DNA from: Oscillatoria sp. CS-180
Lineage (GTDB): Bacteria > Cyanobacteriota > Cyanobacteriia > Phormidesmidales > Phormidesmidaceae
Length of the DNA: 63,505 bases
Reading direction: 5' to 3'
NCBI RefSeq assembly: GCF_028330965.1
Contig: NZ_JAQMUB010000005.1
Span: forward strand, 1-63,505
How positions within the stretch are numbered: position 1 is the stretch's first letter; the number at the start of each line of letters is the position of its first letter. Made by a program: the position numbers and the translations under genes. A model generated the notes under the pieces. It was not told where the DNA came from and searched no databases. It saw only the letters and a list, made by a program, of their open reading frames with translations. Of the stretch, positions 1-63,505 are shown piece after piece.

Positions 1-8
1 AACCAGCC

Positions 9-28
9 GCGATCGCGATCGCGATCGC
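9..28. repeat. three overlapping HIP1 octamers
   Basis: GCGATCGC occurs at 9-16, 15-22 and 21-28, overlapping by two bases each time. HIP1 is the highly iterated palindrome typical of many cyanobacterial genomes and recurs singly throughout this window. No gene is visible in the first 141 bases. Confidence 0.9.
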
Positions 29-100
29 CACTGAATAACCTTCTCGACACGGCTTTAACATCTAAAAATCAGCCCCGTCTAAGGATATCAATCCTGTGCA

Positions 101-122
101 GGGACGCGATATATCACGTCCC
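101..122. repeat. imperfect palindrome downstream of the binding-protein gene
   Basis: GGGACG and CGTCCC flank a further palindromic core (GATATATC) just past the stop of the minus-strand gene ending at 142. It could form a hairpin at the 3' end of that transcript, but there is no T-run, so I do not call an intrinsic terminator. Confidence 0.4.
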
Positions 123-141
123 ATGTCACTCCACAAGCAAA

Positions 142-993
142 CTAGAAAGCCGATTCAGGCAGCTCTGGTGGCTCATCACCAAACCACTTCTGATAGATTT
201 CGGCATAGGTGCCATCTTCCATCATGGTCATCAGAGCATCATTGATGACTTCAACATTTTCGGAGTCCTTAGGCAAAGCAATGCCGTAGAACTCAGTTGT
301 CAGCAGTTCGCCAACAACCTTAAGCCCCTCAATATTGCCAGACTCGATCGCGTCCAGCGTCACAGGAGCATCGTTGATCACCGCATCAACATTGCCGTTG
401 GACAATTCCTGGAGTGCCAGAGGAGCGGAGTCGAAGGTGCTGACTTCAGCGCCTGGAACTTCAGCCGCTTGATCGGCACCCGTTGTGCCGATTTGTACCG
501 CAATCCTCTTGTCTTCTAGATCTGCCAAACCATTGATATCGGTGTCTTCCTCTTTGACGGCGATCGCCAAGCCCGCTTTGATGTAAGGGCGAGAAAAATC
601 AACGGTTTCCAGACGCTCTTCCGTAATCGTCATACCGCTAATGGCAGCATCCACAGTGCCTGCTTGAAGGGCTGGAATGATGCCATCGAAGGGTAAGGAC
701 TCAAACTGGATTTCTAGACCTGCCGTCTCACCAATCGCATTCATCAGATCGATGTCAAATCCTTGCAGTTCTCCATCCTCAGCTTGAAACTCGAACGGAG
801 GAAAGGCGGGTTCAGTTGCCACCGTGAGAGCACCCGCACCTCCTTCGGTTGCTTCAGTGGTTTCTTCAGCAATGGGTTCTCCATCGGTCGGTTCTGCTGT
901 CTCAGTGCCTGCACCACCGCAAGCGGCCAAAACGAAGGAGGCACTAAGCCCAAAGGCCATGTTTCGGAGAAATGATGAACGTTTAATCGTCAT
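142..993 (-). CDS. amino-acid ABC transporter substrate-binding lipoprotein (family 3)
   Basis: Periplasmic solute-binding lipoprotein for a polar amino acid or similar small solute. An N-terminal signal ends in a lipobox (VLAAC, Cys25), followed by a Thr/Glu-rich linker to about residue 55 and one SBP_bac_3 domain (FPPFEF..., FDIDLMNAIGE, AISGMTITEERLE). The reading frame extends to a TTG at 999, but the ATG at 993 has AGGA ten bases upstream and starts the signal peptide properly. The gene diverges from an ATPase gene at 1115. No permease gene is visible on either side, though the window ends 141 bases downstream. The substrate cannot be read from the sequence. Confidence 0.9.
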   Translation of the reverse strand: MTIKRSSFLRNMAFGLSASFVLAACGGAGTETAEPTDGEPIAEETTEATEGGAGALTVATEPAFPPFEFQAEDGELQGFDIDLMNAIGETAGLEIQFESLPFDGIIPALQAGTVDAAISGMTITEERLETVDFSRPYIKAGLAIAVKEEDTDINGLADLEDKRIAVQIGTTGADQAAEVPGAEVSTFDSAPLALQELSNGNVDAVINDAPVTLDAIESGNIEGLKVVGELLTTEFYGIALPKDSENVEVINDALMTMMEDGTYAEIYQKWFGDEPPELPESAF

Positions 994-1114
994 ATACAAA
1001 TGTTCCTTTCACCACAATCTAGATATACACGATACGATACTGCAAGCCTACCGATGATAGGCTGCCAAGTATTTTCCGAATGACATAACCATTACAGAAC
1101 GTGCTCCGTTAGCC

Positions 1115-1879
1115 ATGCCAGATAATCAGCCCGCTATCGTTTTTCACACGCTTCGCAAAAGTTACGGATCTTTAGAGGTCCTTAAAGGCTTGAGTGGGGC
1201 TATCAACACTGGCGAGGTCGTCGCCATCATCGGTACTTCTGGCTGTGGTAAGAGCACGTTGCTCAGGTGCTTCAATCGTTTGGAAGTGATCAACGGCGGT
1301 AAACTGCTTGTTAACGGCATGGACCTGTCGAACCCTAAACTTTCTCGAAAGCAGCTTCAACGTCTGCGGGCTCAAGTCGGCATGGTTTTTCAGCAGTTCA
1401 ATCTGTTTCCCCACATTACTGTGCTAGAAAACTTGACCCTAGCACCGCAAAAAGTTTTAGGACGGAGCACTAAGGAGAGTCAAGAACTCGCGAGCCACTT
1501 TCTAGCAAAAGTTGGTTTGGTGGAGAAAGGGCATGCTTATCCTGATCAATTATCCGGCGGGCAGAAGCAGCGTGTCGCGATCGCCCGCGCCCTTTGTATG
1601 GAGCCTGACATCATCCTGTTTGATGAACCGACTAGTGCCCTTGATCCCGAACTTGTTGGTGAAGTGCTAGAGGTTATGAAACAGCTAGCCGAAGAAGGAA
1701 TGACGATGGCGATCGTCACCCATGAGATGCAGTTTGCGCGGGACGTTGCTGATCGCGTTATTTTTCTCAATCAGGGACTGGTTGAAGAGGAGGGCAAGGC
1801 CTACGACGTAATTACCAATCCCCAAAGCGATCGCCTGCGCACCTTCTTAAGTCGTATGCAGCTAGCAGGAGCCGTCTAG
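1115..1879 (+). CDS. polar amino-acid ABC transporter ATP-binding protein (GlnQ-like)
   Basis: Cytoplasmic ATPase of a polar amino-acid importer, 254 residues, normal for the family. Visible motifs in order are Walker [11 protein letters not shown]-loop QQFNLFPH, signature LSGGQKQRV, Walker [12 protein letters not shown] and switch THEM. It is divergent from the binding-protein gene (142-993) with about 120 bases between the starts, so the two probably serve one transporter. The membrane subunit is not adjacent downstream, where the next gene is ycf66 on the other strand. Family is certain, substrate inferred only at the level of amino acids. Confidence 0.93.
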
Positions 1880-2022
1880 AATGCTCTCTTTTGGCTTTCT
1901 GGCACCCCTTTATTGATATTCACAACAGACAGCAGTTCTGACGCTTCATCGCAGCCATCCGCCGCAAGTCGCTTTTAGCGCCCCATTACCTGAAGACCCA
2001 TCACCTAAAAACGAATCATCAA

Positions 2023-2874
2023 TCAGTAGCGGCTACCGTAATCAGAAGAGGGGTTGTCGGATTGAGAATCATCCTTTTTGGTGTAATCAATCGGACGATA
2101 ATCGACATAGCTGTCGTCATCCTTCCCATTGCGGTTGGGATAGGACGGTTCTGATGACGAGGAGTAACCGCTACTGTACCCGCCATCACCATAAGTATCT
2201 GAGTTAGCAGCATATCCTGTGGAAGATTCATCCCATGCACTGCTGGGCGCTCCTGGCGTGTAACGATCATCAATCGATTTAGGACGACGACGGCGAATGC
2301 GATCGCCACTCGGGTTAAGGCGCTCAACAGGACGGTTGTTAGTAGGAGCAGTTCGGTCCGTATATCGATCCTGGCTGTCATCATAACGCTCAGGATATCT
2401 ATCATCGTAATAATCCGAGCGACGACGGGTAGCCTCTTCCCGACCGCTCAACATGCGCCGATCCTCGGGAAATCGTGGCCGATAAGGAGGTTCATTATCA
2501 AGCTCAGCTCTAACATTCATGCGAGAGCTAGTTCGGTAATCGGGTGTTCGACTGGGACGGTAGTAGTCGCCACGTGGAGGCACATCTCCCGGACCTTGCG
2601 CTACATAGCGGTCTTCCTTTGGCACCCTAGACAAAACATTGTCAATGGTGATGGCAATGAGCATTCCTGCCATAATCAGCTGTTGAAAAGAGGCTAACAG
2701 CTCCATGTTGAGATGCCCCAAGAGAAAGACCCCTGAAATCAACCAGAGAATCGAATACACCTTGTCAGAATCTCGCCCATAACCTGGCTTAAATCTATCC
2801 AGGAAAAACAGAGCAACCGCTCCAAGAATCAGAACGATACCAATTAATAGGGGAACAGGCGTACCGAAGTTCAC
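2023..2874 (-). CDS. ycf66: Ycf66 family membrane protein
   Basis: 283 residues. The first 85 contain three hydrophobic segments (LLIGIVLILGAVALFF, ILWLISGVFLLGHL, LIMAGMLIAITI) matching the Ycf66 domain found in cyanobacteria and some plastids, function unknown. The remaining 200 residues are a low-complexity tail rich in Arg, Tyr, Asp, Ser and Pro that is probably disordered. The start is GTG with GAGAGGA eight bases upstream. psbX lies on the same strand about 0.9 kb upstream, and a ycf66/psbX neighbourhood is, to my recollection, recurrent in cyanobacteria. Confidence 0.85.
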   Translation of the reverse strand: MNFGTPVPLLIGIVLILGAVALFFLDRFKPGYGRDSDKVYSILWLISGVFLLGHLNMELLASFQQLIMAGMLIAITIDNVLSRVPKEDRYVAQGPGDVPPRGDYYRPSRTPDYRTSSRMNVRAELDNEPPYRPRFPEDRRMLSGREEATRRRSDYYDDRYPERYDDSQDRYTDRTAPTNNRPVERLNPSGDRIRRRRPKSIDDRYTPGAPSSAWDESSTGYAANSDTYGDGGYSSGYSSSSEPSYPNRNGKDDDSYVDYRPIDYTKKDDSQSDNPSSDYGSRY

Positions 2875-3263
2875 AGAAGAATCCTCTCAAAGTAGAGATC
2901 TAGCGCCAAAAAGTCTAACCTTGAAAAAGGCTAGCGCAGAATGATAGGCAGGTGTCCAGTGATGAGCGAGATATCATGGCACCCACCGCAGGCAGTAGCC
3001 TTTCACATTTGCAGGGCAAGTAGCGTAACGCCGCTTGTCATATGCTAACGGACTTTCAAAGCCTTTCTCACAATTCTTGCAGCCGGATTCAATTCAGGAC
3101 TCCTCAAATTTGGGGATCCTCTTCAACGAGTCAATCTTGTTAGTCCTGATAAGGTAGCCGACTAGTGTCGATAACGGGGCAGTTCTGCTCCGTCAGGTCG
3201 ATCCGGTACTTTGAGTTTCAAATTAATATGAAGAGCACTCCGATTGATTTTCGTTAACCTGTT
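2875..3263. other. intergenic, no feature recognised
   Basis: About 390 bases holding the 5' region of ycf66 (minus) and of the small plus-strand gene at 3264. I see no RNA gene, repeat or convincing promoter in it. Confidence 0.5.
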
Positions 3264-3527
3264 ATGCCCAAACCCAAGCATACTCAAGCTCACCTATCAC
3301 GCACTGTGCTCAAGAACGACTCTCCGTTCAAGAAGAAACGGACTCGTGATTCGATGACTTATTACATGGGAGCCAAGCTAATTGAGGTTGGAGTAAATCC
3401 CAAAAAGACTATTTACCGTTGGAAAACAGAAATTCAGGACGACAAAGAAGTGATCACCGTGAGCGCTTACTGGGACGAGATGCGAGAGAAGATTGAGGCC
3501 GAAGAAGCTCAGCAAACACAAGAGTAA
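3264..3527 (+). CDS. small basic hypothetical protein
   Basis: 87 residues, not recognised. The N-terminal half is very basic (KPKHTQ, FKKKRTRDS) and the C-terminal half is acidic and Glu-rich (MREKIEAEEAQQTQE), with no signal peptide or membrane segment. The basic patch might bind nucleic acid, but that is a guess. It stands alone on the plus strand between ycf66 and psbX, both on the minus strand. No clear ribosome binding site is seen, so the call rests on length, ordinary codon use and position. Confidence 0.55.
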   Translation: MPKPKHTQAHLSRTVLKNDSPFKKKRTRDSMTYYMGAKLIEVGVNPKKTIYRWKTEIQDDKEVITVSAYWDEMREKIEAEEAQQTQE

Positions 3528-3730
3528 TCAACGAATAAAGGCCAACCAAGCCGCTTGGCTCAGGCTGAAAAGACAAGGGCTGTAGCTGAACCTGTAAAAT
3601 AGCTTGATAAATTGATCCTGTTCCCAGTAGGCAATCTAGCGTCCACAATGGTTCATGATTGTCTTGGCTTGAGTGAGCTATGGCGATGATGCCAGCCTTG
3701 AAATCTGCTGGGATCAGATGAAGACGAATC

Positions 3731-3764
3731 AAAAAGGGGAAAGGCTTAGAGCCTTTCCCCTTTT
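3731..3764. terminator. bidirectional terminator between the 3264 gene and psbX
   Basis: A strong stem (AAAAAGGGGAAAGGC / GCCTTTCCCCTTTT with TTAGA between) has an A-run on one side and a T-run on the other. It lies 51 bases past the psbX stop and can serve transcripts from both directions. Confidence 0.8.
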
Positions 3765-3814
3765 GACGTATTTGATTTTAGCGATCGCTATCAAAGCGAA
3801 TTATGAGCAGCGAA

Positions 3815-3934
3815 TTATGAGCGCTGAATCTTGTCTCTCTGGCTGATGAAAACGAGGAAGACAGTAGCCGGAATAACGACAATCAACGTACCTGCGAGAA
3901 GGCTCAGCAAAAAGTTAGTCAAAGAAGGTGTCAT
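3815..3934 (-). CDS. psbX: photosystem II protein PsbX
   Basis: 39-residue single-helix thylakoid membrane subunit of photosystem II, located near cytochrome b559. The translation begins MTPSLTNFLLSLLAG, has one hydrophobic helix and ends with the family's hydrophilic tail SQRDKIQRS. Length and both ends match cyanobacterial PsbX. A good terminator follows at 3731-3764, so it is probably transcribed alone. Confidence 0.95.
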   Translation of the reverse strand: MTPSLTNFLLSLLAGTLIVVIPATVFLVFISQRDKIQRS

Positions 3935-4703
3935 GATTTGTGGATTTCTATAACGAAAAGACGATGTAATCTTTATATTACCGCCTGCTCAGTTCCGTGG
4001 AAAGCAGGCAGCAGAGTCACCGATCTTTCTCATGTGAGAGAAAATTTGATATTGGCGCTTTCTCTTCCTGAAGCTACGACCCAACCCCGTAAAGCTTAGT
4101 GTTGAATCATCATTGATAGCCCCTCTATCCTTAAACAGGCTGCCCTAGATTGAAGGAAATCGCGAAAGCCGTGCAGTTTGGAGATATTTGGGCTAGTTTC
4201 GCCAGAAGAGTTGTGTTTCTTAAAGACCCACGTTATCCGCTCCTCTATTCGAGAATTTGCAGGGTTGAATCGGAACTCAGCTTCCTGATCAGGGTGCTAA
4301 GGGAGAGTAGATTCTAAAAATTTTTGCGGAATTAGGGAATCTTAGGGAAGACAACCACTTAAGTCCTAAGTTTCTGATCATTTTTCGGAGGATTTACATA
4401 ACTGACAAAATAAAGCTTGACGATTACTAAATCGTGCCTGATCTTTTGTAATGTAGCCACCTTTCAAAGATGCCGATAGGCGAGACTCAAGTTGGAAAGT
4501 TGCAAGGTCTCTCTCCCTAGTCTTACTGCAAACGAAGAAGTCACCAGACGACTCGGCTGTAAACCTACTCTGCAAGGAAATTAGACATCTTTCAGAGTCG
4601 CATTTCGATTTTTACGTTCAAGTCCGATTAGGACGGGGTTTGTTAAACCATCGGGGCAGTTTGATGAAAAAAAGCTTCCAAACGCGCTAAGGAACTGCGA
4701 GTT
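3935..4703. other. 770-base intergenic region
   Basis: Contains the 5' region of psbX at its left end and the leader of the adenylate cyclase gene at its right end. Small open frames on the minus strand here (for example 4378-4575) have no start signal or recognisable protein and are not called. No RNA gene or repeat recognised. Confidence 0.5.
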
Positions 4704-6230
4704 TTGAATACCAGTGCAGAACCCATTGATACTAATGCTAGTAAGGTAGGGCAGCAAAATCTGCTCCTGCTGCACACCGATGCATTTGATGTCCGTTCTT
4801 TATCTGACCTGCTAGAAAAAGATGCGTCGTACTGTCTTCAGGTTCTGAATCATCTAGATATCCTTCCTGAGTTTTTACGAGACAACAAGATTGAATTGAT
4901 CCTGCTGGAGACTCAGCTCTTCGAGCGCCATAGCTATCGATTCTGCTATAGCCTGAAAAACAAGCGAGCTACCCGGGACATTCCTGTGATTGTTTTGGGC
5001 GATCGCGATCCCCAGCGCATTGCAGCCGCCTTTTCAGCGGGGGCCTGTGACTACATCAGTTCGCCTTTCCTGGCCGAAGAAGTCACAGCTCGGGTTCACC
5101 ATCATTTGATGCGCTATCGCCGACGGCAACAGCTAAGCCATCAGAATAAGCTACTTCTAGAAGAAGTTCGAGAACGCAAGCAAGTCGAAGACACGCTACA
5201 GCAAACCCAAGATAAATACCGTCGAATCTTCGAAAACGCTACCGAAGGAATCTTTCAGAGCAGCAAAGATGGTACTTACATCAGCGTCAATCCTGCCCTA
5301 GCTCAAATTTTTGGATACGATTCTCCCGAAGATTTGATGGAAAACCTCACCAATATCGGCTCACAGCTCTATGTACAGCCCAAGCGACGAGACGAGCTTG
5401 TCGTTTACCTACAGCAGTTCAAACAAATTGTTGGGGCAGAGTCAGAGGTTTATCGCAAAGACAGAACCAAAATCTGGATTAGTGAAACTATCCGCGAAGT
5501 TTATGACGACGGTGATAGCTCAGTTTATTACGAAGGGATCGTTCATGACATCACTGAAAGCCGACGGATTGAGATGGAGTTGCGCCAGCAGCGCCAGCAA
5601 GCTGATCGCCTCTTAGTGAATATCCTGCCGTATCAGATTGCTGCTCGCTTGAAAGCCGGAGCCCGCACGATCGCTGAAAGCTTCGACGAAGTCACCGTCT
5701 TATTTGCTGACCTAGTCGAATTCACGGCGGCTTCCGGTCAGATGGTTCCTAAGGAACTGGTTGAGATGCTCAACGATGTCTTTTCAATCTTTGACCGCCT
5801 AGCCGAAAAACACGGTTTAGAGAAAATCAAGACCATTGGGGACGCTTACATGGCTGCTGCCGGTTTGCCCGTCCCGCGTCCCGATCATGCTGATGCGGTC
5901 GCTTTGATGGCTTTGGATATGCAAAAAGAAATTGCGAAATTCACTCGCCCCGATGGTCAGCCCTTTCAGCTCAGAATTGGCATCAACACAGGGTCGGTCA
6001 TTGCCGGAGTCATTGGCATGCGGAAGTTTGCTTACGATCTATGGGGGGATACCGTTAACATTGCCAGCCGAATGGAGACAACCGGTGTCGCGGGACGGAT
6101 TCAAGTGACCTCAGAAGTCTACGAGCGTCTTTGCAATCGCTACAACTTTGAATTGCGGGGATCGGTATTGGTGAAGGGAAGAGGACAAATGCAGAGCTAT
6201 TGGCTCACAGGTCGTAAAAACCCGCTTTAA
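4704..6230 (+). CDS. receiver-like/PAS/class III adenylate cyclase
   Basis: 508 residues: receiver-like domain (about 18-140), PAS domain (about 165-290, ending in the PAC-like YEGIVHDITESRR), then a class III nucleotide cyclase domain (about 305-505). The cyclase has both metal-binding Asp (336 in FADLVEF, 380 in KTIGD), adenine-specifying Lys376 and Asp445 (AYDLWGDT), and Asn452/Arg456 for catalysis, so it should make cAMP. The receiver is degenerate: the phospho-acceptor position is Glu69 (ILLET) and the conserved Lys is Ser120 (ISSPF), so it probably is not phosphorylated. The start is TTG; no ATG precedes the receiver domain in frame. Confidence 0.9.
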   Translation: MNTSAEPIDTNASKVGQQNLLLLHTDAFDVRSLSDLLEKDASYCLQVLNHLDILPEFLRDNKIELILLETQLFERHSYRFCYSLKNKRATRDIPVIVLGDRDPQRIAAAFSAGACDYISSPFLAEEVTARVHHHLMRYRRRQQLSHQNKLLLEEVRERKQVEDTLQQTQDKYRRIFENATEGIFQSSKDGTYISVNPALAQIFGYDSPEDLMENLTNIGSQLYVQPKRRDELVVYLQQFKQIVGAESEVYRKDRTKIWISETIREVYDDGDSSVYYEGIVHDITESRRIEMELRQQRQQADRLLVNILPYQIAARLKAGARTIAESFDEVTVLFADLVEFTAASGQMVPKELVEMLNDVFSIFDRLAEKHGLEKIKTIGDAYMAAAGLPVPRPDHADAVALMALDMQKEIAKFTRPDGQPFQLRIGINTGSVIAGVIGMRKFAYDLWGDTVNIASRMETTGVAGRIQVTSEVYERLCNRYNFELRGSVLVKGRGQMQSYWLTGRKNPL

Positions 6231-6267
6231 CCTCTGGCATACTGAAAAAACCGTTCTTTGCAGCTCT

Positions 6268-7350
6268 ATGGTTTTGTGCCCTGCCGCTTTACATCACCAA
6301 CTTTCGACGCCGTTAAAAATTGGTTCAGTCGAGGTCAATAGCCGGGTTTTGCAGTCCCCCTTATCCGGAGTGACCGACAAAGTCTTTCGGCGTTTAGTCC
6401 GGCGCTATGCACCCGCTTCCATGATGTATACGGAGATGGTGCATGCGGCTGGCGTTTGTCATGTGGATACTCTGCCTCAAATTATGGAGGTTGATCCCGA
6501 CGAGCATCCCATTAGCATTCAACTGTTTGATTGTCGGCCCGATTTCCTAGCTGATGCCGCCCGACGTGCAGTGGATGAAGGCGCAGACACTATTGATATC
6601 AACATGGGCTGTCCGGTCAATAAAATCACCCGGAAAGGCGGTGGCTCTTCACTACTCAAGGATCCCGAAACCGCAGTTCAGCTAGTGCAGACCCTTGTTG
6701 AGGCAGTTGATGTCCCCGTTTCAGTCAAAACTCGTATTGGTTGGGACGATGGTCATATCAATGCGGTTGAGTTTGCTCGTTGTATGGAAGACGCGGGCGC
6801 ACAAATGCTGACCCTCCATGGTCGCACTCGTGCTCAGGGATATACAGGACAAGCCCGCTGGGACTGGATCGGTCGGGTCAAAGCGGCGCTGTCAATTCCA
6901 GTCATTGCCAATGGCGATATTGATTCCGTAGATGCAGCAGTTCGCTGTTTGGAGCAAACCCAGGCAGACGGCGTGATGTGTTCACGAGGAACATTAGGGT
7001 ATCCCTTCTTAGTGGGTGAAATTGATCATTATCTGAAAACAGGCGATCGCCTGCCCTCTCCTACCATGATTGATCGCTTGCTCTGTGCTCAAGAGCATTT
7101 ACGGCTCATTGCTGACTACAAAGGCTATCGAGGCATTTGCCAAGCCCGTAAGCATATGACTTGGTATGTCAAAGGGTTTGCTGGAGCTGCCGACTTGCGA
7201 GATGCCCTTTGCCGAATTGAATCAGTGTCAGAAGGTGAGCAGTTGTTGGAGGATGCGATCGCCCGCCTCAAGGATGAAGGTCATGCTACACGGTATGGGC
7301 ATCGACTTCAGTCCGAATACGCTCGAAAGGCACCCATAGCGACTCTTTAA
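6268..7350 (+). CDS. dusB: tRNA-dihydrouridine synthase (DusB-like)
   Basis: FMN-dependent enzyme that reduces uridines in the tRNA D-loop using NADPH. 360 residues with a TIM barrel. Motifs are SPLSGVTDKVFR near the start, INMGCPVNKI containing the catalytic Cys, SVKTRIGWDDG, LHGRTRAQGYTG and VIANGDI. These agree with the DusB type. The gene begins 37 bases after the cyclase gene on the same strand and could be cotranscribed with it, though the functions are unrelated. Confidence 0.9.
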   Translation: MVLCPAALHHQLSTPLKIGSVEVNSRVLQSPLSGVTDKVFRRLVRRYAPASMMYTEMVHAAGVCHVDTLPQIMEVDPDEHPISIQLFDCRPDFLADAARRAVDEGADTIDINMGCPVNKITRKGGGSSLLKDPETAVQLVQTLVEAVDVPVSVKTRIGWDDGHINAVEFARCMEDAGAQMLTLHGRTRAQGYTGQARWDWIGRVKAALSIPVIANGDIDSVDAAVRCLEQTQADGVMCSRGTLGYPFLVGEIDHYLKTGDRLPSPTMIDRLLCAQEHLRLIADYKGYRGICQARKHMTWYVKGFAGAADLRDALCRIESVSEGEQLLEDAIARLKDEGHATRYGHRLQSEYARKAPIATL

Positions 7351-7484
7351 GGTAATAGCTTCATAGATCGTTCGACAGACCTAGATAGTATTTCTGATTT
7401 TTGGCTAATATGGTATGCAATACGCCCTTGGTGTGACCTTACGGACGCGCGACTATGGGGCACCTGAATGTTTTTTGAGTTTTC

Positions 7485-8141
7485 ATGACATCCTACGCAA
7501 CATCCACCGCTAGAGCCGATATGGGAGAACTACGACGCCTTCGCAGTCTATTGCCGCCAGAACTCCAGAGTTGGGTAACGGTTGAAGCTGCTACGGATGT
7601 AACCCCTCCTTTGATTACCAGTGAGGAACTGGGCAAAGACCAGATTGAAATCCAAATTGATCTGGCGAAGTGGGAAAGTTTTGCCCTTGACCAACGGAAC
7701 CTACTGTTTTGGCATGAGGTCGGTCGAGTGCAAAACGACACCATTCCCCGTGACGGTTGGGAGATGGCTGCCCTAGCGATTGGTATGGGCGGCGCCATTG
7801 GTGAGTTATGGGTGCAGGATGGTCTGTTGCTCATGCTGGCATTAGCGCTTTGTGGCTTTTCTGGCTGGCGGCTTTACAAGCGCAATAATCCCGTCAAAGC
7901 CGTTGAGGAATCCATTGATGCCGACGAGCGAGCGATCGCGATCGCCACTCGTTTTGGGTATACCTTGCCTAACGCTTATAAAAGCTTAGGTAGCGCTCTG
8001 AAAACTCTGATTGAACAAACCCCTAAAAAGCGCAAGCGTGACCAATACATCAAGCGTTTGGATGCTCTGAAGCGGAGTGCAGCTAAGGCCAAAGAACGTG
8101 CTCGTGCTTCTACTGGTCGTGATGCCCATCCTGCTTATTAG
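7485..8141 (+). CDS. DUF3318 membrane-associated protein
   Basis: 218 residues, matching from memory a conserved cyanobacterial family (DUF3318) of unknown function. It has a soluble N-terminal half (LRRLRSLLPPELQSW, LLFWHEVGRVQNDTIPRDG), one or two hydrophobic helices around residues 88-128, and a basic C-terminal tail (PKKRKRDQYIKRLDALKR). The HEVGR stretch resembles a zinc-protease HExxH partly but lacks the second His. A terminator-like hairpin follows at 8161. Confidence 0.8.
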   Translation: MTSYATSTARADMGELRRLRSLLPPELQSWVTVEAATDVTPPLITSEELGKDQIEIQIDLAKWESFALDQRNLLFWHEVGRVQNDTIPRDGWEMAALAIGMGGAIGELWVQDGLLLMLALALCGFSGWRLYKRNNPVKAVEESIDADERAIAIATRFGYTLPNAYKSLGSALKTLIEQTPKKRKRDQYIKRLDALKRSAAKAKERARASTGRDAHPAY

Positions 8142-8160
8142 TTTTGTCTTCAACCTCATC

Positions 8161-8206
8161 AAAGCCCTGTATGAAGCGTGAACGTGCACGCCGTACGGGG
8201 CTTTTT
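8161..8206. terminator. probable terminator of the DUF3318 gene
   Basis: AAAGCCCTGTA pairs with TACGGGGCTTT (one G-T pair) and is followed by a T-run. It sits between two converging genes (stops at 8141 and 8243). Confidence 0.65.
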
Positions 8207-8242
8207 CACGTTATGCCACTGTGCAAGTTTGTTGAGCAAACA

Positions 8243-9604
8243 TCAAGCCTGCCATCGAACGCGGTGGCAAAAGCGGTGATCAAGGCGAGCATTTTCAGGG
8301 ATTTGCTTAGGTTCTCGCCAATAATCAGAAATATGGGCGATCGTAGCGTCATCCACGTGTTGAATGGGCTTCCAGCAAATGTGACAGGTAGGATGCTTTT
8401 CCAATAGGGTCTTCTTGAATTCCAAAGAATAGGTGCGAGGTTTTCCGGTCTCTAGCCCGATCAACCGATCAAGCCGTTCTCGCCAGATATCAGCTCGATA
8501 GTGAATGCGATCAACACGATCAGTACTCGTGCTAATGCACTCCACGAACTTTTTATCGTTCGTGACCATATCTAGAAACTCTTCGCGGATATGGTCCTTG
8601 ATAGGTAAAATTTGATCGAGTTCGTAGTAGCTGAAGGTATAGAGAACTGTGTCCCATAGGGCAACGTTCAGGCGAGATTTCTCCCAGGTGCCATTGGGAT
8701 TATAGGCATTGCCAGGGTAGTAGCGCCGGAAAGCCCGTTCTTGAAAAACGGCGTAAGCCATCTCAATCGACTTTTCAAAAGTCTGCTGCATTTGAGTTAG
8801 CTCGTCTTCGTGCAAATTACGATGCAGTTCCATTTCGGTATTCAGAAACCGCTTCGTTGGGCCTTTGTAATTGTGATGAGTATTGCGCCACATCGCGAAG
8901 AAACGGAGCACCAGTTGACGGTCTACCATTCGACTGTGAGGTTCTTTGGACTGTAGAATCCTCAGCAAAAATTCGTTTTCAGAGAGCGATCGCAGCAGCT
9001 CATTGTAATTGCCTCGATAAACGCAATTGCGAACCTCCTGATCGTTTAACTTTTCAGCTCCTAAGTTCAGTCGCTCAAACACTTCAAACTTGACGTCAGG
9101 ATCAGAGTCCTTCTCAATGATGATGAGCCGCAGGATAAAATTGAGGACTTCTTCTTGCAGTTCTGATGGCAGATCGGTAAACGTTTTTCGATTGAGGTCT
9201 TTCAAGACCTGGAGCCCCGATAGCTTGAACTTCTGCTGATTAGGAAAGACGCCGTTTACAAATGAGCAAATACTGGTTAACCGTTGCTGCCCATCCACCA
9301 CGGAAAAGGTCCGGTCGGCTTCTTCCGCGACATAAATGACTGGGATGGGAATTGCTAGCAGCAAAGATTCCACTAACCGACTGGCTTTGCTGCTATTCCA
9401 GACAAAGTTGCGTTGAAAATCGGGTTGTAAATTTAATTTGCCTCGATTGACCCAACTCACCAACGTTTCAACCGGTAGATCTTGCTTCTCCGTCTTAACC
9501 CGTCGCTTTTCAGGGGCAATTTCCAACGGGGTGTCGTCTTCTACATCTTCAATAACGAGTGCAGATGAGGATTGCTCTGGTTGAGGGATATTGGCATCGA
9601 GCAT
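8243..9604 (-). CDS. DUF262 (GmrSD-like) protein with C-terminal HNH-type domain
   Basis: 453 residues. The N-terminal DUF262/ParB-nuclease-like domain carries QPDFQRNFVWN, IPIPVIYVAE and VVDGQQRLTSI, the nucleotide-hydrolysing signature of GmrS-type type IV restriction subunits. The middle is helical. The C-terminus (CHIC...TIAHI...ENARLDHRFCHR) resembles a treble-clef HNH nuclease in which the usual DHI is AHI and the second Cys pair is incomplete. Related single-chain proteins act in restriction of modified phage DNA. No second defence gene is adjacent, so the role here is inferred only from domains. Confidence 0.8.
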   Translation of the reverse strand: MLDANIPQPEQSSSALVIEDVEDDTPLEIAPEKRRVKTEKQDLPVETLVSWVNRGKLNLQPDFQRNFVWNSSKASRLVESLLLAIPIPVIYVAEEADRTFSVVDGQQRLTSICSFVNGVFPNQQKFKLSGLQVLKDLNRKTFTDLPSELQEEVLNFILRLIIIEKDSDPDVKFEVFERLNLGAEKLNDQEVRNCVYRGNYNELLRSLSENEFLLRILQSKEPHSRMVDRQLVLRFFAMWRNTHHNYKGPTKRFLNTEMELHRNLHEDELTQMQQTFEKSIEMAYAVFQERAFRRYYPGNAYNPNGTWEKSRLNVALWDTVLYTFSYYELDQILPIKDHIREEFLDMVTNDKKFVECISTSTDRVDRIHYRADIWRERLDRLIGLETGKPRTYSLEFKKTLLEKHPTCHICWKPIQHVDDATIAHISDYWREPKQIPENARLDHRFCHRVRWQA

Positions 9605-9899
9605 GACACTAAAGAAACGGGATTCACGTTAAGGATACCTAAAGCTGCCAATGGTGTCCTATCACAGCGAGCACAATCTTCGCTGCATTTTACTTTTTCC
9701 CAGAAATTTTGGAGCGCTCTTACAGTACAGAGGTATCCAAATACATGTCTAGCAATGAAAAGAACTTTAGCTGGAAATGTCTCTTAGCTCACTCCTGTTT
9801 ACCAAATTTCAGAGGGAATGACCAAAGTCTGCAAGTTGATAGATACTTCCATCTTCATTCTTTCCTAATATCCTGACAGGAAAAACTGCGGGGAAGCTC

Positions 9900-10703
9900 A
9901 TGGAGTTGGGAATCAAGGGCAAGGTTGCACTCATTACCGGGGGAGACTCTGGCATGGGCAGAGCAACCGCTAAACTATTGGCTGATGAAGGGGTCAAAAT
10001 TGCACTGCTAGATAAAACGACTGAGCAACTGCAAGAGACCGTCGATGAAGTCAAAACTGTTGGCGAAGCCTTTGCTGTCAAGGCAGACCTGAGAGACCTC
10101 TCTGCTGTCAAAGCTGCCAGAGACCAAATTGTTGATCACTACGGTACGGTCGATATCGTTGTGAACTGTGCTGGCATCACAGGAGCCACGGGAGATTTCA
10201 TGGAAATTAGCGATGATGATTGGCACGAAGCTATCGAAGTCGATCTGATGGGGGCTGTCCGCATTTGTCGAACGTTTATTCCTCTGATGCAAAAATCGGG
10301 TTGGGGTCGAGTCGTTCTTGTAACGTCTGAAGATGCCGTGCAGCCCTACACCGATGAAATGCCCTACTGCGCGGCTAAGGCAGGACTTTTAAACTTTGCC
10401 AAAAATCTTTCCAAAGCCTATGCCAAGGATGGCGTACTAGTCAATTCTGTTTCACCAGCTTTCATCGCTACGCCAATGACTGATGCCATGATGCAACAAC
10501 GGGCTGAAAAGCTAGGTGTTGACTTTGATAAGGCGATCGCTACTTTCCTCAAAGAAAAACGTCCCCATCTAGAACTCCAGCGGCGAGGAAAAGCCCAGGA
10601 AGTTGCAGCGGTCATCACATTTTTGTGCTCTCAGCACTCTAGTTTTGTCGTTGGAGCAAATTATCGTGTTGATGGAGGATCTGTCGCCAGTATTAGTCTG
10701 TAA
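9900..10703 (+). CDS. SDR family NAD(P)-dependent oxidoreductase
   Basis: 267 residues, a classical short-chain dehydrogenase. Cofactor motif TGGDSGMG near the N-terminus, NCAG around residue 86, catalytic Ser in VTSEDA and YCAAK with the catalytic Tyr and Lys, and a C-terminal VGANYRVDGGS typical of the family. The substrate cannot be told. The ATG has GGGGA just upstream. It is followed 187 bases on by a type II NADH dehydrogenase gene. Confidence 0.9.
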   Translation: MELGIKGKVALITGGDSGMGRATAKLLADEGVKIALLDKTTEQLQETVDEVKTVGEAFAVKADLRDLSAVKAARDQIVDHYGTVDIVVNCAGITGATGDFMEISDDDWHEAIEVDLMGAVRICRTFIPLMQKSGWGRVVLVTSEDAVQPYTDEMPYCAAKAGLLNFAKNLSKAYAKDGVLVNSVSPAFIATPMTDAMMQQRAEKLGVDFDKAIATFLKEKRPHLELQRRGKAQEVAAVITFLCSQHSSFVVGANYRVDGGSVASISL

Positions 10704-10890
10704 GCCACTCACATTTTCGTCATTCAAAGCTTAATACTGAGTTGCTGAAATCCTGAGAAGGCTTGTGATGTTGTTAAGGCACGAAGTGGTCTCAGGATGT
10801 TCGTTTTGCGATCGCACGCACCTTTCTTAGAGCATAGTCAGCCAAAATTTTGAAGCTAAATAGCTCACTATTAGGAGAACTTTTTAAGCA

Positions 10891-12141
10891 GTGAATTCTC
10901 AAAATAATGAACAAATTCTGATTTTGGGAGGCGGCTTTGCAGGTCTTTTCGCCGCCCTTCATCTCTGTGAATTAAAGTGTCCGCTACCCATCAAACTAAT
11001 TGATAGGAATACAAGATTTATTTTCAAACCACTGCTTTACGAACTTCTCAGTAATGAAGTTCAAATTGAACTTGCCTGGCCCCATTACGATGAGCTATTA
11101 GGAGATAGAGATGTCACCTATGTTATGGGCGACATTCAGCGCATTGATCTTGACAATCAGCAGGTTGAACTGAAGTCAGGATTAACCTACGGATTCAGTT
11201 ACCTCGTCATTGCTTTGGGCGACAGTCCTGGCTTTTTTGGAGTCCCAGGCGCTCAAGAGCATTCTTTTACTTTTCGTACGGCAGATGATGCTACAGGTCT
11301 TGCTCAACAGCTACGTCAAAAATTGCAGAAAGCAGCCCAAACAACGGTGGTGGACGAGCGACAGAGGCTACTCACAGTCGCGATTGTTGGTGCTGGGGCA
11401 TCGGGTGTGGAACTGGCAGTCACCCTGGCAGACCTACTACCCCAGTGGTATGAGAAATTAGGAGGAGACGTTGACGAAATTCGCGTCGTTCTGCTTCAGA
11501 GAGGGGCCAAAATTCTGCCCAATATAGCAAATTCTGCCTTTCGAGAAATTGTCCTCGATGCCTTTGAACAGCGACGGGCAACGATTGATTTAAGACTTAA
11601 TTCATCGGTTGATTCTGTTTCATCCGATTCGTTGACCTACACCTGTGCTGATGAGAAACAGACATTACCCACTGCCACAACGGTCTGGACCGCAGGCTCG
11701 GTCACCCATCCTCTAGTCAAGCAGTTACCTATTGCAGATGACCATAGGGATTCTAGAGGACGTCCTTATCTCACAGCCGCTCTCCAAATCATTGGCCATC
11801 CCAACGTATTTGCGGGGGGGGATTGTAGCGTCAATGTGCACGAACCTAAACCAACGAGTGCCCAGGTAGCCTATCAACAAGGGAAAGCGATCGCTCGCAA
11901 CATCCAAGCTATGATCGAGGGGAATGAGCTTAAGCCTAGTGCAATTCAGCTTCGGGGAACATTAATGAAATTAGGTGCTGAAGAAGGGCTAGCCGAAATA
12001 TTAGACCGTGTCCGAATTTCAGGGCATGCGGGTCATTTAATTCGACAAGCAACTTATCTCAATTTAGTACCAACGCCAGAACGTAACCTTGGACTTACTG
12101 CAGAGTGGATCACAGACGAAATCGTGTCGCAGTTCAGTTAG
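10891..12141 (+). CDS. type II NADH dehydrogenase-like FAD oxidoreductase
   Basis: 416 residues, pyridine nucleotide-disulphide oxidoreductase of the NDH-2 type. The FAD-binding site ILGGGFAGLFAAL is at the N-terminus, the NAD-binding site IVGAGASGVELAV is around residue 170, and VFAGGDC near residue 310 is the second FAD motif. Such enzymes pass electrons from NADH to quinone at the membrane and in cyanobacteria are often treated as redox sensors. The start is GTG with AGGAG 13 bases upstream. A histidine kinase gene follows 38 bases later, which may form an operon. Confidence 0.88.
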   Translation: MNSQNNEQILILGGGFAGLFAALHLCELKCPLPIKLIDRNTRFIFKPLLYELLSNEVQIELAWPHYDELLGDRDVTYVMGDIQRIDLDNQQVELKSGLTYGFSYLVIALGDSPGFFGVPGAQEHSFTFRTADDATGLAQQLRQKLQKAAQTTVVDERQRLLTVAIVGAGASGVELAVTLADLLPQWYEKLGGDVDEIRVVLLQRGAKILPNIANSAFREIVLDAFEQRRATIDLRLNSSVDSVSSDSLTYTCADEKQTLPTATTVWTAGSVTHPLVKQLPIADDHRDSRGRPYLTAALQIIGHPNVFAGGDCSVNVHEPKPTSAQVAYQQGKAIARNIQAMIEGNELKPSAIQLRGTLMKLGAEEGLAEILDRVRISGHAGHLIRQATYLNLVPTPERNLGLTAEWITDEIVSQFS

Positions 12142-12215
12142 CTGATAAAATAATCCAAACTTAGTACAGGCGCGGTACTTTGAACCCAAATCTCTCTTCG
12201 GATTGGAATGAAAAC

Positions 12216-13415
12216 ATGAACGACTTAGGTCAAGTTTTAGAAGACAAAGTCGAGATTATTACCGAAAGATGGATTTACGCGGTTCATCAGGATTCTCGGA
12301 TCGAAAGCGCCAAGCAACTATCCTATGAAGCTGTAAGAAATAGTCTTCCAGAAGTTTTGAAAGAATTAGCCGAATTGCTGTCTTCGGAGGTTGCTGAAAA
12401 CATTTCAGATTTGAGAGCAAGGAGTTTATGCCATGGAGAGACTCGGGCGCAACAGGGATACGATACAGCCGAAGTGACTCGGGAATATCGGCTACTTCGA
12501 CAAGTGATTCTATCAATTTTAGAGCCTGAATTACTGCCAAGATCTTCTGCGGAAGTTCTACACTCTATTCGACTAATTGACAATGTATTCGACAGAATCA
12601 TCACGATCAGCATGGAAAGCTATATTGAGTCGAGACTAGTCGAATTAAGGCAGCTACAGGGGCAACTGACACTAACGAATCAAGAACTCACGCGACTTGT
12701 AAAAGTCCATCAGGATAATCTATCTTACATGGCCCACGAGTTGAAAACGCCACTAACTTCAATCATTGGGCATTCCAGTATTTTGCTTCAAAAACAGCGC
12801 AAAAAATTTCAAGAAAAAGATACAGCAACTAACCTCAATCAGCTAGAGCGAGTTTTAAGAAATGGTCGCAGACTGCTTCAGATTGTCAACGATACGCTCG
12901 AAATTTCACGCTACAACCAAGGGCAAATTCGTTTAGATCTCAAGCCCGTCAGTATTGGTATCTTGATTCGTGAAATGATAGAAGACGGATTAAAACCACT
13001 TGCTGACGAAAAAGAGTTGGAGCTATCGATTGAAGTTAGTCAGCTACCCGAGTTGCTGATAACTGATCCGCTAAGGGTACAACAGCTTTTAACCAATTTA
13101 GTTGGAAACGCTATCCGCTATACCGAGACAGGAAGTATCCAAGTAATAGCTCGGCTGATAAACGATAACACTTGGGAAATCAGGGTGTCTGATACCGGAA
13201 TTGGGATTGAAGAAGATGCGCGATCGCAAATTTTTGATCCTTATGCGCGCTCCAATTCACAAACGAAGGAAATTGCGGGAACAGGGTTGGGGTTAGCGAT
13301 CGTTCAACGAATCATCCATTTGATGAATGGAAAAATTGAGCTGCTTTCGGAAGTCGGCAGAGGCTCAACCTTCACGGTGACGCTTCCCCTAATCAGACCT
13401 GAGGCAAGTCATTAA
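12216..13415 (+). CDS. sensor histidine kinase with RsbRD-type N-terminal domain
   Basis: About 399 residues from the ATG at 12216; a TTG at 12180 would add 12 residues. The first 150 residues match the RsbRD N-terminal domain seen in many cyanobacterial kinases (HGETRAQQGYDTAEV, REYRLLR). A short coiled coil leads to the H-box MAHELKTPLTSIIGH, then N-box NLVGNAIRY, G1 DTGIGIEE, F-box IFDPYAR and G2 GTGLGLAIV. It is cytoplasmic with no membrane segment. No response regulator gene is adjacent. It may read a signal linked to the NADH dehydrogenase upstream, but this is only positional. Confidence 0.9.
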   Translation: MNDLGQVLEDKVEIITERWIYAVHQDSRIESAKQLSYEAVRNSLPEVLKELAELLSSEVAENISDLRARSLCHGETRAQQGYDTAEVTREYRLLRQVILSILEPELLPRSSAEVLHSIRLIDNVFDRIITISMESYIESRLVELRQLQGQLTLTNQELTRLVKVHQDNLSYMAHELKTPLTSIIGHSSILLQKQRKKFQEKDTATNLNQLERVLRNGRRLLQIVNDTLEISRYNQGQIRLDLKPVSIGILIREMIEDGLKPLADEKELELSIEVSQLPELLITDPLRVQQLLTNLVGNAIRYTETGSIQVIARLINDNTWEIRVSDTGIGIEEDARSQIFDPYARSNSQTKEIAGTGLGLAIVQRIIHLMNGKIELLSEVGRGSTFTVTLPLIRPEASH

Positions 13416-13644
13416 AATATGCAGCTGGTTTGTACAGCACTTTAGCTTATTAGCTTCTCCAATCACCGGACGACTCGTCGTCTTGTTCCAATGGGACTAG
13501 CTAGCTAAATCGGATAGAGAATATTGAAAGTTAACCACTAGCAAGCAGTAGTTCCCCATTTTGAAGAAACTACTGCCTAAAAAACCTCTACAGGTTGACC
13601 ATTACTGTTCAAAGTCTGTAGCTGTTTCTCCAACAAAAAACGGG

Positions 13645-13995
13645 TCAAATCTGACCGACACCTTTACTGCGATCGTCTGATTCAACAGTTAGATTGCCCT
13701 GCTCATCAGTTTGATTGATATTCTGAAGTTCAGATGCACGAGCTTCTTTCTCTTCTGCCTGTTCCTCCCTCAGGTCTCCAGGTTCGTCAACGTACATCTC
13801 TGGTTCAATGGCGTAGTTGTTAGCTAGCCCTTCCTGATCCACTGTGTATCCACCACTAGTATCTAGATCACCTTTGGATGACTCTTTAACCTGCTTGTAG
13901 TTCTCCTGCTCCCGTTCAGCCCGAGCAGCCGTTTCTGCAGGAACAATATGGGGATCATAGGTATCAGATTGAACTCTTGGATTGTTGTTACTCAT
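13645..13995 (-). CDS. small acidic hydrophilic protein
   Basis: 116 residues, not recognised. Almost no hydrophobic residues, rich in Glu, Asp, Asn, Gln and Ser, probably disordered; Cys and Trp are absent. A clear GGAG lies seven bases before the ATG (GGAGTTAATC then ATG). The small plus-strand gene at 14472 has a nearly identical ribosome site and a similar composition, so the two may be a related, similarly controlled class such as desiccation or osmotic-stress proteins. That function is a guess. Confidence 0.7.
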   Translation of the reverse strand: MSNNNPRVQSDTYDPHIVPAETAARAEREQENYKQVKESSKGDLDTSGGYTVDQEGLANNYAIEPEMYVDEPGDLREEQAEEKEARASELQNINQTDEQGNLTVESDDRSKGVGQI

Positions 13996-14471
13996 GATTA
14001 ACTCCTATCTCTTAACACAAGTCGATTATGCGTCTTCAGGTCAAAAGAAAACATCGGTCATTTGAAAGAAATCAATTTCTTAGCACTCAAAATCCAAATA
14101 TTTTCTACCCAGAATAAAGTAATTTTCTTTTAGAAAAAAATGTTTTTAATTTAGCTCTGACAAGAGTTTTAAGGAGCAGGTATAGCCTTTTTACTAGTGC
14201 TAATTTTGACTGAAATGCTGTTGAACTGTAGGTTTTTCTTATATTGAATCAATAATCAAACTACTCGCACAAGTAGCGATCGCGGCAAGACCTCATAAGC
14301 ATTTTATGGCCTGTAACGCTGTGGCTTCAATCGACTCATGGACTTTTCACTGCTCTATATCTTTTGACTTACTTCATAGGGTAGGTGAATTTTAGCTGCA
14401 AACAGAATAGGCTTATTCCAGATCACTCTGCAGAGATTTTGAATATCAAGCATTCGAGTTTGGAGTAAATC
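13996..14471. other. AT-rich intergenic region between two divergent small genes
   Basis: 475 bases between the starts of two small acidic protein genes. It must hold both promoters but I cannot place them with confidence. TTAGCACTC at 14080-14088 is one half of a CIRCE element, but the other half is missing. One HIP1 site lies near 14277. Confidence 0.5.
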
Positions 14472-14657
14472 ATGGTAGACAAAAAATCGGACGTCTTCCC
14501 ATCTGAGGGACAAGAGACACCCATTGATCCTTCACAGCGTAGGACAGGTAGCGACGTACGTTCTACAGATGCGAAGGAAGGTGCAAAGCCTGAGGCTCCT
14601 GGGGATAAGAATACCGATATTCCCGGTGATCCTAACCAGGGAACTGAAGCTCGCTAA
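14472..14657 (+). CDS. very small hydrophilic protein
   Basis: 61 residues, entirely hydrophilic, rich in Asp, Lys, Gly, Pro, Thr and Ser (DKNTDIPGDPNQGTEAR at the end), likely disordered. GGAG stands seven bases before the ATG. No family recognised. Composition and translation signal resemble the divergent gene at 13645-13995. A hairpin follows at 14667-14701. Confidence 0.6.
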   Translation: MVDKKSDVFPSEGQETPIDPSQRRTGSDVRSTDAKEGAKPEAPGDKNTDIPGDPNQGTEAR

Positions 14658-14666
14658 TGAGCAAAG

Positions 14667-14701
14667 AGGGACAGGAAAGTTTCCCCTAGCTTCCTGTCCT
14701 T
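14667..14701 (+). terminator. hairpin after the small hydrophilic gene
   Basis: AAGAGGGACAGGAAG-like arm pairs with CTTCCTGTCCTT around a ten-base loop, ten bases past the stop at 14657. The T-run is poor, so it may stabilise the 3' end more than terminate. Confidence 0.5.
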
Positions 14702-14949
14702 CATGCGTACAATACTTTTACAGACAAAAGAAAAGTAGCAGCATGCTCACTTTTAGTTCTCACCCTATATCTTTATCCTAGTTTTGGTTGAAAGATTTAG
14801 AGGATGAGATTTACAAAGTGGGCTCTGCGTCTGTTTACAGACACAACATCACTTTTAAAAACTACTGAAACGTTTAGTTTAGCAGATTTATTTTGCATTC
14901 AAATTCTGTAACTTTCGTTATCTCTGTTATTCTTAGCCGGAGCAAGTGA

Positions 14950-15816
14950 ATGCCTAAAGCGACTCATCCTGCAGCCCAAAAGATTGCGGTTGTTTTCGAT
15001 TTTGATGACACTCTTGTTCCTGATAGTTTTGACCACTTTCTTTCGTTTTTAGGATTAGATCCTGCTGAGTTTCGTAAAGCTAAATATGAATCCCGGAAAC
15101 AAGCGGGTTGGGATGCCATTCCAGCCCGCTTCTACAGTTTGATCGAATACTCTAAAGCTCAGCCGCCTGAAAAACGAATTACTCGATCAACGCTAATGGA
15201 GTTTGGGAAATCTTTACAGCCGTTTGAAGGCGTTTCAGATATGTTTACTCGACTCCAGCAGCGGGTCAATGAAATTGCTCCCGAAATCAGTATTGAGTTT
15301 TATCTGATTACCAGTGGTTTTGTAGAAGTTGCTCGGCAAACCAGCATTGCTAAGTTCTTTAAGGCAATGTGGGGATGTGAGTTTCACTACTCAGAATCGG
15401 GTGAAATTGAGTTCTTGAAGCGATCGCTCAGCCACCCCGAAAAACCTCGATACCTATACTATCTGTCGCGAGGAATTAACTACAGCGACGACGAAGACTT
15501 ACTCTTTGTCTACAAAGATGTTCCTCCAGAAGAACTCACAATTCCTCTTGATCAAATTATTTATGTAGGTGATGGGACCTCCGACATTCCTTGCTTTGCC
15601 ATGCTGAATCAGGAAGGAGGTATGGCGATCGGGGTTTACCGAAACAGTAGCCCTGAAGAATGGGCTAAACACTATCAGCCTAGTCAGAATCAGCGGGTCA
15701 TTAATTTGGCACCTGCTGACTACCAAGAAGGTTCAGAGTTGATGAGGTCTCTAACGTTAGCCGTAGAGAGTATGTGTAAAAAGATTCAGATTTATCAACT
15801 GAGTCACCATGAATAA
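14950..15816 (+). CDS. HAD family hydrolase
   Basis: 288 residues. Haloacid-dehalogenase-fold phosphatase with motif I VVFDFDDTLVPD at residues 13-24 (two catalytic Asp), motif II LITSGF and motif IV VGDGTSDIPCF with the metal-binding Asp pair. The layout resembles phosphoserine-phosphatase-type HAD enzymes. Substrate unknown. It is followed after 46 bases by a pentapeptide-repeat protein gene on the same strand. Confidence 0.85.
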   Translation: MPKATHPAAQKIAVVFDFDDTLVPDSFDHFLSFLGLDPAEFRKAKYESRKQAGWDAIPARFYSLIEYSKAQPPEKRITRSTLMEFGKSLQPFEGVSDMFTRLQQRVNEIAPEISIEFYLITSGFVEVARQTSIAKFFKAMWGCEFHYSESGEIEFLKRSLSHPEKPRYLYYLSRGINYSDDEDLLFVYKDVPPEELTIPLDQIIYVGDGTSDIPCFAMLNQEGGMAIGVYRNSSPEEWAKHYQPSQNQRVINLAPADYQEGSELMRSLTLAVESMCKKIQIYQLSHHE

Positions 15817-15862
15817 CGGCGAATGGTTGCCACTCTACGAGAATGAATGTGTGAGGTACTGA

Positions 15863-16576
15863 GTGAATAATTATCAAAGTCCCCGTAGCCGTTTACGCAT
15901 TCTAGGTCTCAGCATTGCCCTAACCTTGGCAATCATTGGAGGATTATCAGGCTATTGGTCGTTTTCGATGAGTACAACGACCAATGCTTTACGCTGGTGG
16001 GCAAATTGGTTGCAAGATGTTGGCACAGAAATGTTGGGGGCTGCTGTCACTATTCTGCTAGTTGAACTGGTTATTTATCAACAGCGAGATGAGGCTAGCC
16101 GTCTTGATCAAGCGCAGATGCGCCGCAAGGAGCATTTTGTCAATCAGTTGAGAAGATCCTACAGCGTAGAGAAACGCCAAAAAGTCATTGATCGCATGAA
16201 TCAGCAAAATCTGCTGACAAGGGCATGGCTATACGAGATCGACTTAGAGCGAGTGAATTTAACCGAATGTGATTTTTCAGAGACAGACTTGTTTGAAGCA
16301 AATCTATCAGAAGCTTTGCTAACCAAGGCAAATCTGCAAGACGCTAACCTTCGGAGAGCAAATCTAACTAAAGCAAATCTAGTTGCTGCTAACTTGGAGG
16401 ATGCAGATTTAGTAGAAGCTAACTTGGAGGATGCGGATTTATATTCCGCCAACCTCAAAGACGCTGACTTCAGTTGTGCTCGATTCAGCAGAAAGACACG
16501 CCTTCCCGATGGCAGCTATTGGACGCCTAATCTCGACCTGAAAAGTTTTGCCCCAAAATTAGACAAAGCAGCTTAA
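15863..16576 (+). CDS. membrane-anchored pentapeptide-repeat protein
   Basis: 237 residues starting at GTG. Two hydrophobic helices lie near residues 10-33 and 51-70, then a basic linker, then about twelve A(D/N)LxX pentapeptides (residues about 125-205: LFEANLSEALLTKANL, DLVEANLEDADLY) that fold as a right-handed square beta helix. The C-terminal PDGSYWTPNLDL is common after such domains in cyanobacteria. Pentapeptide proteins have diverse or unknown roles, and nothing here singles out one. Confidence 0.85.
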   Translation: MNNYQSPRSRLRILGLSIALTLAIIGGLSGYWSFSMSTTTNALRWWANWLQDVGTEMLGAAVTILLVELVIYQQRDEASRLDQAQMRRKEHFVNQLRRSYSVEKRQKVIDRMNQQNLLTRAWLYEIDLERVNLTECDFSETDLFEANLSEALLTKANLQDANLRRANLTKANLVAANLEDADLVEANLEDADLYSANLKDADFSCARFSRKTRLPDGSYWTPNLDLKSFAPKLDKAA

Positions 16577-16600
16577 CCAAATGAGTATCCATAGTTTTAT

Positions 16601-16700
16601 AGGAATGAATAAATTTTAAGTTCTCAGTTTTGAGTTTTGAATGATTGAGTCATCGGCGAATCCAAAGCTCAAAGTTGATACTTAAATAAGTTCCCGTTCC
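16601..16700 (+). repeat. 100-bp interspersed repeat, copy 1
   Basis: Matches 32578-32677 in the same orientation at 97 of 100 positions with no gaps by my reading. It starts AGGAATGAAT and ends AAATAAGTTCCCGTTCC. It has no open frame or terminal inverted repeats that I can see. Confidence 0.9.
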
Positions 16701-16720
16701 ATAGCCGTTGCTAGTTCCGT
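16700..16720 (+). repeat. fragment of the GCCGTYGCCAGTTCCGT repeat family
   Basis: CATAGCCGTTGCTAGTTCCG directly abuts the 100-bp repeat. It is the left part of an element found in at least eight places in this window. Confidence 0.6.
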
Positions 16721-16931
16721 CCACTGCCCACATAAGCTATGCGATCGCACCTTATCCTCCAAACCATAAGTCATACCTACCTGCAGCAGAGCACGACTCA
16801 GAATTGTCACAATCACTGACTAAGCGTTGCTATCTTTTACGACTGTTGTAAAACAGCTTCATGCTTATAAGCTTTGTTGAGATAGAGGGTTTCATACAAT
16901 GGAATTTAGAGGCTAAACTTACATTCCTAAT

Positions 16932-16959
16932 ACCCCTGTTCTTACTTCAGAGCAGGGGT
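16932..16959. terminator. hairpin, possible weak terminator
   Basis: ACCCCTGTTCT and AGAGCAGGGGT pair around a six-base loop, then TTTG. It is about 350 bases past the pentapeptide gene, so its link to a transcript is uncertain. Confidence 0.4.
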
Positions 16960-17121
16960 TTGCTTACTGATAAAACTTGACAGAGCCTCACTTCTTGCAG
17001 TACAAAATTACCATTAAAGCGAACATTGGCGTTCAATCATCTTTTCTGAGCGTCATGGCCTTAGTCGTTGAATAAGCTGCCTCGACATTACTCAATATTG
17101 GAATGTACCAACCTAAAAGAC

Positions 17122-17616
17122 ATGCCTGAGATTGCTCCCCGACTTTCTGAAACAGAACTCAGTCAGCGTATTTTGGATATGGCTAAAACGGGGGTCTATC
17201 GAGAGTCTATATTCGAGGCTTTTCAGTCTTTGGCGACTAAGCGTCAGGTCAGTAGCGCGATCGCTCATGCCAAACAGTTGGGCCTTTATTCCGTGAGCAG
17301 TTTGAGGGATCCTGACCTGGGGACCTATTACCAAGTTGACTTGGCGAAATATCAGTCCCTTCAAGCAGCCTTAAAAGCTAACATCCAAATCTCTGCGAGC
17401 GACGATTTAGCGGCCCAAATTCTAATCACGACTCAAACGATCCGGGCAATGCTAGTGATCTCAGGGGGATTCACGCTTGTTTTAGTGATCTCGGGGGGAT
17501 TCCTTCTGCTCACAGGGCATCTCCAAAGTGGTCGTTTTGCCTGGGTCGGTGCTGCCTGTGTGGGTGGCGTTTGGTCACTCCAACAGTATTGGACGCGCTT
17601 ACAAAGCAATCACTGA
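17122..17616 (+). CDS. hypothetical protein with two C-terminal membrane helices
   Basis: About 164 residues from the ATG at 17122; the frame is open back to a TTG at 17068. The N-terminal 100 residues look like a small helical or winged-helix domain (SETELSQRILDMAKTGVY, KRQVSSAIAHAKQLG). Two hydrophobic segments follow (MLVISGGFTLVLVISGGFLL and WVGAACVGGVWSL). Not recognised. A membrane-tethered DNA-binding or regulatory domain is possible but not shown. Confidence 0.65.
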   Translation: MPEIAPRLSETELSQRILDMAKTGVYRESIFEAFQSLATKRQVSSAIAHAKQLGLYSVSSLRDPDLGTYYQVDLAKYQSLQAALKANIQISASDDLAAQILITTQTIRAMLVISGGFTLVLVISGGFLLLTGHLQSGRFAWVGAACVGGVWSLQQYWTRLQSNH

Positions 17617-17993
17617 CTCATCAATATTGGTCAGTGAGTCAATCAAGCAAAAATCTTGAACGATATGTATCACCCTATCTTGTTATTTCAATGAAGTAAA
17701 TTTGATATCTCAATACATTGTTTGATATTTCAATGAATTAGTAGCTTTTCTTCGGAACCAAAGGGTATTAATGTCAAGTCTATAAAGGGTGAAATTCGAG
17801 CTTTTTATAAGCTCTCAACGTTCGCTCAAAACCCTTGCGTAGGCATTGTTCAAGGGTTTAAGTCATTGATCTTTATCGGGATCAAAAACCTCGATGAAGT
17901 TTTGGTGAATACTGTCATCCGGACTTCCACGTAAATCGTTGTTGCCCATATTCTATGTAAATCAGAAGGACCAATCTAGGAGTCAACTTTCCT
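17617..17993. other. intergenic region upstream of the sugar transferase
   Basis: About 380 AT-rich bases containing three phased short direct repeats (17680-17737). No coding region recognised. Confidence 0.5.
17680..17737 (+). repeat. three tandem repeats phased at about 20 bases
   Basis: TTGTTATTTCAATGAA (17680), TTTGATATCTCAATAC (17701) and TTTGATATTTCAATGAA (17721) start 21 and 20 bases apart, close to two helical turns, so they would lie on one face of the DNA. They could be a transcription factor array for the downstream sugar transferase gene, whose start is about 255 bases away. Confidence 0.55.
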
Positions 17994-18713
17994 GTGATCA
18001 GGATTCAGAGTCAGTCTACCGCTGCCATGGATGTTGCCCTGCCGACCGCAGCGCCGCAAATCGTTAGTGACCCATTATTCTGCCATTTACCGAGCATGGA
18101 ATCAGGCCATCCTTCGGTAAGAAGTATTCTTAAACGCTGTATTGATATTGTTGGTGCACTGATCGGATTACTGATTACCGCTATTTTGTTTATCCCGATT
18201 GCTATCAATATTCAAATTGACGACCCCGGTCCTATTTTTTACAGTCAAGTGCGATGCGGCTATCGAGGAAAAACGTTCCGAATTTGGAAGTTTCGCTCTA
18301 TGGTAGTCAACGCGGATGCCCTTAAGCACCTGGTTAGTAACGAAGCTCAGGGGCTAATTTTTAAGAATAAAAATGATCCGAGAGTTACTCGCATTGGTTC
18401 TTTTTTACGGAAGACAAGTCTTGATGAATTTCCTCAGTTCTGGAACGTTCTTGTCGGCAATATGAGCTTGGTGGGGACAAGGCCACCCACCATTGATGAG
18501 GTTATGAGATACGAGCCTCATCATTGGCAACGGTTAGAGGTTAAACCAGGCATTACTGGTGAATGGCAAGTGCGCGGTCGTTCCTCCATAGATAACTTTG
18601 AGAATGTCGTCAGCATGGATCTTCAATATCAGGAGCGGTGGTCAGCACTCTACGACATTAGGCTCATTCTAAAAACAGTTCTAGCTGTTCTACAGCGTCG
18701 AGGCGCTTGTTAG
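17994..18713 (+). CDS. undecaprenyl-phosphate sugar phosphotransferase (exopolysaccharide priming)
   Basis: 239 residues, bacterial sugar transferase family (WcaJ/CpsE catalytic half only). It transfers a sugar-1-phosphate to a polyprenyl phosphate at the cytoplasmic membrane, starting exopolysaccharide repeat units. One membrane helix (VGALIGLLITAILFIPIAI) is followed by KFRSM, LRKTSLDEFPQFWNVLVG, MSLVGTRPP and KPGITGEWQVRGR, all family signatures. GTG start with AGGAG 11 bases before. It lacks the N-terminal multi-helix domain of long homologues. No other polysaccharide gene is adjacent. Confidence 0.92.
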   Translation: MIRIQSQSTAAMDVALPTAAPQIVSDPLFCHLPSMESGHPSVRSILKRCIDIVGALIGLLITAILFIPIAINIQIDDPGPIFYSQVRCGYRGKTFRIWKFRSMVVNADALKHLVSNEAQGLIFKNKNDPRVTRIGSFLRKTSLDEFPQFWNVLVGNMSLVGTRPPTIDEVMRYEPHHWQRLEVKPGITGEWQVRGRSSIDNFENVVSMDLQYQERWSALYDIRLILKTVLAVLQRRGAC

Positions 18714-18780
18714 AGTACTCAGCACTAGGAAGATTAGAGCTGTCTAGATCCACAAAAATTTCATCTTCAACTCCAAGTTG

Positions 18781-18819
18781 AAAACGGAGCAGGTTTGGTC
18801 GCCTGACTCCGTTTTTTTT
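18781..18819 (+). terminator. intrinsic terminator after the sugar transferase gene
   Basis: AAAACGGAGCAGG pairs with CCTGACTCCGTTTT (one bulge) and is followed by eight T. It lies 67 bases past the stop at 18713. Confidence 0.85.
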
Positions 18820-19035
18820 CTCTGAATAAGCTTTGATGATGGATGCCTGTCGCTGCCTAACTTCAAGGGAAACAAGAACCTTAATAGCTATCACCAATTC
18901 TGTTAGACCAAGACAGATGGCCATCATCCTTCACCCGCAGCTCTCGCAGTAGCCGTTTTGTGTCAATAGAAAGAGCTTGCAGAAAAGGTTCATCTGCAAG
19001 CTCTCTATTGTGTTCTATTGGTTTAGCTTGGTAGC
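18820..19035. other. intergenic between sugar transferase and psbY
   Basis: Non-coding except for the psbY terminator at 18964-19010. A minus-strand open frame across 18664-18927 overlaps the sugar transferase and its terminator and is not credible as a gene. Confidence 0.5.
18964..19010 (-). terminator. psbY terminator hairpin
   Basis: CAATAGAAAGAGCTTGCAG and CTGCAAGCTCTCTATTG form a long stem around an 11-base loop, 26 bases past the psbY stop. Confidence 0.75.
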
Positions 19036-19158
19036 CTAAGCTTCCCGACTGTCTAAGAAAGTCTGGAGTTGACCCAACGCAGCTCTACCAATGTTGAAAA
19101 CAGCCCAACTTGCAGCCAGTGCAACTGGAGCCAACACAACCACGATTCTCCAATCCAT
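19036..19158 (-). CDS. psbY: photosystem II protein PsbY
   Basis: 40-residue single-helix thylakoid subunit at the edge of photosystem II by cytochrome b559. The translation begins MDWRIVVVLAPVALAASWAV and continues FNIGRAALGQLQ, a close match to cyanobacterial PsbY. The ATG at 19158 is chosen over the in-frame ATG at 19164 because GGAG sits eight bases before the former and only two before the latter. Monocistronic, with its own terminator. Confidence 0.94.
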   Translation of the reverse strand: MDWRIVVVLAPVALAASWAVFNIGRAALGQLQTFLDSREA

Positions 19159-19252
19159 GACCATATCTCCTAAAAGCCTGTTTAATAGTTTGTGATAATT
19201 CTCTCATAATTTTTCGAAACCTGTTTCATATTTCTTCTCAAATCCAAGAAAA

Positions 19253-19801
19253 TTATCTGAATCCCAAAGAGGTCCCTTGTCCTGCATGGACGATCGCAAG
19301 CTGGTGATATTTTTTAGCGTGGTCAATCAGGTCAGCGGCCTCCTCTTCCGAGACTGCTCGCATGAGCTTGGCAGGAAGACCCACAACGAGCGATCGCGAC
19401 GGCACATCTTTCGTAACTAGTGCGCCTGCCCCAACAATGCTGCCTGCTCCAATCCGCACTCCATTTAGCACGATCGCCCCAATCCCTATCAAGCAGCCCT
19501 CTTCAATATGGGCACCGTGAATAACCGCTCGATGCCCCACCGTGACATACGCCTCTAAAACTGTGGGTTGGCCTGGGTCACCATGCAAGATTGCCCCATC
19601 CTGAATATTGCTATAGGCACCAATCTGAATAGATTCCACATCGGCTCGTAAGACTGCTCCATACCAAACACTACAGCCTTCAGCTAGGGTGACTTCCCCC
19701 ATTACAGTTGCCCCCGGAGCAACAAAAGCGGCCTGAGATACGTCGGGAGAATCCCAAAAATTTCCCCCAGGAGACAAAATCGGGGTCTGAAAGTTAGTCA
19801 T
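19253..19801 (-). CDS. gamma-carbonic-anhydrase-like hexapeptide-repeat protein
   Basis: About 182 residues of left-handed beta helix repeats (VAPGATVMGEV, AYSNIQDGAILHGD, VTVGHRAVIHGAHIEEG, CLIGIGAIVLNGVRIG). The His of ILHGD and the two His of VGHRAVIHG lie where gamma-class carbonic anhydrases bind zinc. Cyanobacterial members resemble the N-terminal part of CcmM and YrdA-type proteins; catalytic activity is not assured. An in-frame ATG at 19816 would add five residues and I cannot decide between them. It is divergent from the TIGR02652 gene with about 100 bases between. Confidence 0.85.
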   Translation of the reverse strand: MTNFQTPILSPGGNFWDSPDVSQAAFVAPGATVMGEVTLAEGCSVWYGAVLRADVESIQIGAYSNIQDGAILHGDPGQPTVLEAYVTVGHRAVIHGAHIEEGCLIGIGAIVLNGVRIGAGSIVGAGALVTKDVPSRSLVVGLPAKLMRAVSEEEAADLIDHAKKYHQLAIVHAGQGTSLGFR

Positions 19802-19901
19802 CACTAAGAACTTCATACAGAATGAACATAAATCGGGCTGTTCCCCCCGCTATAATACGGCTACCGGAACCCGTCGGACTGCATCCATCGGCTATCGCTC
19901 A

Positions 19902-20411
19902 ATGGTTAACCCAGCCCTACAACACCCTATTTTTGGCCCAGACATCAGGTGTCCTCACTGCCGTCAAACGATTCCGGCGTTGACCCTGACGGATACTTAT
20001 CTGTGTCCCCGACATGGAGCTTTTGAGGCAGATCCCACCAGCAAGGAACTTGTACACTTGCAGTCGGGGCGTCACTGGCGCCAGTGGGAAGGCGAATGGT
20101 ATCGTCAGCACACCCATCCAGACGGTATTCGCTTCGAGATTCATGAAGCATTAGACCGTTTATATACTCAAGGCTTTCGGGCAACGCGGGTGATCATCGC
20201 TCAACGCTACCAGGATCTTGTGAAGGCCTATTTAGAACGCAGTGCTCCTTGGCGAGGAAATAGCGAAGGGGGATCCCCCAGACTTTATGGCCTGCCGGTA
20301 GAGTTTAGTCCTTCAGCGGATGAGGAACCCTGTTGGAACGTAATCAACTTCAATCTTGAGAAAGAGCCGGGTGTACCTGTCCGTTATCCATATTTTCGAT
20401 TGTTTGAATAA
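19902..20411 (+). CDS. TIGR02652 family cyanobacterial protein
   Basis: 169 residues. Contains a CPHC...CPRH zinc-ribbon-like start (residues 17-37), then strongly conserved GRHWRQWEGEWYRQHTHP and FEIHEALDRLYTQG. I recognise this as the cyanobacteria-specific TIGR02652 family of unknown function. It is followed 11 bases later by a VOC-family gene, then an ATPase gene that overlaps it, so the three are probably one transcription unit. Confidence 0.82.
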   Translation: MVNPALQHPIFGPDIRCPHCRQTIPALTLTDTYLCPRHGAFEADPTSKELVHLQSGRHWRQWEGEWYRQHTHPDGIRFEIHEALDRLYTQGFRATRVIIAQRYQDLVKAYLERSAPWRGNSEGGSPRLYGLPVEFSPSADEEPCWNVINFNLEKEPGVPVRYPYFRLFE

Positions 20412-20422
20412 TTGCGATCGCA

Positions 20423-20866
20423 ATGCACCATGCGTCTATCCGTACAGCTGATATTCACCGAGCTATCACCTTCTATCAGCTACTAGGCTTTGAAATGGAA
20501 GAGCAGTTTACCGCTGGCATCACTTTGGCCTGCTGGATGACGGGACTGACGGGACGCATTGAACTGTTGCAAATTCCAGAGCCAAAGGCAACGCCAGACT
20601 GTTTTCATGATGAACATTACACTGGCTATTACCATCTGTCTTTTGATTTAACAGAAGTCACCGATAGTTTGCCGGATTGGTTAGAATCGCTGGAAACACG
20701 TTTTGCGGAAGCTCACGAGAACACTCCTGACGGTGTTACACCGCTCAAGATTTTGCTGCCTCCAACACAGCAAATGATTGGGACCTCTGTCTATGAGGTT
20801 GCGTTTGTTGCAGATGCAGACGGTTTACCTTTGGAGTTTTTGCGGATGATGAAACATGAGCAGTAG
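20423..20866 (+). CDS. VOC family (glyoxalase-like) protein
   Basis: 147 residues with the paired beta-alpha-beta-beta-beta pattern of vicinal oxygen chelate proteins. The start HHASIRTADIHRAITFYQLL is typical, and VAFVADADGLPLEFLRM closes the second module. Likely metal ligands are His near the start, His in GYYHLSFDL and Glu in PLEFL. Function may be a lyase, dioxygenase or binding protein. The stop overlaps the start of the next gene by 11 bases. Confidence 0.82.
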   Translation: MHHASIRTADIHRAITFYQLLGFEMEEQFTAGITLACWMTGLTGRIELLQIPEPKATPDCFHDEHYTGYYHLSFDLTEVTDSLPDWLESLETRFAEAHENTPDGVTPLKILLPPTQQMIGTSVYEVAFVADADGLPLEFLRMMKHEQ

Positions 20867-22373
20867 CGGGGCAAAGCCTTTCAAGAACAATTGGGAATAT
20901 CTGAAAGTAGAGCTGCGCTGGCTCGATCGCGTCCTAATGATGGCAGTGTCTCGTAAACGTCAAGACGATAAAACTATTCATCAAGTTGCCAACAATTCAG
21001 CAGATAAAATTACGAGTCACTGGTGGAAGGGCATTATCTCTGTCAGCAGAGGCATTGACGACCGAGAAGGCCCACCCCCTAAGTCCCCAGCGAAATCCGT
21101 ACCCACTGCCAGCTACAGTCAACAATTAGAAGCACGAATTCAAGCAAGCTACGAAGCAAAGATAATCCTAGCGTTGCCCCTACTGCGAGATCGCTTGGGT
21201 TTATCCGAAGTTGAGAAAAATATTGTGTTGATGGCGATCGCACCCGAAATCAATCGTCGTTACGGTCGCCTTTACGATTACTTACAAGAAGAAGAGGGAG
21301 CATTGGCAGATTTGCCTACCGTCGATCTCTGTCTTCGCATTCTTTGTCGCAACGACAATGATTGGCAGCAAACACGAGCAAAATTAACTGCGACTCACTC
21401 TCTAGCTCATCGAGGACTGGTTGAGTGGATCGGCGATGAAGACGGCACGTTGTTGAGTCAGCAGGTTAGGGTAAGCGATCCGTTAGCTCGCTTTTTATTG
21501 TCAGATCATCCCAGTGAAAAAGTATTAAGCAGTCTTTTGGCAGAGACGGGCATCGAAGACAACGTATTTATATCAGATAGCATTCTGACCTCGACAGCTG
21601 AGCAAGCGTCAGCCACCAGTTCGGAATTACCTTTGGAAGAGGAGTCTTCTGGTCAACCCCAAAACCCAACCCTGTCTTCCCAAGTCGAAGTGAGTTGGGA
21701 AACGCTTGTGCTCCCCAAGAAGCTTATCCATCAGCTACAGCACCTCGGTCGTCAAACTGTACAGCGTCAGCAGGGTCCAATGATGGGCCTAATTGTTTTG
21801 TTAGTAGGCGATACAGGCACGGGTAAAACAACTGCTGCCGCAGCGATCGCTTCGCAAATCAACCAGGCGCTAACCTGCGTAGATTTGGCAACCCTATCAC
21901 CCGAACAATACCCTGGCGTCTTAACTGATTCGCCCAACGAAAACTCCAGCCTGCTATTGATCAAACAAGGAAAACACTGGTTTGGTCGGAACTCGCAGGT
22001 TGACCAAAGTTGGCTGCATCAGTGGTGGCAATGGCGCAAACAGTTCGGTTTAACCTTGGTGTCTGTCAAAAGCCTAGAAACGGTACGTCCCAGTTGGCGG
22101 CAGTCATTTGATGGTATCTTGCACTTTCCACGCCCTGATAAAAAAGGGCGTTGTCGGTTGTGGGCGCAGTCATTTGCACCTGAGTTCAACACTCAACGGC
22201 TTAGTTGGTCTGAGCTTGCCGAACAGCTCCCCCTCACAGGCGGAGACATTCAGACGATCGCTCAAACTATCCAACTCGATTTGCAAGAACGTCAGCGCTC
22301 AACCGTTACGCTACAGGCATTGCGAGACGCTCTACGGCTTCATCACCCCCATCTGGAATTGAAAACTCGATAA
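20856..22373 (+). CDS. AAA-type ATPase, function unknown
   Basis: 505 residues. The N-terminal 230 residues form a helical domain seen in other AAA proteins of this class (LLRDRLGLSEVEKNIVLMAI, PEINRRYGRLYDYLQ). The P-loop VGDTGTGKTTAAAAI is around residue 315; the Walker B region is weak (NSSLLLIK, no clear acidic pair), and a C-terminal helical domain follows (LTGGDIQTIAQTIQLDL). The poor Walker B suggests reduced hydrolysis. Translationally coupled to the VOC gene. Confidence 0.75.
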   Translation: MSSSGAKPFKNNWEYLKVELRWLDRVLMMAVSRKRQDDKTIHQVANNSADKITSHWWKGIISVSRGIDDREGPPPKSPAKSVPTASYSQQLEARIQASYEAKIILALPLLRDRLGLSEVEKNIVLMAIAPEINRRYGRLYDYLQEEEGALADLPTVDLCLRILCRNDNDWQQTRAKLTATHSLAHRGLVEWIGDEDGTLLSQQVRVSDPLARFLLSDHPSEKVLSSLLAETGIEDNVFISDSILTSTAEQASATSSELPLEEESSGQPQNPTLSSQVEVSWETLVLPKKLIHQLQHLGRQTVQRQQGPMMGLIVLLVGDTGTGKTTAAAAIASQINQALTCVDLATLSPEQYPGVLTDSPNENSSLLLIKQGKHWFGRNSQVDQSWLHQWWQWRKQFGLTLVSVKSLETVRPSWRQSFDGILHFPRPDKKGRCRLWAQSFAPEFNTQRLSWSELAEQLPLTGGDIQTIAQTIQLDLQERQRSTVTLQALRDALRLHHPHLELKTR

Positions 22374-22393
22374 GGCATATCAAGCAAACAGCC

Positions 22394-23215
22394 TCAAGCT
22401 ATCGCGTCCAAAACACCCGTAACAGCGATCGCCCAGCCCTTTGGAGCCAGATCGGGAGCTATTTGCCAGCCTCGTTCTGCCAGCCTCGGGTGGGGCCCAG
22501 CTTCTCCTGGCAGAACGATCGCTCGGTCTACGTTTTCCAACATGTCAAGATCGTTAGGACTGTTACCCAATCCGATAGACACAAGCGGTCCCCCATCAGC
22601 CAAAATAGGTTCATACAGCGTTACTAATGTGTGAACTGCAATGCCTTTTCCCGCTTCAGCACCAATTAGATGAGAGAAGCGATCGCCCACCACAACGTTG
22701 AATCCCATACCCTGCGCAGCCGCCACCAACGTTTCTGAAGCTGTATTTTTAGGCGTCAAAAAAGGCTCGGTGAACTCTCTCATCTTTGCCTCATGAGCAG
22801 CTTCTGGGTTCAAGCCGGTCAGCTGCTGAACTTGTTCGATAGAGAGATCGCCAAATCCCTTAAGTGGTCGTCCAAGGTCTTGGGCGATCGCCTTCAATCC
22901 TGCCCGAGCCATGACGTAGCTCACGCCCAACGGCACCACTCGATACGGACCATCGTCATCCCCTTCTGGTAGCGGATAGGGACAGGTATCACGGGGAATA
23001 TAGATCGCGCTGCCGTTCTCCACCACAAATGGATCAGTTAACCCGATTTGCTGAATTAAGGTCTCAACCTCGGCTCTAGTCTTACTGGTCACAGGAATCA
23101 CAGGAATTCCCCGTTGCTTCATCCGCTCAATTACCGGCAGTGCAGCATCGTAGTCATAACTTTGAGGATGCAGTAGCGTTCCATCCAAGTCCGTAAAGAG
23201 AATGAGTGCAGCCAT
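22394..23215 (-). CDS. HAD-IIB phosphatase, mannosyl-3-phosphoglycerate phosphatase family
   Basis: 273 residues. Motif I FTDLDGTLL at the start has both catalytic Asp; PVTSKTRAEVETL is motif II with its Thr/Ser; FVVENGSAIYIP is typical of the MpgP/YedP family; GLGNSPNDLDML is motif IV. Family members remove phosphate from mannosyl- or glucosyl-3-phosphoglycerate in compatible-solute synthesis. The synthase is not in this window, so the substrate is uncertain. Confidence 0.85.
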   Translation of the reverse strand: MAALILFTDLDGTLLHPQSYDYDAALPVIERMKQRGIPVIPVTSKTRAEVETLIQQIGLTDPFVVENGSAIYIPRDTCPYPLPEGDDDGPYRVVPLGVSYVMARAGLKAIAQDLGRPLKGFGDLSIEQVQQLTGLNPEAAHEAKMREFTEPFLTPKNTASETLVAAAQGMGFNVVVGDRFSHLIGAEAGKGIAVHTLVTLYEPILADGGPLVSIGLGNSPNDLDMLENVDRAIVLPGEAGPHPRLAERGWQIAPDLAPKGWAIAVTGVLDAIA

Positions 23216-23583
23216 TCCAGGTATCCTTCCCAGCAGCCCTTTTATTCTCTTACAAAGAGCCTTCCTTCAGCCTTATATCTCCTCATGTTTGATTTCTATA
23301 GCCATCGCCAGTGCCGTTAAGACGAGGCGACGAGCCAGCCGGCTACACGCTAAGCACCGGTGTATTGGCCTAAATGACTGAAGCTAGATCTTCTTGACTA
23401 CGCATCGTTGTAGAAAAATATTTGCAGAGAGTTGAGGCTAAGGTAACTAGTTGGGAACCCTGAACATCAAGGAGTAGTTAAGCGGGAATTTCTAATAATT
23501 AGGTGATTTTCTCGAAGATAAGCTAACGTTGAGTTGCGCAAGTGCTCCCAGATGTTCATCCGAATCGTTAGAAGCTGCGAGTT
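23216..23583. other. dnaK1 upstream region
   Basis: Contains a repeat copy at 23296-23345 and the dnaK1 leader. I looked for a CIRCE element and found none. No other gene. Confidence 0.55.
23296..23345 (+). repeat. interspersed repeat family copy
   Basis: CTATAGCCATCGCCAGTGCC followed by GTTAAGACGAGGCGACGAGC. Same family as the copies near 34345, 40241, 41821, 42490, 52997 and 62961. Confidence 0.7.
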
Positions 23584-25584
23584 ATGGGTAAAGTAATCGG
23601 AATAGACCTCGGAACTACTAATAGCTGTGTGGCCGTTCTAGAGGGTGGTCAGCCGATTGTAATCACTAATGTTGAGGGAGGACGGACAACTCCCAGTATT
23701 GTTGGTTTCGGCAAGAATGCAGAGCGCCTAGTTGGACAACTTGCTAAGCGACAAGCAGTAACAAACGCGGAAAATACGGTCTACAGCATCAAACGATTCA
23801 TCGGACGACGGTGGGACGATACTGAGGACGAACGATCCCGAGTTCCCTACGTATGTATATCAGGAAGAGATAGTACCGTCGATGTTGAAGTCCGGGGCAA
23901 AGCCTATACGCCCCAAGAGATTTCTGCCATGATCTTGCAGAAATTGAAGCAGGACGCGGAAGCTTATCTCGGTGAAGAGGTAACTCAAGCTGTTATTACG
24001 GTACCTGCCTACTTTACAGACGCTCAACGGCAGGCCACAAAAGACGCTGGCACGATCGCAGGCCTCGAAGTCTTACGTATCATCAACGAGCCAACCGCAG
24101 CAGCCTTGGCTTATGGATTAGATAAGCAAGATCAGGATCAGACGATTCTCGTATTTGACTTAGGCGGAGGGACTTTTGACGTCTCCGTATTGCAACTAGG
24201 AGACGGGGTCTTTGAGGTTAAAGCGACATCGGGAAACAATCACTTGGGCGGTGATGATTTTGACAACAGTATTGCCCAATGGATGATTGAAATTTTTCGC
24301 GAACAAGAAGGCATTGATCTCTCTGCTGATCGTATGGCACTTCAGCGCATCCGCGAAGCGGCTGAAAAGGCCAAAATTGAGTTGTCTACGATGCAAACAA
24401 CGTCCATCAACTTACCGTTTATTACGGCTGATGAGACAGGACCGAAGCATCTGGAAATGAGTCTCAGCCGTGCCCAATTTGAGCAGCAGGCTAAGACACT
24501 CATCGAAGGCACTCTAGAGCCGGTACAGCAGGCCATCAAAGATGCGGAGCTTTCGCCTGAAGAAATTGACAAAATTCTGCTTGTAGGAGGCTCTACCCGA
24601 ATCCCGGCTGTTCAAGCGGCCATCTCCGAATTTTTTGGCGGCAAAGCACCTGATCGCTCGGTTAATCCAGACGAAGCAGTGGCATTAGGGGCTTCAATCC
24701 AGGCAGGCGTTTTAGGTGGAGAAGTCAAAGATCTGTTACTGCTGGATGTCACGCCTTTGTCCTTAGGCATTGAAACCCTAGGGGAAGTATTCACAAAGAT
24801 TATCGAGCGTAACACGACTATCCCAACTAGCAAAACGCAAGTCTTTTCAACAGCAACTGATGGTCAAACCTCTGTTGAAGTTCATGTGCTTCAGGGCGAG
24901 CGAGCAATGGCCAAGGACAACAAAAGTCTGGGTAAGTTTCAGCTCACCGGTATTCCACCAGCCCCTAGAGGTATCCCTCAAATTGAAGTGTCTTTCGAAA
25001 TCGACGCTGATGGTATTTTGCAGGTAGCCGCCCGAGATAAGGGAACGGGCAGAGCGCAGAGTATTCGCATTACGAATACGGGGGGTCTTAGCCAGGATGA
25101 AGTCCAAAAGATGCGCCTGGATGCTGAGAACTATGCCGATGAGGACGAACGGCGCAGACAGGTTGCAGATCTGGTCAATCAGGCTGATAACCTGCTTTAC
25201 AGCTATGAGGCAGCCCTGCGTGACACCAGTGATTTGAGCATTGATGACACCCTGCGGGCGATCGCTGAAGAAAAAGCTGTTGAACTTCGCGCCGCCATGC
25301 AAGACAAGGCGATTACCCCAGATAAACTGCGTCGCGCCATTGAGGAATTCCAGCAAGCCTTCTTCAAGATGACTTCAACGATATATGACCAATCTGAGCT
25401 TGACGAAGAAGGAGTTGACTTCAACGTTGAAATGCCTACCGAGCAAATGTCGGAGACTAAAGATCAATCCTTAGAAGATGCCTTGGCTGACGCTAACAGT
25501 GTTGCTGACGCCAGCAGTACCAGTAGTGATGAAGACGGCACGCTCGACGTTACAATCACGGCTGACTATGAAGCGATTGATTAA
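23584..25584 (+). CDS. dnaK1: DnaK1-type Hsp70 chaperone
   Basis: 666 residues. ATP-dependent protein-folding chaperone. Visible are [42 protein letters not shown] and [12 protein letters not shown] in the ATPase domain, [17 protein letters not shown] at the linker and substrate domain, and an acidic helical tail. The stretch [19 protein letters not shown] and the ending without EEVD suggest the DnaK1 paralogue rather than the canonical DnaK2. It heads a set with dnaJ, tusA and rsgA. Confidence 0.93.
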
Positions 25585-25677
25585 ATCTAGACGATTTATA
25601 AGTGGGTTGTTTACTCATCCGATGCGACGTCCCATAGAATGGATTAATGTACCGTAACGTAAATTCAGCATTGCTAA

Positions 25678-27095
<1,418 letters not shown>

Positions 27096-27102
27096 TGCTT
27101 CT

Positions 27103-28236
27103 ATGACTTCTTCTTCTGCGGTTGAACTGCCCATGAACGCCCCTTTGAGGGGCACAGTAGTCTCCGTTCAGGCTAACTATTACTGGGTGCGGTTGGAGGA
27201 GTGGACAGGTATTCCGTACCCTGTTTCGATGCTGCTATGCACTCGTCGAGCACGCCTCAAGAAAGTTGGACAGCAGGTCATGGTGGGCGATCGCGTTCAG
27301 CTCGAAGAACCTGACTGGGAAGGACAGCGAGCTGCGATCGCTGCCGTTGATCCTCGAAAGACTCAGCTAGATCGCCCTCCGGTTGCCAATGCTGATCAAA
27401 TTTTGCTGATCTTCGCACTGGCTGAACCGAATCTAGACGTGCACCAACTCACCCGCTTTCTGGTCAAGGCAGAGTTGACAGGTTTGGACGTCTGCCTGTG
27501 TCTCAACAAACGAGATCTGGTCAGTGCCGAAACTTTGACTTCTTGGCAGACCCGCATAGCCGACTGGGGCTACGCTCCCGTTATCATCAGCGTTAGACAG
27601 GACGACACTCTGCCAATACTGACAAAAGCCTTGAAAGATAAGATTACGGTTGTCTCAGGTCCATCCGGAGTCGGTAAATCAAGTCTGATCAATGCCTTGA
27701 TTCCCAAAGCTGAACTGCGCGTTAGCGCTGTTTCTGGCAAACTCGGGCGAGGGCGGCACACTACCCGACATGTTGAACTATTTGAATTACCTGGAGGAGG
27801 GCTGCTGGCAGATACCCCTGGATTTAATCAACCCGATATTATCTGTGCGCCTGAAACCTTGAGCAACTGCTTTCCTGAGATTCGCGATCGTCTCCAGCAT
27901 AATGCCTGCCAATTCACAGACTGCCTGCACCGGGGAGAACCCGGCTGTGCCGTTTCAGATGACTGGGAGCGCTATCCCGACTATTTAGAACTACTGAACG
28001 ACTGCATTAATCAAACTCAGTCAGTCAACGACTCAGCCGATCCTGACGAAGCCTTCAAAATCAAAATCACGAACGAGGGTCAAGTTCAACGAGAACCTCG
28101 GCTACAGCTCAAAAAACACCGTCGAGTTTCTCGTCGCAGCCGCAAGCAGTCTTTGGAAGATTTGCGATACGAATTGACTGACAATTTAAAAAACTTGGAT
28201 ACCCTTGACGAAGAAGACCTATATTCAGACCTCTGA
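27103..28236 (+). CDS. rsgA: ribosome small-subunit biogenesis GTPase RsgA
   Basis: About 377 residues from the ATG at 27103. The frame is open to 27064, but that start would lie inside tusA. An N-terminal OB fold is followed by a circularly permuted GTPase: G4 NKRDLV comes before G1 GPSGVGKSSLIN and G3 DTPG. A zinc-binding knuckle follows (NCFPEI, NACQFTDCLHRGEPGCAV), then a basic and acidic tail. It acts late in 30S maturation. Confidence 0.94.
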   Translation: MTSSSAVELPMNAPLRGTVVSVQANYYWVRLEEWTGIPYPVSMLLCTRRARLKKVGQQVMVGDRVQLEEPDWEGQRAAIAAVDPRKTQLDRPPVANADQILLIFALAEPNLDVHQLTRFLVKAELTGLDVCLCLNKRDLVSAETLTSWQTRIADWGYAPVIISVRQDDTLPILTKALKDKITVVSGPSGVGKSSLINALIPKAELRVSAVSGKLGRGRHTTRHVELFELPGGGLLADTPGFNQPDIICAPETLSNCFPEIRDRLQHNACQFTDCLHRGEPGCAVSDDWERYPDYLELLNDCINQTQSVNDSADPDEAFKIKITNEGQVQREPRLQLKKHRRVSRRSRKQSLEDLRYELTDNLKNLDTLDEEDLYSDL

Positions 28237-28325
28237 CGCACTTTGACATCCTGATTCTGATGACTCAGAACGCTTTAGCATCCTCTGCCTGAAGTCCTCT
28301 ATTTAATGTATTAACCCTAGGCATT

Positions 28326-28856
28326 ATGAAACAATTCATTGGTGGTTCTCTCATAATGACTGCGCTTTTGGTCACCGCCTGCAACCAGGATCAAGCCATA
28401 ACTGAGGACTTTTCCTCTGAAGCAGGGCAGTTCAGCATTTCAACCCCTGCACCACTGGAGGAGACGCAGCAATCAGTAGATACGCCGGTTGGTCCTATTG
28501 AGATTTACACCTTTACGGCAGAACAAGATGACGCTGCCTATGTTGTAGCTTATTCAGACTATCCACCTGAGATTGTGGAGCAGACTGATCCTGACCAACT
28601 CCTCGACAGCAGCCGTGACGGGGCTATCAACAACCTAGGCGGAACATTGGTCAGTGAAGAGGCTATTGACCTTGAGGGAAATCCTGGGCGATCGCTGGTC
28701 ATTAGCACCGACGTCAACGCTGGCGAACCCGCAGTGATTGATTCCCGCATTTACCTCGTGGAGAATCGCCTCTATCAAATCTTGGTCGTCATGCCAGAAG
28801 ACGACAATGACGACGCAGCTTCAACAAACTTCTTGGAGTCTTTTAGCCTTAACTGA
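28326..28856 (+). CDS. lipoprotein of unknown function
   Basis: 176 residues. Signal peptide with lipobox LLVTAC (Cys19), then a mature domain with alternating strands (FSISTPAPLEE, AYVVAYSDYPPE, RIYLVENRLYQILVVMP) that recalls PsbP/Mog1-like or DUF1795 folds. That fold match is only by impression. Own transcription signals are likely as it starts 89 bases after rsgA. Probably exported to the periplasm or lumen. Confidence 0.7.
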   Translation: MKQFIGGSLIMTALLVTACNQDQAITEDFSSEAGQFSISTPAPLEETQQSVDTPVGPIEIYTFTAEQDDAAYVVAYSDYPPEIVEQTDPDQLLDSSRDGAINNLGGTLVSEEAIDLEGNPGRSLVISTDVNAGEPAVIDSRIYLVENRLYQILVVMPEDDNDDAASTNFLESFSLN

Positions 28857-29033
28857 CTAGGGACTATTGACACACAGCATTTTGGGGTTTGATCCACTAA
28901 TTTCTGCGCGATCGCCGCTGAATGACCTACAGTAAGCGATGATAGATGCTGAACAGAGCATTTCGATAGAGAACGGTTTGTTCTCTCTTCTGTAGAATGT
29001 CGGTTCCTGTAGGCCAGCTCGGTGATAGTTTGA

Positions 29034-30002
29034 ATGGTTAAGCTAATCATCCAGATTCCCTGTTACAACGAAGAAGCAACGCTGGGTTTGACGCTGGCAG
29101 AACTGCCCAAAAGTCTTCCTGGAGTTGACCAGATAGAATGGCTCATTATTGATGACGGCAGCTTCGACCACACGGTAGATGTTGCTCGTGCTTGTGGGGT
29201 CAAACATCTTGTTCAATTTCCCTACAATCAGGGACTCGCTAAAGCATTTATGGCAGGCATAGAGGCGTCTGTTCGAGCCGGGGCCGACGTCATTGTCAAT
29301 ACCGATGCCGACAATCAGTACTGTGCTGCCGATATTCCCAAACTCATTGAGCCTATTTTGAAAGGAGAGGCCGATATGGTGATCGGTGCTCGTCCGATCC
29401 AAGATATCCAGCATTTTTCTCCTATCAAGAAGCAGTTGCAGGGCCTTGGTAGTTGGGTTGTCCGAAAAGCCAGCAACACTAAAATACCGGATGCTCCTAG
29501 TGGCTTTCGAGCATTCAGCCGTGAAGCGGCACTGAAGTTCAATGTCTTCAACGAATACACCTACACTCTTGAAACCATCATTCAAGCAGGTCAACGGGGA
29601 ATGAAGGTAGAGTCCGTACCGATTCGTACCAACGGCTATCTTCGACCGTCTCGGCTAGTGAAAAGTATTCCAGCGTATGTGCAGCGATCGCTCTTCACCA
29701 TCGTTCGCATTTTCATGACCTATCGCCCTCTACGGTTCTTTTTGTATGCCGGAACCGTTCCGTTTAGCTTGGGCTTTTTGATCGGTATTCGCTGGTTGAT
29801 TCTGTATTTTTCAGGCACTCCGCGATCGCACGTTCCCAGCTTGATTCTGGGCGCCATCTTGATGCTAATGGGCTTTCAGCTTTGGATTCTGGGCCTTGTT
29901 GCCGACCTGCTGGCCGTCAATCGCAAAATTTTAGAAGAGAACCAACTCCACTTTCGTCGTCTCAACTGGACTCAGCCTAATTCTAATTCCCATGAGTCGT
30001 AA
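29034..30002 (+). CDS. family 2 glycosyltransferase with two C-terminal membrane helices
   Basis: 322 residues. GT-A fold with IQIPCYNEEATL at the N-terminus, IIDDGSFDHT, and NTDADNQY as the metal-binding DxD. Two membrane helices follow (LGFLIGIRWLILYF, LGAILMLMGFQLWILGLVA), as in dolichol- or polyprenyl-phosphate sugar synthases. It probably loads a sugar onto a lipid carrier. Its stop overlaps the next start by 11 bases, and a flippase-like gene comes third, so the three look like one pathway. Confidence 0.88.
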   Translation: MVKLIIQIPCYNEEATLGLTLAELPKSLPGVDQIEWLIIDDGSFDHTVDVARACGVKHLVQFPYNQGLAKAFMAGIEASVRAGADVIVNTDADNQYCAADIPKLIEPILKGEADMVIGARPIQDIQHFSPIKKQLQGLGSWVVRKASNTKIPDAPSGFRAFSREAALKFNVFNEYTYTLETIIQAGQRGMKVESVPIRTNGYLRPSRLVKSIPAYVQRSLFTIVRIFMTYRPLRFFLYAGTVPFSLGFLIGIRWLILYFSGTPRSHVPSLILGAILMLMGFQLWILGLVADLLAVNRKILEENQLHFRRLNWTQPNSNSHES

Positions 30003-31584
30003 CTTATTTGCCCAGTCTGCCCTAGCCGAGATCCCCAAAATCTTGACCCTGACAGATCGCAACCCCCATAGCCCCACATATGGTTGCTGCGATCGCAACT
30101 TTTGGCAATACAAAATCATCGATTTTCCCAGCGGCATGTCCCAGGAATTTGCGTTGCCGCTAGCGTTGGCTTATTGTTTAGACCTTCCCAAAAATCCCTT
30201 TCATCAGCAATCTGCAATCAAGGACTGGACTGAGGCCATCATCCATTACGCGGCTAAAAGTGCCCACAAAGACGGTGCCTGCGATGATTACTTCCCTTTT
30301 GAGCGAGCCAGCGGTGCTGCTGCTTTTTCCCTCTATGCATTTCTAGAGAGCTATCAGCTGCTGAATCTACAAGACAAGAAGCTCTTAGCCTTCTTTGAAA
30401 CCCGAGCCACCTGGCTAGCGAATCACCGTGAAAGTGGACAATTGGCAAACCATGAGGCCCTGATTGTACTGTGCCTACATCTATTAGGAGAACTACTTCA
30501 GACAACCCAATGGGAAGCTCAAAAATCTGAACGCCTAGCGCGGCTGTTGAGTTGGCAAAGCGATGAGGGTTGGTTCCAAGAATATGGAGGATTTGATCCG
30601 GGGTATCACACTCTTACAATCTCCTGTTTGGCAAGACTTCACAGCCTGCAACCTCGGGACGATTTGAAGAAAATTTTGATCCAAGCAGTCGATCTTGCTG
30701 CTCAATTTGTTCATCCAGACGGGTCCTTTGGTGGGGAATACGGCAGTCGCAATACCTACAACTTCTTTCCCCATGGTTTTGAATTAGTGGGGCAGTGGTA
30801 TCCAGAGGCACTCAGCGTTAACGATGCCTTCCTCAAGGGCCTGGAGCAAGGAAAACAACCCTGCTATGCCGACGACCATATTGTTGGGCATCACGTTTGG
30901 AATTATTGGTTGGCATGGAAAGATTTTGTGAGCGATCGCCCTCTCCCCCAACCCAGACCCACAGAGCGATTTTGGCTCAAACAAGCAGGCATCTTAGTAG
31001 ATCGCCGCCAGGAAACAGAGCTGTACATTGCTCTTAACAAAGGAGGCGTCTTTAAGCTATTTCGAGCCGGTGAGTTAGTGGTATCTGACACTCAGATCTC
31101 AGCTCAAATTCAGCAAGGTCAAAAGCACAAAAATGCGGTGGGCCATCTCCTTGGCAACTACGACTTTGAAATAGATGAGAATCGAATTGTGGTTCGAGGT
31201 CATTTAGGTTGGGCTAAGCAGACCCAAATGACGCCACTCAAGCTGCTCGTTTTGCGATTCGTTAACCTGACTTTGGGGCGATTTTCACCGAATCTGGTTC
31301 GCAGCCTTTTGCAGAAAGTTCTTATTACCGGAAAGCAACAGGCTCCTGTTCAATTTCTCCGGCAGCTAGATTGGCATGACGGCCAATGGCATGTTACAGA
31401 TGAATTGAAAGCAGAGACATGGGATACGGTGGAAACAATTGGCATTAGCGGCCATCAAACGTCTATTTATGTTGTAGTCAGTCGAGTATTTCAAGAAAGT
31501 CAATTGCAGCCCTGGATAGACCTAACAAACCGAATCAAGCGTTTAAATCCTGGTCAAGTTTTAACGATTGAGCGAACCTATTAG
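29992..31584 (+). CDS. large alpha-helical (toroid-like) protein of unknown function
   Basis: 530 residues, not assigned to a named family. The first 330 residues are helix pairs with conserved acidic and aromatic spots (HKDGACDDYFPFERASGAAA, SDEGWFQEYGGFDPGYHTLT, GGEYGSRNTYNFFPHG) that resemble an alpha/alpha-toroid carbohydrate-active enzyme. The last 200 residues are mostly beta, as in heparinase-type lyases. It has no signal peptide. Coupled to a glycosyltransferase upstream and followed by a flippase-like gene, so it may act on a glycan or glycolipid. Confidence 0.65.
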   Translation: MSRNLFAQSALAEIPKILTLTDRNPHSPTYGCCDRNFWQYKIIDFPSGMSQEFALPLALAYCLDLPKNPFHQQSAIKDWTEAIIHYAAKSAHKDGACDDYFPFERASGAAAFSLYAFLESYQLLNLQDKKLLAFFETRATWLANHRESGQLANHEALIVLCLHLLGELLQTTQWEAQKSERLARLLSWQSDEGWFQEYGGFDPGYHTLTISCLARLHSLQPRDDLKKILIQAVDLAAQFVHPDGSFGGEYGSRNTYNFFPHGFELVGQWYPEALSVNDAFLKGLEQGKQPCYADDHIVGHHVWNYWLAWKDFVSDRPLPQPRPTERFWLKQAGILVDRRQETELYIALNKGGVFKLFRAGELVVSDTQISAQIQQGQKHKNAVGHLLGNYDFEIDENRIVVRGHLGWAKQTQMTPLKLLVLRFVNLTLGRFSPNLVRSLLQKVLITGKQQAPVQFLRQLDWHDGQWHVTDELKAETWDTVETIGISGHQTSIYVVVSRVFQESQLQPWIDLTNRIKRLNPGQVLTIERTY

Positions 31585-31610
31585 TTTCCAAAATAGTAGA
31601 AAAGCATCCT

Positions 31611-32558
31611 ATGAAACGCCTTATTTCAATTGCCGTTAGTCTTTTCATTCTGTTACTGCTTTATTGGAAAATTGACCTCACGGGACTGATTCAGGTCTTC
31701 CGAACGTCCAATGCAGCTTGGATGGTCATTAGTCTAGGAATGGTAGTCCCAATCACCTTATTTACATCTCAACGACTACAGTTTTTGATGCCGCCTCAAA
31801 GCACCCTGAGCTTTTGGGAAGCCAATCGATTAATCCTTGCAGCCAGTTCGCTCAATATGGTGCTGCCTGCCAAAGCAGGGGATATTGCCAAAGCCTACTT
31901 TATGCGCGATCGCGGTCACCTAAACGGGTCCCTTGCGCTATCGTTAGTAGTCTTTGAAAAAGCCTGCGATATGCTTTCGCTATTGCTCTGGTGCTTATTT
32001 GGACTGTGGCTTTATCCCCAAAAAGGACTCTTTTTCTGGGCCATAACGTTAGGCATTTTGGCAGGACTAACCGCAGGCATTTTACTGCTAAGTTCCACTC
32101 GATTTGCTAACCTTTTTTTCCAATTAGGTCAAATACTAGGCCCCAAGAAAATCAAGCTACGCTTCAAACAGCTTCAGGTAGCTTGGGCAGAAATGCACGA
32201 CTATTTCTGGCGAGATAAGCGTCAGCTTCTGAAAATCACCAGCATGTCCGTTTTCATCTGGCTGCTGCATCTATTGCAGATCTGGTTTTTTATCCTAGCG
32301 CTGAACGCCTGGACACCCTTCATCACCAATTTGGCGCTGTCTCCGCTGGCGATTTTGGCTGGACTGCTGCCTCTCACCTTTGCTGGCGTTGGAACACGAG
32401 ACGCAGCCCTTGTTTTCCTCTATGCACCCTACTTTGACGCCGCGACCGGAGCTGCTCTGGGGTTATTGTGTACTTCACGCTATTTTCTGCCTGCCGTTGG
32501 CGGACTGCCCTTTCTAGAAAGCTACTTGAAAGATATGAGTTGGAAAACGGGCAAGTAG
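31611..32558 (+). CDS. flippase-like integral membrane protein (LPG synthase TM/UPF0104 family)
   Basis: 315 residues with about eight hydrophobic helices beginning at the N-terminus. It shows family traits such as LAASSLNMVLPAKAGDIAKAYFMRD and LLPLTFAGVGTRDAAL. The family includes proteins with the membrane domain of lysylphosphatidylglycerol synthase and AglD-like factors, often found with GT2 genes and thought to move lipid-linked groups. Starts 26 bases after the preceding gene; third gene of the operon. The 100-bp repeat follows 19 bases past its stop. Confidence 0.85.
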   Translation: MKRLISIAVSLFILLLLYWKIDLTGLIQVFRTSNAAWMVISLGMVVPITLFTSQRLQFLMPPQSTLSFWEANRLILAASSLNMVLPAKAGDIAKAYFMRDRGHLNGSLALSLVVFEKACDMLSLLLWCLFGLWLYPQKGLFFWAITLGILAGLTAGILLLSSTRFANLFFQLGQILGPKKIKLRFKQLQVAWAEMHDYFWRDKRQLLKITSMSVFIWLLHLLQIWFFILALNAWTPFITNLALSPLAILAGLLPLTFAGVGTRDAALVFLYAPYFDAATGAALGLLCTSRYFLPAVGGLPFLESYLKDMSWKTGK

Positions 32559-32577
32559 TCACTTCTGGCTTTGACTA

Positions 32578-32677
32578 AGGAATGAATGAATTTTAAGTTC
32601 TCAGTTTTGAGTTTTGAATGATTGAGTTATCAGCGAATCCAAAGCTCAAAGTTGATACTTAAATAAGTTCCCGTTCC
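32578..32677 (+). repeat. 100-bp interspersed repeat, copy 2
   Basis: Nearly identical (three substitutions) to 16601-16700. It lies between two converging genes (stops at 32558 and 32706), so it does no coding damage. Confidence 0.9.
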
Positions 32678-32705
32678 TAACTTTGGTCGATTTTCCCGCT
32701 CAGAA

Positions 32706-33572
32706 TTAGAAACGTCCACTGCATTTTTCGGCAGGGACAGCCAAGGTGTTGGGCGATTTTAGGGTAGTCAAATCTTTGGCTTCAGAAAGCTTGCCGTCTG
32801 GCAGCACATAGAACTGCCGATAGTTCATCTGGCAAAGTTGGTCGAAGATGGCATTGTAAATATCGAAACCCCGGTGCTGGCGAAACGATTCAAGCGTCTC
32901 ATAGTACAGCACTGGACGAAAACGAGCGATCGCCTCCAAGCCTCCACAAATCACCTCGTATTCCATGCCTTCAACATCAATCTTGACGAAGTCCAATCGT
33001 TTGAGCCGTTGTTCTTCAGCAAATTGATCAAGCGTTTTGACACTGACCCGGAACCCACCTTCATTGAGAAGACCGGCATTGCCCGGCACATTCGGATCTT
33101 CCTGCCAGAAAAGCTCTCCCGCCTTGTCAGCTAACCCCAGAGAAAAAATTTGCACAATGGCTTTGAGCTGAGGATTCAACTCTAGGTTGTCTTTCAGTCG
33201 GGTGAATGTGCTGGGTCCTGGTTCGATTGCCAAAACCCGACCGCTACTAGCAACAGAGGCCATGAGCAGAGTTAATGCGCCCACATTTGCGCCTACGTCA
33301 ATAACCGTATCTTTTTGATGAACAAATTGACGAATGATGGCACTGGTTGTGAGGTCGTAGTGTCCTGTTGCCATCTCAACTTCAATCGGATAAGTCGTAT
33401 CGATATTGACCTTAAAACGGTCGAGATACGCATCATAGACGAACTGCTCTCCAGACGGCAGAAAAAATCGCAAGTGGCGGTATCGCTGAGCTAAGCTCAG
33501 TTTCACCGAGAAGGGGAGGAGCGGCACAACACTCATCTGCCGCATGAGAGCAATCAAGAACGCTTTAGTCAT
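32706..33572 (-). CDS. FkbM family methyltransferase
   Basis: About 288 residues from the ATG at 33572. SAM-dependent methyltransferase: DVGANVGALTLLMA is the SAM-binding loop, LAIEPGPSTF binds the ribose, and FVKIDVEGMEYEVI is the FkbM signature. Members O-methylate sugars or natural products. It begins six bases after the trmH stop on the same strand, so the two are one operon, and it converges with the glycosyltransferase operon, hinting at a shared glycan context. Confidence 0.88.
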   Translation of the reverse strand: MTKAFLIALMRQMSVVPLLPFSVKLSLAQRYRHLRFFLPSGEQFVYDAYLDRFKVNIDTTYPIEVEMATGHYDLTTSAIIRQFVHQKDTVIDVGANVGALTLLMASVASSGRVLAIEPGPSTFTRLKDNLELNPQLKAIVQIFSLGLADKAGELFWQEDPNVPGNAGLLNEGGFRVSVKTLDQFAEEQRLKRLDFVKIDVEGMEYEVICGGLEAIARFRPVLYYETLESFRQHRGFDIYNAIFDQLCQMNYRQFYVLPDGKLSEAKDLTTLKSPNTLAVPAEKCSGRF

Positions 33573-33578
33573 CAAGCA

Positions 33579-34265
33579 CTACCACCCCTGTTGGGCTAGA
33601 AAATGCTGCTCTAGACGATCGCCATGTCGAGCAGATTGCCGCAGCCATTCTAGGCGCAAATCCCGTTGCTCGCGATCGCTAAGATGCCAATCGATCTCCA
33701 TTTGATATAGCCGCTGAGTAAGAACATACAAACAAAGTGCCACGCTAACAGAGACATTCAAACTCTCAATAAATCCCACCATCGGAATCTTGAGCTTGAA
33801 GTCAGCTGCTTGAAGGGCGGTTTGCGAAACGCCATACCGCTCGCTGCCAAACCAAACGGCCAGCTTCTGATCAAGAGGAATGGCTGCTGGAGCGACCGCT
33901 CCTTCGTGAGGGCTGGTGGCAGCGATGAGGTAGCCCAGCGATCGCAACTTGCTCAAACACTGACGAGTGTTGTCTTCCTGGTCACTGCCATAACGAGAAA
34001 TTGCCACCCATTTTTCGGAACCCGAAGCAGCCCCGCGTCGCGCTTTAAACGTATTAAAATTCTCGACAACATGAATATCTTGAATGCCAAACCCCTCACA
34101 GGTTCGCAGGATAGCACTGGCATTGTGGGCGTTATGGAAGTCCTCAGCAACGACCGTGATATGGCGAGTTCTCTGTGCTAACACAGCGTCAATTTTCGCC
34201 CGTCGCTCCGGAGTCACAAATGTTTCTAGATACTCCATGAGCGCTGTTTTTTGAGTGACATCCAT
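33579..34265 (-). CDS. trmH: tRNA (guanosine-18-2'-O)-methyltransferase TrmH
   Basis: 228 residues, SPOUT-class trefoil-knot enzyme that methylates G18 in the tRNA D-loop. Conserved NASAILRTCEGFGI, VWFGSERYGVS and SLNVSVSVAL are the three SpoU motifs. It is the first gene of a pair with fkbM, a combination with no evident functional link. Confidence 0.9.
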   Translation of the reverse strand: MDVTQKTALMEYLETFVTPERRAKIDAVLAQRTRHITVVAEDFHNAHNASAILRTCEGFGIQDIHVVENFNTFKARRGAASGSEKWVAISRYGSDQEDNTRQCLSKLRSLGYLIAATSPHEGAVAPAAIPLDQKLAVWFGSERYGVSQTALQAADFKLKIPMVGFIESLNVSVSVALCLYVLTQRLYQMEIDWHLSDREQRDLRLEWLRQSARHGDRLEQHFLAQQGW

Positions 34266-34651
34266 CTGTTTCCCTATCTAAGCTCAGAAACTGACAGAAA
34301 GCCTCATTAGGATACCAAGATGCAGCCAACTCAGGCTTCAACGGTATAGTCCGTCGTCAGTTTCGTTGTAGCCGTTGCCAGTTCCGTGAGGTCGTCTCTA
34401 CCTAAGTTCGCGATGTAAACGCAGTACTGTCTGTCCTCAAAGTGTTTTTGGCAAAACCAACGCAACATCAGCCAAAGAAAGGTAACGTTTCAATTCATCT
34501 TCTTAAGACAAACATCAAAGGTGTCGCAGACTAGAGTTACTGAACAAGCTTGGATTCATCCATCTAGTGCAGGATGGCGACAGTATGAAGCTTGAGCTAT
34601 CCTATTGTCACCAAGATATTATCTCTCTATTGAGTTCCGGAGGAAACCGCC
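34266..34651. other. trmH-infC intergenic region
   Basis: Divergent promoter region of 386 bases that contains a repeat copy at 34345-34407 and the infC leader. No coding region seen. Confidence 0.5.
34345..34407 (+). repeat. interspersed repeat family, doubled copy
   Basis: The unit occurs twice in succession: TATAGTCCGTCGTCAGTTTC and then GTAGCCGTTGCCAGTTCCGT, followed by GAGGTCGTCT. Confidence 0.65.
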
Positions 34652-34654
34652 ATT
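34639..34654 (+). promoter_or_regulatory. ribosome binding site deciding an ATT start for infC
   Basis: GGAGG at 34639-34643 stands eight bases before ATT at 34652. An in-frame TGA at 34631-34633 bars any start further upstream. Confidence 0.85.
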
Positions 34655-35173
34655 ATTAGAAAGAGGTTTGATAACCGTCGTGGTCGTCCCGAGCAGCCAA
34701 ATATTAATCGCAATATCAAAGCACAGCAGGTGCTATTAATTGATCACGAGAATGAAAATCGTGGCGTAACTGATACCAGGGATGCGATTAGTCTTGCTGA
34801 AGAAGTCGGACTTGATTTGGTTGTTGTCTCAGAGGGCAAAGAGACGCCAGTTGCAAAGATTCTCGACTACGGTAAGCATCAGTATCAGCAGAAGAAACGC
34901 CAAAAGCAGGGTTCCAAGCCTACGATGAAAGAGGTGAAGCTGCGTCCAAATGTTGACGACTCTGATTACAACATTCGGATTCAGCGGGCAACTCAGTGGC
35001 TTGATAAAGGTAATCACGTTAAGTTTCAGATTCGTTTGCGAGGGCGTGAACACCAGCATAGAGATCGGGCACGTGAACTACTAGAGCGGATTGTTCAAGA
35101 CTTAGACACCGTCTCCAAGGTTCAGTCTCTAGATACCAAGTCGCTAATTGTTCAGCTCGTCCCAGAGTCCTAG
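34652..35173 (+). CDS. infC: translation initiation factor IF-3, ATT start codon
   Basis: 173 residues. IF-3 keeps ribosomal subunits apart and checks the start codon and initiator tRNA. The N-domain begins NINRNIKAQQVLLID and includes TPVAKILDYGKHQYQQKK; the C-domain has KEVKLRPNVDDSDYNIRI and KFQIRLRGREHQHRD. The only ATG/GTG/TTG in frame is a GTG at 34730, which would cut off the conserved N-terminus. An in-frame TGA at 34631 leaves ATT at 34652 (or 34655) as start, with GGAGG upstream. An ATT start is the known autoregulatory device of E. coli infC. It may be a divergent paralogue, since other cyanobacterial IF-3 begin differently from memory. Confidence 0.9.
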   Translation: MIRKRFDNRRGRPEQPNINRNIKAQQVLLIDHENENRGVTDTRDAISLAEEVGLDLVVVSEGKETPVAKILDYGKHQYQQKKRQKQGSKPTMKEVKLRPNVDDSDYNIRIQRATQWLDKGNHVKFQIRLRGREHQHRDRARELLERIVQDLDTVSKVQSLDTKSLIVQLVPES

Positions 35174-35202
35174 ATCGGCTTTAGGCCAATTAAGTTTGAG
35201 AG

Positions 35203-35235
35203 AGAGTATGGAGCGATCGCTCCATACTCTTTTTT
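35203..35235 (+). terminator. infC terminator with a HIP1 site at its centre
   Basis: A perfect 28-base palindrome made of AGAGTATGGA, the HIP1 octamer GCGATCGC and TCCATACTCT, followed by a T-run, 29 bases past the infC stop. Confidence 0.9.
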
Positions 35236-35397
35236 GCGGCTCAATTTCTGCTCATCTCTGTCGCCTCCCCAAGCCTATCGAAACGTTACGCTTTGCCGAC
35301 AAAGATGAACAAACACCGCTTTCTCCTGCAGCTTGTCAACGTATGCAGTAATGTGTAATCAGCGAAACATAAAGTAAAGATTAAGAGTTTGGAGCGT

Positions 35398-35604
35398 ATG
35401 AACCCTCATCTGCTGCGTCAGCTGTGGTCGCTAATCGAAGGCTCTCAAGACAACTGGATCCTGAGTTTAGATGACAATAGCCTTGTTCAATGTTTGGTTG
35501 AGCAAATTTCCGGTGAAAGAATACTCAATCCTGCGGAGACAGATTATCTCAACGGCTATATTCGAAGCCGTATTCCCCTGATTCGAGACATCGCTCAGAA
35601 TTAA
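35398..35604 (+). CDS. small conserved cyanobacterial protein
   Basis: 68 residues from the ATG at 35398 (a TTG at 35389 is also possible). Helical, with NPHLLRQLWSLIE at the start and LNGYIRSRIPLIRDIAQ at the end. I have seen similar small proteins across cyanobacteria but know no function. It stands alone between infC and the amino-acid binding protein gene. Confidence 0.65.
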   Translation: MNPHLLRQLWSLIEGSQDNWILSLDDNSLVQCLVEQISGERILNPAETDYLNGYIRSRIPLIRDIAQN

Positions 35605-36212
35605 AGTCGTGCTTGTCTTACATCCTTTCAACGCAAACCCTAGTCGTCCTCAGAAATCCTCTAGGGAGCTTGAGTGATATTTTCCTTGATCGCCGCAAAG
35701 CTGTCTGGGCTACTAAGGTTGACCTACGCTTCGAAGTTGTGCGTAGTGCTCGGATAATGTGTGTTCGGACGATGTTGAACGAATCTCTTGGCTAGTCTCG
35801 ACAACAGACCACATTAATTTGCCCGGGATGGCATCTCTCTTCATTAATTCACCACCTATCCAACGGTCCTGTATCACCACTATAAAGAGCAGGCTTTAAG
35901 GATGGAGTGCGGTCCTGCGATCGCCAATAGGCCGTCATACGGTGACTGTAGACCTACAACTACTTCCATTCACTTGTCTTCGGCAAACGTCTTTCAAACG
36001 TCTATTTTCACGATAGATGATGCCCCAAATCCTTATTGTTTAGGATTAATCACCAATATAGCCATCGAAGTGTGTTTTGTGATACAAAAATATTTCCTTA
36101 TGCATTGGAATGTAAGGCGAAGATCGACCTACTTTCCCGTGGTAGGGGGACTGCCTCTAGAGGCGGTCTGATGAAAACTGTGATTGTGATGAGTTATTAA
36201 GGCGTGTAACCA
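35605..36212. other. 600-base intergenic region
   Basis: Leader of the binding-protein gene at 36213. A hairpin at about 36150-36170 (GACTGCC TCTAGA GGCGGTC) lies 43 bases before the start codon. Open frames at 35613 and 35902 have no start signals and an unlikely composition and are not called. Confidence 0.5.
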
Positions 36213-37295
36213 ATGAAGAAATGGGGTTTCCTTGGGCTAGCATTGGCCCTTACCCTGACCGCTGCCTGTAGCGGAGGGACAACAACCGATACTGCTGCCG
36301 ATAGTGGCGATGGTGCTGATGCGGGTAGCGAAACAGCCGCAGGAGGCAGCCGCCTGAATGCCGTTCTAGAGCGTGGACAACTTGTCTGCGGTGTAGATGG
36401 TGGTATTCCCGGCTTCAGTTTCGTAGACGAAGGTGGAAACTATTCTGGCCTGGATGTAGATGTTTGCCGCGCTGTTGCTGCTGCACTTTTTGATGACCCG
36501 GAAGCAGTTGAGTATCGTCGTCTAGATTCTACTGAGCGTTTCACCGCTCTATCGGGTGGTGAGGTTGACATGCTCTCCCGAAACACCACTTGGACTCTAA
36601 GCCGAGACACCCAAGTCGGCATGGAATTCGGGCCCACGACTTTCTATGATGGTCAGGGTATGATGGTCCGCCAAGATAGCGGCATCGCTGGTCTTGAGGA
36701 CTTTGCAGGCAAAGCAGTTTGTGTGGAGACAGGAACAACCACTGAGCTGAACCTGACCGACCAAATGAGAAAGCTAGGCGTTGATTTTGAGCCGGTTGTC
36801 TTCCAAGATGCAGACGCAGCCTATGCTGCTTATGATGAAGGCCGTTGCGAAGGAATGACCTCTGACAAGTCTCAGCTGATTGCTCGTCGTAGTACGCTCC
36901 CAGCTCCAGACGATCACGTCCTTCTAGAAGTCACTATGTCGAAAGAGCCTCTAGGACCTTTGACTGTCAACAACGATTCTGCTTGGTTTGATGTTGTGAA
37001 GTGGGTTACCTACGGCCTCATTCAAGCTGAGGAGATGGGCATCACCTCTGGAAACATTGCCGAATTTGAAGGCAGCGAAGATCCCAACATCGCTCGATTC
37101 TTGGGCGAAGAAGGCACCTTGGGTGAGGACATGGGTCTTCCCAACGACTTCATGAAGCGAGCCATTACCAACGTTGGTAACTACGGTGAGATTTACGAGC
37201 GTAATCTAGGCCAAGAATCTCAATTCAACCTGGATCGCGGTCAGAATGCACTGTGGACTGAAGGGGGCCTGCTCTACTCGCCGCCTTTCCGCTAA
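36213..37295 (+). CDS. general L-amino-acid ABC transporter binding protein (AapJ/NatF-like)
   Basis: 360 residues. A lipoprotein signal with TLTAAC (Cys19) is followed by a Ser/Asp/Gly linker and then a long SBP_bac_3 domain of the AapJ/BztA type (LNAVLERGQLVCGVDGGIPG, LDVDVCRAVAAALF, LSRNTTWTLSRDTQVG, VNNDSAWFDVVKWVTYGLI). In cyanobacteria this resembles NatF of the N-II uptake system. Permease and ATPase genes do not follow; a strong terminator lies 46 bases downstream, so it is a single-gene unit working with components elsewhere. Confidence 0.9.
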   Translation: MKKWGFLGLALALTLTAACSGGTTTDTAADSGDGADAGSETAAGGSRLNAVLERGQLVCGVDGGIPGFSFVDEGGNYSGLDVDVCRAVAAALFDDPEAVEYRRLDSTERFTALSGGEVDMLSRNTTWTLSRDTQVGMEFGPTTFYDGQGMMVRQDSGIAGLEDFAGKAVCVETGTTTELNLTDQMRKLGVDFEPVVFQDADAAYAAYDEGRCEGMTSDKSQLIARRSTLPAPDDHVLLEVTMSKEPLGPLTVNNDSAWFDVVKWVTYGLIQAEEMGITSGNIAEFEGSEDPNIARFLGEEGTLGEDMGLPNDFMKRAITNVGNYGEIYERNLGQESQFNLDRGQNALWTEGGLLYSPPFR

Positions 37296-37341
37296 ACACT
37301 TGCTATTGAGAAAACCTTTCTCTTAGCGATATAAGCCCTGT

Positions 37342-37387
37342 AAAAGCCCTACAAGACTGCTTTTCAACGTAGCCTTGTAGGGCTTTT
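37342..37387. terminator. terminator after the amino-acid binding protein gene
   Basis: AAAAGCCCTACAAG and CTTGTAGGGCTTTT pair over 14 bases; T-runs on both strands make it bidirectional, so it also serves the converging gene ending at 37435. Confidence 0.88.
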
Positions 37388-37434
37388 AGGTAGGTCTGCG
37401 AGCAATACGCAAACTGCCGATAATCCCAGCAAGA

Positions 37435-37938
37435 CTAGGTGAAGCTGAACTCGGTTAGGGCATTCAAAGCACTGGGCTGTTGTTCTTGAAGCTGGCGCAA
37501 GGCTTCCTTCGTTGATGGTCCGACGATGCCATCAATGGAACCGTGATAAACCCCTTGGCGATGCAGATAAGCTTGTAAGACCTTGTTTCTGCTCTGCAAA
37601 TCATTCCAAAAACTCTTAATCAAACCGTGACGAACCGAGCGTCGAAATTCGTCCTGTTGATTTTTGATGAAACTTTCATCAATGAGTCCCAAACGGTGAG
37701 CAACCAAATGGTCTCCCTCCTCTAGCCAGAAGTTTAAGACTGCATTTTCAGCTCCCATGTCAAGGATCTCGGCCATCCGATCCTGATCAGCATCAGTCAA
37801 GGTCGGCTTAAGCGCTAATTGGCAATACTCTAAAACAACATCCTTGTGTAGGTCGGATTCAGTTAATAAAGCAGACAGGCTTGGATCCGCAATGTCATCA
37901 TCAAAAGCCTCTGAGTAAATATCTGTAGTGTTCGTCAT
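37435..37938 (-). CDS. hypothetical protein with peptidoglycan-binding-like C-terminus
   Basis: About 167 residues from the ATG at 37938, which has AGGA eight bases before it; the frame runs open to 38037. The N-terminal 110 residues are acidic and helical (MTNTTDIYSEAFDDDIADP). The end (AYLHRQGVYHGSIDGIVGPS followed by TKEALRQLQ) matches the PG_binding_1 fold. It has no signal peptide, so it may be cytoplasmic and use the fold for another purpose. It is divergent from a sigma-factor-like gene with 400 bases between. Confidence 0.7.
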   Translation of the reverse strand: MTNTTDIYSEAFDDDIADPSLSALLTESDLHKDVVLEYCQLALKPTLTDADQDRMAEILDMGAENAVLNFWLEEGDHLVAHRLGLIDESFIKNQQDEFRRSVRHGLIKSFWNDLQSRNKVLQAYLHRQGVYHGSIDGIVGPSTKEALRQLQEQQPSALNALTEFSFT

Positions 37939-38343
37939 TGTTAAATTCCTAGGTGCGTTCCCGTCTTCTTGGGTTGTGAAGGCACAACTCGCTGTGTAGT
38001 TGTGTCTTCCAGAAGAAGTTTGTGACAAAAAAGTCATACCGAAATAATGGATAAGTTATAGAAAACCAACAATCCGGTATGGACTTGTGGACAACAGACT
38101 TGAATTCCGTTGCCAATCACGGGTTGTAGGCGCGATCGCATTGAAGACTGTCTTTATAAAATCCACATGATTTCTATGGTTTGTTATTACTATCTCGGAT
38201 AATCTCAAACCTTCCTAGGGGAATTTCCGTAACTTGAGCAGTTCTTGTTGTTTGTAAATGCGTGCCATCAATTTGATGAAGAACTGTCACATATCTCAGA
38301 TGAGTACCACTTAGTTGGTAGGAATCTAGCATCGGAAAATACT
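37939..38343. other. intergenic between two divergent genes
   Basis: Probable promoter region for both neighbours. It may be shorter on the right if the sigma-like gene uses the TTG at 38245. Nothing else recognised. Confidence 0.45.
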
Positions 38344-38970
38344 ATGTCCCACTCTGGAAACTCTAATGACGATAGGGAGCATCGTCTTCCTGGTTTTGAA
38401 GAGGAGCAAGATTGCTTTGACCAGGCGATCGAATCAATTTTGGGAAAGGAAAACCCAGCGGCTTATTCAGTATTTACAGCCATCAAACGAACAATCCGAC
38501 AATTTAAGCTCGACGTTGAGCCCCACGGGCTGTTGTTTGATGCTTATCTCCACGGCAAAAAAGCTTTGCAGCAGGGTAAAGAAATTCGCAACCCCAAAGC
38601 TTGGCTAAAAGGCACAGCCTATAACCTAGCACGTGAGAAGCACCGTAAGCGGAAAAAGACTTATGCCTATGCTCCTGAATTGATGGAGGTTATGTTCTCT
38701 GATGAGGATGATAGCCCAATGGAACGAGCCATTTTGGAGGAAGAGATCTTAGCTGTCTTTCAAGCTGTTCACCAGCTTCAGGAGGAAAAGCCAGATATCT
38801 ACCGGCTGATTCATCAGCGAGTGGTTGAGGAATTGTCATGGCAGGAAATCCAGTCTATTTATACCCGCGAAAATGGGGGACAAGACATTTCCGAAGCGAC
38901 GCTTCGCCAACGCTTTTCCAGAGGTCGTAAGTATCTACGCTCTATATTTCACAGAGTGATGACGGTTTAG
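38344..38970 (+). CDS. ECF sigma-factor-like protein
   Basis: 208 residues from the ATG at 38344; a TTG at 38245 would add 33. The stretch NPKAWLKGTAYNLAREKHRK resembles the end of region 2 of ECF sigma factors (NPxxWLxxIAxNLAxDxxR). The C-terminal LSWQEIQSIYTRE and SEATLRQRFSRGRKYLRSIF resemble a region 4 helix-turn-helix. The spacer is acidic. It is divergent enough that it may be a regulator that only shares the fold. Its divergent neighbour at 37435 could be a partner or target. Confidence 0.65.
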   Translation: MSHSGNSNDDREHRLPGFEEEQDCFDQAIESILGKENPAAYSVFTAIKRTIRQFKLDVEPHGLLFDAYLHGKKALQQGKEIRNPKAWLKGTAYNLAREKHRKRKKTYAYAPELMEVMFSDEDDSPMERAILEEEILAVFQAVHQLQEEKPDIYRLIHQRVVEELSWQEIQSIYTRENGGQDISEATLRQRFSRGRKYLRSIFHRVMTV

Positions 38971-39285
38971 TAGCATCGTTGCTCGTTAAGCAAACACTTC
39001 TAGACATCGACGAACAACGACCTCAATAGTCACAGTTCTCTGTAGATGATTTGAGTTTCACACATTCTCTTTGGACCAATTTCTTAGTGCTGAATTTAAG
39101 TTTTGCAAGTCTTATCGAGTAAGACTTATTGAAATTTGAGCTATGGCTAAGAATCTAGAAATCGGCGCTAGGAGCGTCTTGACGAGTTCTCCCTACCACG
39201 CGAGTCTTTTTCCAGTCACGTTTTGGAACAGTAAGCACAATTCAGTAAACGCGGACAAACAAATGCCTCTTAGAAGAATAGTGAA
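38971..39285. other. intergenic, nothing recognised
   Basis: 315 bases between converging genes. I see no strong terminator, RNA gene or repeat. Confidence 0.45.
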
Positions 39286-39726
39286 CTATTGAATGCCAGT
39301 CCCATACGCAATGACTTCAAACGCTACGATTCCATTCGCCGTTTGACCTCCGAGTTCTGAGGTTTCTAGACGAACATTGACCACTTGGCTAGCTCCCCAC
39401 TTCATGGCGTCTTCCTTCATTCGTAAAACGGCTTCTCTGCGCCCTCGCTCCATTAGCGTCTCGTAAACACTAATACGTCCCCCAAAGAGATTGAGCCAGA
39501 AGGCTACGAAGTTTTTGAAATAGTCAGACGATACGACGACGCTACCAACAAATAACTTAGCCCGATCCGCTTCAGGCATCGGGGTCTTGGCGCCAATACT
39601 AATAACGGGCAGCTGTCGGGTACGATATTCGCGATCGCTCAAATCATCGAAATGCTTCTTCTCGACGTAGGTACCAGCAAAAAAACCAACCACTAACAGC
39701 ACAGAGAAGATTAATAAAGTATCCAT
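39286..39726 (-). CDS. YbjQ/UPF0145 family protein with N-terminal membrane helix
   Basis: 146 residues. One N-terminal hydrophobic helix (LLIFSVLLVVGFFAGTYV), then a YbjQ-type domain: VGSVVVSSDYFKNFVAFWLN, ETLMERGRREAVLRMKEDA and GASQVVNVRLETSEL, where the family pattern is xxARxxAxxxMxxxAxxxGAnAVVgvr. YbjQ proteins form beta-rich pentamers of unclear function and were once annotated as heavy-metal binding. It follows a paralogue by five bases. Confidence 0.8.
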   Translation of the reverse strand: MDTLLIFSVLLVVGFFAGTYVEKKHFDDLSDREYRTRQLPVISIGAKTPMPEADRAKLFVGSVVVSSDYFKNFVAFWLNLFGGRISVYETLMERGRREAVLRMKEDAMKWGASQVVNVRLETSELGGQTANGIVAFEVIAYGTGIQ

Positions 39727-39731
39727 GAGCG

Positions 39732-40082
39732 CTAATCAATCTGCACGGCGGTGCCATAAACAAAGAGTTCTGCTGCGCCCTGAGTTAAAGAAGACGTTGC
39801 AAATCGAATATTGACGATCGCATTAGCCCCTTTTTTGCTAGCATCCTGCATCATGCGCTGAGTTGCTTCGTTACGCGCCTCTTGCAGCAGTTCGGTATAG
39901 CCCTTCAGTTCACCCCCAACCAGGTTTTTAAGCCCTGCTGCAATGTCACGCCCCACGTTTTTGGCGCGAACGGTGCTTCCCTGCACCAGCCCTAAATGCT
40001 TCACAATCGTATGACCGGGAACACCCTCCAGCGTAGTCAGCAACATTCGATTAGAGCGAGAAAGCGGAGGTCTGTCATTCAT
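39732..40082 (-). CDS. YbjQ/UPF0145 family protein
   Basis: 116 residues, soluble. It opens with LLTTLEGVPGHTIVKHLGLV and has the core LLQEARNEATQRMMQDASKK and GANAIVNIRFATSSL, the standard YbjQ layout. First gene of a tandem pair with a membrane-anchored paralogue five bases downstream. The two may assemble together, the second acting as the anchor; that is inference. Confidence 0.85.
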   Translation of the reverse strand: MNDRPPLSRSNRMLLTTLEGVPGHTIVKHLGLVQGSTVRAKNVGRDIAAGLKNLVGGELKGYTELLQEARNEATQRMMQDASKKGANAIVNIRFATSSLTQGAAELFVYGTAVQID

Positions 40083-40464
40083 AGGAGATCCTCAAAGGGT
40101 GCGTCGCTGGTTGATTCTAGCCAGGAATGTTCAGGCTGTTTCCGTTCCATAGGAATTTTTTCAGGTTATGGATAGATGCCTAATCCGTAAGCTCCCTTCA
40201 GCTGATTGAACTGATGGTTGTGAACGGAACATTACATCACATGCCGGTTCCGTTAGGTCAGACGGCGAACCATCTGGTGATGCGCTAGGCACTTGGATGC
40301 AGCGGATGCATGAGCTTAGAGGGTTAAAGCTATGATCCCTATGCATATGCCCATATATGTCTATGGGTAGACGAAGATTGCTAACCCCCGTATGGGCGAT
40401 CGCAATCAATAGGTCGCTATGATTTTGGGAAGCTTTACACCTCCTATATGTCGAGCATTTTCGT
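40083..40464. other. divergent promoter region with a repeat copy
   Basis: 382 bases between the YbjQ pair and the methylglyoxal synthase fusion gene. It contains the repeat at 40241-40290 and HIP1 near 40397. No gene. Confidence 0.5.
40241..40290 (+). repeat. interspersed repeat family copy
   Basis: GCCGGTTCCGTTAGGTCAGA followed by CGGCGAACCATCTGGTG, matching the right two-thirds of the family. Confidence 0.65.
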
Positions 40465-41745
40465 ATGTCTAACTACATTGCCCTCATCGCCCATGACAGC
40501 AAGAAAGATGACATGGTGGCTTTGGTACATCGACGCTACAGCACTTTTGCCAACTATCGTCTAATTGCGACGGGAACAACTGGGCAGCGCATTCATAAAG
40601 CAACTGAGCTAGACGTTGAGCAAATGGTTTCAGGGCCATTAGGTGGGGATATTCAGGTTTCTGCCAAAGTTGTGGACGGAGATGTAGCTGCGGTCATCTT
40701 TCTCCTTGATCCGCTTAATGCTCAGCCCCACGAGCCAGATATTCAGGCTCTGCTGAGAGTGTGTGAAGTCTACAACGTTCCTCTGGCAACTAACATAGCG
40801 ACAGCAGAGGCCGTTCTTACACAATTACAGAAATTCCGCAGAGGTGCTCTGATTTTCAACCCGGTATCAGGCCAAGGAAATCCTGATCAGGATTTAACCG
40901 TCATTCGGCGATTGCTGGAACCTCAAGTACAGCTTAGTGTCGTATTAACGAACGAAAATGAAGATCCCGCTGAGCAAGCCAAAGCTGCGATCGCGAAAGG
41001 AGCCGAACTGATTGTTGCCTCTGGAGGAGATGGCACAGTTTCTGCGGTAGCCGCAGCTTTAACCGAAACCGACATTCCTTTAGGCCTGATTCCGCGTGGC
41101 ACAGCTAATGCCTTTGCCAATGCACTGGGCATTCCTACTGATATTCGCTCGGCCTGTGGCACCATTCTTGCAGGTAATACTCTCATCGTCGATGCCGCTC
41201 GCTGCAACGGCAAACCCTATGTTTTGTTGGCCGGTATTGGTTTCGAAGCTGAAATGGTAGATCGCGCCAATCGAGAACTGAAGAATCGACTCGGTGTTCT
41301 CGCCTATCTGTTTGCCGGCGTTCAACAGTTTCAAGAGCAGACAGCTTTCAAGGCAGTCATTGATATTGAAGGCGAGCTAACCGAAGTAGAAACAGGAACT
41401 ATCACCGTTGCCAATGCTGCACCTGCAACATCTGTTTTGGCTCAAGGCTTTGGAGAGGTTGTCTTCGATGATGGTCTGTTAGATGTCACTATCGCTACGC
41501 TGAAAACACGACTTCAAGGACTCAACGCAATCACTAGCCTATTTGCCTCTGCCTTAGTGAATACGCCCACTCAGCGAGATGACATCATCCGTCTCCGGAC
41601 CCGACGTCTTAAGATCACGACTGAACCACCGCAAAAGCTTGTTGTTGATGGAGAGATCTTGACTGCCCCCTCAGTTGAACTTGAATGCTTACCTAAAGCC
41701 CTAACAGTACTAGCCCCTCTTGCCACTCAAAATTCCGCTAAATAA
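40465..41745 (+). CDS. methylglyoxal synthase / diacylglycerol kinase-type fusion
   Basis: 426 residues with two complete domains. Residues 1-125 are a methylglyoxal synthase: IALIAHDSKKDDMVALV, ATGTTGQRI, SGPLGGDIQ with the catalytic Asp, and LDPLNAQPHEPDIQALLR with the His. It converts dihydroxyacetone phosphate to methylglyoxal and phosphate. Residues about 128-415 are a YegS-type lipid kinase catalytic domain: LIFNPVSGQGN, VVASGGDGT-like (IVASGGDGTVSAVAAAL), IPRGTANAFANALG. The lipid kinase could phosphorylate diacylglycerol or a related lipid. The fusion links central carbon overflow with lipid phosphate chemistry. Confidence 0.9.
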   Translation: MSNYIALIAHDSKKDDMVALVHRRYSTFANYRLIATGTTGQRIHKATELDVEQMVSGPLGGDIQVSAKVVDGDVAAVIFLLDPLNAQPHEPDIQALLRVCEVYNVPLATNIATAEAVLTQLQKFRRGALIFNPVSGQGNPDQDLTVIRRLLEPQVQLSVVLTNENEDPAEQAKAAIAKGAELIVASGGDGTVSAVAAALTETDIPLGLIPRGTANAFANALGIPTDIRSACGTILAGNTLIVDAARCNGKPYVLLAGIGFEAEMVDRANRELKNRLGVLAYLFAGVQQFQEQTAFKAVIDIEGELTEVETGTITVANAAPATSVLAQGFGEVVFDDGLLDVTIATLKTRLQGLNAITSLFASALVNTPTQRDDIIRLRTRRLKITTEPPQKLVVDGEILTAPSVELECLPKALTVLAPLATQNSAK

Positions 41746-41820
41746 ACTCCACACTTCATCTGAGAGGATGGGTGTAGGACGTTCTACAACTTACATATAG
41801 TCCCCTGAATTTCACAGCCA

Positions 41821-41868
41821 GATGGTTGGTTACCTTGGCCTAATGGAATTGGCGACAGCCATATCATT
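41821..41868 (-). repeat. interspersed repeat family copy, inverted
   Basis: On the minus strand it reads ATGGCTGTCGCCAATTCCAT then TAGGCCAAGGTAACCAACCA, the family pattern in reverse orientation. Confidence 0.65.
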
Positions 41869-41894
41869 GGTTTGTGGACTACCGCTAGGTCTAA

Positions 41895-41960
41895 CTAGTA
41901 CCGCTACGCAGAATTCAAAATACCCTTTGGGAAGGGCAAAGCCCTACAAAATTGAGAATT
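41895..41960 (+). repeat. composite repeat copy A
   Basis: CTAGTACCGCTACGC, GAATTCAAAATACCC and GGGAAGGGCAAAGCCCTACA match 53043-53140 in the same order; copy B carries extra bases between the blocks. AGGGCAAAGCCCT can form a small hairpin. Confidence 0.75.
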
Positions 41961-42060
41961 CAAAACTATAGCGGCATGCACTTGCATCAAGCACACCCTA
42001 TTCCCTGCTCCCTTAAGACACTGAGATGTACTTGAACCCAGCTGCACAGGGCTATAAGGC

Positions 42061-42110
42061 AGATCAGCTTTCCTAGTGTTTTGAATGGTGAGCCTATTTC
42101 TGCCGTCGTG
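42061..42110 (+). repeat. composite repeat copy A, right block
   Basis: Aligns without gaps to 53176-53225 at 36 of 50 positions by my count (shared TGAATGGTGA). Confidence 0.6.
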
Positions 42111-42185
42111 TACTAGACTCCAGACGTTGACGCCTTCAAATTCACCTGCTAGCCTTAAGTAACACACATTTAATTTGATAGCTAT

Positions 42186-42245
42186 ATGCTTTTCAGCGCA
42201 GAGCAGTTTTACTTTTGGTTTTTTGAGGAGGTTCACCAGTGGTGA
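42186..42245 (+). CDS. aromatic leader peptide 1 of the DAHP synthase gene
   Basis: Nineteen codons reading MLFSAEQFYFWFFEEVHQW then TGA. Eight of 19 residues are aromatic, six of them consecutive (Phe-Tyr-Phe-Trp-Phe-Phe, 42207-42224). The last codons contain GGTTCACCAG (42230-42239), perfectly complementary to CTGGTGAACC (42267-42276), which overlaps the 5' arm of the terminator at 42273-42300. A ribosome stalled for charged Phe-, Tyr- or Trp-tRNA at the aromatic run would leave this arm free for antitermination; one reaching the stop would cover it. No clear Shine-Dalgarno site is seen. Confidence 0.8.
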   Translation: MLFSAEQFYFWFFEEVHQW

Positions 42246-42276
42246 GTTAGCTTTTGCTGAAATCCTCTGGTGAACC
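42230..42276 (+). promoter_or_regulatory. antiterminator 1
   Basis: Ten-base perfect pairing of 42230-42239 with 42267-42276. The downstream arm shares AACC (42273-42276) with terminator 1, so the two structures exclude each other. Confidence 0.78.
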
Positions 42277-42300
42277 GCAGACAACGCTCTGCGGTTTTTT
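42273..42300 (+). terminator. attenuator terminator 1
   Basis: AACCGCAGA pairs with TCTGCGGTT (nine perfect pairs, loop CAACGC), followed by a T-run. Lies 27 bases after the stop of leader peptide 1 and about 300 bases before the DAHP synthase start. Confidence 0.88.
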
Positions 42301-42328
42301 CGTTTTCATGGCAATTTTGGTCATCATC

Positions 42329-42397
42329 ATGTGTTTCTCCGCCTTGGCCTACTGGTTTTTTAGCTTTTACTTTTTCACTGGGACACGCTCCGGGTGA
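42329..42397 (+). CDS. aromatic leader peptide 2 of the DAHP synthase gene
   Basis: Twenty-two codons from the ATG at 42329: MCFSALA, then YWFFSFYFF, then TGTRSG and TGA. Nine residues are aromatic. The N-terminus shares MxFSA with leader peptide 1, which supports this start over the in-frame ATG at 42308. The closing codons CGC TCC GGG (42386-42394) are perfectly complementary to CCCGGAGCG (42423-42431), which overlaps the 5' arm of terminator 2. It could alternatively be a tiny membrane protein from the 42308 start, but the terminator geometry argues for a leader. Confidence 0.78.
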   Translation: MCFSALAYWFFSFYFFTGTRSG

Positions 42398-42431
42398 CTA
42401 GGCTGATATGGCCCTGCAACCCCCCGGAGCG
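42386..42431 (+). promoter_or_regulatory. antiterminator 2
   Basis: Nine-base perfect pairing of 42386-42394 with 42423-42431. The downstream arm shares CCCGG with terminator 2. Same logic as antiterminator 1 with unrelated sequence. Confidence 0.75.
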
Positions 42432-42453
42432 CCAAAGCGACCGGGGGGTTTTT
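42418..42453 (+). terminator. attenuator terminator 2
   Basis: AACCCCCCGG pairs with CCGGGGGGTT (ten pairs, very GC-rich), followed by TTT to 42453. It starts 21 bases after the stop of leader peptide 2. Confidence 0.9.
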
Positions 42454-42489
42454 AATAGGCGCCCAACAGCATCCGGGTGTTTGCCCCAT

Positions 42490-42540
42490 GGCCAGATGGC
42501 TCGCCGGCTTGCCCTAACGAAACTGGCGACAGCCGTAACA
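42490..42540 (-). repeat. interspersed repeat family copy, inverted
   Basis: On the minus strand it reads TACGGCTGTCGCCAGTTTCG then TTAGGGCAAGCCGGCGAGCC. It sits between terminator 2 and the DAHP synthase start. Confidence 0.75.
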
Positions 42541-42600
42541 CCAAAGTTCATTCTGGATTACCCAACATCATTCCACACTAATTAATAAGGAACCGAATCC

Positions 42601-43458
42601 ATGCAAGATGCAAAGCTCACCGTCAAATCACATACCGCTCATCGATCTGTCATCGCTTTGTCCGATCGCGTCACTGTGGGCGGTGACGATCTCTTGATGA
42701 TTGGCGGGCCTTGCTCCGTCGAAAGCCTAGAACAGATGGAGACTATAGCAACTCGTCTCGGGAACACAACTATTCAGGCTCTCCGAGGCGGCGTTTACAA
42801 GCCCCGCACCTCCCCCTATGCATTTCAGGGACTTGGAGAGGCGGGGCTTGCCATTTTGGACCGCATCCGGCGTCTCTACTCTATTCCCGTCATTACTGAG
42901 GTGATGGCTATTCATCAAATTGAGGCGATCGCAGCCCATGCTGATGTGCTGCAAATTGGTAGCCGCAACATGCAAAACTTCGATCTGCTCAAAGCGGTAG
43001 GACAAGTCGATAAGCCTGTTGTTCTGAAGCGTGGGCTTGCTGCAACAATCCAGGAGTTCATCATGGCGGCTGAATACATCATGAGCCATGGCAACTCAAA
43101 TGTGATTCTATGCGAACGAGGTATCCGCAGCTTCGATAGCTATACCCGCAACGTGTTGGATTTGGGAGCGGTGGTAGCTCTGAAACAGCTCACTCATCTG
43201 CCCGTCATTGTTGATCCTAGTCATGCGGCTGGAAAGCGAGAGTTGGTACCCGATTTAGCGCGGGCGGCGATCGCGGCAGGTGCCGATGGCCTCATGATTG
43301 AGTGCCATCCTGTTCCTGAGGAATCAGTGTCGGATGCCCGCCAAGCGCTGTCATTGGAAGACATGGCAGCTTTGGTAGATAGTCTGCATCCCATTGCTAC
43401 AGCCATCGGACGACGGATTCCGACAGTTCAGGAAACTCGCGAACCTGTCTTGTTCTAG
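42601..43458 (+). CDS. aroF: DAHP synthase (3-deoxy-7-phosphoheptulonate synthase), short type I-beta
   Basis: 285 residues. First step of the shikimate pathway: phosphoenolpyruvate plus erythrose 4-phosphate. Motifs are IGGPCSVES, RGGVYKPRTSPYAFQG, ITEVM, QIGSRNMQNFDLLKAVG, VLKRG, VILCERGIRSF, DPSHAAGKR and MIECHP, all of the AroAI-beta/KDO8P-synthase-like group. Only about 25 residues precede the barrel, so the ferredoxin-like regulatory domain of longer members is absent and no chorismate mutase domain is attached. AAGGA is ten bases before the ATG. Two aromatic leader peptides with terminators precede it. A terminator follows at 43599. Confidence 0.93.
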   Translation: MQDAKLTVKSHTAHRSVIALSDRVTVGGDDLLMIGGPCSVESLEQMETIATRLGNTTIQALRGGVYKPRTSPYAFQGLGEAGLAILDRIRRLYSIPVITEVMAIHQIEAIAAHADVLQIGSRNMQNFDLLKAVGQVDKPVVLKRGLAATIQEFIMAAEYIMSHGNSNVILCERGIRSFDSYTRNVLDLGAVVALKQLTHLPVIVDPSHAAGKRELVPDLARAAIAAGADGLMIECHPVPEESVSDARQALSLEDMAALVDSLHPIATAIGRRIPTVQETREPVLF

Positions 43459-43598
43459 GGCGGATCGTCAATTGATGCCAAGAGCCTTGTGGAATAAGCA
43501 TCACCGCGCCTGCCTCAGATTCATAAACTGGGGACTGAAACCCTTGGTGCTGAAGCATTGCAGATCTAAATGATGACAGGCCCGTTCATTCACAGATA

Positions 43599-43641
43599 AA
43601 AGAACACCGCAGCATCGTACTTCAACGCTGCGGTGTTCTTT
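43599..43641. terminator. bidirectional terminator after aroF
   Basis: AAAGAACACCGCAGC and GCTGCGGTGTTCTTT form a 15-base perfect stem with a 13-base loop. It also serves the converging gene that ends at 43681. Confidence 0.9.
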
Positions 43642-43680
43642 ATGGTCAGAAAAGGCAGTTGTTGATAATCGACCAGCTGC

Positions 43681-43899
43681 TTAATAGCTATCGTCAGAAT
43701 CGACATTCTTCAAGGTCATCAAATGGTTAGCATCATCAAGGCGATCAGCGATCGCTTGTCTAACCTCAACATCGATATCTAAGTCCGCAAGGACTTCAAC
43801 AGCACTCTGCCGATATTCAGCACTATGAGTCGTATCGGCCTGATCTAACTTTTTCAAGTTCTCATAGACTTCATCTGGAGAGAGATGAGTGTGAGTCAT
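43681..43899 (-). CDS. small acidic helical protein
   Basis: 72 residues, not recognised. Predicted mostly helical (LSPDEVYENLKKLDQAD, VRQAIADRLDDANHL) and acidic, no membrane segment. GAGGA is seven bases before the ATG, so translation is likely. Alone between aroF and gltB. Confidence 0.6.
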   Translation of the reverse strand: MTHTHLSPDEVYENLKKLDQADTTHSAEYRQSAVEVLADLDIDVEVRQAIADRLDDANHLMTLKNVDSDDSY

Positions 43900-44547
43900 A
43901 AGATTGTCCTCTATCGTTTGGAGTAAATTTAGCCAGGGAACAGAGGTCGCTAATAGCTAGCCTGCATTCTAGAGTGCGAAGATGCCTTGAGTGTTCCCAT
44001 CCGAAGTCTCTTTGCATGAAATTCACTCAGACTGGCTAATTATTCAGACCCGTTTAGGGTCTGCGCTATTGTCTTTCAGTTTTGATCCTGAGGCTGGCTA
44101 CGGAGACGAACCGTCACAGTTGCGAAAAAATTGATGGGTTTGTTCACGGCGCTTGAGAATTTTTGAAGCGTTATCGGTTGAATTGTTAAGAACACTGCTC
44201 AATTTCTTTAACCTCGTCTTATTCCGATTGTTAGCTGCACCGTGAAGCGAATACCCCTGTCTAACAGTAAATGGCTTCTGAATTTTGATGAATTTTCATG
44301 AACGTCATATCAAATCCTTGCCTATCTTTGCCTAAAAATTGACGATAAATCTCAAGAAGTCATGGCTTTACTAAGAAATAATTCAAGCTTCTGGGGAATA
44401 TCTGACGATTTTCTTAAGGGCAGCGTAAAAAGCATTTTTTTCGACAGATAATCCACGCAAACGTTAGCGATCGCTGCGTAAACCACGAACACTAAAATTC
44501 ATCATCGTGGTGTTTTTTCCTGTGATGTTTTCAGGCCAATAAACAGA
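43900..44547. other. gltB upstream region
   Basis: 650 bases. A small hairpin CAGACCC-GTTTA-GGGTCTG is at 44045-44063. I searched for an NtcA site (GTA-N8-TAC) and found none on the plus strand. No gene recognised. Confidence 0.5.
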
Positions 44548-47500
44548 ATGACCCGTAGAACTTCGCCATCTAAGCAAGGTCTTTATGATCCGCAATTTGA
44601 GCACGACGCTTGTGGAGTCGGCTTTGTCGTGCAGATGAAAGGGGATGCCTCCCACGACATTGTTGAACAGGCGCTGACCATTCTCTTCAATTTGGATCAT
44701 CGCGGCGCAGTCGGTGCGGAACCTAATACCGGAGACGGAGCCGGCATTTTAATGCAGCTGCCCCATCGGTTTATGCAAAAGGTGGCAATGACTGAAGGGT
44801 TCACTTTGCCGGAAGCAGGGCAGTATGGCGTTGGCATGATCTATTCGTCGCCTGTTGCAGAGATTCGGCAGCAGAGTCGGCAGATTTTTGAGGACATTGT
44901 CAAAAGTGCAGGGCAGTCGGTCATTGGGTGGCGTGATGTTCCAACTGACAACACTTCACTGGGGGCCACTGCACAAGCCAGCGAACCATTCATGGAGCAG
45001 GTCTTCATTCGTCGCAGTGCTGATTTGGCAGACGACCTGGCTTTTGAGCGCAAACTGTATATCATCCGCAAGCAGGCCCACATGGCAATTCGCCATCCGG
45101 GCATTGATCAACACTGGTATCCTGCCAGCATTTCCTGCCGTACGATTGTCTACAAGGGCATGCTAATGCCTGTGCAGGTGAAGCAGTACTATCCTGACCT
45201 CAGTGATCCCGATATGGAGAGCGCTTTAGGACTGGTACATTCCCGCTTCAGCACCAATACCTTTCCCAGCTGGGAGCGATCGCACCCCTACCGCTACATT
45301 GCTCACAACGGCGAGATCAATACCCTACGCGGTAACATCAACTGGATGCATGCCCGCCAGTCGATGTTCGAGTCTGACCTATTTGGCGAAGATTTAAAGA
45401 AAGCTCAACCCATCATCAATGTCGAAGGTAGCGACTCCACCATTTTCGACAACACTCTGGAGATGCTCACCCTGTCTGGCCGTTCGTTACCCCATGCGGT
45501 CATGATGATGATTCCTGAACCTTGGGCCGGACATGAATCCATGAGTCCCGAGAAGCAGGCGTTCTATGAATACCATTCCTGTTTGATGGAGCCATGGGAT
45601 GGTCCCGCCTCCATCGCTTTCACCGACGGCACCATGATGGGAGCCGTGTTGGACCGTAATGGTCTGCGTCCCTCCCGCTACTACGTCACCAAGGACGATC
45701 GCGTCATTATGGCCTCAGAAGCCGGGGTCCTTCCTGTCGCTCCTGAAAATATCCTGAAAAAAGGTCGCTTAGAACCCGGTCGTATGTTCCTCGTAGACAT
45801 GAGCGAGGGCCGCATTATCGCCGACGAGGAAATTAAGCAGACCATTGCCACCGAACAGCCCTATCGCGATTGGCTCGATCAAAATTTAGTAGACCTTACC
45901 CAACTTCCTGTAGGGGCACATAGCGGCTCGCCCCAGTCCCAATCGCCATTTATCCAGCGACAGCGAGCCTTTGGTTACACCTTCGAAGAACTCCGCTTAT
46001 TGCTTTCGCCGATGGCAGAAAACGGAGTTGAGGCGATCGGCGCAATGGGGACCGATACACCACTGGCAGTCCTCTCCAATCGACCCAAACTGCTGTACGA
46101 CTACTTCCAACAGCTCTTTGCTCAGGTCACCAATCCTCCCATTGACTCCATTCGAGAAGCGATTATCACCTCACCTATTACCACGATCGGCAGCGAACGT
46201 AACCTGCTGAAACCTGAGCCAGAAAGCTGCCGGCTCATCAAGCTCAAAACGCCCGTCATCAGTAATGAAGAACTGGCAAAGCTGAAGGACATCGACAGTC
46301 CCTACTTTGCGACTATCACTTTGCCGATGTTGTTTGATCCCGGCGCTGGCGAAGCAGGCTTGCGGTCTGCCATTGATGACATTTGTCGTCAAGCAGACAA
46401 GGCGATCGCATCCGGTACTAATCTAATCGTGCTGAGCGATCGCGATATCGATGCGAACCACGCAGCCATTCCGGCTCTCCTGGCCGTCTCGGGACTACAC
46501 CATCACCTCATTCGCAACGGCACCCGTACCCGCGTCGGCCTGATTTTGGAGTCTGGCGAACCCCGTGAGGTGCACCACTTTGCTGTGCTGTTGGGCTACG
46601 GCTGTTGTGCGATTAATCCCTACTTAGCCTTCGAGACGATTGAAAGCCTGATCGATGAGGGCGTCTTGAATGGGGTTGATTATGCGACAGCTTGCAAGAA
46701 CTACGTTAAATCGGTGACTAAGGGCGTCATTAAGATTGGTTCTAAGATTGGTATTTCAACCATCCAGAGCTATCGAGGCGCACAGATTTTTGAAGCGATC
46801 GGACTAGACTCCTCAGTCATTGATCGCTACTTCACTTGGACAGCATCACGGTTAGAAGGGGCAGATTTAGCGGTGCTAGCTCAGGAGGCTGTACTGCGTC
46901 ATCGCCATGCCTTCCCAGATCGCGATACGCCTGATCAAACTCTAGACGTGGGGGGTGACTATCAATGGCGCAAGGAAGGCGAAGCCCACCTATTTAGCCC
47001 CGAAACCATTCACCTGCTGCAACAGGCCGTGCGGGCTGGAGATTACGAACTGTATAAAAAGTACGCTGCCAAGATTAACACCCACGGCCAGCAGTTCTTC
47101 CGCATACGCGACCTTTTGGAGTTTAGAGACCGTAATTCTGTGCCCTTAGAGGAAGTGGAACCCGTTGAAGCGATCATGAGCCGCTTTAAAACGGGGGCAA
47201 TGAGCTATGGTTCCATCTCTAAGGAAACCCACGAGGCGTTGGCGATCGCCATGAATCGCATCGGCGGCAAATCCAACACTGGCGAGGGTGGCGAAGATCC
47301 CGAACGCTATACCTGGACAAACGAACAGGGCGACTCTAAGAACAGCGCCATTAAACAGGTGGCCTCTGGGCGCTTCGGCGTCACCAGTTTGTATCTGTCT
47401 CAGGCCAGGGAGATTCAAATCAAGATGGCCCAGGGTGCAAAACCAGGTGAGGGCGGTCAGCTTCCCGGCAAGAAAGTCTATCCCTGGATTGCCAAGGTGC

Positions 47501-49140
47501 GACACTCCACCCCTGGCGTGGGTCTAATTTCGCCACCGCCCCACCATGACATCTATTCCATTGAAGACCTAGCACAGCTGATTCACGACCTGAAGAACGC
47601 TAACCGCAAAGCTCGGGTCAGTGTCAAGCTGGTATCGGAAGTAGGCGTCGGAACCGTTGCAGCAGGGGTTGCCAAGGCTCATGCAGATGTTGTCCTCGTT
47701 TCCGGCTTTGATGGCGGCACGGGTGCATCGCCTCAGACCTCCATTAAGCACGCGGGTTTACCGTGGGAACTGGGGGTTGCAGAGACTCACCAAACCTTGG
47801 TGCTGAACAACTTGCGGAGTCGCATTGCCCTAGAGACAGACGGTCAGATGAAGACCGGGCGGGATGTGGCGATCGCCACCCTCCTTGGGGCAGAGGAATA
47901 CGGCTTCTCCACCGCGCCGCTCGTTTCCCTGGGCTGCATCATGATGCGGGTTTGCCACAAAAACACCTGCCCCGTTGGCGTGGCGACCCAAAATCCTGAC
48001 CTGCGGAAAAACTTCACGGGCGATCCTCAACACACGGTCAACTTCATGACCTTTATCGCTCAGGAACTGCGAGAGATCATGGCGCAACTGGGCTTCCGGA
48101 CTATTAATGAGATGGTCGGACGGACGGATGTGCTGGAGCCGAAGAAGGCCATCGATCACTGGAAAGCCAAGGGCATTGACCTCTCCAAAATTCTCCATCA
48201 GCCAGAAGTTGGGCCTGAAGTCGGACGTTACTGCCAGATTCCTCAGAATCACGGGTTGGAGAAGTCTCTGGATATGACGGCCCTGCTTAACCTCTGTCGT
48301 CCTGCCATTGAAAACGGCGACCCCGTTCGCGCTCAGCTGCCCATCCGCAACATCCACCGCGTTGTCGGCACCATCTTGGGCAACGAGATCACCCAACGCC
48401 ATTGGGATGGACTGCCAGAAGACACCGTGCATCTCCATTTCCAAGGCAGCGCCGGACAGAGCTTTGGAGCCTTCGTTCCCAAGGGCGTCACGCTGGAGTT
48501 AGAAGGAGATGCCAACGACTACATGGGTAAAGGGTTAAGCGGTGGCAAGATCATCCTTTATCCCCCCACTGACTCAGACTTTATTGCTGAGGAAAATATC
48601 ATCACAGGCAACGTCGCCTTCTACGGTGCAACCAGCGGTGAAGCTTATATTCGGGGGTTGGCAGGAGAGCGCTTTTGCGTCCGCAACTCCGGCGTCCACG
48701 CAGTGGTAGAGGGCGTTGGTGACCATGCCTGCGAATACATGACTGGCGGCAAAGCCATCATTATTGGTCCTACCGGACGCAATTTTGCAGCCGGCATGAG
48801 CGGCGGCATTGCCTATGTCTTAGATGAAGCAGGGGACTTCGCCACTCGGTGCAATCGAGAAATGGTGGACTTAGAACCGTTAGACAATCCGGAGGAGATT
48901 CGGGAAATTCATGACCTCATTCAGACCCATGTAAAGCTGACAGGGAGCGACAAGGGCGATCGCATCCTCGCTGACTGGGATACCCTTATCCACAAATTCG
49001 TCAAGGTCATGCCCCGTGACTATAAGCGGGTGCTCCAGCACATTCAAAAAGCCCTGGCCGATGGCCTCAGCGGCGACGACGCCCTCACCGCCGCTTTCGA
49101 AGAAAACGCCCGCGACATCGCCCGCATCAGCGGCAGTTAA
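44548..49140 (+). CDS. gltB: glutamate synthase large subunit
   Basis: 1530 residues. Transfers the amide of glutamine to 2-oxoglutarate, giving two glutamate, the second half of the GS-GOGAT ammonium-assimilation cycle. A 21-residue propeptide precedes the N-terminal nucleophile Cys22 (HDACGVGFV). Glutaminase domain to about residue 420, central domain, FMN-binding synthase barrel with the 3Fe-4S Cys pattern [15 protein letters not shown], and a C-terminal beta-helix ([22 protein letters not shown]). With gltD 690 bases downstream this is most likely the NAD(P)H-dependent form and not the ferredoxin-only GltS, although I could not check the ferredoxin loop. Confidence 0.95.
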
Positions 49141-49157
49141 TGGGTCGTCACTGGTAG

Positions 49158-49174
49158 GGTGGGCAGTGCCCACC
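49158..49174. repeat. short palindrome after gltB
   Basis: GGTGGGCA and TGCCCACC around a single G, 18 bases past the gltB stop. Possibly a 3' hairpin or a short interspersed palindrome. Confidence 0.4.
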
Positions 49175-49186
49175 TTAACCGCGTGG

Positions 49187-49495
49187 CTACTGGGCAAAAG
49201 CCTCCATCAAAGCCACAATCGCAGGACTCAAACTAGGGAGGACAACCACAGTAGCTGTAGCAATAATAATCGTGATCGCCATACGCACCCTATTGTCAGT
49301 ACCGCGCTGAAAGGCATCAAACTTGTAATCTTGACGATCCACTTTTTCAGAAAGCGCTTTGATGTCTTTGCCTAGATCCTCACGGACACTGCTAATTTCT
49401 GCACTTAGTTCGTGGCGAACGATGTCAATACCCTCTCGTAACTGAACAAGTGCATCACGAATATCGCTATTACTCGGATTATCAGGTATCTGCAT
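49187..49495 (-). CDS. coiled-coil protein with C-terminal membrane anchor
   Basis: 102 residues from the ATG at 49495; the frame extends to 49522. A heptad-like helix (REGIDIVRHELSAEISSVRE, IKALSEKVDRQDYKFDAF) precedes one membrane helix (MAITIIIATATVVVLPSLSP). This layout is common in small DUF1640-like or toxin-antitoxin-associated proteins, but no family is assigned. On the opposite strand to gltB and gltD, between them. Confidence 0.6.
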   Translation of the reverse strand: MQIPDNPSNSDIRDALVQLREGIDIVRHELSAEISSVREDLGKDIKALSEKVDRQDYKFDAFQRGTDNRVRMAITIIIATATVVVLPSLSPAIVALMEAFAQ

Positions 49496-49568
49496 GGTGC
49501 TCCCCGATATGCATATGAACAAATTCTAACCAAGTATTCCCATTACCTTTGGACAGAGATGCCAAACC

Positions 49569-49806
49569 ATGATGATGAAAACACTTCAAATTCAAGTCAG
49601 TGAAAATGTTGCAGAACAATTGTTTGCTGCATTGGAAGAAGAACGATGCAGACTCGAAGCGTTGTTGAGCCTACAGTTAGGCGAACCGACTACGCCGAAG
49701 CAATCGCTCGAAAAAATTAATGGATTCTATGAGCGCATACGCTCAGTCTCAAGGCTCAACCCCAGAAATTTTAGAGTCCATACTCCTCTCTTCCAATAAC
49801 TCATAA
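49569..49806 (+). pseudogene. small hypothetical gene, probably frameshifted
   Basis: The frame from the ATG at 49569 gives MKTLQIQVSENVAEQLFAAL followed by a Glu/Leu-rich helix, then loses sense after the A6 run at 49711-49716. The next frame from about 49720 reads [20 protein letters not shown] and stops at 49806, which looks like the natural continuation of an antitoxin-like small protein. One inserted base in the A-run would explain this. It could be a true mutation or a sequencing error. Confidence 0.45.
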
Positions 49807-49828
49807 CCACCAACCAACCACAAACATC

Positions 49829-51313
49829 ATGGGAAAAGCAACTGGCTTCATGGAATTTCTGCGCGAGGTGGCAACCGAAATTGCCCCTGCTGATCGCATC
49901 CGCAACTGGGACGAATTTCACCTGCCGATGTCCGACGATCGCCTGCAAACGCAGGGTGCTCGCTGTATGGACTGCGGCACTCCCTTCTGCCACACCGGGA
50001 TGGAAATGAACCGTGCGGCCAGCGGTTGCCCGATCAACAATCTGATTCCTGAATGGAACGACTTGGTTTACCGAGGACGTTGGCAAGACGCACTGGATCG
50101 CCTCCATAAGACCAACAATTTCCCAGAATTCACCGGACGGGTTTGTCCTGCCCCCTGTGAAGGCGCCTGTGTGCTGGGATTGATCGAGCCAGCAGTGACC
50201 ATCAAAAACATCGAATACTCGATTGTAGAGAAAGGATGGGAAGAAGGCTGGATCTCGCCTCAGATTCCTAGCAAGCGTACAGGGAAGAAAGTGGCGGTCG
50301 TCGGATCAGGACCAGCAGGACTATCTGCGGCAGCACAGCTTAATTCTGCCGGACATTGGGTGACCGTCTATGAACGCAGCGATCGCCCTGGTGGTCTGCT
50401 TATGTATGGCATTCCCAACATGAAGCTGGATAAAAAACAGGTCGTCATGCGCCGCCTAAACATGCTGGAGGCCGAGGGCGTCACCTTTGTCTGCAATACC
50501 GAAATTGGCAAAGACTTGCCCGTAGAGAAATTGGTCAACGACTACGACGCAGTTGTTCTTTGTACTGGCTCCACTCGTCCCCGTGACTTGCCGATTGAAG
50601 GACGTGAGTTCAAAGGCATTCACTTTGCGATGGAGTTCTTGGGGGCAAACACTCAGGCTGTACTCGATGGCACCCCAAGCAGCAACTACATTTCTGCTGC
50701 GGGTAAAGATGTTGTCATCATCGGCGGCGGTGATACCGGAACCGATTGTGTGGGAACCTCCATCCGTCACGGTTGCACCAGCGTCACTCAGTTAGAGATT
50801 ATGCCCAAGCCCGCAGAAACCCGTGCTCCCAGCAATCCCTGGCCGGAATGGCCCAAAATCTATCGCGTGGACTACGGACAAGAAGAAGCCGCAGCCATGT
50901 TCGGCAACGATCCTCGCGCTTACACCACTACCGCCACCAAATTTGAAGGGGATGATCACGGTCAACTCACCGCCGTCCATACCGTTCAAGTTCAATGGAT
51001 GCGGGATGAAAAAGGACGCTTCACTCCCCAACACATTCCCGACACCGAAAAAATAATTCCGGCCCAACTTGTGCTCCTGGCGATGGGTTTCCTCGGTCCC
51101 GAGCAGCCGATCATTGACGCTTTAAGTCTGGAGCAAGACGGTCGCAGCAATATCAAAGCCGACCATGATCAATACACCACGTCTATTCCAGGTGTATTTG
51201 CCGCTGGAGACTGTCGTCGCGGTCAAAGCCTCGTCGTTTGGGCTATCAACGAGGGTCGTGGAGTTGCTCGTGAGTGCGATCGCTACTTAATGGGTGTAAC
51301 TGAGTTGGTTTAG
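49829..51313 (+). CDS. gltD: glutamate synthase small subunit
   Basis: 494 residues. Passes electrons from NAD(P)H through FAD and two 4Fe-4S clusters to the large subunit. The N-terminal Cys groups ([24 protein letters not shown]) bind the clusters; [14 protein letters not shown] is the FAD site, [17 protein letters not shown] the NAD(P)H site, and [20 protein letters not shown] the second FAD motif. Separated from gltB by two small genes, so promoters may be separate. Confidence 0.95.
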
Positions 51314-52000
51314 CGATCGCCTTAACATGCGGGTTTCTTCTTTCCATCGCCTTCTGGATTGAAACACCCCATCACAAACGGGATTTCCGCCATGCCGTGA
51401 ACAACACCGGAAGGGCGTAGACGGATCCCAAAACCTACCGGCACAGCCATTCATTGAGGGATGCAGCTTCTAAACATCCCTCAATGAATGGCATCTTCTG
51501 TTCTAGGATGTTGAATTTGATATCTTTTCGCCAACCTATGAGAAGAGTATTTTTGGCGAAGAGAACTATAGATACGATTAAAAAAATAGCTTAATTTGAA
51601 AGCAACTCAATCAGCCGCTGAAGAGACGAAGCAGAATTTCAGTTTCGATGTGTAGGATACCAAACCCCTTGCAATAACTGAGTATTCTTCAGCAATACAC
51701 TCTTTAAAGAATTGCCCTAATTCCTTCATGGAAGAATTTCGCAGCGGTTTTCCCTAAACATCTGAAAACAGGAACCCAAAAGGCTTTTCCAAATTTTCGG
51801 GAAAGAATTTTCCGGTGAACAGTCCTCTATAGGGTTATTTTCGACGTATTGAAAATCATGGCCTTAAACTTGTTTAGACAAATGGTTTATGTCTTGATAT
51901 CGCTTCAAGTCAACGATATCTTCCATCAGAAAGATTCGCGAATCTAAAGTTTTTTAGATTTTAGTATGACACCTCGTTTATTCCCGAGAGATACTTCCTC
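51314..52000. other. gltD-sigma factor intergenic region
   Basis: 690 bases. Main feature is the long hairpin at 51446-51492. The rest is the AT-rich leader of the sigma gene. No coding region recognised. Confidence 0.5.
51446..51492. terminator. 18-bp perfect hairpin downstream of gltD
   Basis: GCCATTCATTGAGGGATG pairs perfectly with CATCCCTCAATGAATGGC around an 11-base loop, 130 bases past gltD. There is only a broken T-rich stretch after it, so termination is likely but not certain. Confidence 0.6.
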
Positions 52001-52957
52001 ATGCCAATTACCCAATCCTCTGATGCAGTGCGATCTTACCTAAAATCTATTGGTCGAATTCCTCTTTTGACTCACGAAGAAGAGATCAGCCTGGGTAAAC
52101 AGGTCAAAACAATGATGGCGCTACAGACGTTGAAAGCTTCTTTAGCTGAGGAATTAGGTCGAGAGCCAAATTGGGAAGAGTGGGCTGAACGGACCGAGCT
52201 TACTCCTGCCGACCTAAAGAAGGCGATTCACATAGGAAAAAGAGCCAAAGCCAAAATGGTGCAGGCCAATCTGCGCTTGGTCGTCTCTATCGCTAAGAAA
52301 TACACTGAGCGTGGCCTTGACCTCTTAGATCTTATTCAAGAAGGTTCCATTGGCCTAAGTCGGGGTGTCGAAAAATTTGATCCTTATAAAGGGTATCGGT
52401 TTAGCACTTATGCCTACTGGTGGATTCGTCAAGCGATGACACGGGCGATCGCTGAAAAAAGTCGGGTTGTTCGCCTCCCAATTCATGTTACCGAGACCCT
52501 TAATAAGATCAAGAAGACCCAGCGGAAGCTAACGCAAACGCTAGGTCGTACAGCAACAACCGAAGAAATTGCAGAGCAGTTAGGCATCACCCCTGAGCAA
52601 GTACGGGACTGTCTACAACATGCCCGCAAGACGCTCTCTCTCGAAGTCCGGGTTGGAGACAATCAAGACACTGAGTTGGCTGACATCTTGGAGGCCGACG
52701 GTGAATCACCAGAAGACTTTACGACAAAAAGCTTCCTACAGTCTGAATTGAAGGGACTGCTTGGACATCTCACACCTCAGCAACAAGAAGTCTTGACCTT
52801 GAGATTTGGGCTGGAAGATGGCAAGGAGCTATCTTTAGCCAAAGTTGGTAAGCGCCTTAATATCAGCCGTGAACGAGTCAGGCAAATTCAGCAACAGGCC
52901 CTCAATCGGCTCAAACACTATCGTGGGCAGCTTCGGGGTTACTTAACTGCCGTCTAG
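52001..52957 (+). CDS. group 2 RNA polymerase sigma factor
   Basis: 318 residues, sigma-70 family, non-essential SigB/SigC/SigD-like class of cyanobacteria (length and lack of the acidic 1.1 region). Region 1.2 SSDAVRSYLKSIGRIPLLT, region 2 LRLVVSIAKKYTERGLDLLD, SYAYWWIRQAMTRAI-like 2.4 (YAYWWIRQAMTRAIAEKSR), region 3 and region 4.2 SRERVRQIQQQALNRLK. These sigma factors redirect transcription under stress, light or nitrogen change. A long leader precedes it. Confidence 0.93.
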   Translation: MPITQSSDAVRSYLKSIGRIPLLTHEEEISLGKQVKTMMALQTLKASLAEELGREPNWEEWAERTELTPADLKKAIHIGKRAKAKMVQANLRLVVSIAKKYTERGLDLLDLIQEGSIGLSRGVEKFDPYKGYRFSTYAYWWIRQAMTRAIAEKSRVVRLPIHVTETLNKIKKTQRKLTQTLGRTATTEEIAEQLGITPEQVRDCLQHARKTLSLEVRVGDNQDTELADILEADGESPEDFTTKSFLQSELKGLLGHLTPQQQEVLTLRFGLEDGKELSLAKVGKRLNISRERVRQIQQQALNRLKHYRGQLRGYLTAV

Positions 52958-52996
52958 AAAAAGCCGCGTTGGAAACCAGCAGGTCTTAATTCACCG

Positions 52997-53050
52997 TATA
53001 GCCGTCGTTAGTTCTGTTAAGACAAGACGGCGAACTATTTGGCTAGTACC
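52997..53050 (+). repeat. interspersed repeat family, most complete copy
   Basis: TATAGCCGTCGTTAGTTCTG, then TTAAGACAAGACGGCGAACT, then ATTTGGCTAG. This copy and 62961-63010 show the full unit best. Confidence 0.75.
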
Positions 53051-53140
53051 GCTAACCGCTACGCGGAATTCAAAATACCCTACTATTCAAGAACGCCAAA
53101 GGCGAACGGGAAGGGCAAAGCCCTACAAAATTCAGAATAC
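53043..53140 (+). repeat. composite repeat copy B
   Basis: Same blocks as 41895-41960 with two inserted stretches, including a CCAAAGGCGAACGGGAAGGG segment. Confidence 0.7.
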
Positions 53141-53175
53141 TTTGCGAGAATAGCAAAGCTCTACAAAACTAAGAC

Positions 53176-53225
53176 AGATGGGCTTTCCCAACATTCTGAA
53201 TGGTGAACATATCTTTGCCATGATG
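53176..53225 (+). repeat. composite repeat copy B, right block
   Basis: Gap-free match to 42061-42110 at lower identity than the left block. Confidence 0.55.
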
Positions 53226-53343
53226 CAGTGGGCCTTCTTGCAGAGTAAACCGATGTCAGCAAGGAATACGTTAGTTTTTTTGACAGGAATCGAACCTAAA
53301 AATTCAAGTTTGACCGACGACTAAATGGCCAAAGCTACAACTT

Positions 53344-53402
53344 AAAGGCACTTTTAGAAAGCATAAGTGTATCTAATTATAGATACCTCCTAAAAGTGCT
53401 TC
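53344..53402 (-). terminator. hairpin at the 3' end of crtW
   Basis: Outer arms GCACTTTTAG / CTAAAAGTGC and an inner stem GTATCT / AGATAC, located just past the crtW stop at 53437. Confidence 0.6.
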
Positions 53403-53436
53403 ATTCTCAGGCAATCGCAAGTCTAAGAGTCTACCT

Positions 53437-54273
53437 TTACCGAACTTCACGCAGAAAAGAATTAGTGTTTTCTGCCCGCACGGACGCTAGCTGATACCAA
53501 GCAAGATTAGGATATTGATGATGTTCCCAGTGATAGCCAAAGTTGTAACAGCTGAGCAGCGACCAGAAAGGGGGATAGGGAATGCTTCTAGCGCAGTGGC
53601 GATCGCGGTATCCTTGGCTTAAGGGTCGATGTGGTAAATAGATACCGAACCAAAAGAGTTGAAGAGAACTCAAGAAGATAGGTAATACCAGAAAGAGAAT
53701 CAGATTTTCGGTTGGAACATGCAGCAGCATTAGTCCCCAAAACACAACTGTCATTCCCCAAAATAAAATAGAAAATTGCTTCCCATCCTGATAGCGTCTC
53801 ATAAAGCTGACATACCATAAGAAGGGATTTTGGGGATTGTCTTGGCAAAAGTCAGGATCGCCTTCTGATGTTGGAAATCGGTGATGTAACCGATGGTTCT
53901 TTGCAAGTTTTTGATATAAGAGAAACGCATAAAGAATCGCCGTAACGCTACCAATAACATCATCAATCGAGCGATTTCGAGTAATAACGCCGTGGATAGC
54001 CTCATGGGCCGTAACAAACAAACCCGTATGCAAGAAGGTTCTTAAAAGCACTGTAAAACCAACAAGCACTACGGAAGTATGAGAAACATCAATTTTGAGA
54101 CTTACGGCTAGGGTTGCACCCCAAGAAAAGATAATAAAAACGGCTACCGCTAAGCCACTTAAAGAGATATTCAGACTTTTGCACCTTTCAATGCACGGAA
54201 TGATTTTTTCAGCCATTGAAAAAGATAGATGTTTGCCATGATGGAACTTGGAAAAATAGTTAAGGCAAGACAT
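53437..54273 (-). CDS. crtW: beta-carotene ketolase CrtW
   Basis: 278 residues, membrane di-iron oxygenase that adds 4-keto groups to carotenoids (echinenone, canthaxanthin and myxoxanthophyll derivatives). His motifs are HEAIHG, HRLHHR and the WEHH of NFGYHWEHHQYPNL. GDPDFCQDNPQNPFLWYVSF and YLPHRPLSQGY with HCARSIPYPPFWSLLSCYNF agree with cyanobacterial CrtW. About four membrane helices. An ATG at 54216 is an alternative start. A high-light-inducible protein gene lies upstream on the same strand, fitting photoprotection. Confidence 0.92.
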   Translation of the reverse strand: MSCLNYFSKFHHGKHLSFSMAEKIIPCIERCKSLNISLSGLAVAVFIIFSWGATLAVSLKIDVSHTSVVLVGFTVLLRTFLHTGLFVTAHEAIHGVITRNRSIDDVIGSVTAILYAFLLYQKLAKNHRLHHRFPTSEGDPDFCQDNPQNPFLWYVSFMRRYQDGKQFSILFWGMTVVFWGLMLLHVPTENLILFLVLPIFLSSLQLFWFGIYLPHRPLSQGYRDRHCARSIPYPPFWSLLSCYNFGYHWEHHQYPNLAWYQLASVRAENTNSFLREVR

Positions 54274-54612
54274 TAATAGGGAGATTCATGCGCTTAGCTC
54301 TTTTCAAAAAAATCTAGCGTTGGCATTGAAAAAAATCTATTTCATCTAGATATTGCAGTCTAGCCTGTGCTACCTGCTTTGCCTCTTGCCTTCCAGATTC
54401 AGAAAATTTCAAGGTCAAACTTCCCGGCTTCAGTGAATTTAGACGGCAAATGCGGAATATTGCACTGAATGTAAGATGTCAGTTTCAGAAACTTTGAGTT
54501 GTCAAAACTTTCCCCAAGCAAACCATTAATCTGCTCGGGGAAACCTGTTATTAATGCATCCGATACAGATCGCTCAGGCTACGTGTCAGAGACATTAATA
54601 CCGCAACACAAA
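54274..54612. other. crtW-hli intergenic region
   Basis: 340 bases with the hli terminator at 54509-54543 and the crtW leader. No gene or repeat recognised. Confidence 0.5.
54509..54543 (-). terminator. terminator-like hairpin after hli
   Basis: TTTCCCC and GGGGAAA with an inner AGCA/TGCT pairing, 70 bases past the hli stop. It suggests that hli and crtW are separate transcripts. Confidence 0.55.
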
Positions 54613-54762
54613 CTACATGATACCTAGCTGCTGCAAGATACCGTGACCAGTCAAATACTCAACAATAATGCCAGAGATAAAGCCGATCATTGCGAGGCGA
54701 CCATTTAGAAGCTCTGCACTACGAGTAAAGCCAAATTTTTGTTCGATGTTTTGGTCTTGCAT
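54613..54762 (-). CDS. hli: high-light-inducible protein (one-helix chlorophyll-binding)
   Basis: 49 residues. Begins MQDQNIEQKFGFTRSAELL and contains the chlorophyll-binding signature ELLNGRLAMIGFISGI with its Glu, Asn and Arg ligands, then a short tail. These small thylakoid proteins bind chlorophyll and carotenoid and dissipate excess energy during photosystem II assembly and stress. GAGGG is nine bases before the ATG. Confidence 0.95.
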   Translation of the reverse strand: MQDQNIEQKFGFTRSAELLNGRLAMIGFISGIIVEYLTGHGILQQLGIM

Positions 54763-55027
54763 ATCAGTTTTCCCTCTCTGTAAATGATGTTAATAACTTA
54801 ACGTTCTTTACATTTGAAATGTTCTGTCAAAAGAAATAATGTTTGCTCTAGTTTGGAGATTCCTTTTGAATTGGATATTGCTGATCGCCATTTTCAGAGA
54901 AAGAGGTCGGTAACCTAAGGCATAGCCAGATCGCTGACCGTTCTATCTGGTGCCGAAATCGCATTAGACGACATCAAGCATTTCCACAAAACGGCCAGCA
55001 AGCTGTCTGAAATCAGGTGCTATTTGC

Positions 55028-56908
55028 TCAAGCTTCAGCGTAGGCTAGTTCATCGTGATAGCTACTTGCTTGGCGAGTGAACATATCATGATAGCGCCCC
55101 TTCAACGTCATTAGCTCATCGTGAGTACCCGATTCCAAAATTTGCCCGTGCTCTAGAACAATAATGCGATCGCACAATTTTGCTAAAGCTAGCCGATGAC
55201 TTACTACTACTGTCATTCGTCCTTGGGCAATCTTGCGAAAGATACGATAGATGTCCTGCTCGTTTTTCGGGTCCAGAGCAGCAGTTGGTTCGTCAAAGAC
55301 CAGCAGCTCTGCGTTTTTCAGTCGCATTAGAGCACGGGAGATCGCCACCCGTTGCCATTGCCCACCAGAAAGATCAAGACCATTTTCAAGTTGCCGTCCC
55401 AAAGGCGTTTCCAACCCTTCAGTCAGAGAGTCTGGCAAATAGTCAATACCGGTTTCTTCCAGCACGGTTTGGATGGCCCTGTCGTCGTGGAGGTTAGACA
55501 ACTCTCCCCAACCAATGTTTTCCCGTAGAGTAGCCGGAAAACGCGCGTAGTCCTGCATTACGACAGCAATCTGCGATCGCAAAGCAGTTAGATCAATTGA
55601 TCGTAAATCTTGACCGTTCCAAACGATGTGTCCCGATGTTGGATCATACAAGCGCACCAAAAGCTTTGCTAGCGTCGTTTTGCCAGCACCGTTTTCTCCT
55701 ACGAGAGCAACCATTTCCTGAGGTTGAATCTGAAAAGTCAAGTTTTGCAGAACAGGCCGTTGATCAGCTCCTGGATACTGGAAAGAAACCTCATCAAAAA
55801 TAATGCCCTGCTGGAGGCGATCGCAACTTGACGCAGGCATTATTCGCTGAGTCCCAGTATGCAGCTGAGGTTTCAGATTCAACAACTGAAAGATGGGAGC
55901 TGTCGCCAAAGAAACGTCATACAAATCACCTGTGTGAGCAATCAGAATAAACAAACTACGACGCAGCTGCAGAATAATGCCCGTGTAAAGCGCCAAGTCA
56001 CCCACCGTAAAGGTCCGCTCTAAAACGCCTGCCACCACATAGACGTAGGGAGCTGCTACCCCCAAACCACCCACCAGGGACCACAGCATCACAGTGGCAG
56101 TGCCCTCTCGTCGCACCTGTTCCATATTGCTAAATAGTGTCTGAAATAGCCCCTGCCATCGACCTAAAATCACCTCCTGTAAAGAGAACAGACGAATCTC
56201 TTTGGCAAAATCGGGGCTGGTAATTGCCTTGCTGTAAATTCCCATCTTGCGACTCACACCAGACTGAGTCTCCTCCACTCGCCAGCTTTTCCGATGGTGA
56301 CGCATCTCTACAAAGATGGAAGGTGCAGCCGAAGCAATCAAAATAAAAGGTACCCACCAACCAATGGAAGCAGAAACAACGACAGATGGAATAAACGTGA
56401 AAACGCCAACGAAGGTCGCCGCGATGATGAAGGACAAGCGCTGAATTCGGCCAAGTCCTTTTTCGGTCAATTCCAGCAGATTCAGAAGTTCCGGCATTTC
56501 AAAGAGAGCAATATCATCGAAATGGGATACTTTGTCCAGAACTTTGCCTCTCACAAAACCTTCGACGCGATCGCGTAAAGAAGCAAACAGATTAGTCCCG
56601 ACAGCATCCACTGAATCGACAACTAAGTTGAGCGTTAGCGCGATGACAACGCTCCACAATAGCTTTTCATTACTAACAATGAGTTCAAAGGGATTATCCA
56701 CTCCTCCTTGCTCAAAAACAGCCGTCACTTCATCGATAACAATCTTGCCGAGTAACAAAGAAACAGAGGGACCAACACCAGTTAATAAGTTAATGTAGGC
56801 TAACCGTCTTAGCTCCTTGGGGGCAGCCCTTGCCACCATACGCACACTATGTCTAAGCGCTTGCCACGGGGTAAGTTCTTCGGGATACATCATTGAGGTA
56901 GAAACCAT
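55028..56908 (-). CDS. ABC exporter, fused membrane and ATPase domains
   Basis: 626 residues. Membrane domain in the first 330 residues (several helices, e.g. LSFIIAATFVGVFTFIPSVV), then an ATPase with Walker A GENGAGKTTLAKLL, Q-loop VMQDYARFP, signature LDLSGGQWQRVAIS, Walker B LLVFDEPTAALD and VVVSHRLA. Half-transporter of the MsbA/McjD-like type, working as a dimer to export a lipid, peptide or drug. Substrate unknown; no peptide-maturation genes nearby. Confidence 0.9.
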   Translation of the reverse strand: MVSTSMMYPEELTPWQALRHSVRMVARAAPKELRRLAYINLLTGVGPSVSLLLGKIVIDEVTAVFEQGGVDNPFELIVSNEKLLWSVVIALTLNLVVDSVDAVGTNLFASLRDRVEGFVRGKVLDKVSHFDDIALFEMPELLNLLELTEKGLGRIQRLSFIIAATFVGVFTFIPSVVVSASIGWWVPFILIASAAPSIFVEMRHHRKSWRVEETQSGVSRKMGIYSKAITSPDFAKEIRLFSLQEVILGRWQGLFQTLFSNMEQVRREGTATVMLWSLVGGLGVAAPYVYVVAGVLERTFTVGDLALYTGIILQLRRSLFILIAHTGDLYDVSLATAPIFQLLNLKPQLHTGTQRIMPASSCDRLQQGIIFDEVSFQYPGADQRPVLQNLTFQIQPQEMVALVGENGAGKTTLAKLLVRLYDPTSGHIVWNGQDLRSIDLTALRSQIAVVMQDYARFPATLRENIGWGELSNLHDDRAIQTVLEETGIDYLPDSLTEGLETPLGRQLENGLDLSGGQWQRVAISRALMRLKNAELLVFDEPTAALDPKNEQDIYRIFRKIAQGRMTVVVSHRLALAKLCDRIIVLEHGQILESGTHDELMTLKGRYHDMFTRQASSYHDELAYAEA

Positions 56909-57500
56909 TACGCCTGATTGACGATGATGGCCGGCGAATGTGATTGCTCAATACCAGCCTTACAGAGGCGTGTTGCCTTGAGTAAAGCTTCAAAAGTAAA
57001 AACTGGCATTACGGTAAGACTTCGCCGCACAAGTCATAAGCCTGTGAAGTGAGCAGGCGTGAAGCTATTGAAAGCAATTGCCCTCGCAACAGCTGAACAA
57101 AAAAAGTCGGGCTGAAGCAACCTGTCAGTAACTTCAACCCGTCGCTCAGAATCACACGCGAGTCTACAGGATGTCTTGATAATGGCCTAGCAATATCATC
57201 AGTGCCATAGCAAAAAGCTCAGATTAATTCAGGATTTGTAGCCCGTGCAGCTTGGTTAAGTCCGTTTCAGTGTCTTAAGGGGGCAGGGAATGAGGAATAG
57301 AGAGAATAGAGAGTAGGAATGGGAAATAGGGAATAGGGAGCAGGAAATGGGGGTACTTGACTCAAATGCAGCCGCTATATGAACTTCAAACATTTGTGTT
57401 CCCTGCACCTTTTGTGCCGATCTGAAAAGCAAGACCGTATGAAAAAGCAAGAGATTGCTTGTATTGCCTTCTCCCTTGGCTTTTCTCTCAACTGAGCCCC
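56909..57500. other. 590-base intergenic region with purine-rich tract
   Basis: Includes a G/A-rich stretch at about 57287-57354 with repeated GGGAATA-type units and a partial match (GTCTTAAGGG, GCAGGGAAT) to the reverse complement of bases near 41990-42030. No gene called. Confidence 0.5.
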
Positions 57501-58358
57501 TTATTGCTCCATTTGTCCAGAAAATACTTTCTCAGCAGGGCCGGTCATATAGACCCGATTGTTTTGAGCAGACCACTCGATCAACAGGGGTCCACCAGGC
57601 AGTTCGACGGTGGCGGTGCGATCGCATTGCTCAGTCAACACTCCTGCTACTAGAGAAGCGCAGGCTCCTGTACCACAGGCAAGCGTTGCCCCGGCGCCTC
57701 GTTCCCAAACTCGCATTTTGAGATAATCGCGAGCAACAATCTCAATAAATTCAGTGTTAGTGCGTTGGGGAAAGACGGAATGATGCTCAAACTGGGGCCC
57801 TAGCTGCGCCAAGTCAATGGCAGCGACATCACTAACAAAGGTGATGCAGTGGGGATTACCCATGCTGACACAGGTCACCTCCCAAGTTTGAGCTGCGACA
57901 TCTAAGGGTTGCTGAACAACCTGCTGCTCAGCAGCGGATAACGTTGTGGGAATATTGCCCGCTAGCAAGATTGGCTCTCCCATATCTACAGTGACTTGGC
58001 CGTCAGGCTGCAATGTAGGTGTGATGATGCCTGCCAATGTCTGCACCGCATAAGCTTTAGGTAATTCAATAGGCTGTCCCCCACGACTTTCTAGCGCTGC
58101 GATGAATTGGGCCAGACAGCGAATGCCATTACCGCACATCTCCGGTTCAGAGCCATCAGAATTGAGAATCCGCATTGTGTAGTCGGTTCCATCTTGTCCC
58201 GGCAGCGTAAAAATGACGCCATCAGCTCCAATCCCAAAATTGCGATCGCACCATTTGATGACCTGTGCTTGAGTCAGGATGAGGTCCGACTGATGACGAT
58301 TGTCTACTAGTACAAAATCGTTGCCCAGACCATGGTATTTGCTGAATGCGATCGCCAT
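57501..58358 (-). CDS. dapF: diaminopimelate epimerase
   Basis: 285 residues from the ATG at 58358; the open frame runs 26 codons further but DapF proteins start [15 protein letters not shown] as here. Converts LL- to meso-diaminopimelate for lysine and peptidoglycan. The catalytic Cys pair is in EMCGNGIRC and [12 protein letters not shown]; both are present. hfq starts on the other strand about 290 bases away, a neighbourhood common in cyanobacteria as I recall. Confidence 0.95.
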
Positions 58359-58651
58359 CGTGACTCCTAAAACCTGAATTAGCTGTAACTTACGGGTTCG
58401 CCGTCCAATATCTTCCGACCTCAAAGCTTGCGGCAATCGACTCTCGCCAACTGGAAGCAGGGATCCAACACTATAGAATCAACCCCGTAGACACGGTTAG
58501 TCTTGATAATCGTAAATCTAAAAGCGTGTCAAAACCGTCAATGCGTTGCAAACAAGTAACTTTCCCAACGTAAACGCGATCAAAATTTGGAAAGTGGGTA
58601 ACCTTAATGCCAGTATTGATTGGTCATTAGCAGTCATCACTGTTCGCCCCT

Positions 58652-58864
58652 ATGTCACCAAATCTTGAAACCGGATTACCTAGTACTCGGCTGCTGCAAA
58701 CCTATCTGCGCGACAAGCGCACTGTAGAAGCTAAGCTCGTCACAGGTGATACGGTCGTGGGTGCCCTTTTTTGGCAGGATCCAGTCTGTATTTGCATTAA
58801 CGTCGATGATGAGCCAACTCTTATCTGGCGATCAGCCTTAGCCTATATCAAGGGGGTCGAATAG
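58652..58864 (+). CDS. hfq: cyanobacterial Hfq homologue
   Basis: 70 residues. LPSTRLLQTYLRDKRTVEAK and LVTGDTVVGALFWQDPVCIC form the Sm1 motif of the divergent cyanobacterial Hfq; the Sm2 region is ALAYI. In Synechocystis Hfq is needed for motility and works by binding the type IV pilus ATPase, not by RNA binding; whether the same holds here is inference. Single gene with a hairpin downstream. Confidence 0.88.
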   Translation: MSPNLETGLPSTRLLQTYLRDKRTVEAKLVTGDTVVGALFWQDPVCICINVDDEPTLIWRSALAYIKGVE

Positions 58865-58979
58865 GTTGAAAGTAAAGTGGTCCTGCTGCTATTCCACTCT
58901 GTCTACCCAGCTTGCATACCAGTGCTCCTCATCCCTATAGATCTGTAGGCCACGTAGCTACAGCGATCCTATTTGGATC

Positions 58980-59013
58980 TTGAACAAGGCTTTCCAAGGA
59001 AAGCCTTGTTCAA
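58980..59013. terminator. hairpin downstream of hfq
   Basis: A 34-base near-perfect palindrome (TTGAACAAGGCTTTCC and its complement) followed by AAAAAG. Strong stem, weak T-run on the plus strand. Confidence 0.6.
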
Positions 59014-59148
59014 AAAGCTTTCTCAACCCCCAGAAATCATCTGGGATGGCTATAAGATAATTGTGAAAGTTGGGATCTCACCTGGCAGAGGGGCTGCTTT
59101 CTCCGTTTGCCGTAACACCTTTGCCACTTTTATTTGCTCCACCCGAAC

Positions 59149-60078
59149 ATGAAACAGAACATCTCTTTCTATGGATTGCCGGGTCTTAATGCCGCCCTCA
59201 AAAAACACCAATTCTCTTGGAAATCGGTTCTATTTATGACCTTGGCAGGGGCAGTCACGCTGTTCGTAACATTGGTGCAGCCACCTGTTCATGCTTATGA
59301 TGTCGTGATTCAACCGGCTGGGCCACGTCAGGGAGATACAGTCAGTATCATAACGACTGAAAAGCAAGGAACGGCAGATGTTCCAGCAGTTACTATCAAC
59401 GGCTCTACTTTCCCAACCTTTGCCCTGGGTAATGGTCGTTACCGAACCTTCCTGCCCACCAGTCCGCTTCACACTTCAGGGGAGTACGTAATTCGAGTGG
59501 AAGGGCCTGAGGGATTGCGAAATCCAATGGTGTGGTTGAGCGATCGCGCCTTTCGAACCCAATACATTACTCTTCCTCCTGGACGAAGCAATTTAGGCAC
59601 CGATTATGAATTTGACAAGGTTGATGCCTTTAAACAGATCGTTAGTTCAGACAAACTCTGGTCAGGCTCCTTCTTAAGACCGAGCCAGGGACGAGTTAGT
59701 TCTGAATATGGCGTTCGGCGCTATTACAACGGTGTCTTCGCGGAAAACTATTACCATCGAGGTGTCGACTATGCTGCGGCAATTGGTTCTCCGGTCATTG
59801 CGCCAGCGGCAGGCAGAGTCGTTTTAGTCGGTCGCGTATCAGACGGATTTGAGCTACACGGCAACACAATTGGCGTCGATCATGGTCAAGGTGTAGAGAG
59901 CATTTTTATTCACCTTAATAGCATCAATGTACAGGAAGGTGACTTCGTTCAAGCAGGACAAGTTATTGGCACAGTTGGCTCAACAGGTGCGTCAACCGGA
60001 CCTCATCTTCATTGGGGACTGTACGTTAACGGGGTGGCTGTTGACCCGGCTCCCTGGCGGAACGGAACGTTCGAGTAA
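59149..60078 (+). CDS. M23 family metallopeptidase, exported
   Basis: About 309 residues from the ATG at 59149 (a TTG at 59134 is possible). A signal or anchor helix (SVLFMTLAGAVTLFVTLV) is followed by a beta-rich domain and then a LytM/M23 domain with zinc ligands in YHRGVDYAA and HLHWG. Likely a peptidoglycan endopeptidase or an inactive envelope factor; the ligands are intact. The gene stands alone. Confidence 0.88.
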   Translation: MKQNISFYGLPGLNAALKKHQFSWKSVLFMTLAGAVTLFVTLVQPPVHAYDVVIQPAGPRQGDTVSIITTEKQGTADVPAVTINGSTFPTFALGNGRYRTFLPTSPLHTSGEYVIRVEGPEGLRNPMVWLSDRAFRTQYITLPPGRSNLGTDYEFDKVDAFKQIVSSDKLWSGSFLRPSQGRVSSEYGVRRYYNGVFAENYYHRGVDYAAAIGSPVIAPAAGRVVLVGRVSDGFELHGNTIGVDHGQGVESIFIHLNSINVQEGDFVQAGQVIGTVGSTGASTGPHLHWGLYVNGVAVDPAPWRNGTFE

Positions 60079-60103
60079 GCGCTTAATAAGCTTTAAGTGA
60101 AAA

Positions 60104-60121
60104 CCCTGAAAGCTGCCTTTC
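60104..60121 (+). terminator. short hairpin after the M23 gene
   Basis: CTGAAAG-CTGC-CTTTCAG, 26 bases past the stop. No T-run. Confidence 0.35.
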
Positions 60122-60317
60122 AGAAGGTCTTTAGCAATCTCAGAGAAAATGTTTATTCTTCTCTATTCTCCTCGGAAATGTGATCTGGGTGTGTAGAATT
60201 CCAAACTCCGTAGGGCACACTAAATGCAGTCCGAGAGGTAACGTTGAACTATTGCTGTGTTCTGGTTTTGCCCACGTTCTTGGACTTGCCCGGTAACGCA
60301 ATGGAGCGTTAGAACCC

Positions 60318-60869
60318 ATGAGCATTGAGAATATTGTTGAACAGGCGCTTCAAGACGGCTACCTGACGCCTGCAATGGAAGCCGAAGTTGGACGAATTTG
60401 CGATACAGCCTCTGAACTCTCTATTGAAGAGTACATGGCTCTGGACAGACTAATGGGAGCTTTGTTGACCGGAGAGGTCGTCGCTGTTCCACGGAAGCAA
60501 TTCATCAACGTGATGGAAGAGCTCGTTCTAACAGAGGCAATCTCGCGGGTAGCAGAAATTGAAGCCAGCTCAAATGCAACATTAGACTTGGGCGATATTG
60601 CGGCTTATGCTCTGAATCGTCTTCCGCCCTTGTATGCGACGACTGAGGAAGGTGCGAACTTTCAGAGAGAAAATGCCAAAGCTGAGCTATCGACCTTAAT
60701 TGCCGATCAGGTCAAGGAAGCGATCGCTCGTAGTCTCAATCAGCCAGAGTTCTATCCAGAGCGTCAAACTCTGGGTCAGAAAGGGGGAGATACGGTTCTG
60801 GGGCAGGTTAGTGAACTGCTGCAAGATTATGCTCACAAGTTCACTCCAGAAACTCAAAAAGCCTCTTAA
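60318..60869 (+). CDS. comFB: ComFB family cyclic-dinucleotide-binding protein
   Basis: 183 residues. Begins MSIENIVEQALQDGYLTPAM and carries the ComFB core (LLTGEVVAVPRKQFINVMEE, LTEAISRVAEIE, DIAAYALNRLPPLYATTEEG). ComFB proteins of cyanobacteria have been described in recent work as c-di-GMP (and c-di-AMP) receptors that influence cell size, motility and competence. All of the core is present. No competence gene is adjacent. Confidence 0.9.
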   Translation: MSIENIVEQALQDGYLTPAMEAEVGRICDTASELSIEEYMALDRLMGALLTGEVVAVPRKQFINVMEELVLTEAISRVAEIEASSNATLDLGDIAAYALNRLPPLYATTEEGANFQRENAKAELSTLIADQVKEAIARSLNQPEFYPERQTLGQKGGDTVLGQVSELLQDYAHKFTPETQKAS

Positions 60870-61831
60870 GGATAGATGTTGTTCAGAATATTCCCCCATT
60901 CAGGGCATTTTCATGGTCAGTACCAGCGATGAATCAGTTTAAGACGGTAGATGTTGAAAGCCTATATCCTTGATAAGGAACAGCCTCTACCTTCTATTTT
61001 ACTTTTGCTGTGCGATCCTATTAAGCAATCTATCAAACAGTCTCGTGACATCATTGAGTCGCTTTAATCAATAAAGTCTGGGCTCAAATTACCGGGTCTA
61101 CAGGTGCTTCTGCTTGCAATCTTTAAGGAGAGAAAATTGGCTCTCAAGCGATACCTCAAAGAATGAGTTTTGTTGATAGTTACTGGCTATCGCAGATAAT
61201 AAAATCCATTCTTGAATACAGCTCAACGTAGGTATGCATTGCGTGACTAGGGCTTCCTACCTTTGGACTATCGTTTCAATGAAATTGATATGTTTTGACT
61301 GTCAGAGGGAACTTCAGAATTACTTCAAGAAAGCTTTAATGCAACTTATTAAAGGCAGCCTTTAGAGACAGATTTTAAACACGTTTCCAACTAAAATAAG
61401 AATAAATTGGCGCGATCGCAAATAGAAATCAGTAGCAATCAGTCTCTTTTAATATTTTTCAAGGTCAGATTGGGCACTCTACTATTAGTCCACCTATCAA
61501 ATAAAGGGAATGGCTAAACGGATTGTTCGTATAAATAAGCCATATCAATTCAATGTTTATTGATAGATATAAAATCTTTAAGTTAAGTATGGACATACTT
61601 ATAAATTGAGTCGTCTCGACATAAACTACTTGTTTAACTCAAACAGACGATATTAAGGACTAAATAGCTAAATTTGATGTTTAGCTTTTGTAAGTCAAGC
61701 ATATTTATTAGGACAGGCATCTAATAACCTGATAACTGATTGGGCGTAGAGCCTCATAATTGCCTCTGAATGGTTTTTGAGTCTACAAGCAATTTCGGAG
61801 TTCACTTTAAAAATCTCATCTCATTTCTCTC
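60870..61831. other. 960-base AT-rich intergenic region
   Basis: The longest gene-free stretch in the window. No open frame of note, no repeat, no hairpin with T-run that I could find. One HIP1 near 61415. It could hide a non-coding RNA. Confidence 0.5.
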
Positions 61832-62827
61832 ATGACTACCACCAGTGATTCTTTATCCGTGAAAAGCTCTATGGTGCAGGGATCCCTCGATATTTCGTTA
61901 GTTATTCCTATCTATAACGAGTATGAGAGCATTCCGAGGTTACTAGAAACCATCACCAGCGTAATGGCTACGCTGAACTTCTCTTACGAAATTGTTTGTG
62001 TAGATGACGGCTCTACCGATGGCTCCGCAGGATTGCTAAGGGAATTAGCAACAGACAATTCAAAATTATCGGCGCTCCTGCTGCGACGCAACTACGGACA
62101 AACGGCAGCAATGGCCGCTGGTTTCGACTATTCAAGAGGTAAGGTCATTATTACCTTAGACGGTGACTTGCAAAACGATCCGGCTGATGTTCCCAAACTA
62201 ATGGCGAAGCTCAATGAGGGCTACGATCTGGTGAGCGGATGGCGAAAGCACAGGAAGGATAATCAAGTAACTCGTCTGCTGCCTTCCAAAATTGCCAACT
62301 GGGTGATCGGTCGGGTCACTGGAGTTTCGCTACATGACTACGGCTGCTCGTTGAAGGCATATCGGGCAGAGTTGGTCCGGGATATGAATCTCTACGGTGA
62401 ATTGCACCGCTTTTTGCCGGCCCTAGCCTTTATTGAAGGCGCACGAATTACTGAGTTACCTGTTAATCACTATGCTCGCCAGTTCGGCAAAAGTAAGTAT
62501 GGTTTAGGCCGGACCTTCAGAGTGGTGATGGATCTGCTGACGGTTTACTTTATGAAGCGCTTCCTAACGAAGCCAATGTACGTTTTCGGACTCCTGGGCA
62601 TCGTTGCTATGGTGCTCGGAGTTGCGGTTGGCTCCTATCTCACCTTCATCAAGTTTGCTTTTGGCGAGACGATTGGTGACAGACCTCTCTTGATTTTGTC
62701 TGTAGTACTCTTTTTAACGGGTGTGCAGCTCTTTTGCTTCGGATTACTAGCAGAGCTGTTGATGAGAACGTATCACGAATCTCAAGGCAGACCCATTTAC
62801 CGCGTCAGAGAAGTTGTGCGGCATTGA
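61832..62827 (+). CDS. polyprenyl-phosphate glycosyltransferase (GtrB-like)
   Basis: 331 residues. GT2 fold with SLVIPIYNEYESIPRLL, VCVDDGSTDGSAGLL, ITLDGDLQNDPADVP (metal-binding) and a loop GKSKYGLGRTFRVVMDLL, then two membrane helices. Matches the GtrB/DPM1 group that transfers glucose or another hexose from a nucleotide sugar to polyprenyl phosphate, including the structurally known Synechocystis GtrB. Its acceptor pathway is not in the window. Confidence 0.9.
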   Translation: MTTTSDSLSVKSSMVQGSLDISLVIPIYNEYESIPRLLETITSVMATLNFSYEIVCVDDGSTDGSAGLLRELATDNSKLSALLLRRNYGQTAAMAAGFDYSRGKVIITLDGDLQNDPADVPKLMAKLNEGYDLVSGWRKHRKDNQVTRLLPSKIANWVIGRVTGVSLHDYGCSLKAYRAELVRDMNLYGELHRFLPALAFIEGARITELPVNHYARQFGKSKYGLGRTFRVVMDLLTVYFMKRFLTKPMYVFGLLGIVAMVLGVAVGSYLTFIKFAFGETIGDRPLLILSVVLFLTGVQLFCFGLLAELLMRTYHESQGRPIYRVREVVRH

Positions 62828-63091
62828 ATTCCTAGACTCACGGGCGTAACATCCGAAAACCTAAAAGTGTAAGCAAGGGTTGTTGGCTTCTCATAAACCA
62901 GCAGCCCTTTCTCATGTGTAAACTTGCTCAGATATGGACGGAATGAAGGAATGAAGTCCGATATAACCGTCGTCAGTTTCGTTGAGACAAGACAGCAAGC
63001 CATTGGGCTATGGGCTGAGCAATCGGATGCTATTAAGCGCACAAGCCCAGGTAGCTAAAACAATATATGCGAGTGATCGTGTTAATGTTCC
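62828..63091. other. psbA upstream region
   Basis: Contains the repeat at 62961-63010 immediately upstream of the psbA promoter. Small open frames here are not genes. Confidence 0.5.
62961..63010 (+). repeat. interspersed repeat family copy
   Basis: ATATAACCGTCGTCAGTTTC then GTTGAGACAAGACAGCAAGC and CATTGGGCTA. Same unit as 52997-53050. Confidence 0.72.
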
Positions 63092-63120
63092 TTGCATTTT
63101 CGTAAAGTTTCGTGTAATAT
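63092..63120 (+). promoter_or_regulatory. psbA promoter
   Basis: TTGCAT (63092-63097) and TAATAT (63115-63120) are spaced by 17 bases. Transcription should begin near 63127, giving a leader of about 64 bases. AGGA at 63177-63180 precedes the ATG at 63191. Confidence 0.8.
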
Positions 63121-63190
63121 ATTCTCATGAACTGTTAAGTCAAAAGCGGTTCATTTCATTCATACATTTGACACTCAGGAATTATTCATC

Positions 63191-63505
63191 ATGACAACTA
63201 CACTACAGCAGCGCCAAAGCGCGTCACTGTGGGAGCAGTTTTGTCAGTGGGTCACCAGCACCGAGAATCGCCTCTATGTAGGCTGGTTCGGCGTGTTGAT
63301 GATTCCTACACTGCTAGCTGCTACCGCTTGCTACGTGATTGCGTTCATCGCAGCCCCTCCCGTTGACATCGACGGCATCCGTGAGCCTGTTGCAGGTTCT
63401 CTGATGTATGGCAACAACATCATCTCCGGTGCGGTTGTGCCATCCTCCAACGCAATTGGTCTCCACTTCTACCCCATCTGGGAAGCTGCTTCCTTGGATG
63501 AGTGG
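63191..63505 (+). CDS. psbA: photosystem II D1 protein, 5' part only
   Basis: First 105 codons; the gene runs off the right edge. Starts [20 protein letters not shown] and continues through helix A ([20 protein letters not shown]) to [14 protein letters not shown]1 carries the redox Tyr, the manganese ligands and the QB site, all beyond this fragment. Compared with familiar forms, the part seen is an ordinary D1 with Ala, Ala and Tyr substitutions in helix A ([12 protein letters not shown]); the form-specific residue 130 is not in the window. Confidence 0.97.

Follow-up and report, generated by a model that had tools for sequence, protein, structure and literature searches.

Two predicted aromatic amino acid attenuators in series upstream of a short DAHP synthase gene in cyanobacteria

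Among the closest described systems is aroR-aroF of Corynebacterium glutamicum, in which a leader peptide with Phe-Tyr-Phe precedes a DAHP synthase gene (accessible portions of PMC11802643 and PMC4046766). According to the same portion of PMC11802643, transcription of this gene is enhanced by stalling under phenylalanine limitation, and trpL and pheL of E. coli likewise encode leader peptides in front of aromatic biosynthesis genes, regulated by charged tRNA. Two leader peptides before a single gene are described for ermB (ermBL and ermBL2), which is, however, subject to translational attenuation and induced by erythromycin, as far as the available text of PMC8274638 goes. Two serial terminators, one of them with a potential antiterminator, are found in the gammaproteobacterial rimP leader, but the available part of PMC2965389 contains no amino acid-coding leader peptide. 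The actuatons of Synechocystis are 5' elements of a cyanobacterium that precede a gene and terminate transcription incompletely; in contrast to the elements considered here, they are sRNA cassettes, and regulatory codon runs are not mentioned in the excerpt of PMC5386190. For attenuation in cyanobacteria, a publication of 2016 (PMC4833913, available in part) states that no reliable data exist.

In this study, two leader units located in series upstream of a DAHP synthase gene were analysed in a 63,505-nt stretch of DNA (the window) of Oscillatoria sp. CS-180. The anatomy of these units, its conservation, covariation, gene specificity and geometry were computed. C. glutamicum, an actinobacterium, has only one leader, and the cited run lacks Trp; trpL and pheL of E. 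coli are single leaders for one amino acid each, and the cyanobacterial elements have no Rfam match. At the gathering score, neither the window nor six relatives yielded a match to any Rfam family; the matches at E ≤ 5 in 42100-42620, three in number and all weak, included no leader family. A weak match to NsiR1 (20.8 bits, cut-off 39) at 42400-42455, corresponding to terminator 2 and its approach, was rejected. A phage origin was discarded as well, 42100-42620 having no match among phage records. A single attenuator before a DAHP synthase gene is already known from C. glutamicum; the novelty lies in the phylum, in the conservation of the doubling and in the association with a short enzyme. 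Literature searches, judged by titles and the beginnings of abstracts, brought up no recognisable description of such elements in cyanobacteria, and none is contained in the accessible parts of PMC2965389, PMC8632094, PMC10875765, PMC7693272, PMC1262725 and PMC5386190. This and PMC4833913, within the limits of the partial texts, agree with a preliminary description of the locus, whose author knew of no cyanobacterial case.

Anatomy of the two leader units

The features of the locus are compiled in Table 1. The aromatic runs of the leaders differ (FYFWFF in leader 1, YWFFSFYFF in leader 2). Each unit contains an intrinsic terminator between leader and gene, a sequence feature from which termination is inferred, at a distance of 27 nt (unit 1) or 20 nt (unit 2) from the stop codon. 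In both units, antiterminator and terminator are mutually exclusive, and the antiterminator extends into the end of the leader frame, as judged by covariation and folds; GGTTCACCAG is complementary to CTGGTGAACC and CGCTCCGGG to CCCGGAGCG. The fold of antiterminator 1 (42230-42283) has an energy of -28.0 kcal/mol. The preliminary description had located and translated both frames correctly, had placed the terminators 20-27 bases behind the stops and had recognised the complementarity of the last leader codons to the 5' side of the terminator in both units, all of which was confirmed. It had also regarded an MxFSA start common to both leaders as a sign of selection. This part could not be upheld, since relatives start with, for example, MLNTNSYF and MTYFSSWF; judged by these sequences, the common start is local or coincidental.

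Table 1. Features of the leader region and the downstream gene
Feature	Position	Strand	Basis
Probable promoter, TTGACG + 17 nt + TAGCCT	42127..42155	+	consensus kept upstream of first leader in relatives
Leader peptide 1, MLFSAEQFYFWFFEEVHQW and stop	42186..42245	+	translation; related peptides in other cyanobacteria
Antiterminator 1, 5' arm GGTTCACCAG	42230..42239	+	overlaps end of leader 1; covariation
Antiterminator 1, 3' arm CTGGTGAACC	42267..42276	+	bases in common with terminator 1; covariation, folds
Intrinsic terminator 1, T run, -13.2 kcal/mol	42273..42300	+	terminator scan, covariation, fold
Leader peptide 2, MCFSALAYWFFSFYFFTGTRSG and stop	42329..42397	+	translation; start placed by close relatives
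Antiterminator 2, 5' arm CGCTCCGGG	42386..42394	+	complementarity, covariation, fold
Antiterminator 2, 3' arm CCCGGAGCG	42423..42431	+	inside terminator 2; complementarity, covariation, folds
Intrinsic terminator 2, T run, -24.0 kcal/mol	42418..42453	+	covariation, fold
DAHP synthase, type I-beta, barrel only, 285 aa	42601..43458	+	NF006421, TIGR01361, structure alignments

A further in-frame ATG of leader 2 is located at 42308; close relatives (e.g. L084, L086 and L087) have the ATG at the position of 42329. Most of the peptides related to leader 1 in other cyanobacteria end with VHxx. Terminator 2 is missing from the generic terminator scan, the loop limit of which is 8, and the promoter is absent from the generic promoter scan of the window. 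In 88 of 92 loci, a motif of TTGACN, 16 to 18 nt and TANNNT precedes the first detected leader by no more than 130 nt, compared to 0.5% in base-shuffled controls. The leader region is flanked by an imperfect 50-nt direct repeat (76%; 41817-41866 and 42491-42540, 674 nt apart). Further upstream, at 40465-41745, a methylglyoxal synthase match and a lipid kinase match are joined in a single frame.

It is considered highly probable that the two units are ribosome-mediated transcription attenuators of the trp type in series, which sense Phe, Tyr and Trp and control the short DAHP synthase gene. RNA polymerase would start at the probable promoter shortly upstream of leader 1. With plentiful charged Phe-, Tyr- and Trp-tRNA, the ribosome would pass the aromatic run, reach the stop codon and cover the 5' arm of the antiterminator, upon which the terminator would form and transcription would end. 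If one of the three charged tRNAs is scarce, the ribosome would halt in the run and leave this arm free, and the antiterminator could form while region 4 is still being made, allowing the polymerase to pass. Leader 2 would repeat the test of leader 1, the gene would be transcribed only if both terminators are passed, and repression at the two terminators should multiply. Promoter use, translation, stalling, termination, amino acid response and multiplication are inferred, without transcript, ribosome-profiling or expression data.

Distribution and gene specificity of the elements

Elements were scored by a detector which demands a short frame with at least four aromatics in ten, a terminator no more than 75 nt away and an antiterminator helix that overlaps the two. 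The detector was altered once after its misses had been seen (first version: farthest start codon and frames of up to 60 aa; final version: start within 40 codons), and all shuffle controls and window scans refer to the final version. The window contains 1528 short frames (702 on the plus and 826 on the minus strand), 28 of which are aromatic-rich (13 and 15, respectively). With both whole strands scanned, the full anatomy was detected in the two leader frames only. One element was found 8 times in 1000 dinucleotide shuffles of the 700 nt upstream of the gene and 7 times in 470 shuffles comprising five for each of 94 upstream regions of short forms, window included; two elements were obtained in neither set.

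DAHP synthase loci were collected from named genomes (80 loci), from the family of the window (63 genomes searched) and from the phylum (386 genomes searched), the last search providing the loci of the best 30 and 40 hand-chosen stretches, 20 of these being long forms of cyanobacteria. Of the 177 loci of the detector set, 13 were dropped and 164 kept. The short orthologues (at least 63% identity, N-terminal extension below 40 residues, L010 placed by hand) account for 94 loci. Two elements are present in 84 of these, one in nine and none in one; with the first detector version, the figures for the 94 short loci of at least 63% identity, L010 included, were 78, 14 and two. L039 and L043 were counted as single, but a second aromatic leader is visible by eye in each. 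The sole locus without an element (L044) belongs to a Melainabacteria MAG, and its upstream stretch resembles, by eye, the end of another gene. A search for conserved leaders with covarying pairs before short DAHP synthase genes, proposed in the preliminary description, was thereby run and passed, at least one element being present in 93 of the 94 loci.

No element was detected in any of the 67 fetched loci with an extension of at least 40 residues, all of which are below 63% identity. One element each was found in three distant short forms below this identity, L204, L207 and L053 of Aerococcus. Of 38 distant loci (L045-L082), seven have some aromatic-rich short frame, and only the Aerococcus locus has the full anatomy. 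The short DAHP synthase of this Firmicute, Aerococcus agrisoli, is preceded by a single aromatic leader (YFFFNFYFYFF) which is equipped with a terminator and an antiterminator and seems to be of independent origin. Since many loci are close relatives (Nostoc) and the short form goes along with high identity, the locus counts do not represent independent events.

Covariance models of element 1 (R1) and element 2 (R2) were both run on the same 386 genomes of the phylum, with stricter filters by which weak matches are lost. The DAHP synthase orthologue was found at E ≤ 1e-100 in 38 of these genomes, as a split gene in G442. R1 matched in 37 of the 38 (missing in G205) and R2 also in 37 (missing in G178), so that both are present in 36 and at least one in all 38. 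Outside the orthologue genomes, R1 matched in two of 348 (G092 with 60.3 bits; G179 with 28.2 bits, model positions 91-124 only) and R2 in eight of 348, all at or below 35.2 bits, the best being G296, which carries the distant short form L207. The orthologue genome G442 has an additional weak R2 match (32.1 bits). In the genome of the window, each model has a single match. Going by these matches, the predicted elements are tied to this one DAHP synthase gene.

In G092, the leader-1 element (L199, G092:C48:72500-75500) adjoins a degraded remnant of a DAHP synthase, covering query residues 46-104 at 49%. In G442 (L200, G442:C1:3949800-3958300, family f7), the DAHP synthase gene is interrupted after approximately codon 77 by a stretch of approximately 5.8 kb containing a phage-integrase-family gene, while both leaders still match R1 and R2. 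This stretch resembles the elements interrupting genes in heterocyst formers.

The tie to one gene has to be weighed against a reading in which both terminators are constitutive stops and the terminated short RNAs or peptides are the actual product, acting in trans in the manner of sRNAs or actuatons. Precedents exist in the abundant read-through sRNAs of Synechocystis (PMC5386190) and in the Sinorhizobium leader peptide peTrpL, which is needed to regulate another operon (PMC7298713), both as described in the accessible parts of these publications. However, the conserved feature of the elements is the competition of two hairpins, which would be needless for a free sRNA, and an association with a single gene does not favour an action in trans either. 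This reading is regarded as very improbable.

Covariation, codon content and folding

Covariation supports the attenuator reading for both units. Alignments of unit 1 (A1, 44 rows) and unit 2 (A2, 43 rows), with structures named by the author, were compared to 500 controls per helix in which the 3' letters were shuffled; these shuffles ignore relatedness. For each of the four helices, the observed covariation score was reached by none of the 500 shuffles. Double-change cells amounted to 41 in antiterminator 1 (shuffled mean 12.3), 10 in terminator 1 (2.1), 35 in antiterminator 2 (14.1) and 35 in terminator 2 (11.9). Further pair types were not above the shuffles in antiterminator 1 (16 vs 16.0), antiterminator 2 (12 vs 11.8) and terminator 2 (9 vs 9.7), and neither were the pairs with double change in antiterminator 2 (3 vs 2.5) and terminator 2 (3 vs 2.3). 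Since region 3 pairs in both folds, three-way changes are the telling sign. At columns 67/118/134 of A2, C-G-C is found in 19 and T-A-T in 11 of the 43 rows, and both pairs are kept in 32. At two triples of A1 which are otherwise T-A-T, two of the 44 rows have T-G-C and two have C-G-C or C-G-T. One clade has the 5' arm of unit 2 in a position further upstream, and the 3' arm has shifted along (CCGGGTCAGG with CCTGACCCGG); the rows of this clade were not realigned for the test of antiterminator 2, which lowered its paired percentage. A recent duplication of one unit was ruled out by the separate conserved arms and peptide ends of each unit.

Nearly all leader frames contain all three aromatic amino acids: Phe, Tyr and Trp are present in 85, 86 and 85 of 86 leader-1 frames and in 88, 86 and 87 of 88 leader-2 frames. 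At the positions of the run, the three interchange; codon -10 of leader 1, for example, encodes Tyr in 50 and Phe in 28 of 78 frames. Such interchange and the variation of the runs between lineages are unlike a sequence-specific arrest peptide and are at odds with an attenuator whose signal is the nascent chain or a drug instead of charged tRNA. A similar plan is realised in leader peptides before resistance genes, as in ErmB with its two leader peptides (available excerpt of PMC8274638), but the gene downstream serves aromatic biosynthesis here, and we give a stalling-peptide or drug-sensing mechanism hardly any credence.

Another alternative concerns the relation of the two leaders to each other. 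Instead of repeating one test, they might not be redundant and might each respond to a different amino acid or range of starvation, forming a two-input gate. The terminators differ in strength (-13.2 vs -24.0 kcal/mol), the order of residues in the runs (FYFWFF vs YWFFSFYFF) is not the same, and there are lineages with only one detected unit (unit 2 in G205, unit 1 in G178). On the other hand, all three aromatics occur in both leaders in nearly all loci, and in the Obscuribacter-type MAGs L039 and L042, the second leaders of which were read by eye, both leaders have Tyr runs, as expected if the same signal is read twice. A division of labour is for these reasons held to be rather unlikely, though possible. 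Tandem attenuators responding to aromatic amino acids, the main interpretation of the preliminary description, are supported by the conserved elements, the covarying arms and the gene specificity, with stalling and termination inferred.

In the 86 leader-1 and 88 leader-2 frames from loci of at least 66% identity, Phe is encoded by 468 TTT and 37 TTC codons (505 in total), in contrast to 160 TTT and 287 TTC (447) in the downstream genes. Selection acting on the RNA, and not on decoding, could be the cause of this TTT bias. A synonymous-change test did not separate the reading frames, neither for leader 1 (0.31 in frame vs 0.24 and 0.35) nor for leader 2 (0.34 in frame vs 0.25 and 0.30).

For the folds with a halted ribosome, a reach of approximately 12 nt past the A-site codon was assumed. 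With RNA up to region 3, antiterminator 1 is whole when the A site is at TTT 42207, TAC 42210 or TTT 42213, nearly whole at TGG 42216 and weaker at the last two Phe codons, while antiterminator 2 is whole and free for the tested halts between 42350 and 42371. Once the ribosome is placed on the stop codon, the terminator is the best fold. If region 4 is included, unit 1 keeps its antiterminator when the halt is at 42213, opposed by a 5-pair remnant, and has a shortened antiterminator beside an 8-pair terminator hairpin when the halt is at 42216, so that only one of the two tested halts preserves it. For unit 2, the best static fold including region 4 is the terminator with a halt at either 42353 or 42365. 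Since the static fold of unit 2 favours the terminator despite the halted ribosome, the switch has to be kinetic, and the mechanism, on the basis of these modelled folds, depends on the antiterminator forming first. It had been proposed that an antiterminator can form only if the ribosome does not reach the stop; this is in line with the terminator as best fold at the stop, but a halted ribosome is not sufficient to make the antiterminator the static optimum in unit 2. In the absence of any ribosome, the antiterminator is formed in unit 1 and the terminator in unit 2, with an upstream hairpin holding part of the 5' arm of unit 2. A clear protector (1:2) hairpin was not found in the folds of unit 1.

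The short enzyme and its descent

The downstream gene encodes, by sequence, a DAHP synthase, in agreement with its earlier designation as the first enzyme of the aromatic pathway (NCBIfam NF006421: 395.1 bits, profile positions 68-336 of 338; TIGR01361: 357.8 bits). The best solved chain is 1ZCO (262 aa; query residues 16-263), and residues 10-273 align with 75-337 of 1RZM. According to these alignments, the protein is devoid of an N-terminal domain. In the 1RZM enzyme, this domain presumably carries the feedback control.

A second DAHP synthase encoded in the same genome is of the AroFGH type and has no leader; no short frame with more than two aromatics in ten was found upstream of it. A 38%-identical match on C65, at first read as a second DAHP synthase, turned out to be a KDO8P synthase, and a search of the genome for a type II DAHP synthase yielded none. 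Short frames up to 350 nt ahead of three trpE-like genes and of the top matches to leuA and ilvB were inspected by eye, with the weaker matches to these two left out; no leader rich in Trp, Leu or branched-chain amino acids was seen among them.

A quick tree was built from 163 DAHP synthases. In this tree, one group (SH-aLRT 99) is made up of 95 short forms; it comprises Cyanobacteriia as well as Obscuribacter-type and related lineages and includes L040, labelled as an actinobacterial MAG. The long cyanobacterial form (20 rows, support 100) stands apart from this group, and L053 and L207 are placed outside of it. The tree is midpoint-rooted and has some long end branches. Vertical descent of the short form is the simple reading of this sequence tree, and a transfer between lineages is not excluded. 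The ancestor of cyanobacteria and Obscuribacter-type lineages might have possessed a DAHP synthase without N-terminal domain preceded by two serial attenuators, which have been kept since; feedback would have moved from protein to RNA and been doubled there. Whether this scenario is correct is regarded as evenly balanced.

If true, this would be a tandem of amino acid attenuators that is ancient and spans the phylum, RNA control having taken the place of allosteric control. A conserved pair of this distribution would place attenuation in cyanobacteria and would show that attenuators can be stacked and maintained in series over very long times. It would also offer metabolic engineers a native switch at the entry of the shikimate pathway. 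The split among the fetched loci, with a leader before the short enzyme and none before the extended one, provides a testable case of RNA regulation replacing allostery.
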